Below, in pieces: positions 1 to 21,958 of a stretch of DNA of 21,958 nucleotides. Every line of letters begins with the position of its first letter. Position 1 is the stretch's first letter. The notes under the pieces were generated by a model. The model searched no databases. It saw only the letters and a list, made by a program, of their open reading frames with translations, and was not told the DNA's origin. Both the position numbers and the translations under genes were made by a program. Source of the DNA: a virus. The stretch spans positions 1 to 21,958 of IMG/VR virus record IMGVR_UViG_3300020419_000090; one strand, written 5' to 3'.

Positions 1-2
1 TG

Positions 3-140
3 GAACGGGCTGGGAGAGTATCTAAGGGAGACGGAAAAGAAGTCGACCACAAAGACTTCAACCCGGAGAACAACAGCTCTTCGAATCTTCGGGTAGTTAA
101 AAGAAAAACTAACCGCGAGAAACAACCCAAACGAAGCTAA
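3..140 (+). CDS. HNH endonuclease, C-terminal part (5' end outside window)
   Basis: The open frame enters from the left edge and ends with TAA at 138-140, giving 45 visible residues. They contain the signature GKEVDHKDFNPENNSSSNLR followed by VVKRKTNRE. This is the core of small phage HNH nucleases: a His in a V-D/H-H-K-D context, then N-N and S-N-L-R-V-V. The first catalytic His and the Asn-rich loop are present. The N-terminal half lies outside the window, so full length and integrity cannot be judged. The next gene starts 9 nt downstream on the same strand. Family assignment comes from the motif only. Confidence 0.6.
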   Translation, partial: ERAGRVSKGDGKEVDHKDFNPENNSSSNLRVVKRKTNREKQPKRS

Positions 141-149
141 ACTAAAACC

Positions 150-659
150 ATGGAACAACCTAATTTTTTACAGCGACCCGGTGGTCTTGGACCTATGCCC
201 GGTCTCAAACCGTTAGGTATGCCGATGTCAAAACCTTCGGCTTATATGAACGATGACATCAGTATTACTGCCCGTCGGCAAGCTTATTCCGACGATGTCA
301 ACCGAGTCTTCGCTCAATACAATATCGATCACGGAACTTACAGCCGTTCACCTGTAAATCCTCTTCCTTACGCTGAAGGCAATATTACTAAATCAGCTCA
401 ACCGACTGGTCCCGCAGGTTATAACCACAGGGAAATGCCTCTGCCCGAAAGAGCTGTGGACATTCCGAAAGAGCAATATATCGCTGAGACGTCACTTGCT
501 CAGAATCCCACCATGCGTGGGAGCGTACAAGCTCTTACAATTCTTCCTCAGCAAAACTTCCTGAATACTCAAGATCCTAATCAAATGATGTATACGCAGG
601 ACTACCGGGGTGCTGATGACATTTCCTTACAGGAACAAATTATGGGAGGTAAGAAATGA
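150..659 (+). CDS. hypothetical protein, Pro/Gln/Met-rich
   Basis: The product is 169 residues and not recognised. The N-terminus is rich in Gly, Pro and Met (LGPMPGLKPLGMPMSKP), and the middle and C-terminal parts are rich in Gln, Asn and Tyr. There is no signal peptide, membrane segment or enzyme motif. This low-complexity, disordered-looking composition is common in phage virion-associated or scaffold-like proteins, but that is only a guess. The start is the first ATG after the preceding stop and has no clear Shine-Dalgarno site. The stop overlaps the next ATG (ATGA at 656-659), so the two genes are probably translationally coupled. Confidence 0.7.
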   Translation: MEQPNFLQRPGGLGPMPGLKPLGMPMSKPSAYMNDDISITARRQAYSDDVNRVFAQYNIDHGTYSRSPVNPLPYAEGNITKSAQPTGPAGYNHREMPLPERAVDIPKEQYIAETSLAQNPTMRGSVQALTILPQQNFLNTQDPNQMMYTQDYRGADDISLQEQIMGGKK

Positions 660-802
660 TGATGCGGAGCGAGCAAATGGGTCCTACTCGCATGGCTGGT
701 ATGGCACTAGGTATGCGTCCTGCGGACATGGTGCGTGCTGTGAGTAATCCTTCAGAGCTAACTGCACGCCTGCGTTATCAACAGACATTCCCAAGAAGTT
801 GA
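656..802 (+). CDS. small Met/Arg-rich hypothetical protein (48 aa)
   Basis: A short frame opens with three consecutive ATG codons, and the first overlaps the upstream TGA. A strong ribosome-binding site, GGGAGG at 644-649, lies 6 nt before the first ATG, which is unusual here because most genes lack one. The 48-residue product has an N-terminal stretch with spaced Met and Gly residues (MAGMALGM, RPADMVRA) and a basic C-terminus. The Gly/Met-rich style resembles the preceding protein, so the two may act together. Function unknown. No domain is visible. Confidence 0.6.
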   Translation: MMMRSEQMGPTRMAGMALGMRPADMVRAVSNPSELTARLRYQQTFPRS

Positions 803-813
803 GGTAGTGTTAC

Positions 814-829
814 CCGAGATCGATCTCGG
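814..829. promoter_or_regulatory. 16-bp perfect palindrome upstream of thyX
   Basis: CCGAGATCGATCTCGG is its own reverse complement and ends 2 nt before the thyX ATG at 832. It lies between the stop at 802 and thyX. No T-run follows it, so it is not a standard terminator. It could be a protein-binding operator, or an RNA hairpin covering the thyX initiation region, which has no separate Shine-Dalgarno site. Confidence 0.5.
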
Positions 830-831
830 AA

Positions 832-1527
832 ATGCATACCGCAAAGCTTGATTGGATTACTCCTGAAGCCGAGAAAGTAATCGCTCGTCACGCTCGTGTG
901 TCGACGTCAAATCCTGATAGAGAAGAGTACGCACGACTACTCTCTTATTGCATCAAGCACGGTCATTGGTCGATCCTGGAGCAGGCCAATGTCAGTTTTG
1001 AAATTATCACCTCCAGGGCGATTTCGGCTCAGCTGATCCGCCATAAATCCCTGTGCTTTCAGGAACTGTCTCAACGTTATACAAATCCTTTCGAGACGCT
1101 GCCGGACGGCATTCACGATCGACCTCAAGAGTTTTCAATTCGCAAGCAAGCTGATAAAAATAGGCAGTCGAGTACAGAAAACATTGATCCAGGGCTGTTG
1201 GCTTCTTTTAGGGATCGCATTTACAAATTCGATGCTGAGGCGTATGCGCTCTATAGCGACATGCTAGAAGCAGGAGTGGCGAGGGAGTGTGCAAGAAACA
1301 TTCTTCCTATGTACACGCCCACAAGACTCCATGCAAACGGCACAGTGCGATCATGGGCGCATTATGTGGGGCTGAGAGCTAAAGAAGATACTCAGCTGGA
1401 GCACCAACTAATCGCTCGTCAGATTGCCATGATTCTTGGCCTTGAGCTACCTACTGTTGTCAAAGCCCTTGTGGAGACCGACGATCACTCACTCGACGGT
1501 TGGCGATTTTTGTCAGACATATCTTGA
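832..1527 (+). CDS. thyX: flavin-dependent thymidylate synthase ThyX
   Basis: ThyX converts dUMP to dTMP using methylene-tetrahydrofolate, FAD and NADPH, supplying thymidine for phage DNA synthesis. The 231-residue length fits the family. The N-terminus has the usual ITPEAEKVIARHARVS pattern, followed by a LLSYCIKHGHWSILEQAN segment. The signature region is RHKSLCFQELSQRY (residues 70-83), the ThyX RHRx7S motif with Lys in place of the third-position Arg. A C-terminal block, GTVRSWAHYVGLRAKEDTQ, matches the dUMP-binding region. A stop codon at 805-807 excludes an upstream in-frame start, which fixes ATG 832. The 3' end overlaps a convergent - strand gene by 43 nt. Overall it resembles cyanophage ThyX proteins. 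Confidence 0.93.
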   Translation: MHTAKLDWITPEAEKVIARHARVSTSNPDREEYARLLSYCIKHGHWSILEQANVSFEIITSRAISAQLIRHKSLCFQELSQRYTNPFETLPDGIHDRPQEFSIRKQADKNRQSSTENIDPGLLASFRDRIYKFDAEAYALYSDMLEAGVARECARNILPMYTPTRLHANGTVRSWAHYVGLRAKEDTQLEHQLIARQIAMILGLELPTVVKALVETDDHSLDGWRFLSDIS

Positions 1528-1682
1528 TCCTCTTCGACCCAGTATCCGATGGTCGTTTCTTGTTCGATAAAACCCATCAAATTGGCGAGAGCTTCGTCCA
1601 GAAGTTTTTGATCTTCTTCTGAAAGTTTCTCTACGATCTCGTCGACTTCACTATCGACATGATCTTTTGACTCTTCAGACAT
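1485..1682 (-). CDS. small acidic hypothetical protein (65 aa)
   Basis: The product is very acidic and probably helical, with EIVEKLSEEDQKLLDEALAN in the centre. No family is recognised. The frame stays open to 1802, but AGGAG (complement of 1690-1694) lies 7 nt before the ATG at 1682 and decides the start. A second ATG at 1685 is only 4 nt from the site. It overlaps the end of the preceding gene (TGA at 1675-1677), as expected for coupled translation. Its last 43 nt lie antisense to the end of thyX, so the two transcription units converge and overlap in coding sequence. Confidence 0.6.
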   Translation of the reverse strand: MSEESKDHVDSEVDEIVEKLSEEDQKLLDEALANLMGFIEQETTIGYWVEEDQDMSDKNRQPSSE

Positions 1683-1866
1683 CATCAAACTCCTGGAGGT
1701 ACGTTTGGCGAGCTTCTTCGTTAATTCTTTTGCGAAGATAAGCAATTTTATCGTCGACGAGATGGGCGCTTGAGACATATGTAGCGCATGTGAATCCATC
1801 ACGTTTAAGTTCTACTCTTATCAGCTCAGGGCCTTGTGTGTCGATAGAGATTTTCTCTTCACTCAC
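1675..1866 (-). CDS. small hypothetical protein (63 aa)
   Basis: Not recognised. The preferred start is GTG at 1866, which overlaps the upstream stop in a GTGA arrangement. A TTG at 1881 is an alternative inside the preceding gene. The product has a beta-like N-terminal half (GPELIRVELKRDGFTCATYV) and a basic helical C-terminal half with KIAYLRKRINEEARQTYLQE. It lies in a chain of overlapping genes downstream of the primase-helicase, so it is probably co-transcribed with it. No catalytic motif is visible. Confidence 0.6.
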   Translation of the reverse strand: MSEEKISIDTQGPELIRVELKRDGFTCATYVSSAHLVDDKIAYLRKRINEEARQTYLQEFDDV

Positions 1867-2414
1867 GTCGGGTCTTTCCAAGGGTTTTCGGGAGCTGGTG
1901 CTGTTTGTCGAGGCGCTGTTACCTGGGCTAACTGAGCCGCACGAATAATCTGACGATGCTGCTCGAGTTCTTGAGAAAGGGCTGCGGTCTGTTGTTTGGC
2001 CCAGTTTTGAGCGTTGTTAGTAAGTTCGTCTAACACGCTTGAGCTGTGTGGGAAATTAAAAGTTGTTCCTACTCCTTTGTTGTTATTTATTTTAGTTGCG
2101 CCAGTAGTTTCAGCTAGTGCAGAAAGAAAGCCGTGCGCCTGATCGATGCTGACATTTGCGATGAAAGAAAGTTCAACGGGATCAACTAAACCACGATTTT
2201 TTTCGTATAAAGCACTGAAAGCCCCGCTGACTCGATGAGCAATATCTGAACCTTCACGAGAGCGTAAAGCCTTCTTGTCAGCAATAGACACACCAGCTAA
2301 AACCCCTCCCATAAAAGTGAGAGGGGCACCAACAAACTGAGGAGCTGTGATCGCCGTGGCGACAGCAGCAGCGCCACCGAAAAAGATAGTCAGAGGAAAG
2401 AACTTAAGTGCCAT
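1863..2414 (-). CDS. membrane-anchored hypothetical protein with possible winged-helix region
   Basis: The ATG at 2414 overlaps the end of the primase-helicase gene by 11 nt. The longer open frame to 2498 is just out-of-phase reading of that gene. The 183-residue product begins with two hydrophobic segments (about residues 5-24 and 27-45) with small-residue-rich sequence, typical of a membrane hairpin. The soluble part follows. Residues 75-122 (DPVELSFIANVSIDQAHGFL, then a Gly/Asn turn and a beta-like TTFNF) have the look of a helix-turn-helix with a wing. Residues 127-160 are helical and Gln-rich. The C-terminus is Pro-rich. Function unknown. Membrane location is inferred from hydrophobicity alone. 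Confidence 0.65.
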   Translation of the reverse strand: MALKFFPLTIFFGGAAAVATAITAPQFVGAPLTFMGGVLAGVSIADKKALRSREGSDIAHRVSGAFSALYEKNRGLVDPVELSFIANVSIDQAHGFLSALAETTGATKINNNKGVGTTFNFPHSSSVLDELTNNAQNWAKQQTAALSQELEQHRQIIRAAQLAQVTAPRQTAPAPENPWKDPT

Positions 2415-5172
2415 CGTGCTTTTGAAAAGATGATTCCCATTTAGAAAAGTCAGGCTCCTGAGCGAACTCCACTGGGTTCGGAAGCCGTGTATCACCATGA
2501 GAGGCGCGATCAGATGTTAGATCAAAAGGTTTCAGACGCAAACCTTTGATCGCAGGCATGCCTGATTTTGTTGTTGCTTTGCAATGAGGTAACTTCAAGA
2601 TATTGCACAGAGTCTCTAATGTTCTTTCTACAAAGCGAGGTTTAGCAGCAGGTTTGTACCCGCAAGCTTTGCAGAAGTTGGCGTAACTCGCGTACAGCTC
2701 GGCATATGCGTTTTTGACGAACATACCTTTTTCTGACTCATCCGTGCTTGGGCGAGCGGCACCCCGACCAACATGCGTGGACGTGTTCGGCGCATAAAGA
2801 CAGCACTCTCCCATCCAAGCGACGTATTGGTTGTTGAAGACCAAAGCATCGATGTTGGTTTGAGCGAGCGAGGGAGCGTGTTTTACAGGGTTGGCGAGAA
2901 CGTCCCGCATCTCGGCAAAAGGCATTGATAAGGCCCAGGAAACAATGCCTGGGAGTTCTTCAACGAAGTCACCTTCGAGCCTGTCGTCGTAGACATCTAG
3001 TAGCTGTCGACGCTGGCTAGGAGGTACAACTTTGTCCATAACGATTGTCAAACGCCGACGTTCGAGACCGCTGGTGGAGTCGTTGGAGCTGATGTGTTCG
3101 TTACTTGCGATGCACACCAAACACTCAGGTTTAAAACTAATAATCTCTTTACCGTATTTACGTTCTGCGCGAAGCGTGTCTGACGCTGAGGTCAGTTTTT
3201 TCAGAACGTCCATGCGTTTGTTGTAGTTTGATTCGTCTGTGAGGAGCAACAGACGCTTACCAATCAGGTTGTAGGTTTCAAATTTGTTTTGTTCGATAAG
3301 CTCCAGGCTGGAGGTGTGGGTGCTGTTGAAGCCAGCAAGCGCAATCATGAGCTGCTGCATCGTCGACTTACCGGTTCCACCTGGGCCAACTAAGTGCAGG
3401 AATCGTTCGCCAGAGGTGTAACCAGTTAAAAGGGCTCTGGAGAAAGCTTGAATGAGTTTTGCTTGACCCTTACGAAGGGAGTCGTCCATCCAAGTTAGAA
3501 ACTTTGGACACTTGCGATCTTGATCCCACTCGTAAAGGAGACGAGACCGAAAGTAAAGCTCTTTGTTTTTTCCTGGTTCAAACTCAAAACTGTCGCTGTC
3601 GAGTGCACCATTGGCAAAAGGGATGTGCTTTCTGCCCATGCTGAAAATGCTTGTCCGACCACCGTCAAGAGACTTAAGCATCTTTGCCTGGAGCATCGCG
3701 TACACACTGTTGACAGTAGAAGCTGCGTATTTCGGTAAGACCCCAGCTGACACAAAAGTGTCTAATGCATTAACTATGCGCCTTTTGACGTGCATTTCGT
3801 CTTGCACATACCAGATACCTGTGTCCTCGTCGTAGGTATAAAAGTTGTCGTGGGTGCTGTCGTACAAATAATTATCGCCTTGATTTGTGGCGATTATCTC
3901 GGCTACGTCGTTTTCTGCAAAGGCTCTTTTTTGTTCAGCTGCGTTTTGCAGATTTACTAGTTGTGCAGGCGTCTCTGGGACAGCGGTTTCTTTGTTTGTC
4001 ATTGTTGTTTTTGTTGATGTTGTTGTAGGTTCTTCCGAAGATTTTTCATCGAGAGAGAAATCATCGAAAGTCAAAATAGAATCGAAAGCTTTAGCTCTGG
4101 CTTGCTTGACTGATTCTTCGATGTCGTTAGGGACGACATCTTTGAAAGTGTCGATGTCGACGGATTTGAGCCGTTTCCAGGCTGCAATATCGTCATGCTC
4201 CGATGCCATAACGATAGCTGGTCTGATCGTCTCAACATCTCGGATGCTTTCAACGATGCGAGTAAATTTGCCGTCTACCTCCGCTGGGTACGCATAGACA
4301 GCATAGAACGCACGGTGTGCTATTGTCAAGGGTGAGATTCGACTCGCGATTCCGTTTTCCCTAAGCCAGTTAGTCCAGCCGAGGATTTCTTTTACAGCCC
4401 TTGTCACAGCGAGACTTCTGTCGTCTACCGGCTTTCCTTCAAGGATGTCTGAAACAGACCTTGCCAAAAGCTTTTCAAAATCTATGCCGTCCTCTTCAAT
4501 AGTTATATCTTCAAGCGCTTCGGTGACATCGAACCGATCACCTTTCTCTTCTTTAGGAAGTGAATGAAAAACTTTGAGCGCCTCGTCAATTTTTTCTGAC
4601 GGTATAAATTTATCTGTAATTGTTAGTATCCCTTCTACTGACTTCGAACCGTAGAAAAGGTTCGGAACCTGCGTGGCGCGGATGTCTGACCCAGGAATAT
4701 CTTTAGATATTGCCCTAGTAAACCACTGATAAAAATCACCGTCGATGACTGGTTTTTCTAAGCCAAAAACTAACCTAAACCGAGGCCAAGATTCTGAAGT
4801 TGAAGGTGAGTCGTAAGCAAGAGAAAGATATTTTTTACATATATCGAGTTCTTGAGCTTGCTCCCAAGTGAGCTCTTGTTTTTGAATTTTATTTCCTTCA
4901 GCGTCTTTTCCGTCGGCTTGATTATCGATGTCGATAATTATCAAGCCAGCATGGACGATTCCAGTATTGTCTTTGACGCGCTTGCCTTCGAGCAAATGCC
5001 ACGCGCATAAACCCCTCTGCTGACCTACTTCGTCCGCGATACCGAGGGCGTCAAGTTCTACAGGTTCCCAGTTATTGTTAAAAGATCGAAAGTCACCACC
5101 TGCCTCAATCTTGCCCGTAGCAGCATCTAGTGCACTAACTACTTTGCTGTTTACGGAACAAATGAATTGCAT
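2404..5172 (-). CDS. primase-helicase: AEP-type primase fused to SF3 (D5/P4-like) helicase
   Basis: A 922-residue replication protein. The N-terminal third resembles archaeo-eukaryotic primase or prim-pol domains. GLIIIDIDN (Asp81 and Asp83) is the likely metal-binding pair, followed by the typical YDSPSTSESWPRFRLVFGLE block at about 120-139. A linker rich in Ser, Thr and Glu spans about 365-405. The C-terminal half is a superfamily 3 helicase with Walker A GPGGTGKST (596-604), Walker B LLLLTDES (641-648), the SF3 motif C LVCIASNEH with Asn691, and an arginine cluster GLERRR (702-707). It would unwind the fork and make primers, replacing separate primase and helicase genes. The RecB-like nuclease lies just upstream. 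The start is the only plausible ATG and has no clear Shine-Dalgarno site. Confidence 0.88.
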   Translation of the reverse strand: MQFICSVNSKVVSALDAATGKIEAGGDFRSFNNNWEPVELDALGIADEVGQQRGLCAWHLLEGKRVKDNTGIVHAGLIIIDIDNQADGKDAEGNKIQKQELTWEQAQELDICKKYLSLAYDSPSTSESWPRFRLVFGLEKPVIDGDFYQWFTRAISKDIPGSDIRATQVPNLFYGSKSVEGILTITDKFIPSEKIDEALKVFHSLPKEEKGDRFDVTEALEDITIEEDGIDFEKLLARSVSDILEGKPVDDRSLAVTRAVKEILGWTNWLRENGIASRISPLTIAHRAFYAVYAYPAEVDGKFTRIVESIRDVETIRPAIVMASEHDDIAAWKRLKSVDIDTFKDVVPNDIEESVKQARAKAFDSILTFDDFSLDEKSSEEPTTTSTKTTMTNKETAVPETPAQLVNLQNAAEQKRAFAENDVAEIIATNQGDNYLYDSTHDNFYTYDEDTGIWYVQDEMHVKRRIVNALDTFVSAGVLPKYAASTVNSVYAMLQAKMLKSLDGGRTSIFSMGRKHIPFANGALDSDSFEFEPGKNKELYFRSRLLYEWDQDRKCPKFLTWMDDSLRKGQAKLIQAFSRALLTGYTSGERFLHLVGPGGTGKSTMQQLMIALAGFNSTHTSSLELIEQNKFETYNLIGKRLLLLTDESNYNKRMDVLKKLTSASDTLRAERKYGKEIISFKPECLVCIASNEHISSNDSTSGLERRRLTIVMDKVVPPSQRRQLLDVYDDRLEGDFVEELPGIVSWALSMPFAEMRDVLANPVKHAPSLAQTNIDALVFNNQYVAWMGECCLYAPNTSTHVGRGAARPSTDESEKGMFVKNAYAELYASYANFCKACGYKPAAKPRFVERTLETLCNILKLPHCKATTKSGMPAIKGLRLKPFDLTSDRASHGDTRLPNPVEFAQEPDFSKWESSFQKHDGT

Positions 5173-5237
5173 GACGTGATTTGATGTCTCACCATTCTGC
5201 CTTGGATCTGAGGTTTTAACACCTATCTGACAAAGAT

Positions 5238-6026
5238 TTAAGAGTGACCGGCCTTTGGTCGTACCTCGTTAAAAAATTTGTCGACTAAAGCGAGCCACGC
5301 AAGCTCGTCCTTTTCGACCTCGGATTCACCAAAGGTAAAGACTTGAGTCTGATAGTCATCTATCGGTGTGGACACGATAATCTGCGTTTTACTAATTTTG
5401 ATACCTAAGCAGGCTTCTGCTGCAAGTTTGTAGGCAGCTAATTGTAGTCGTGTTTTCTTGACCTTAAACACTCCTGAAATGAGTGCCTTTTTAGTTTTTT
5501 CGTCGATGTTGGACTTCTTATTAGGAAAACGTGCGCTGTAGGGACCTGCGCTCGTCTTAAAGTCAGCTAGGACAATCTCTGCGTTGTTGTCCATATAAAT
5601 TAAATCACAGCACCCTGCGTATCCGTGTTTTGTATTTTCGTCGTAGTAGAAAATTCTTCCTACACCATCGTCTCCAACGTACTTAGACCAACTTGGTTGA
5701 TTGTAAGGTCGCTCAGACCATAGGACTCTGCCTCCTTCAAGAATCTCGTCCATTCTCTCAGGAACGCCTTTCCAAAAAGGAGCGTATGCCTCTGGAGGCA
5801 CAACCTTCAAGCCACGAATATGATTTTCAGTTGCCTCGTGAATCCACGTTCCTCGAGCTGCTGCTGCGTCAGCTGCACCAGGGTTCATAATGTTCCAGTG
5901 AGCCAGTTTTTGCTGAGTCTTAGCTGACTGAGTGCTACTAAGAATTGAAGTTACAGACGGTAGATAATCAGGTACTCCAGGACACTTGTAGTGCCTCAAA
6001 CCGTTGATAGTTTTACGTGTATCCAT
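5238..6026 (-). CDS. RecB/Cas4-like PD-(D/E)XK exonuclease
   Basis: A 262-residue protein with all core elements of the PDDEXK nuclease fold in the RecB/Cas4 group. Motif I is RGTWIHEATENHI with His63. There is an acidic WSERP segment near 103-107. Motif II is GYAGCCDLIYM with Asp141. Motif III is VLADFKTS with Asp155 and Lys157. Motif IV is RLQLAAYKLAAE with Gln195 and Tyr199. Such single-domain phage nucleases degrade or process DNA ends during recombination, replication or host DNA breakdown. No Cys cluster for an iron-sulphur centre is evident, so it is not a classic Cas4. It lies between a small acidic gene and the primase-helicase, in the replication cluster. Confidence 0.85.
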   Translation of the reverse strand: MDTRKTINGLRHYKCPGVPDYLPSVTSILSSTQSAKTQQKLAHWNIMNPGAADAAAARGTWIHEATENHIRGLKVVPPEAYAPFWKGVPERMDEILEGGRVLWSERPYNQPSWSKYVGDDGVGRIFYYDENTKHGYAGCCDLIYMDNNAEIVLADFKTSAGPYSARFPNKKSNIDEKTKKALISGVFKVKKTRLQLAAYKLAAEACLGIKISKTQIIVSTPIDDYQTQVFTFGESEVEKDELAWLALVDKFFNEVRPKAGHS

Positions 6027-6046
6027 GCTTTTTAATTTATTTAATA

Positions 6047-6358
6047 CTAGAACTGCGCTAGTCCGTTGCCTGCGTCTTTATTGTCACCGTCGCTGTCGTC
6101 TATAAAAAATTCACTTTTTTGATACTCGAAATCTCTATTACGTTGATCTAGCTCACTCAGCAAGCAACGACCCGCTGAAAAAGAGTCGGCAACAAGTTCT
6201 GCAGTTTCATCTGCTTCACGAGGTTGACCAGCGTGGTCTACGCATTCTTGCAGAATTTGATTACTTACCAACAACGCTGCAATAGTATCAAGCTTTTTAT
6301 TTGTTTCTTGTTGTGCTTCAATCCATTGCGTCAGAAGCAGCTGCAGTCGTCCTTTCAT
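6047..6358 (-). CDS. small acidic hypothetical protein (103 aa)
   Basis: Not recognised. The N-terminal half is a long helix (QLLLTQWIEAQQETNKKLDT), suggesting a short coiled coil. The C-terminal half is acidic and probably disordered (DDSDGDNKDAGN). The start overlaps the end of the methyltransferase-like gene by 41 nt, and no better in-frame start was found downstream. It ends 20 nt before the RecB-like nuclease gene, so the two are likely co-transcribed. An acidic tail of this type sometimes marks a protein-interaction partner of replication enzymes, but nothing here proves that. Confidence 0.55.
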   Translation of the reverse strand: MKGRLQLLLTQWIEAQQETNKKLDTIAALLVSNQILQECVDHAGQPREADETAELVADSFSAGRCLLSELDQRNRDFEYQKSEFFIDDSDGDNKDAGNGLAQF

Positions 6359-6890
6359 TTTTTTGTAAAAAGTATTTTGGTCGCTGCCAGCTTACATCGA
6401 AATCAATATTTGTCCCCCTATCTGTTGGCTTCGCTTTGTCGTATACCATCCACGCAGATGTTACTGAGTCTTTTGTTTTACCCTGATCAGCACGAAATAT
6501 TGGCCGAGGATTTAAAACGATAAGATTCGATAAAGGTTTTTCCAGTAAAAACTCAGATCTCGCCCGTGTGGGCTCAAGAAATGTTAAGCGGTCAAGAATA
6601 ATAAGACCGCGATTAGCGAGTTCGAAACCCGGCTCAATAACCCATTGAATATTCTCACGCACACCCTGGGTAATCGCCACGGTCCAATCGAAGTCAGGGA
6701 GATTTCTCCACCAAGAAGTATCGAGGTAGTCGGTATCACTATTAGCTCGGATACAGTCGGAGTGTCCCATCGACTTTAATTGAGCTTCGAGCTGTCCGTC
6801 TGTATCAAGAGGTAGGACAATCCTCCCAGACACGAGGTTTTTTTCCGTAATAGGATTAATAATATTGTCGGGTACTTTATAAAAGCTCAT
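6318..6890 (-). CDS. methyltransferase-like protein lacking the catalytic motifs (probable pseudo-enzyme)
   Basis: The 190-residue product closely follows the C-terminal half of a phage and cyanobacterial DNA adenine-methylase-like family. GLIILDRLTFLEPTRAR (95-111) and then VLNPRP, GKTKDSVTSAWMVYDK (137-152) correspond to the family's LLRLxFLEPTxxR and GKTDSVTxAWxxWD blocks. Two elements are missing. Where the family has the NPP[FY] catalytic motif, this protein reads AITQGVREN (72-80). The Gly-rich SAM-binding motif I expected near residue 25 is replaced by LPLDTDGQLEAQL. The fold therefore seems preserved while catalysis looks lost. The ATG at 6890 shares bases with the divergent nblA-like start. 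Family assignment is from memory of these motifs. Confidence 0.6.
   Translation of the reverse strand: MSFYKVPDNIINPITEKNLVSGRIVLPLDTDGQLEAQLKSMGHSDCIRANSDTDYLDTSWWRNLPDFDWTVAITQGVRENIQWVIEPGFELANRGLIILDRLTFLEPTRARSEFLLEKPLSNLIVLNPRPIFRADQGKTKDSVTSAWMVYDKAKPTDRGTNIDFDVSWQRPKYFLQKNERTTAAASDAMD
6878..6883 (+). promoter_or_regulatory. candidate -10 element for the nblA-like gene
   Basis: TATAAA lies within TTTATAAAA, 5 nt before the + strand ATG at 6889. No convincing -35 hexamer is seen at 16-18 nt upstream. If used, transcription would start at or very near the ATG and give a leaderless mRNA, which fits the absence of a Shine-Dalgarno site. Confidence 0.3.
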
Positions 6891-7122
6891 GGAAAGTGAT
6901 GATCTACTACGGCAGTTACGTGAGTATATGACGATCGAGCAAGAGTTTTATCATCATAGATTTATGTCTCGTGCACGAAAAATTGAAAAGGCAGAGGACT
7001 TTGTAGAGATCTTAGACCTGCTCCACGCAAACTACCTAGTTCAAAAAAGGCTTTTTCAAAATCTTGCAAAGTCTGTTGCAGACTCTGGAGTAGAGCTACC
7101 TCGTTTAAGCGATTTGCTTTAG
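6889..7122 (+). CDS. nblA: NblA-like phycobilisome degradation protein
   Basis: NblA is a small adaptor that binds phycobiliproteins and brings them to the host Clp protease so that the light-harvesting antenna is dismantled. Several cyanophages carry it. This 77-residue protein has the family pattern. MTIEQEF (residues 14-20) matches the [SL][LV]EQ[QE]F opening of NblA. A helix with a conserved aromatic follows (Phe25). A second helix, FVEILDLLHANYLVQKRLFQ (38-57), aligns with the family's FLVELLRQxxVKDNLxK helix. The C-terminal L59-x-K61 fits the pair implicated in phycobiliprotein binding. It has about 12 extra N-terminal and 15 extra C-terminal residues. It is the only + strand gene between 1.5 and 20 kb, so it looks like an independently expressed cargo gene. 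Confidence 0.75.
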   Translation: MESDDLLRQLREYMTIEQEFYHHRFMSRARKIEKAEDFVEILDLLHANYLVQKRLFQNLAKSVADSGVELPRLSDLL

Positions 7123-7129
7123 CAATAAA

Positions 7130-7156
7130 AAACCGCCGAGAGCACTTCGGCGGTTT
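7130..7156 (-). terminator. intrinsic terminator after the ssb block, possibly bidirectional
   Basis: CCGCCGA (7133-7139) pairs perfectly with TCGGCGG (7147-7153) around a 7-nt loop, and A/T pairs extend the stem. Read on the - strand, the hairpin is followed by TTTTTTATT, a good terminator for the genes ending at 7182. On the + strand only TTT follows, so termination of the nblA-like transcript would be weaker. It lies between the convergent ends of the two units. Confidence 0.8.
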
Positions 7157-7181
7157 GGTGTGTATGTGAGTAGCCTTTAGA

Positions 7182-7991
7182 TTACACCGAAAGACCCGCA
7201 GCTTTCAAGGCTTCCTTCTGTTCCTTTGTCAGTTCTTTAGAATTGTCTGACGTGGGTTCTGGAGGCGCTGCCTTAGGTTCGCCCGCACCAGCAGGAAGAG
7301 CGCTAAGACCTTCCGCCTTAGATCCCTCCAGCTGAGGATTGGCTTCATCGAAAGCTGCTTTGATTTCGGCATGATCAGTTCCAAGAGGTAGTTCAACCAA
7401 ATTCGCACCGGAGATATGAGAACGAAGTGCACTTGATACCAAGTCTCCTCCATCGTTTTGGAGCCACTCGTTAATATCTTTGATGAGAATTTTCTCTTCG
7501 TCGTCTTTGACTGGACGGTCAACAAACTCAAGCACGTTGTAATTAACTTTACCTGTGTCTGCGCCGGTAATCGGATCAGTTTGGGTAAAGCTTCTTTGAA
7601 CAAACTTAGTTTGAGTCACAACCTCCGCGACGTTGATGCGGTTGTTGTAAAGGGTTTGAAAATATGAGATGAAATTCTTTTGACTGCTCTTACCAGAGAT
7701 AACAGCAGTTGATACGCATCGACTAGGTAACAGACGATGAGTAGGGTCCACACCAATAAACGCAACCCTGATGAATTCTTGACGGTTTCGCATTCCAAGG
7801 TTCCCATAGAAGGGAGTAAACCCGAGCAATACAAATGAAATAGGGATTCCGTTGTCATTGGAATCTGTGATTGCTTGATCGGGATCCGTATCCGACTTCC
7901 AGCGACGTTGCTGAAGATCGATGCGGAGCGTGTGCGGTGGGACTTGGCAGAGAATCTCATCAGCCGCAAATTGTCCAGCGATAAAAACCAT
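7182..7991 (-). CDS. conserved-looking hypothetical protein, partner of the SSB-like gene
   Basis: The 269-residue product is not recognised. The N-terminal two thirds look like a compact alpha/beta domain (ISFVLLGFTPFYGNLGMRNR; FIRVAFIGVDPTHRLLPSR). The C-terminal 60 residues are rich in Ala, Pro, Glu and Lys and look disordered, ending in KELTKEQKEALKAAGLSV. Tails like this often mediate contacts in single-strand-binding or recombination mediator proteins. The gene starts 6 nt after the SSB-like gene and is followed by a terminator, so the two form one unit. A role with SSB in replication or recombination is inferred from position only. Confidence 0.7.
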   Translation of the reverse strand: MVFIAGQFAADEILCQVPPHTLRIDLQQRRWKSDTDPDQAITDSNDNGIPISFVLLGFTPFYGNLGMRNRQEFIRVAFIGVDPTHRLLPSRCVSTAVISGKSSQKNFISYFQTLYNNRINVAEVVTQTKFVQRSFTQTDPITGADTGKVNYNVLEFVDRPVKDDEEKILIKDINEWLQNDGGDLVSSALRSHISGANLVELPLGTDHAEIKAAFDEANPQLEGSKAEGLSALPAGAGEPKAAPPEPTSDNSKELTKEQKEALKAAGLSV

Positions 7992-7997
7992 GACTAA

Positions 7998-8645
7998 TCA
8001 AAGAGAGAAGTTAATTGAACCAATAGCCGCTGCAGCGACTTGACCTTTTTCAGGGTCAGCTGCTTTTTTGGGCGCGGACTTCGTGCCCTTAGGAAGGTAA
8101 AGAATCTGATCTACGGCGTAGTTCAGATACTGCTTTTCACCTTTTTCACTCGTGCTGACCCGACCGACAGCGATCGTGGGTGTTCCGTTAGGTAGCTCAG
8201 AGAGTTGTTTGGAGTGCTGGTTCCAGGCTGTGAGCTTGAACCAATTTGTTTCTTTGTCGTCGGGAGCCTGCCAGGCAATGGATCGGTTTGTGACAGTTGA
8301 GTCACCAACCTCGCTCTCTTCTGACTTTGGACCAAGTCCACCGCACGCCATAAAAGTATTGATGGCGAGGATGTCACTAAAGTTTTCAGGAGTCACAACC
8401 AACATTGGTTGCATCTGAATCACACCGTCTGGCGTGGCTTTGGTTGGTCCAATGGCGAGAACTTCTTGTTTTTCGTCAAGGTCTTTAAGAAGTTTGCCGA
8501 CGTAGTGATCTTGTTTTTGGATCAGTTGGACTTTGGTAGAAATCTTTTTGTTAGACGAGGGCAGGGATTCAGCAATGACGTTGACTTTGCCGTCTTCGAC
8601 CATTGCAGAGTCTGTGACCCTAAGTCCCAGAAGAAAAACGTTCAT
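7998..8645 (-). CDS. ssb: single-stranded DNA-binding protein (SSB-like OB fold)
   Basis: A 215-residue protein. Residues about 95-188 follow the bacterial SSB OB-fold pattern. INTFMACGGLG resembles the first strand, normally N-x-hydrophobic-x-L-x-G-x-L-G. NWFKLTAWNQHSKQL (134-148) matches the W-x-x-V/L-x-x-W/F-x-K-x-A block. GTPTIAVGRVS (154-164) matches the KGxxVxVxGRL strand. The first 85 residues (MNVFLLGLRVTDS onward) are also beta-rich and could be a second OB-like domain. The C-terminus has Lys and Ala but not the classical acidic DDDIPF tip. It would protect ssDNA at the phage fork. The start overlaps the preceding HNH-like gene by 26 nt. Confidence 0.7.
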   Translation of the reverse strand: MNVFLLGLRVTDSAMVEDGKVNVIAESLPSSNKKISTKVQLIQKQDHYVGKLLKDLDEKQEVLAIGPTKATPDGVIQMQPMLVVTPENFSDILAINTFMACGGLGPKSEESEVGDSTVTNRSIAWQAPDDKETNWFKLTAWNQHSKQLSELPNGTPTIAVGRVSTSEKGEKQYLNYAVDQILYLPKGTKSAPKKAADPEKGQVAAAAIGSINFSL

Positions 8646-9171
8646 CTTTGAGGATTCGGTAAATCGTTGAGCGGTGTACGTTGAGTGCCTTGGCGATTTG
8701 CGGAACGCTCGCGCCTTGGCTACGGAATGCTAAAAGCATCTGCAAGTCCCCGCCACCTATTTTTGAATTTTTTTCATGCAAATACTGGTTATGGTATGGG
8801 TTTACACACAATGGATTCTTGCACACGTTTTTTACTACAGCGTCTTTACTTATATCTAAATAACCAAGTATTAAAGGTCGCACATAAAATCTTTTGTTGA
8901 GTGTATAAACAGCAGGGACTTTGTTAACGAGAGATCCTTGCCAGTCGTAACACTGTTTGTGATCGAAATCGTTGTACGCAAGTTTTTCAAATAGTTCACT
9001 TAACTTATTTTGTTTTGCTATTCCGTAACCCAGTTCGAATCTGTCTGCTTCTAAACTTCTTGCAATGTCTAACGCCTGCGCCTGCGCGTGGGCAGCGTCG
9101 AATGCTTTTACAGATATTTTTACTTGAGTTTGTGCCTTCGAAACTAAAAGGCTGTACTGCTCAGAATTCAT
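8620..9171 (-). CDS. HNH-like zinc-finger protein with C-terminal HTH, catalytic His missing
   Basis: A 183-residue protein. The middle has the layout of the CxW-type phage HNH family: CYDWQG at 74-79, then VCKNPLCVNPYHNQYL at 116-131 with Cys117, Cys122, Asn124 and His127. In the usual family a catalytic His precedes the first Cys of the second cluster (H-x-C-x-NP-x-C-x-NP-x-H). Here that place is Asn115 (KNVCKNP). Residues about 142-176 form a helix-turn-helix of the resolvase or homeodomain-like type (GASVPQIAKALNVHRSTIYR). It may therefore be a DNA-binding protein derived from a nuclease. ATG 9171 is preferred over GTG 9174. A terminator hairpin ends only a few bases upstream. Confidence 0.65.
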   Translation of the reverse strand: MNSEQYSLLVSKAQTQVKISVKAFDAAHAQAQALDIARSLEADRFELGYGIAKQNKLSELFEKLAYNDFDHKQCYDWQGSLVNKVPAVYTLNKRFYVRPLILGYLDISKDAVVKNVCKNPLCVNPYHNQYLHEKNSKIGGGDLQMLLAFRSQGASVPQIAKALNVHRSTIYRILKDERFSSGT

Positions 9172-9175
9172 CACT

Positions 9176-9213
9176 AAAAAAGGGTTAGAAGAGTGTACAA
9201 CTCTTCAAACCCT
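9176..9213 (-). terminator. intrinsic terminator downstream of the glycine-rich gene
   Basis: AGGGTT (9181-9186) pairs with AACCCT (9208-9213), and GAAGAGT (9188-9194) pairs with ACTCTTC (9200-9206), with one A-A mismatch between the stems and a 5-nt loop. On the - strand the hairpin runs into TTTTTT (9181-9176). The next - strand gene starts at 9171, directly after the T-run. Confidence 0.8.
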
Positions 9214-9230
9214 GTGAAGTTTATTTTTTA

Positions 9231-10391
9231 CTAAGATAGTTCGCTGAACAGATTACGAACGCCCTCACCGACGTTTAGACCTTGTGATTTGGCTCTCTTG
9301 CCAACTTTTAAAAGCTCTTCTGACGTTGCTCCTTGATCAATTAGAGCTCGAACATCTTGCAAGCCGTAACCTCCTGCGCCGGCCGAAGCAAAATCATAAT
9401 CGGCAAACCTGCCGGCAGTCTGTGAAGAAGTAGAGGTTGAAGAACTTTCTGAATTCGGCGTCGCTCCAAGGCCCTGCTCTTTCATGTATGTCTCGTAAAA
9501 AGGTCTCAGAGCATCGCCGACAGTGCCTGCGCGGTAACCGGTGCCGTAATCTTCACCACCTGCACCACGGAACTTCATTTCTCCTTGATCGAAACGACCT
9601 TGGATCACTCCAATTTTGTCGAGCTGAGTATCTTCTCCACCAGGGCGGTAGAACGCTTTTGCTTCGAGGAATCGACGACCTGCGTCTTTTTGATCAAAGA
9701 AATTTTTGTCTTTACCAAACATGAAATTCACATAGTCACCGTAAGCTCCCTCTTGATCTCGTTCTGTTGAACCGAGCTTTCCGGCTACACCGATGCCTTT
9801 ATAAGGAGTGAAACCTTCTTTTTCGACATTTTTATAGAAACGATCGATGTCAAAACCGTAGTCGTCTCCCTCTTGAAGATCTTTCAAAAGAGGATCAAAA
9901 AGCGTGTTGTACTGCTCTTGCGTGGTGAGCTTGTCACCGACAGCACGTTTGAGAAGTTGGTTAGCCTTACCAACTGCTTCTTGCCGACTCAAGTCTTTGG
10001 TGTAATCCTGGGGCGTCCTGCTGAATTTAACGGCTTCAGGGGTGAAATATGGCTGAGATCCGGTAGGCGTGGTATCAGTAGTAGGACTACCGGTTTGATC
10101 TGCGTCGATGTTGGCATCTACGTTAGCTACGCCAGTGTTTGCCCCAATGTTGCTGCCGACAATATTTTGAATACCACCGCCTCCGAAACCACCGCCGCCA
10201 AAACCAAGCATCGCAGCCGTACCAGTCTGAGGCTGTGGTCTCATACTAAGAGCATTTCCCTTACCTTTCGTTTGCTGCATCAAGCTGAGAAACGGGTTAA
10301 GTCCTCCCGTGGCCTCATCGTCATCGCTAAATAAACCGGCTAAGTCGATACCAAAAAGACTTCCCGCCGGACGAAAAGGAGTGCTAGTCAT
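9231..10391 (-). CDS. glycine-rich hypothetical protein, possibly virion-associated
   Basis: The 386-residue product is not recognised. The N-terminal part holds FGIDLAGLF, a glycine tract GFGGGGFGGGG (63-73), an Asn/Ala/Asp stretch with repeated NIGAN, NVDAN and NIDAD units (80-98), and a Ser/Thr/Pro linker. Residues about 115-320 look globular and rich in charged and aromatic residues (Asp, Lys, Tyr, Phe). A Ser/Thr linker precedes a C-terminal helical domain with LQDVRALIDQGATSEELLKV. Composition of this kind suits a virion or scaffold-like protein, though the gene lies in the replication region. TGAGG directly abuts the ATG. A terminator follows the gene. Confidence 0.6.
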   Translation of the reverse strand: MTSTPFRPAGSLFGIDLAGLFSDDDEATGGLNPFLSLMQQTKGKGNALSMRPQPQTGTAAMLGFGGGGFGGGGIQNIVGSNIGANTGVANVDANIDADQTGSPTTDTTPTGSQPYFTPEAVKFSRTPQDYTKDLSRQEAVGKANQLLKRAVGDKLTTQEQYNTLFDPLLKDLQEGDDYGFDIDRFYKNVEKEGFTPYKGIGVAGKLGSTERDQEGAYGDYVNFMFGKDKNFFDQKDAGRRFLEAKAFYRPGGEDTQLDKIGVIQGRFDQGEMKFRGAGGEDYGTGYRAGTVGDALRPFYETYMKEQGLGATPNSESSSTSTSSQTAGRFADYDFASAGAGGYGLQDVRALIDQGATSEELLKVGKRAKSQGLNVGEGVRNLFSELS

Positions 10392-10420
10392 CCTCAGACT
10401 TGTTCACATATACAACTAAT

Positions 10421-10942
10421 TTAGCTGTTTTTGAGCCAATAGCGACTGATATCAAATCCAGGTCCACATACTGATTTTAAAGTTCTAGATATCCTGGACG
10501 CTTCCTCGTAATCTTTAAATCGTTTTGCTTTTTCTTTGTCTTTTGTATACGAACAAAGTAATTTTTTACTTGTATTCAGACAGTCAAGAACATACTCGTT
10601 ATCACGAGTCACAATCCAAACTTCTCTAAAGCTGAGAAGTGGCATAGCGCTACGTTGCTCATCTGTATACAATCTTCCTGTTAACTTACACTCTGTCGCC
10701 TTATCTGTCTTTTTTAATTTTTCTGTCTTAACTTTTACAGTCTCTTGTATGAGACCATTTTGTTTAAGTGTTTTATTTAGTTTTCTCGCAGCGTTTGCAG
10801 CGACTAAGGGCTTTGCATAGTGCTCCGTAGTAATAATCATGCACCCGTCTGTCTTAACGCAGCCGACATAACCACTGTCAGTCTTTGCTGTAAAGACGTC
10901 GCGCTTTTCGTCTTTAGGTAACCAAACAGTAATTAAATTCAT
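10421..10942 (-). CDS. hypothetical protein downstream of DNA polymerase (173 aa)
   Basis: The ATG at 10942 overlaps the polA stop as ATGA, which settles the start even though the frame remains open further upstream. Not recognised. The protein is basic and seems to contain two related halves. Each begins with a short beta segment (ITVWLP and VWIVTRDNEYVL) and ends with a Lys/Arg-rich helix (VAANAARKLNKTLKQ and YEEASRISRTLKSV). The second half, with the AKRFKDYEEA stretch, resembles small phage modules of unknown function. Coupling to polA suggests a role in replication, but there is no direct motif evidence. Confidence 0.7.
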   Translation of the reverse strand: MNLITVWLPKDEKRDVFTAKTDSGYVGCVKTDGCMIITTEHYAKPLVAANAARKLNKTLKQNGLIQETVKVKTEKLKKTDKATECKLTGRLYTDEQRSAMPLLSFREVWIVTRDNEYVLDCLNTSKKLLCSYTKDKEKAKRFKDYEEASRISRTLKSVCGPGFDISRYWLKNS

Positions 10943-12834
10943 TTTTCTGCCCAGGAGTCTCCGACGTTTGCGTCGCATTTAACGGGAACTTTACTCAAAA
11001 CAGACTCAGCTGCAAGTCTCATTTCAGTCTCTAGCACGTCTTTGAAGTGATCTGCTTTGCTTTCAACCGCTTCGAAAATTAACTCATCGTGCACCGTGGC
11101 GATTGGACGGAAATTATCGTTTATCAATTTTCCTAGGCGGGCGATTGCAAGCTTCAGTATGTCCGCCCCTGCTCCCTGGATCAGGGTGTTGGCGCAGGTG
11201 GTCATGGCCGCGTCGTCGTAACTCAGCAACCTTCTCCTTCCAATAGGTGTTCTTACATAAGTCCAACCGTCCTGGACCATAGCGTTTCGTTCCCTGTGCC
11301 ATTCTTTGAGTCGCGGGTAGGCACGGTGGAAACCAGAATGAGCCACCTTAGCCTCAGATAATGAGATGATATTACCTGAACTAGCAGCGTATGTTTTGTA
11401 TTTTTTGAAACCCATGCCGTACAAGAGAGCAAAGTTCAACGTCTTACCCATCTGACGCTGCGACTTTACCACTTCTTTAATCGGCACATGATAAATCAAG
11501 CTTGCAGTAAGTGAGTGCAGATCCGCCCCATCTCGGAAAGCCTCGATCATTTGAGGTATACCAATCAGCTCTGCTGCCAAACGAAGCTCAATCTGTGAAT
11601 AGTCTGCGATAACGAATTTGAATCCTTTCGAAGGGACAAAACATTCTCTAAACTCTTTGTCTCTAGGCACTTGTTGAATATTGATTCCCCAAGATTCTTT
11701 TTTCTTATTACCTGTTACACGCTTGGAGCCAGAGCTTGTGAAGCGTCCGCTGTTGGCTCCATAGGAGTTGTACCCACTGTGCATCCTTGAGGATACAGGG
11801 TTGATGTTGGTTAGAATTTTTTCGACGTGGGCAAGAGCAGTTTCAAGCTTTGTTCGTTTTCTGAGAAGGTTTAGTGTTTCGTCATCGCTGTCAAACTCGC
11901 TCAATGCAACCTGAGACAGCGTTTGTTTTCCAGTTCTAACGTCAGTTGGTAAAGCAGTGCCGATCTGATTGAAACATCTGACACATTGTGCATTAGATCC
12001 AGGATTGAACTCCTTTTTGGCGTTCTTTCCGATGGCGATTGCCCCATCGGCCCTTCGTGGGAGTTTGAATTCATCTTGAAGCCGACTATCAAGGGACTCA
12101 CAAAATAATCTAGTAGCTGTGTCTAGCTCCTGCTGTTTTAAATGCTGTAGGGCTCTCACTTTACTGACATCCACACCGAAACCATAGTGACACATCAATG
12201 CCACTGGGCGGATGACCTGACTCTCGAGAGTGTAGACCTCGAGAAGGTTTTCAGCTGCCAGTTCATTTAGCTGAAGCGCGGCGATCTGCGGAAGAATATC
12301 GACGTCTTTTGCTGCGTATGTAATTTGATCTAAAGACAATTCTTCAGCACTCCAATCTGAAACCTGCTGTTCTTTAGAGATTTCGATTTCGAGTCTTCTC
12401 GCTACAACAGCTTTTAAGGAGCAACTAACGTCTCCGAAAAAAACTTTCTCGGTCTTCGGACTTACTTTCTTTTCTTTATATCCTGCTCGCAGGCAGCGCT
12501 CAGCTATGAACGTATCGAATATTTTTTTCTTATAGTCGATACCCAGTTTGAGAAAAAATTGTAAGTCAAAATTAGCGTTGTGAAAAAGAAGCATCTGCCT
12601 CGACTCTATGAGTGCTTTAAGACCGTCTATGTCTTTGCACTTAAAGAAATCGATTACATATACGGTTCTGTCTTTAACGTCTTCTTGTGTTGTGCAGAGT
12701 TGAAGAAGTCTCGGTTCGTGTACTCGCGCATCGAGCCCCGTGGTTTCAAAGTCAGCGCAGAGTTTGGGGACTGTCCATAACTCAGCAAGAGCAGCTTCGA
12801 ACTCTTGGCGGTTGGTGATGTAGTTGACGTTCAT
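10939..12834 (-). CDS. polA: DNA polymerase I family (family A) replicative polymerase with 3'-5' exonuclease
   Basis: The protein has 631 residues and lacks the N-terminal 5' nuclease of cellular Pol I, as is usual in phages. The proofreading exonuclease is intact: DFETTG (Asp28, Glu30), HNANFD (Asn86, Asp90) and YAAKD (Tyr173, Asp177). Polymerase motif A is DYSQIELR (Asp411). The O-helix is RQMGKTLNFALLYG with Arg460, Lys464, Phe468 and Tyr472. Motif C is VHDELIFE (Asp583, Glu584). The residue equivalent to E. coli position 762 is Phe468, the bacterial-type residue; phage T7 has Tyr. It should copy the phage genome with the primase-helicase and SSB encoded nearby. A terminator lies just before its start, so polA probably has its own promoter or depends on readthrough. 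Confidence 0.95.
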   Translation of the reverse strand: MNVNYITNRQEFEAALAELWTVPKLCADFETTGLDARVHEPRLLQLCTTQEDVKDRTVYVIDFFKCKDIDGLKALIESRQMLLFHNANFDLQFFLKLGIDYKKKIFDTFIAERCLRAGYKEKKVSPKTEKVFFGDVSCSLKAVVARRLEIEISKEQQVSDWSAEELSLDQITYAAKDVDILPQIAALQLNELAAENLLEVYTLESQVIRPVALMCHYGFGVDVSKVRALQHLKQQELDTATRLFCESLDSRLQDEFKLPRRADGAIAIGKNAKKEFNPGSNAQCVRCFNQIGTALPTDVRTGKQTLSQVALSEFDSDDETLNLLRKRTKLETALAHVEKILTNINPVSSRMHSGYNSYGANSGRFTSSGSKRVTGNKKKESWGINIQQVPRDKEFRECFVPSKGFKFVIADYSQIELRLAAELIGIPQMIEAFRDGADLHSLTASLIYHVPIKEVVKSQRQMGKTLNFALLYGMGFKKYKTYAASSGNIISLSEAKVAHSGFHRAYPRLKEWHRERNAMVQDGWTYVRTPIGRRRLLSYDDAAMTTCANTLIQGAGADILKLAIARLGKLINDNFRPIATVHDELIFEAVESKADHFKDVLETEMRLAAESVLSKVPVKCDANVGDSWAEK

Positions 12835-12840
12835 AGCATT

Positions 12841-12867
12841 AAAAAAGGACCGCTTGATTCGCGGTCC
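12841..12867 (-). terminator. intrinsic terminator between the 12893-13663 gene and polA
   Basis: GGACCGC (12847-12853) pairs perfectly with GCGGTCC (12861-12867) around a 7-nt loop. On the - strand the hairpin is followed by TTTTTT (12846-12841). The polA start codon is only 6 nt beyond the T-run. Confidence 0.85.
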
Positions 12868-12892
12868 TATGAGGTTAGCCCGACTCAGCTAA

Positions 12893-13663
12893 TCAAGCTT
12901 TGCGAGTGTTCCAAAAATTCAAGATAAACTGATCGACATCTGCCCAGGTATCCGCCAACACTTGACCTGACTCAGTAAGCTCCAGACGGTAGACCTTTCG
13001 TTGAAGGTGATTCTCAGTACCATTAAGCTGTTTGTCAGCTGAGCCAAATTCAATCTGTTCCTCGACTTTGATGAATCCAGTCTGCTTCAAATAAGCAGTA
13101 CCTTCTCGGAGCGCACCGTACACAGGAGAGCTGTGGTAAGTGAGCAGACCTTTTTGAGGCTTAGCTACGAAAGGCATGAACTGTCCTTGAACTCGTTTAA
13201 ATCCTGCAAACAGTTCTGACTGTGCATCTACGTCGCGATCCCAGAGGTCATTAACTTGATTCACAGCGATTTCTCGGATTGTGCAAGTTTTACCGAAGGA
13301 CAAGCTGTGAACGACCATAGCTGCGCCAACGTTCTTGAGACTCTTATAACTGCAAAGCTCTTCTAACGCTTGATCGAGTGTGATCTTTTTGACTTCCATC
13401 TGGCTGATGGTGTGTCGTCCCCGATTTTGCTTCCGTTTTTTGATTGAAGGTGACGTGATCGCAAGCTTGGCAGCAAGGGTTGCAAGCTCGGGGTGCTTCT
13501 TTTCAATACTTAGACTGAAGAGTTTGCTGCTGTCGAGAAGTTTGGTGTCGACGTGGTCCATTAAGTCCACTGTGACAGTTGGAGCTTCGCTTCCGATTGA
13601 CAGAAGTGTTTTGGCTTCGGATTCCTTCAGTTGGATTCCGGCGATTTCAAATTTGACTTGCAT
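12893..13663 (-). CDS. hypothetical protein with possible C-terminal winged helix
   Basis: Not recognised. The ATG at 13663 is preferred over a TTG five codons upstream; neither has a clear Shine-Dalgarno site. The 256-residue product has a mixed alpha/beta N-terminal domain, a basic stretch (IKKRKQNRGRH) near residue 80-90, and a C-terminal part where ALREGTAYLKQTGFIKVEEQ is followed by KVYRLELTESG. The second pattern resembles the recognition helix and wing of winged-helix DNA-binding proteins. It sits between the VWA/AAA module and polA and is closed by its own terminator. A DNA-binding role is inference. Confidence 0.65.
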   Translation of the reverse strand: MQVKFEIAGIQLKESEAKTLLSIGSEAPTVTVDLMDHVDTKLLDSSKLFSLSIEKKHPELATLAAKLAITSPSIKKRKQNRGRHTISQMEVKKITLDQALEELCSYKSLKNVGAAMVVHSLSFGKTCTIREIAVNQVNDLWDRDVDAQSELFAGFKRVQGQFMPFVAKPQKGLLTYHSSPVYGALREGTAYLKQTGFIKVEEQIEFGSADKQLNGTENHLQRKVYRLELTESGQVLADTWADVDQFILNFWNTRKA

Positions 13664-13709
13664 GTTGTTGGCAATCAACTCGTACAGCGTAATGACATTC
13701 TTTGAGCCG

Positions 13710-14084
13710 TCAACTGCACTTTATTTTCGTAATATCCTTCTCTATGTCCATCACTATGTTCCACAATTCATACTTAGTGCACCTAATCACATGGTGTAGC
13801 TCGTGAAGCGAGTCACAAGAATAATTTTTAGTTATGTAGGGTTGGATTCGTATAGTTTTTTCTGATCGAGGGTGACTATCCTGTCCTATCATCAAAACAT
13901 TAAATATCTCTGGACCGGTAAGGTAGGTAATCAATCGATCCTGATATGAAGTCACCTTGACAGACTGGTTCAGGTCAATGAGGCACCCCGCAATCCAGTC
14001 AAGCAGCTCTATCGAAGCCTCGAGGTGCATATACTGCTCCGCAATGCTTTCGAAACTTTCTACTGCTTCCCTAACAGAATTCAC
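13710..14084 (-). CDS. hypothetical protein (124 aa)
   Basis: Not recognised. The frame begins with GTG at 14084; an internal ATG at 14030 is an alternative. The N-terminal half is helical (SFESIAEQYMHLEASIELLD). The C-terminal half has a Cys/His-containing segment (YSCDSLHELHHVIRCTKYEL) that might bind metal, though spacing does not match a known finger. It is 36 nt downstream of the VWA gene on the same strand, so it could be the last gene of that operon. Confidence 0.55.
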   Translation of the reverse strand: MNSVREAVESFESIAEQYMHLEASIELLDWIAGCLIDLNQSVKVTSYQDRLITYLTGPEIFNVLMIGQDSHPRSEKTIRIQPYITKNYSCDSLHELHHVIRCTKYELWNIVMDIEKDITKIKCS

Positions 14085-14120
14085 GGTGCTTCAGATTCAT
14101 AAACTTAGGCTAGATCTTAT

Positions 14121-15662
14121 TTAACTTATAGCTTTTTGAAATAGAGCAGAGTTCTCTGCATCTTCACAGATATCTACAAGATGCACCGTATCACAGAATC
14201 TTGTCAAACTCTGACTCTTCTTACCTATGCAGAAGGCGTGAACGTCAAGGTGTTTTGAGTCTTTGAAGAGATTGAACTTACGAACAGTGGCGTCAGTAAC
14301 TTGGCACTCTCCGTCAGTGATAATAAGTATGTCTGCTTTAGGATCGATTTCAGCGCGAGAGTAAGCGTGCTTCATTACTTGGTCAAATGAAGTTCCCCCT
14401 CGAGTAAACCAAGCCATCAGAAACTCAAGAACTTCCTCGCTACTTCCAGAGCGTGGCTCCAGAATTATGCTTTGGTTGATGCCTGTGTCAAACAAATGGA
14501 CTTGTATCTCGCGGTTGTCTTTCGAGCACTGTTCTGCGATTACATAAGTGATTGCCTTTGACCAAAGCTCCGATGACCCAGCCATCGAACCTGAGATGTC
14601 TACATACATAACGACAGGACCTCGATCAACCTCATTACTCTTCGCTTCAAAATCTTTGCTGAGTATTGTTTTTTGGGAGTATTTATAAGCAAAGAGTGCT
14701 TTGCCTTTGGTGGTTGCAGCGAGGGCAATCTCAGAAGGAAAAGCTTTAGTCACGTTGTCAGACATCTTTGCTCCAACAATGTCGCTGTAACTAGAGCGTT
14801 GGTTTTTTGCACGTAATCGTTTTGTCCAAGACTGTTTGAGACCGCCCAGTTTTTGAGCTAACTGCACAAGTCTTTTGTTTTTGCGGAGCCGTTGAGCTAG
14901 TTCTTGCTTTTGTTTAACGTCATCGAGGCGTACCCCGAAACCCTCGTGGTCTCCAGCCAGGCTGCTCATGGCTTCCTGAATGTCTTGAGCTTCTTGCTGA
15001 GCTATCTCAATTGAATAATCGATGTCGGCTTTGTATCTGTCGTGGTGCTCGTTGAGCGTGTCTTCGATGGCCTGACCAAGCTCTTTACCTTTTTGCCTCA
15101 ACTCTGCAGCTTTCTGCGTGTCGCCCTGCTGCATTGCCTCGACGAACTCTTGTCGAATGTCCGCGAGATCCTGCGACATTGAAGTCATCGCAGCCTGAAC
15201 ACCATTGTCTTCAGACATCATTTCTTCAAGGAGCTCGCTCAGTTCGTTCAACACACAGACAGCTGTGTTGCCTGATTCGAAATGTCTTCCCAAGCAGTTT
15301 TGTTGAATCGATGCGTAAACATGACTGTTGGCAACATCGATGAGAATGTTGTTCCAGAACGCATTTTCAGGCTTGTAACCCTTTGGCATCGAGGGTGTCT
15401 CGCCGTTTTGTTTCTGCCGGAAGTAATTCTCCATCTCGTCGAGAGACACAAGAGGGGTAACTTCGCCCCCTGAATAAAAAAACTCAAAGAGCTCTTTTCC
15501 GAACCGACTCAGCTGTCTGATCTCGAATCGATCAGTGAAATACTTGACCTGAGGCCTAGTTTCCCTGACAAAATCAGGCCACAAGAAATCCGTGAGAGCG
15601 GAGACAGAAAGAACTAAGGGATCAGATCCAGCGAGTCTTAACAGTTCTGTTGTTGATTTCAT
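14121..15662 (-). CDS. ViaA-like VWA-domain protein, partner of the adjacent MoxR/RavA ATPase
   Basis: A 513-residue protein. The C-terminal third is a von Willebrand A domain with an intact MIDAS metal site: DISGS (355-359), Thr424 in GGTSFD, and Asp450 in TDG. Ahead of it, SDNVTKAFPSEIALA (301-315) and then KYSQKTIL match the I-V-G/LPSELALLA/YAERxLL region of ViaA-type proteins. The N-terminal 300 residues are mostly helical, with a long charged coiled-coil-like part (about 155-265). In E. coli, ViaA works with the AAA+ ATPase RavA. Here the ATPase gene is directly upstream with an ATGA overlap, so a working pair is likely. The substrate is unknown. CobT-like VWA proteins are the main alternative family. 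Confidence 0.8.
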   Translation of the reverse strand: MKSTTELLRLAGSDPLVLSVSALTDFLWPDFVRETRPQVKYFTDRFEIRQLSRFGKELFEFFYSGGEVTPLVSLDEMENYFRQKQNGETPSMPKGYKPENAFWNNILIDVANSHVYASIQQNCLGRHFESGNTAVCVLNELSELLEEMMSEDNGVQAAMTSMSQDLADIRQEFVEAMQQGDTQKAAELRQKGKELGQAIEDTLNEHHDRYKADIDYSIEIAQQEAQDIQEAMSSLAGDHEGFGVRLDDVKQKQELAQRLRKNKRLVQLAQKLGGLKQSWTKRLRAKNQRSSYSDIVGAKMSDNVTKAFPSEIALAATTKGKALFAYKYSQKTILSKDFEAKSNEVDRGPVVMYVDISGSMAGSSELWSKAITYVIAEQCSKDNREIQVHLFDTGINQSIILEPRSGSSEEVLEFLMAWFTRGGTSFDQVMKHAYSRAEIDPKADILIITDGECQVTDATVRKFNLFKDSKHLDVHAFCIGKKSQSLTRFCDTVHLVDICEDAENSALFQKAIS

Positions 15663-16840
15663 TTTGAGTAACGAGAAATAGCTTCTGCAACTTGGTCAGC
15701 GTTGTGGTTGATGCTCTGACAAAGCTTGGTTGCTTTCATTCTTTGAGTAGCAGTAAACCTTATATTGTTGTTGTCCAACGCTTGTTCTGCCTTACCAGCG
15801 ATGTGGCGGAGCTCTGTATGAATTTTTTTAAGGCTTTGCATATGATGGTTGACTTCAGAAACGTTGCTCATGCTGCGAGTCCGCAAAGAGTTAAACTCAT
15901 TCATAACGTGAGTAGAAGCTTTTGAAAGTGAGCGAATAAATTTGTCAGCTGTCGGCACAACTTGATCTACAACTTCCTTGATTGTTTCTAAATCTTCCTC
16001 TGATTGATAAACAATGTGATGAAGTGTGGAGTGTAGATACTCAGGATGCAAAGCGTCATCACCTTGCACCACAGCCCAACCACGGAGAAACCTGAGAATC
16101 TGGACGCGGCGTCGGTCAGAAATAACCATGCCTCTGCTTTCAAGCATGTCCATGCACTCAGTGAAGATGTCGATGAATTCTTCAGACGCTTCAACTTCGT
16201 TAGCTGCTTTCTGTAGGGTCTCGAGGCTTTCGATTGTAAGTTCTGACTCCACCGCAGGTCGTTTACCAGACAAAGCCCAGCTATAAAGCTTTCGTTTGCT
16301 CGTGGGTTTTTTGAGTCCTTCGATGGTCGGACGGAAAAGAAAACGATCACAGAATGCCTGGAGTGATTCTTCCGCTGGGAAAGAGTTTGTTGCCGCTACG
16401 ACTGATTTGATTTTCGTTTGTACAAGTTCTTTGCCGTTGTTAAAGGTGCGCTCATTCAAAACCTGAAGGAGCGAATTCAGCACAGCGGAGCTACCGCGAA
16501 ACAGTTCATCGAGAAAAGCTATGTTGCTGTCGGGAAGATAGCCTTTGATGTCCCGCGTGTATTCATCCTCGAGCAGTTTCGATACAGCGACTGGACCGTA
16601 GAGCTCTGAGGGATCAGTGGTCGGGGAAAGAAGGTAACCAAAGAATTTGCTTCCGCTGAAACCGTTAGCGATCTGCCTGACGAGCTCTGACTTGCCTGTC
16701 CCTGGCGCACCGAACAGGAAACAGTTTTGCTCAGTGATGATCGAGGCAATGACTCCGTCGATGACATCAGTGCGCTCAAGAAATGTGTTGTTGAGACTTA
16801 CTCGAAAGTTTTGAAGGGAAGTGAAAGTAGAGCTATCCAT
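15659..16840 (-). CDS. MoxR/RavA-type AAA+ ATPase
   Basis: A 393-residue protein with a complete MoxR-clade AAA+ core. Walker A is GAPGTGKS (44-51). An FGYLLSPTTDPSELYGP insert follows. Walker B is IAFLDE (107-112), then ILNSLL-like VLNSLLQVLNERTF, sensor 1 AATNS (Asn152), the arginine-finger region CDRFLFR (164-170), and sensor 2 SDRRRVQILR near 240. Order and wording follow RavA closely. The C-terminal 120 residues are helical and differ from the RavA tail, so partner binding may differ. The ATPase probably remodels a target protein together with the downstream VWA protein. It is coupled to that gene by ATGA and starts 63 nt after the 401-residue gene. Confidence 0.88.
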   Translation of the reverse strand: MDSSTFTSLQNFRVSLNNTFLERTDVIDGVIASIITEQNCFLFGAPGTGKSELVRQIANGFSGSKFFGYLLSPTTDPSELYGPVAVSKLLEDEYTRDIKGYLPDSNIAFLDELFRGSSAVLNSLLQVLNERTFNNGKELVQTKIKSVVAATNSFPAEESLQAFCDRFLFRPTIEGLKKPTSKRKLYSWALSGKRPAVESELTIESLETLQKAANEVEASEEFIDIFTECMDMLESRGMVISDRRRVQILRFLRGWAVVQGDDALHPEYLHSTLHHIVYQSEEDLETIKEVVDQVVPTADKFIRSLSKASTHVMNEFNSLRTRSMSNVSEVNHHMQSLKKIHTELRHIAGKAEQALDNNNIRFTATQRMKATKLCQSINHNADQVAEAISRYSK

Positions 16841-16903
16841 GATCAGAAAAACTTGCGTTTAGATTTTTTGTGAATGTCGATTGACCCTGTGTGGAGCAAA
16901 CGT

Positions 16904-18109
16904 TCAAAAGTCGCAGTCTTCTGTCGACTTGACTTTGGTCTCTTTAAGCTCCTCAGCAATTGAGTCCATGAAGGAAGCTCCAACCAGAAGTTCCTTAGTT
17001 TTGCCAAATACCTGTGAAAGATGCTTGGCGCGGTGCTTGTAAACACCTGTCTGAGCTTCGATTTCCGTTTCAAGCGCTTGGAGATCATCGAGGGATTTGC
17101 AGTTTGAGATTGTTTGAAGAAGAGTTTCGTAAGAATTCGAAAGGGTAAGAGACATCTGTAGAGCCTCAAACCCCTTAGACGAATCCTTACCCTTGACGAT
17201 TGCCGTGGCCTCGTCGCGTATCTCTTGGCGTATTTCGGAATAACGCCTGAAGGCATTAATTCTCTCGATACCTTTAGGAGCATCGCGCATCGTTTCGCCG
17301 ACACGAATTAGATCCTGGAGGAGCGAGGTAATTCCATTGAGCGATGGACAGTGTTTGGAAGCAAGTTGCAGGTGAGAATGAATGTACTGCCAAGTTCCTC
17401 GCCGTTTAGGGTTGTTCGAAAGAACTCTTTCTCCGACTTTGCTAGCGGGACGCACATCGAGATCATCGAGAAGCTCAGCGACTTTCGCAAGACTCGAGTC
17501 GAGCGCCCCGTCTTGAGCTGCTTTCAAAACTTCCGAGGTGTTGATCGCCGCTTGCTCTTGCATTTGTGATGCAAGGTCGTTCGGATCATCCACCCGCTCG
17601 AGCGATGCAGGGTAAGGACCTACGACACACACATTAATGGGGCTTGAAAACTCTTTCGCTGTGGGGAAGATTTTCATATAAGCCTCGCGGACCATTGCTA
17701 GTTCCTGCTGGTCCTGGAACAGCGGAGAAAAGAAATCATCGATGGTGGCTTGCCACTTCCCAAACTCCTCCGACCACAGTTCTTTTAACGAGCTGTTGAA
17801 GTCAGCGGCTTTTGCTCTGATCTCATCAATGCGGTGCATCGCATCTTCGAAGTAGTCAGGGTGCAGGAAGTGGACATCTCCGTGTGAGATTGTGCAGTCG
17901 CGATACAGATATTTCTGCAAGAGCCTCAGCTCATCCAAATAAGTCTTCAGGGCGCTAGATAGGTTGGGTCTGATTGACAAAGCGTTGGCACGCTTAAGGG
18001 TGTCGATGACTGACGGAGGCAGCTTGTAGTCCTCGAAAGCAATCTGTACGCTTTGTCGCACAGAAGCATTTACAGAACAATGCAGGATAAAAACTTCAGG
18101 GTTACTCAT
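16904..18109 (-). CDS. hypothetical helical protein of the AAA+/VWA module (401 aa)
   Basis: Not firmly recognised. The protein is mainly helical and acidic. About 60-140 is a likely coiled coil, a short beta patch INVCVVGPYP follows near 160, and a conserved-looking KVGERVLSNNPKRRGTWQYI lies near 220. Proteins of similar size and style, some labelled DUF3150 in databases, occur beside MoxR-type ATPases and VWA proteins in mobile elements, so that family is a candidate. The gene is coupled to the upstream 138-residue gene by ATGA and precedes the ATPase gene. It may be a regulatory or substrate-adaptor subunit. There is no catalytic motif. Confidence 0.7.
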   Translation of the reverse strand: MSNPEVFILHCSVNASVRQSVQIAFEDYKLPPSVIDTLKRANALSIRPNLSSALKTYLDELRLLQKYLYRDCTISHGDVHFLHPDYFEDAMHRIDEIRAKAADFNSSLKELWSEEFGKWQATIDDFFSPLFQDQQELAMVREAYMKIFPTAKEFSSPINVCVVGPYPASLERVDDPNDLASQMQEQAAINTSEVLKAAQDGALDSSLAKVAELLDDLDVRPASKVGERVLSNNPKRRGTWQYIHSHLQLASKHCPSLNGITSLLQDLIRVGETMRDAPKGIERINAFRRYSEIRQEIRDEATAIVKGKDSSKGFEALQMSLTLSNSYETLLQTISNCKSLDDLQALETEIEAQTGVYKHRAKHLSQVFGKTKELLVGASFMDSIAEELKETKVKSTEDCDF

Positions 18110-18522
18110 TTGGTGATGCGCTTGTAGGCCGTGGTGACTTTCTCAGTGACGAAGTCGAGTCCTTTGATCTTGAGCTGCTCAATCAAACTCTTGCGTTTGC
18201 TTTTCAGCAGCTTCAACTCTCGCTCAACTTTCTCGATTCGAATGTCGAGCTTCGCCAGTTCATCGCATGGAACAGGAAGCCGACTGACGCGAACGATTAC
18301 TTGAGTCCCAATCTCGGGGAACTTGAATGGAGATTCAGGTCCCTGAAACTGCTCTAGCTCTACGCCTTTGGTGTCGGCGATAGCCAAAGATGTGTTCAGT
18401 GTGTCGCGAGACGCTTGCCATGGTGTGCCGAAGGCTTCGTCTACTTGAGCGAGTGCTTCGTCGCAAGCTGCCCAGAGCTTGGCGGTGTCGAAGGCTTTGG
18501 AGCGGAGGTCGTCGATTTTCAT
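18106..18522 (-). CDS. first gene of the AAA+/VWA operon, coiled-coil protein (138 aa)
   Basis: Not recognised. The N-terminal half is helical (LWAACDEALAQVDEAFGTPW). A central beta segment, EIGTQVIVRVSRLPVP, precedes a strong C-terminal coiled coil, LDIRIEKVERELKLLKSKRK. The gene stops in an ATGA overlap with the 401-residue gene. It is the promoter-proximal gene of the module: a sigma70-like promoter and an inverted repeat lie within 75 nt upstream. It may be a small structural or regulatory partner of the ATPase and VWA pair. Confidence 0.7.
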   Translation of the reverse strand: MKIDDLRSKAFDTAKLWAACDEALAQVDEAFGTPWQASRDTLNTSLAIADTKGVELEQFQGPESPFKFPEIGTQVIVRVSRLPVPCDELAKLDIRIEKVERELKLLKSKRKSLIEQLKIKGLDFVTEKVTTAYKRITK

Positions 18523-18540
18523 GTTGTTGAGATGTAATGG

Positions 18541-18558
18541 AGTGATCTACTGATCACT
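18541..18558. promoter_or_regulatory. inverted repeat, candidate operator at the start of the AAA+/VWA operon
   Basis: AGTGATCTACTGATCACT has two perfect 7-bp arms with a 4-bp centre. It begins 7 nt downstream of the -10 hexamer and so covers the predicted start of transcription, where a bound repressor would block initiation. It ends about 18 nt before the first ATG. Confidence 0.55.
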
Positions 18559-18564
18559 GAGCAT

Positions 18565-18593
18565 ACTGTAACGACACAGCTGCTGGTTGTCAA
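18565..18593 (-). promoter_or_regulatory. sigma70-like promoter for the AAA+/VWA operon
   Basis: On the - strand, a consensus -35 TTGACA (complement of 18588-18593) is followed after exactly 17 nt by TACAGT (complement of 18565-18570), a -10 with two mismatches to TATAAT. It points at the gene starting at 18522. This is the clearest housekeeping-type promoter found in the window. Confidence 0.6.
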
Positions 18594-18758
18594 CAGTGTG
18601 TGCTTCGCTACATCCTTGTGCTTTCTACAGGTAGTACAAACAGAAACTTTTAATTAAAAACTTTTTCATACAAAGAATGAATTAAACAACTTGTCACAAA
18701 ACGTGTGTTGTTAAAGAGACAGGCAATGTTTCACAGGTTGTTGTACCTCGTTTCGTGA
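18594..18758. other. non-coding AT-rich spacer
   Basis: No gene was found here on either strand. It contains the palindrome TTTTAATTAAAA (18648-18659) flanked by direct AACTTTT copies, and an imperfect inverted repeat ACAAC...GTTGT around 18690-18715. There is no GC-rich stem with a T-run, so no clear terminator for the gene ending at 18759. It may hold further regulatory sites. Confidence 0.4.
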
Positions 18759-18989
18759 TTACTTTCCGAATGGAAAGTCTTTCACACCTGGGATCGAATT
18801 TTTAATCCCGTCGTCACCGCCGATAGGTAATCCTTTAATCGGCGCTTCAGGAATCATTTCGACAGTCAGATTGATGACTGCGTTCGAGATGAGTGAAGGC
18901 AGCTTCATGTACAGGAACACTGCACCTACTGATAACCCAGCAGACATCAGAAAACTGAGGATTGCCAGGGTGTCAATTAACTTTCTCAA
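18759..18989 (-). CDS. single-pass membrane protein, cyanophage family (76 aa)
   Basis: After LRKLIDT, a hydrophobic helix spans about residues 7-30 (TLAILSFLMSAGLSVGAVFL). An amphipathic stretch and a Gly/Pro-rich tail follow (GLPIGGDDG, IPGVKDFPFG). Small proteins with this layout are common in cyanophages of several groups; their function is not known. Two TTG starts are possible. TTG 18989 is preferred because AAGGAG lies 10 nt before it, although it overlaps the upstream gene by 17 nt. TTG 19034 would overlap by 62 nt and has no such site. The protein is expected in the host inner or thylakoid membrane. Confidence 0.65.
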   Translation of the reverse strand: MRKLIDTLAILSFLMSAGLSVGAVFLYMKLPSLISNAVINLTVEMIPEAPIKGLPIGGDDGIKNSIPGVKDFPFGK

Positions 18990-19158
18990 GATACTCTTTC
19001 TCCTTGCTGTAAGGCGGATGAGAATAGAACTCAATTAAATCATAGACATAAGGAACCAACCAGGTCGGCGGCCAACAGTATTCCCAGTTGTCTGGGCGCA
19101 TACAGCCAACCACCACTACCCGGTAAAAGGACCAACCGTAGTTGGCCCATGTCCTCAC
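18973..19158 (-). CDS. small Trp/Tyr-rich hypothetical protein (61 aa)
   Basis: This product is unusually rich in aromatics: CMRPDNWEYCWPPTWLVPYV and then YDLIEFYSHPPYSKEKEY. Two Cys residues flank the NWEY segment. It starts with GTG 19158, 3 nt after the preceding stop. An internal ATG at 19101 would give a shorter form beginning MRPDNWEYC. Position and composition suggest a real gene conserved with its membrane-protein neighbour, and I recall similar pairs in cyanophages, but no function is known. Confidence 0.6.
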   Translation of the reverse strand: MRTWANYGWSFYRVVVVGCMRPDNWEYCWPPTWLVPYVYDLIEFYSHPPYSKEKEYLEKVN

Positions 19159-19161
19159 TTT

Positions 19162-19503
19162 TCAGAACAGGTTGAACTTAGCACCAGCTTTGATGCCGAC
19201 GGTCAGTTCGTCGCCCGTGATGAAGGAAACTTCACCATAGACGGGACCACTGCTAATACCAGCCTTACCGGAGATTTCGATCTCGCTTTCGCCAGAATCA
19301 GGAATCAAAACGGCTGGACCCGCTTGCACATAAGCACCGTTGTCAAACTCATAACCAACGTGGCCTTCAACGATTGCAGAACCGAAACCGCTGTCAGAAC
19401 CGAAGCCGGTGTTGAGCTCAGGGTTCACGAACACTTCGCCTGCCATGCCTGCACCACCAAAGGTGAGGAGAGCAGCGACTGCACCGAGAGCAGACTTGAT
19501 CAT
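19162..19503 (-). CDS. secreted beta-rich protein of cyanophage type (113 aa)
   Basis: The start is ATG 19503 rather than the longer frame to 19545, because it gives a clean signal peptide: MIKSALGAVAALLTFGGAGMA, with likely cleavage after Ala21. The mature part opens with GEVFVNPELNTGFG. It then shows alternating beta strands (GHVGYEFDNGAYVQAGPAVL, EIEISGKAGI, VYGEVSFITGDE, VGIKAGAKFNLF) ending in an aromatic residue, as in small outer-membrane barrels. Many cyanophages carry a protein with the same VNPE, GPA and FITGDE blocks. The place of action would be the periplasm or outer membrane. Its role in infection is unknown. Confidence 0.75.
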   Translation of the reverse strand: MIKSALGAVAALLTFGGAGMAGEVFVNPELNTGFGSDSGFGSAIVEGHVGYEFDNGAYVQAGPAVLIPDSGESEIEISGKAGISSGPVYGEVSFITGDELTVGIKAGAKFNLF

Positions 19504-19573
19504 TTTGGTAAAGAAAAACCATCTTAACAGTAGGCATACTTGCAAAGTGAGTCGTTCTTATGTGTGCCAATTT

Positions 19574-19759
19574 TCAATGTGCATTCCTTAACGCAGTCAA
19601 CGTCTGTATCGTTTCTCGTGTGATCTTTATCTCTTCTTTATCTAGATCCACATCTAATCTGTCTAACTCAGCTTGAAAGCTCCCGATTGTGTGATCCTGG
19701 TTCTTCCTAGGCAACCTGCAATACGTTTCAATAAACGAAACAGAAAGCGGCGTTCTCAT
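19574..19759 (-). CDS. small hypothetical protein coupled to the MarR-like gene (61 aa)
   Basis: ATG 19759 overlaps the stop of the MarR-like gene as ATGA, which selects it over an upstream reading to 19798. The N-terminal part has a Ser/Phe/Tyr-rich segment. The C-terminal half is a charged helix, ELDRLDVDLDKEEIKITRET, that may form a coiled coil. Not recognised. Coupling suggests it acts with the regulator, for example as a ligand or dimerisation partner, but there is no direct evidence. Confidence 0.6.
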   Translation of the reverse strand: MRTPLSVSFIETYCRLPRKNQDHTIGSFQAELDRLDVDLDKEEIKITRETIQTLTALRNAH

Positions 19760-20070
19760 GCAGCGTGGGCTCCAGCATCTTCCAAATAAGGTTGCCACAG
19801 GTTCTTTCCCCTGTCTGAAAGAGATATGTAAAACAATCTCTTATCAACTGATGATGTTTCCCGAGTGATCAAACCATGCTTTTCGAGATCCCTTAACACC
19901 CTGTGAATCGTTGTCTTTGAGAGATTGCTAAGGTTTGGAATGTCGTTCATAGTGCTGCTCAAGACAGGGAAGGGCTCTGACTCTGCGACGTTTATGAAGA
20001 CAGTGAAGTGACAGATACTGAATGTTTTACATTCAGACCTAAACTTAGCTAGAAGAATAGATAGTTTCAT
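19756..20070 (-). CDS. MarR-like winged-helix transcriptional regulator
   Basis: This 104-residue protein has the MarR-type winged-helix pattern. A helix with CKTFSICHFTVFINVAE is followed by a helix-turn-helix, LSKTTIHRVLRDLEKHGLIT (residues 50-69). A wing follows: SVDKRLFYISLSDRGKNL (74-91), very like the D-x-R-x-x-x-x-LTxxG wing of MarR. It is shorter than most MarR proteins (about 140 residues) and lacks the long N- and C-terminal dimerisation helices. Its divergent upstream region contains an inverted repeat (20108-20120) that could be its own operator. Confidence 0.7.
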   Translation of the reverse strand: MKLSILLAKFRSECKTFSICHFTVFINVAESEPFPVLSSTMNDIPNLSNLSKTTIHRVLRDLEKHGLITRETSSVDKRLFYISLSDRGKNLWQPYLEDAGAHAA

Positions 20071-20107
20071 TGTGTAACGTGCGGAACTTACGTGAATTAG
20101 AGATAAG

Positions 20108-20120
20108 TGTTACAGTAACA
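20108..20120. promoter_or_regulatory. inverted repeat between the MarR-like gene and the + strand pair
   Basis: TGTTACAGTAACA has perfect 6-bp arms around a central A. A further GTAAC copy lies at about 20074-20078. The site is 38 nt upstream of the MarR-like start and 19 nt upstream of the + strand start at 20139, where one regulator could control both directions. Confidence 0.45.
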
Positions 20121-20138
20121 ACAGATACTGATTTGCAA

Positions 20139-20294
20139 ATGTCACCTGTCGTTGTTGATTTTCTGGGTAAGAAACGTGCTCAGCTCAAGCGTGCTCAAAA
20201 AGTGCAGATGCTTGAGAAGAAGCGTGATGTGATTGAGGGACGTAATGTCCTGGTTTATCGGGGTGTTCCCTACGTTCGCTACAACGCACGATGA
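20139..20294 (+). CDS. small basic protein with VYRGVPY motif (51 aa)
   Basis: The frame is open from TTG 20070, but ATG 20139 is preferred: it leaves room for a divergent promoter and gives a compact protein. The N-terminal half is very basic and helical (GKKRAQLKRAQKVQMLEKKR). The C-terminus holds LVYRGVPYVRY. A LxYRGxxY motif is typical of the small cyanobacterial DUF4278 family, so it may be a relative. Function unknown. It overlaps the next gene by ATGA and likely forms a two-gene unit with it. Confidence 0.55.
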   Translation: MSPVVVDFLGKKRAQLKRAQKVQMLEKKRDVIEGRNVLVYRGVPYVRYNAR

Positions 20295-20464
20295 ATCCTC
20301 TGCTCGGGCTAACACTAAGGCTGGACTACGATCTGCCGACGTATGATCCAGAAGTGCACGAACTAAAGAAAACGTTCGCATTTCTGACGTACCGTGGCGT
20401 GACGTATGCCAAGTGGGTAGACCTCGAGTCCAGAGGACCTGCCAGAATCTGGGCTATTGGATAG
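20291..20464 (+). CDS. small protein with LTYRGVTY motif (57 aa)
   Basis: The gene starts at ATG 20291, overlapping the preceding TGA (ATGA), and ends with TAG at 20462-20464. The product carries FLTYRGVTYAKW (31-42), which matches the YRG motif of the previous protein and of cyanobacterial DUF4278 proteins. The N-terminal half is different and acidic. Its last 11 nt overlap the convergent - strand gene ending at 20454. Function unknown. The motif and coupling to its partner make it a real gene despite its size. Confidence 0.55.
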   Translation: MNPLLGLTLRLDYDLPTYDPEVHELKKTFAFLTYRGVTYAKWVDLESRGPARIWAIG

Positions 20465-20654
20465 TCCTGGTTAAGTCACTCACCTGAATAAGCTCCTCCA
20501 AAAGCTTCAATCCTTGAAGTGTGGAGGGCTGAAGTTCATAGGATCGATCCAGTTTGAGGCGCATGTCGTCCTTGAGCTGGATTCTTTCTGTCGGACTCAT
20601 AGAGTCGAGCATGAACAAAATCGCTTCGCTGTAATGTTCTGCGGTGTTAGCCAT
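20454..20654 (-). CDS. small hypothetical protein (66 aa)
   Basis: ATG 20654 overlaps the upstream stop by 8 nt and is preferred over the longer reading to 20756, which lies within the preceding gene. The product is helical and acidic (HYSEAILFMLDSMSPTERIQ, then LQGLKLLEELIQVS). Not recognised. It is the last gene of the - strand chain that begins at 21927 and runs into the convergent pair of YRG-motif genes. Confidence 0.6.
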   Translation of the reverse strand: MANTAEHYSEAILFMLDSMSPTERIQLKDDMRLKLDRSYELQPSTLQGLKLLEELIQVSDLTRTIQ

Positions 20655-21075
20655 TGATGTGAAGGACTTGTGAAAGTTGATGTTCAGGCACTCTACGCGG
20701 AAACGTGAAAGCCTGTGCGTGTGATGGAATACTACGCCATTGGTGCTTAACACCAACGACTTTGCTTAAGGTTTGCCAATACCACTTACCCTGCACCTGG
20801 ATGATCTCAGTGCATCCGTTGAACTCACGCATAAGAGCGTTGATTCTGGATTTTGTGGTGAGCGTCGTGAACCCGTGGTGGTTTACCTCGAGCTCATCCT
20901 CAGTCAATTTGCATATGCATTTCGAGTAGAGGTAGACGTTAATTCGCTTTGATAAACCAGGAAAGTCGATAACCTCAACCCTTGTGTTCCTCAGGCTGAA
21001 GTCTTTCTCCTTTCTTATCGCGTCGAGCATTTGCTCTTCGATTTTTCTCGGCATTGGAGATTCGTCGTCTGACAT
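20647..21075 (-). CDS. conserved phage hypothetical protein with TKSR motif (142 aa)
   Basis: The central part, NVYLYSKCICKLTEDELEVN followed by HGFTTLTTKSRINALM, matches a small phage family that I recall as SVYLHGNxIA...TTKSRLNALL, widespread in cyanophages and other marine phages. Their function is unknown. The N-terminus is helical and charged. The C-terminus is basic with several Gln and Pro residues. Alternative starts exist at 21054 and 21030. With the start at 21075 the gene overlaps the preceding one by 101 nt, so a later start is possible. Confidence 0.65.
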   Translation of the reverse strand: MSDDESPMPRKIEEQMLDAIRKEKDFSLRNTRVEVIDFPGLSKRINVYLYSKCICKLTEDELEVNHHGFTTLTTKSRINALMREFNGCTEIIQVQGKWYWQTLSKVVGVKHQWRSIPSHAQAFTFPRRVPEHQLSQVLHING

Positions 21076-21202
21076 AGAAAACTGCCTCAGGATGATCTTT
21101 GCGGAGTTGGTTTACTCGTTTGTTTGCTTGATCCCAGGATTCGCAGTCTTCTACGATTACACCTCGACCTCCCGTGGTTACGTCATACTTTCTGATATGC
21201 AA
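20975..21202 (-). CDS. small basic hypothetical protein (75 aa)
   Basis: The reading frame is open to 21283, but a separate gene ends at 21216, so TTG 21202 is the likely start. There is no clear Shine-Dalgarno site. The N-terminal half has a beta-like VTTGGRGVIVEDCESWDQA. The middle QLRKDHPEAVFYVRRR gives way to a highly basic tail (NAEKNRRANARRDKKGERLQ), suggesting nucleic-acid binding. Its last 101 nt overlap the next gene in another frame, a long overlap for this genome, which lowers confidence in one of the two starts. Confidence 0.5.
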   Translation of the reverse strand: MHIRKYDVTTGGRGVIVEDCESWDQANKRVNQLRKDHPEAVFYVRRRISNAEKNRRANARRDKKGERLQPEEHKG

Positions 21203-21215
21203 TATCTGTGACAAG

Positions 21216-21380
21216 CTACGGGCAGGGCTCAAAGTCGTTCGGCAGGACTGCATAAACGAGATCGTATTGCCCGTCATGTTCATTCTTGAACTTGACTAAG
21301 GCATCAATCGAATCTTCAGCTGTAACAACAGTTTTGGTCAGGTTGTTGTCTGCATCCCGATAGCGAATGAGAAAAGTCAT
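21216..21380 (-). CDS. small hypothetical protein (54 aa)
   Basis: The ATG at 21380 overlaps the upstream TGA (ATGA at 21377-21380), and the frame closes with TAG at 21216-21218. The product begins MTFLIRYRDADNNLTKTVVT and continues with a helix containing IDALVKFKNEHDGQYDLVYA, a beta-alpha-beta-like layout. Not recognised. Coupling and spacing support a real gene in this chain of small ORFs. Confidence 0.6.
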   Translation of the reverse strand: MTFLIRYRDADNNLTKTVVTAEDSIDALVKFKNEHDGQYDLVYAVLPNDFEPCP

Positions 21381-21604
21381 GAGCATACCTGAGTCTTTGA
21401 AAAGCCGAATTTCTCAGTGATCTTATCGCGTTGGCGATCACTCCTTAGCTTTGATGCAAGCTTTGCAACATGATCCATCACTTTGAGTGTTTCTTCAGTG
21501 GTCGAGCCCTCGGGCATACCCTTCTGGACAACCCCAAAACATTCAAAAAACAGATCTGCTGCTTCCGAGATCTCAGCAGGAGTCAAAGGTTTAGTGTCAA
21601 GCAT
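21377..21604 (-). CDS. small hypothetical protein (75 aa)
   Basis: ATG 21604 overlaps the end of the upstream gene by 8 nt and is preferred over the longer reading to 21748. The product is helical: LTPAEISEAADLFFECFGVV, a GMPEGSTTEETLKVMDHVAK segment, and a basic KLRSDRQRDKITEKFGFSK tail. Not recognised. It lies between two small phage genes in a tightly coupled chain. Confidence 0.6.
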   Translation of the reverse strand: MLDTKPLTPAEISEAADLFFECFGVVQKGMPEGSTTEETLKVMDHVAKLASKLRSDRQRDKITEKFGFSKTQVCS

Positions 21605-21797
21605 CGATGTGAAAATAAGGGTGATCAGTGTCAAGAACTTGATTTTGACCCGATGCAAATACAAACCGGTCAATCGGTAAGTATTCGTCGGTTGCAGAAC
21701 AATATACCGTGGGCACACAGTCCAGCTGCTTTTTGTCAAGAACCTCAAGGATTTGAAGCAGTGTCCTGTAAGTTGGTGCGTTTCCTGAGGTAGACAT
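21597..21797 (-). CDS. conserved cyanophage hypothetical protein, MSTSG type (66 aa)
   Basis: It starts MSTSGNAPTYRTLLQILEVL and continues with DCVPTVYCSATDEYLPIDRF and a DTDHPYF tail. This matches a small protein family seen in cyanophages: M-S-T-S-G, a helix with L-L-x-x-L, then V-T-V-Y and D-E-[YF]-x-P, ending LDxxHPYL. Function unknown. The ATG at 21797 lies 53 nt inside the end of the CsrA-like gene. The opening MSTSG motif makes this start secure. Confidence 0.7.
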   Translation of the reverse strand: MSTSGNAPTYRTLLQILEVLDKKQLDCVPTVYCSATDEYLPIDRFVFASGQNQVLDTDHPYFHIDA

Positions 21798-21927
21798 TTT
21801 TAAAGGATTGCTTTGGGATCAGGCTAAGCGGCCTATACAAGCGTGCTCGGTTGATGCCGAAAAGCTTTACGTTGGCCTTCCCTATCATCATTATCTCAGA
21901 CGAATCCGACCGAGTAACGATCAACAT
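21745..21927 (-). CDS. divergent CsrA-like RNA-binding protein (60 aa)
   Basis: The start MLIVTR followed by SEIMMIG, VKLFGI and, later, IPK follows the order of CsrA, which opens MLILTR, has ETLMIG, a VTVLGV strand and NAPK or EAPK. CsrA is a 61-residue dimeric RNA-binding protein controlling translation, and this protein has 60 residues. One extra residue lies before the MIG motif, and the GNQVRIG strand is poorly kept (RARLYRP). The C-terminal helix is basic (FKNVYLRKR). ATG 21927 is chosen because it places MLIVTR at the start; ATGs at 21936 and 21951 are alternatives. The last 53 nt overlap the next gene. The assignment rests on short motifs and is tentative. Confidence 0.4.
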   Translation of the reverse strand: MLIVTRSDSSEIMMIGKANVKLFGINRARLYRPLSLIPKQSFKNVYLRKRTNLQDTASNP

Positions 21928-21958
21928 CTGGCTCATCTTTGAAATAAGCATTTACTAC

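Follow-up and report, generated by a model that had tools for sequence, protein, structure and literature searches.

Pairs of a MoxR-type AAA+ ATPase and a VWA protein are already known from phages, among them gp24-gp25 of N4 and the pairs of 0305phi8-36, CL131 and Hardycor1. In N4, an AAA+ ATPase adjoins a VWA-type protein in a phage that also has a family-A polymerase; the homologues of gp24-gp25 were of unknown function in 2009 (PMC2784036) and were counted among the core genes of N4-like phages in 2014 (PMC4193335). Aphanizomenon phage CL131 (gp147-gp146) and Moorella phage MTATph1 (CDS0115-CDS0114) each encode a RavA-type ATPase paired with a VWA protein. The novelty lies in an obligate unit of five genes, found in relatives of cyanophage S-EIV1, that joins RavA-ViaA-type proteins to a probable DUF3150-like component.

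Results

The window, by which we mean the whole 21,958-nucleotide stretch of viral DNA analysed, carries five genes around a RavA-ViaA-like motor just ahead of the DNA polymerase gene, a unit that recurs in mostly uncultured cyanophage-like viruses (Table 1). The first four, encoding P138, P401, the ATPase and the VWA protein, are minus-strand ORFs in the order given by an earlier, sequence-only reading. Order and strand are kept in 66/66 distinct virus loci with enough flank, confirming the linkage proposed there; it is far beyond chance. A profile search adds a fifth gene, on the same strand and after the VWA gene in 84/84 distinct loci; polA is visible in 82 of these, and in all 82 the fifth gene precedes it. 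The two extra partners proposed beside the motor pair are indeed conserved as P138 and P401, but the conserved genes number five in all, and one of the partners is probably DUF3150-like.

This conservation bears on whether the unit is a counter-defence or superinfection module. MoxR-VWA systems do appear in predicted biological-conflict operons (PMC7159879); however, we found no meaningful match to defence models (the best, for the ATPase, had an E of 4e-4 and covered the P-loop part only), and the unit was found in every locus tested, across an ATPase identity range of 51-100%, whereas typical counter-defence genes are patchy. Because conservation of the unit is obligate, an accessory counter-defence gene is disfavoured, and we regard this role as very unlikely.

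Table 1. Positions of the unit, its neighbours and candidate motor elements within the window.
Feature	Position	Strand	Basis
P138, 138-aa protein, first gene of unit	18106..18522	-	ORF
P401, 401-aa protein, probably DUF3150-like	16904..18109	-	ORF
P401/ATPase gap, 63 bp	16841..16903	-	
RavA-type MoxR AAA+ ATPase, 393 aa	15659..16840	-	ORF, profiles, tree
Candidate helix-2 insert (H2i) of ATPase, residues 77-102	16535..16612	-	by position
ViaA-like VWA protein, 513 aa	14121..15662	-	ORF, profiles, MIDAS
Candidate finger of VWA protein, ~residues 301-347	14622..14762	-	conservation and position
124-aa ORF between VWA and fifth gene	13710..14084	-	ORF
Fifth conserved gene of unit, 261 aa	12893..13678	-	profile, 84/84 loci
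Intrinsic terminator	12846..12868	-	hairpin and T run
Family-A DNA polymerase (polA)	10939..12834	-	PF00476, PF01612

ATGA overlaps couple P138 to P401 and the ATPase to the VWA protein, in line with the ATGA couplings read earlier; at the remaining junction, P401 and the ATPase are instead separated by a 63-bp gap, which measures 54-96 bp in the closest relatives and reaches about 0.97 kb in the distant ones. Upstream, a promoter-type match (TTGACA-17-TACAGT) is found at 18593-18565. With 4 matches of this kind in the region and 6.0 expected from shuffled sequence, however, the number is not above chance, and we do not retain the claim that the unit has its own promoter. At its other end the unit is closed by a hairpin, AGGACCGC-loop-GCGGTCCT, followed by a T run. 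By the script's threshold a hairpin and T run stand at this place in 50/53 distinct loci, 46 of the 50 hairpins reaching -13 kcal/mol or lower; the terminator is conserved in place, and the stem sequences differ between loci. Beyond it, polA encodes a family-A polymerase with a 3'-5' exonuclease domain (PF00476, 1e-64; PF01612) and follows in almost every locus long enough to show it. The unit does lie next to DNA polymerase, as noted earlier, but with the conserved fifth gene and the terminator in between; polA is the next transcription unit, outside the five-gene unit.

P138, aligned across 33 members (34-79% identity to the window copy), is predicted to form a helical hairpin in which a small beta part separates long helices at 3-51 and 87-119 (pLDDT 91.7); a fold search of the PDB gave no convincing match. 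The 124-aa ORF is present in nearer relatives only, and profile searches assigned it no family.

The ATPase matches PF20030 (180.9 bits, 2e-53), the AAA_lid_8 family PF17868 (23.5 bits) and the RavA profile (1.5e-37), the last at 129.8 bits, under the NCBIfam RavA equivalog cut-off of 681 bits. Its sole PDB match is RavA (2.4e-43), and it groups with E. coli RavA in a tree with long branches; profiles and tree thus agree on a MoxR placement. The motifs described as intact are all invariant in 30 homologues: Walker A (G44..S51), D111-E112, N152 (sensor 1), D165-R166-F167 and S241-D-R-R (sensor 2 region). The AAA+ core plus lid spans residues ~1-292, and a lineage-specific helical C-terminus (~300-393) stands where RavA has its LARA and C-terminal domains; profiles for these (PF20265 and PF12592) match E. 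coli RavA and find nothing in the phage ATPase. Residues 77-102 (PSELxGPVAVxKLLxDEYxRDxxGYL) are among the most conserved stretches in the 30 homologues and, by position, may correspond to H2i, a pore-lining insert in clade-7 AAA+ proteins (PMC13036017).

Encoded directly after the RavA-type gene, the VWA protein matches PF13519 (1.3e-6) and, over residues 244-482 only, the ViaA profile (4.2e-15; 55.9 bits, under the full-length ViaA cut-off of 500 bits); its N-terminal half has no match to that profile. It shares phrog_24053 with E. coli ViaA, which with the profile match bears out its reading as a ViaA-type partner. Its MIDAS site is intact, as reported, with D355, S357, S359, T424 and D450 invariant in 32 homologues. 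Searches of the window protein found neither a CobT domain (PF06213/PF11775), which occurs in the VWA neighbours of bacterial DUF3150, nor the N4 gp25-type domains PF13203/PF09967 (DUF2201). Just before the VWA domain, the region ~301-347 (KAFPxELALAATxxGRALFALKYSQKTLLTKDYEA), equivalent in position to the NorD finger (PMC13036017), may be a finger that enters the ATPase pore; its residues 301-340 rank with the best conserved blocks of the VWA protein. A GRxLL motif was discarded as a finger motif: in the NorQD paper it belongs to the ATPase H2i, and it is not evidence for a finger.

Like E. coli RavA-ViaA, the phage pair has a RavA-type MoxR core and lid, a VWA gene directly downstream and overlapping, and an intact MIDAS site; it differs in that the VWA protein is matched in its C-terminal half only and in the addition of P401, P138 and the fifth gene. 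Profiles, tree and synteny support calling it RavA-ViaA-like, but the LARA and RavA C-terminal domains are missing and both scores fall far below the cut-offs. In E. coli, LARA is the domain through which RavA contacts the lysine decarboxylase LdcI. The lack of that domain in the phage ATPase, and of any gene recognised as a metalloenzyme within the unit, counts against a role in remodelling host complexes or inserting metal cofactors during takeover of host metabolism. Such a role would have precedents in RavA-ViaA, linked to respiratory complexes, and NorQ-NorD, linked to nitric oxide reductase (PMC3893208, PMC10585395, PMC13036017), as well as in viral CobS/CobT pairs interpreted as cobalt-chelatase helpers (PMC8651126); we consider it quite unlikely here.

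Among phage pairs, those of CL131 and MTATph1 belong to the same PHROG families as the window pair but have ATPases only ~29% identical to its ATPase, and no P401 or P138 match was found in the stretches read beside them. In CL131 the VWA gene overlaps a beta-clamp gene. N4 differs in that gp24 is phrog_1297, outside the phage-RavA group in the tree, gp25 is a DUF2201 protein (PF13203/PF09967) and not ViaA-like, and there is no P401. Campylobacter phage A11a was dropped as a RavA-bearing phage: the RavA core in this unverified record is identical to that of E. coli, and we read it as contamination.

The nearest isolate is Synechococcus phage S-EIV1 (capsid 70%, terminase 51% and portal 42% identity), which has capsid, packaging, primase, exonuclease and ThyX genes in common with the unit-bearing lineage. 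Its DNA polymerase differs, at only 24% identity over the matched part, and it has no match to any of the unit, so the function appears dispensable for some such phages. PolA, D5 primase and ThyX had pointed to an N4-like phage. We set this reading aside because the structural genes match S-EIV1 instead and because no giant RNA polymerase was seen in the stretches read of two long relatives, which hold no ORF above ~950 aa, although these records may be incomplete. In a terminase search of whole records, phrog_2 gave no match and phrog_38 proved to be the right family.

These comparisons also bear on a virion-assembly chaperone, in which the pair would remodel proteins of the capsid or tail, in the way suggested for p618/p892 of Acidianus two-tailed virus (ATV). 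The ATV MoxR-type ATPase and its partner are credited with chaperoning tail development (Scheele 2011, cited in PMC7911831), and roseophage RPP1 encodes four virion proteins near its gp24/gp25 homologues (PMC4193335). However, in the two long relatives read the unit lies among replication genes and apart from those for terminase, portal and capsid; the tree places the ATV ATPase outside the phage-RavA group; and S-EIV1, which has the capsid and portal genes in common, lacks the unit. We judge virion assembly decidedly unlikely.

P401 has an acidic C-terminal tail, and 80/80 distinct copies end in F (78/80 in DF). In Foldseek it has seven matches at E < 1e-3 with probability 1.00, one of them an annotated DUF3150 predicted model (E 7.9e-6, TM 0.41/0.53, 15% identity), a match that had been set as an expectation in advance; the PDB gave no convincing match. 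In hhalign, P401 and DUF3150 align collinearly over 205 columns with a score of 39.4 (P 2e-4, probability only 46%), against at most 26.0 for reversed and unrelated-family controls. Given the fold match, the profile match above controls and the C-terminal aromatic residue (7/7 DUF3150 proteins have one), we read P401 as a probable, divergent DUF3150-like protein. Alternatively, it may be a lineage-specific helical protein, leaving a RavA-ViaA-type pair with unrelated partners. In favour of this, the window protein has no hit to Pfam DUF3150 (PF11348) at E 0.1, nor does that family appear in the 25 listed (of 29) for 32 P401 members; the hhalign probability is low, and weak matches are frequent among helical folds. 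Yet the Foldseek matches, the control margin and the AAA-VWA context and aromatic C-terminus common to DUF3150 sets make an unrelated P401 rather unlikely.

In bacterial genomes and islands, DUF3150 genes accompany CobS/CobT-like pairs and are surrounded by clamp, SSB, Bet and exonuclease genes, the DUF3150-AAA-VWA sets adjoining beta clamp and YqaJ nuclease, or ssb and bet. The same three parts are seen in these sets as in the phage unit (a MoxR-type ATPase, a VWA protein and a helical protein with an aromatic end), as are replication and recombination neighbours; the motor pair differs, belonging to the CobS/CbbQ and CobT groups rather than RavA/ViaA, and P401 has diverged too far for Pfam's DUF3150 model to match it. 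Two patterns scanned in bacterial genomes confirmed no P401 relatives, and IncC plasmid pAR060302, considered as a DUF3150 source, has none annotated in 1-50000 and 100001-166530. Mycobacterium phage Dylan gp94 (275 aa), taken by its length as the weak fold match S5YZA3 (E 0.046), adjoins a gene for an AAA protein. Since this ATPase is not of the MoxR type, we keep gp94 as a lead only.

Discussion

The computation establishes the gene set, its obligate linkage, the terminator, and motifs that are intact in both the motor and the MIDAS site. On this footing we propose as the best explanation, with a probability of roughly 0.5, that the unit encodes an ATP-driven protein-remodelling machine of the finger-in-pore type acting on a DNA-replication or recombination complex. 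Gene context favours such a role: downstream in the unit-bearing lineage lie polA, an SSB-like gene (weak match), an exonuclease and a D5-type primase, and the clamp, ssb, bet and nuclease neighbours of the bacterial DUF3150 sets and the clamp overlap in CL131 point the same way. Such context is indirect evidence; on the other side, the polymerase sits in a separate transcription unit and S-EIV1 does without the unit.

By family knowledge, the ATPase would form a hexamer. P401 may serve as a third component or adaptor, its acidic Asp-Phe tail perhaps a docking peptide for a replication protein, in the manner of the SSB and T7 gp2.5 tails, or for the AAA+ ring, in the manner of the NorD C-terminus. 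On the NorQ-NorD model (PMC13036017), the VWA protein would dock on the ring with its finger in the pore, and ATP binding and hydrolysis would rotate it while a target is held at the MIDAS site. The machine's most likely task would be to strip or remodel a protein complex engaged in replicating or recombining the phage's DNA. The DUF3150 part of this explanation has against it the modest TM values, the 15% identity, the 46% hhalign probability and the missing Pfam match.

More tentatively, and with considerable doubt, we suggest that two distinct MoxR-VWA lineages, RavA-ViaA in S-EIV1-like phages and CobS-CobT on bacterial mobile elements, may share a third component, a DUF3150-like adaptor that docks by an aromatic tip at its C-terminus, both serving replication or recombination of mobile DNA. 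If so, many phage and island genes annotated as CobS/CobT would be replication-linked remodellers and not cobalt-chelatase subunits. The literature searched makes no mention of DUF3150, and within the material searched this is the first link of a RavA-type pair to it. MoxR-VWA pairs occur widely, in phages as well as in cells. With its clear gene boundaries, its invariant motifs and its candidates for a third component and a docking tip, the unit makes the role of such pairs in phages testable by co-purification and mutation.

A conserved gene unit preceding polA

The window is a linear virus record of 21,958 bases. On its minus strand we read a transcription unit running from P138 through P401, the ATPase, the VWA protein and a 124-aa ORF to the fifth gene, with polA next.

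Features of the gene unit and its surroundings in the window
Feature	Position	Strand	Remark
P138	18106-18522	-	ORF
P401	16904-18109	-	ORF
ATPase	15659-16840	-	ORF
VWA protein	14121-15662	-	ORF
124-aa ORF	13710-14084		between VWA and fifth gene
Fifth gene	12893-13678	-	downstream of VWA
Promoter-like match	18593-18565		
Inverted repeat	18542-18557		GTGATC-AGTA-GATCAC
Phage_OMP protein (Pfam)	19162-19545		2.1e-20; cyanophage outer-membrane-protein-like beta barrel
SSB-family match	7998-8645		weak, E 0.002 at residues 95-167; highly conserved replication-block gene

IMG/VR scans returned 55 ATPase loci and at least 126 P401 loci. The four-gene linkage proposed by the sequence-only reading is borne out: P138, P401 and VWA genes keep the same order and strand in 66/66 distinct ATPase genes with enough flank. 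The fifth gene lies 3′ of VWA in 84/84 distinct loci and before polA in all 82 loci with polA in view; because virus loci were retrieved by ATPase, VWA or P401 queries, these counts describe linkage given those genes, not frequency in phages, and near-identical viruses may be counted repeatedly. The P401-ATPase gap reaches nearly 1 kb in distant relatives; among virus relatives L019-L034 it is about 0.9-1.0 kb in several, with gene order unchanged.

ATGA couplings, which had been ascribed to all four genes, are present at P138/P401 and ATPase/VWA, but P401 and ATPase are separated by 63 bp. The supposed promoter was not confirmed: a promoter-like match is present, but the region total of 4 against 6.0 expected is not above chance. 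Closely 5′ of P138, between this match and the start codon, lies a perfect inverted repeat, possibly an operator. By eye, there is no clear Shine-Dalgarno motif in the 25 bases before most minus-strand start codons in the window; some starts may be wrongly chosen, or initiation may be different.

We place the unit boundary before polA because of the fifth gene's linkage and because a hairpin with a T run separates it from polA (50/53 distinct loci, a raw count without shuffled control). The hairpin energy is -13 kcal/mol or lower in 46 of the 50, and stem sequences differ among loci with pairing kept. P138 is predicted with high confidence to form a helical hairpin, and its model has no PDB match; the fifth gene has no family match by sequence.

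A RavA-type ATPase and a ViaA-like partner

The ATPase matches Pfam bpMoxR (2e-53) and AAA_lid_8, and NCBIfam RavA at 1.5e-37, far short of the equivalog cut-off; RavA was the only match (2.4e-43) when the PDB was searched with its family profile. A tree with several long branches puts it in one group with the ATPases of E. coli (RavA), Aphanizomenon phage CL131 and Moorella phage MTATph1 and with bacterial homologues; the fork holding this group has support 83/97, and AAA_3-type MoxR, CobS-like, N4 gp24 and ATV p618 proteins lie outside it. Profile matches and tree position thus agree with the initial MoxR/RavA assignment, and the motifs described as intact are indeed so, every catalytic motif being invariant across 30 homologues. 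Unlike E. coli RavA, the window ATPase lacks LARA and C-terminal domains. An unverified record, 'Campylobacter phage A11a' (MG065691.1), has a RavA core identical to that of E. coli and appears to contain E. coli DNA.

The VWA protein matches Pfam VWA_2 and the ViaA profile (4e-15, spanning residues 244-482); it is placed in phrog_24053, as is E. coli ViaA. Its MIDAS residues, likewise first read as intact, are invariant across 32 homologues. Residues 301-340, directly N-terminal to the VWA domain, rank with the protein's best conserved blocks and, by analogy, form a candidate finger: in the NorQD structure, NorD has its finger at the equivalent position (PMC13036017).

The AAA+/VWA family model comprises a hexameric motor, a VWA finger in its pore and a MIDAS that holds the target (PMC13036017). 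Because the motifs are intact, we infer such a device for the phage unit: the ATPase would be the hexameric motor, the VWA partner would put its finger into the pore, and ATP turnover would rotate that partner while the MIDAS holds the target.

MoxR-VWA pairs are known in N4-like phages (core genes gp24-gp25; PMC4193335, PMC2784036, PMC7650795), phage 0305phi8-36 (PMC2147016) and haloviruses (PMC7911831), and archaeal tailed viruses carry CobS/CobT (PMC8651126). The N4 pair is not of the same family as the window pair, because gp25 falls under DUF2201 and gp24 is in a different ATPase group. In the literature searched we found no description of an obligate five-gene unit or of a RavA-type motor paired with a DUF3150-like protein, and no mention of DUF3150 by that name.

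P401 and DUF3150

P401 has no family match by sequence, and no relatives in bacterial genome contigs were confirmed with the patterns scanned. A likeness to DUF3150 had been put down as an expectation ahead of the structure search. The AlphaFold model (pLDDT 87.5) matched seven viral predicted structures (E under 1e-3, probability 1.00), one annotated DUF3150, and no PDB structure. Profile-profile comparison with DUF3150 proteins, taken from bacterial genomes, scored 39.4 over 205 collinear columns (P 2e-4, probability 46%); controls, reversed or from unrelated families, reached 26.0 at most. P401 ends in F in 80/80 distinct full-length proteins, and in DF in 78/80, after a variable acidic tail; in the DUF3150 set the last residue is F or W (7/7). 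We judge homology likely, short of proof.

In two bacterial-genome loci, L199 and L205, the DUF3150 gene has a CobS/CbbQ-like ATPase gene on one side and the gene of a CobT-like VWA protein on the other, with a beta clamp and YqaJ nuclease near the L205 set; in a Salmonella genomic island DUF3150 lies near ssb and bet. Mycobacterium phage Dylan gp94 (L220:27933-28760) is probably the weak fold match to P401, with two DFE motifs in its C-terminal part; its gene adjoins an AAA-ATPase not of MoxR type, in a region holding DNA polymerase III beta subunit, Ku and a ParB-like protein.

Phage identity and possible role

Long relatives of 74.7 and 80.9 kb jointly encode terminase phrog_38, portal phrog_20475, major head protein phrog_1357 and endolysin. 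The nearest isolate is Synechococcus phage S-EIV1, with identities of 70% (capsid), 51% (terminase) and 42% (portal); it has no match to the gene unit. This affiliation and the Phage_OMP protein suggest a cyanobacterial host.

Gene context points to a role for the unit in DNA replication: the lineage carries polA, a weakly SSB-like gene, primase and exonuclease, DUF3150 sets adjoin clamp, nuclease, ssb and bet, and the CL131 VWA gene overlaps a clamp gene. Counting against such a role are the terminator between unit and polA and the existence of S-EIV1 without the unit.

At L205:3121-10132, in a bacterial genome, beta clamp, CobT-like VWA, DUF3150, CobS/CbbQ-like AAA and YqaJ nuclease genes are clustered, a locus that casts doubt on reading such CobS/CobT genes as cobalt-chelatase subunits.
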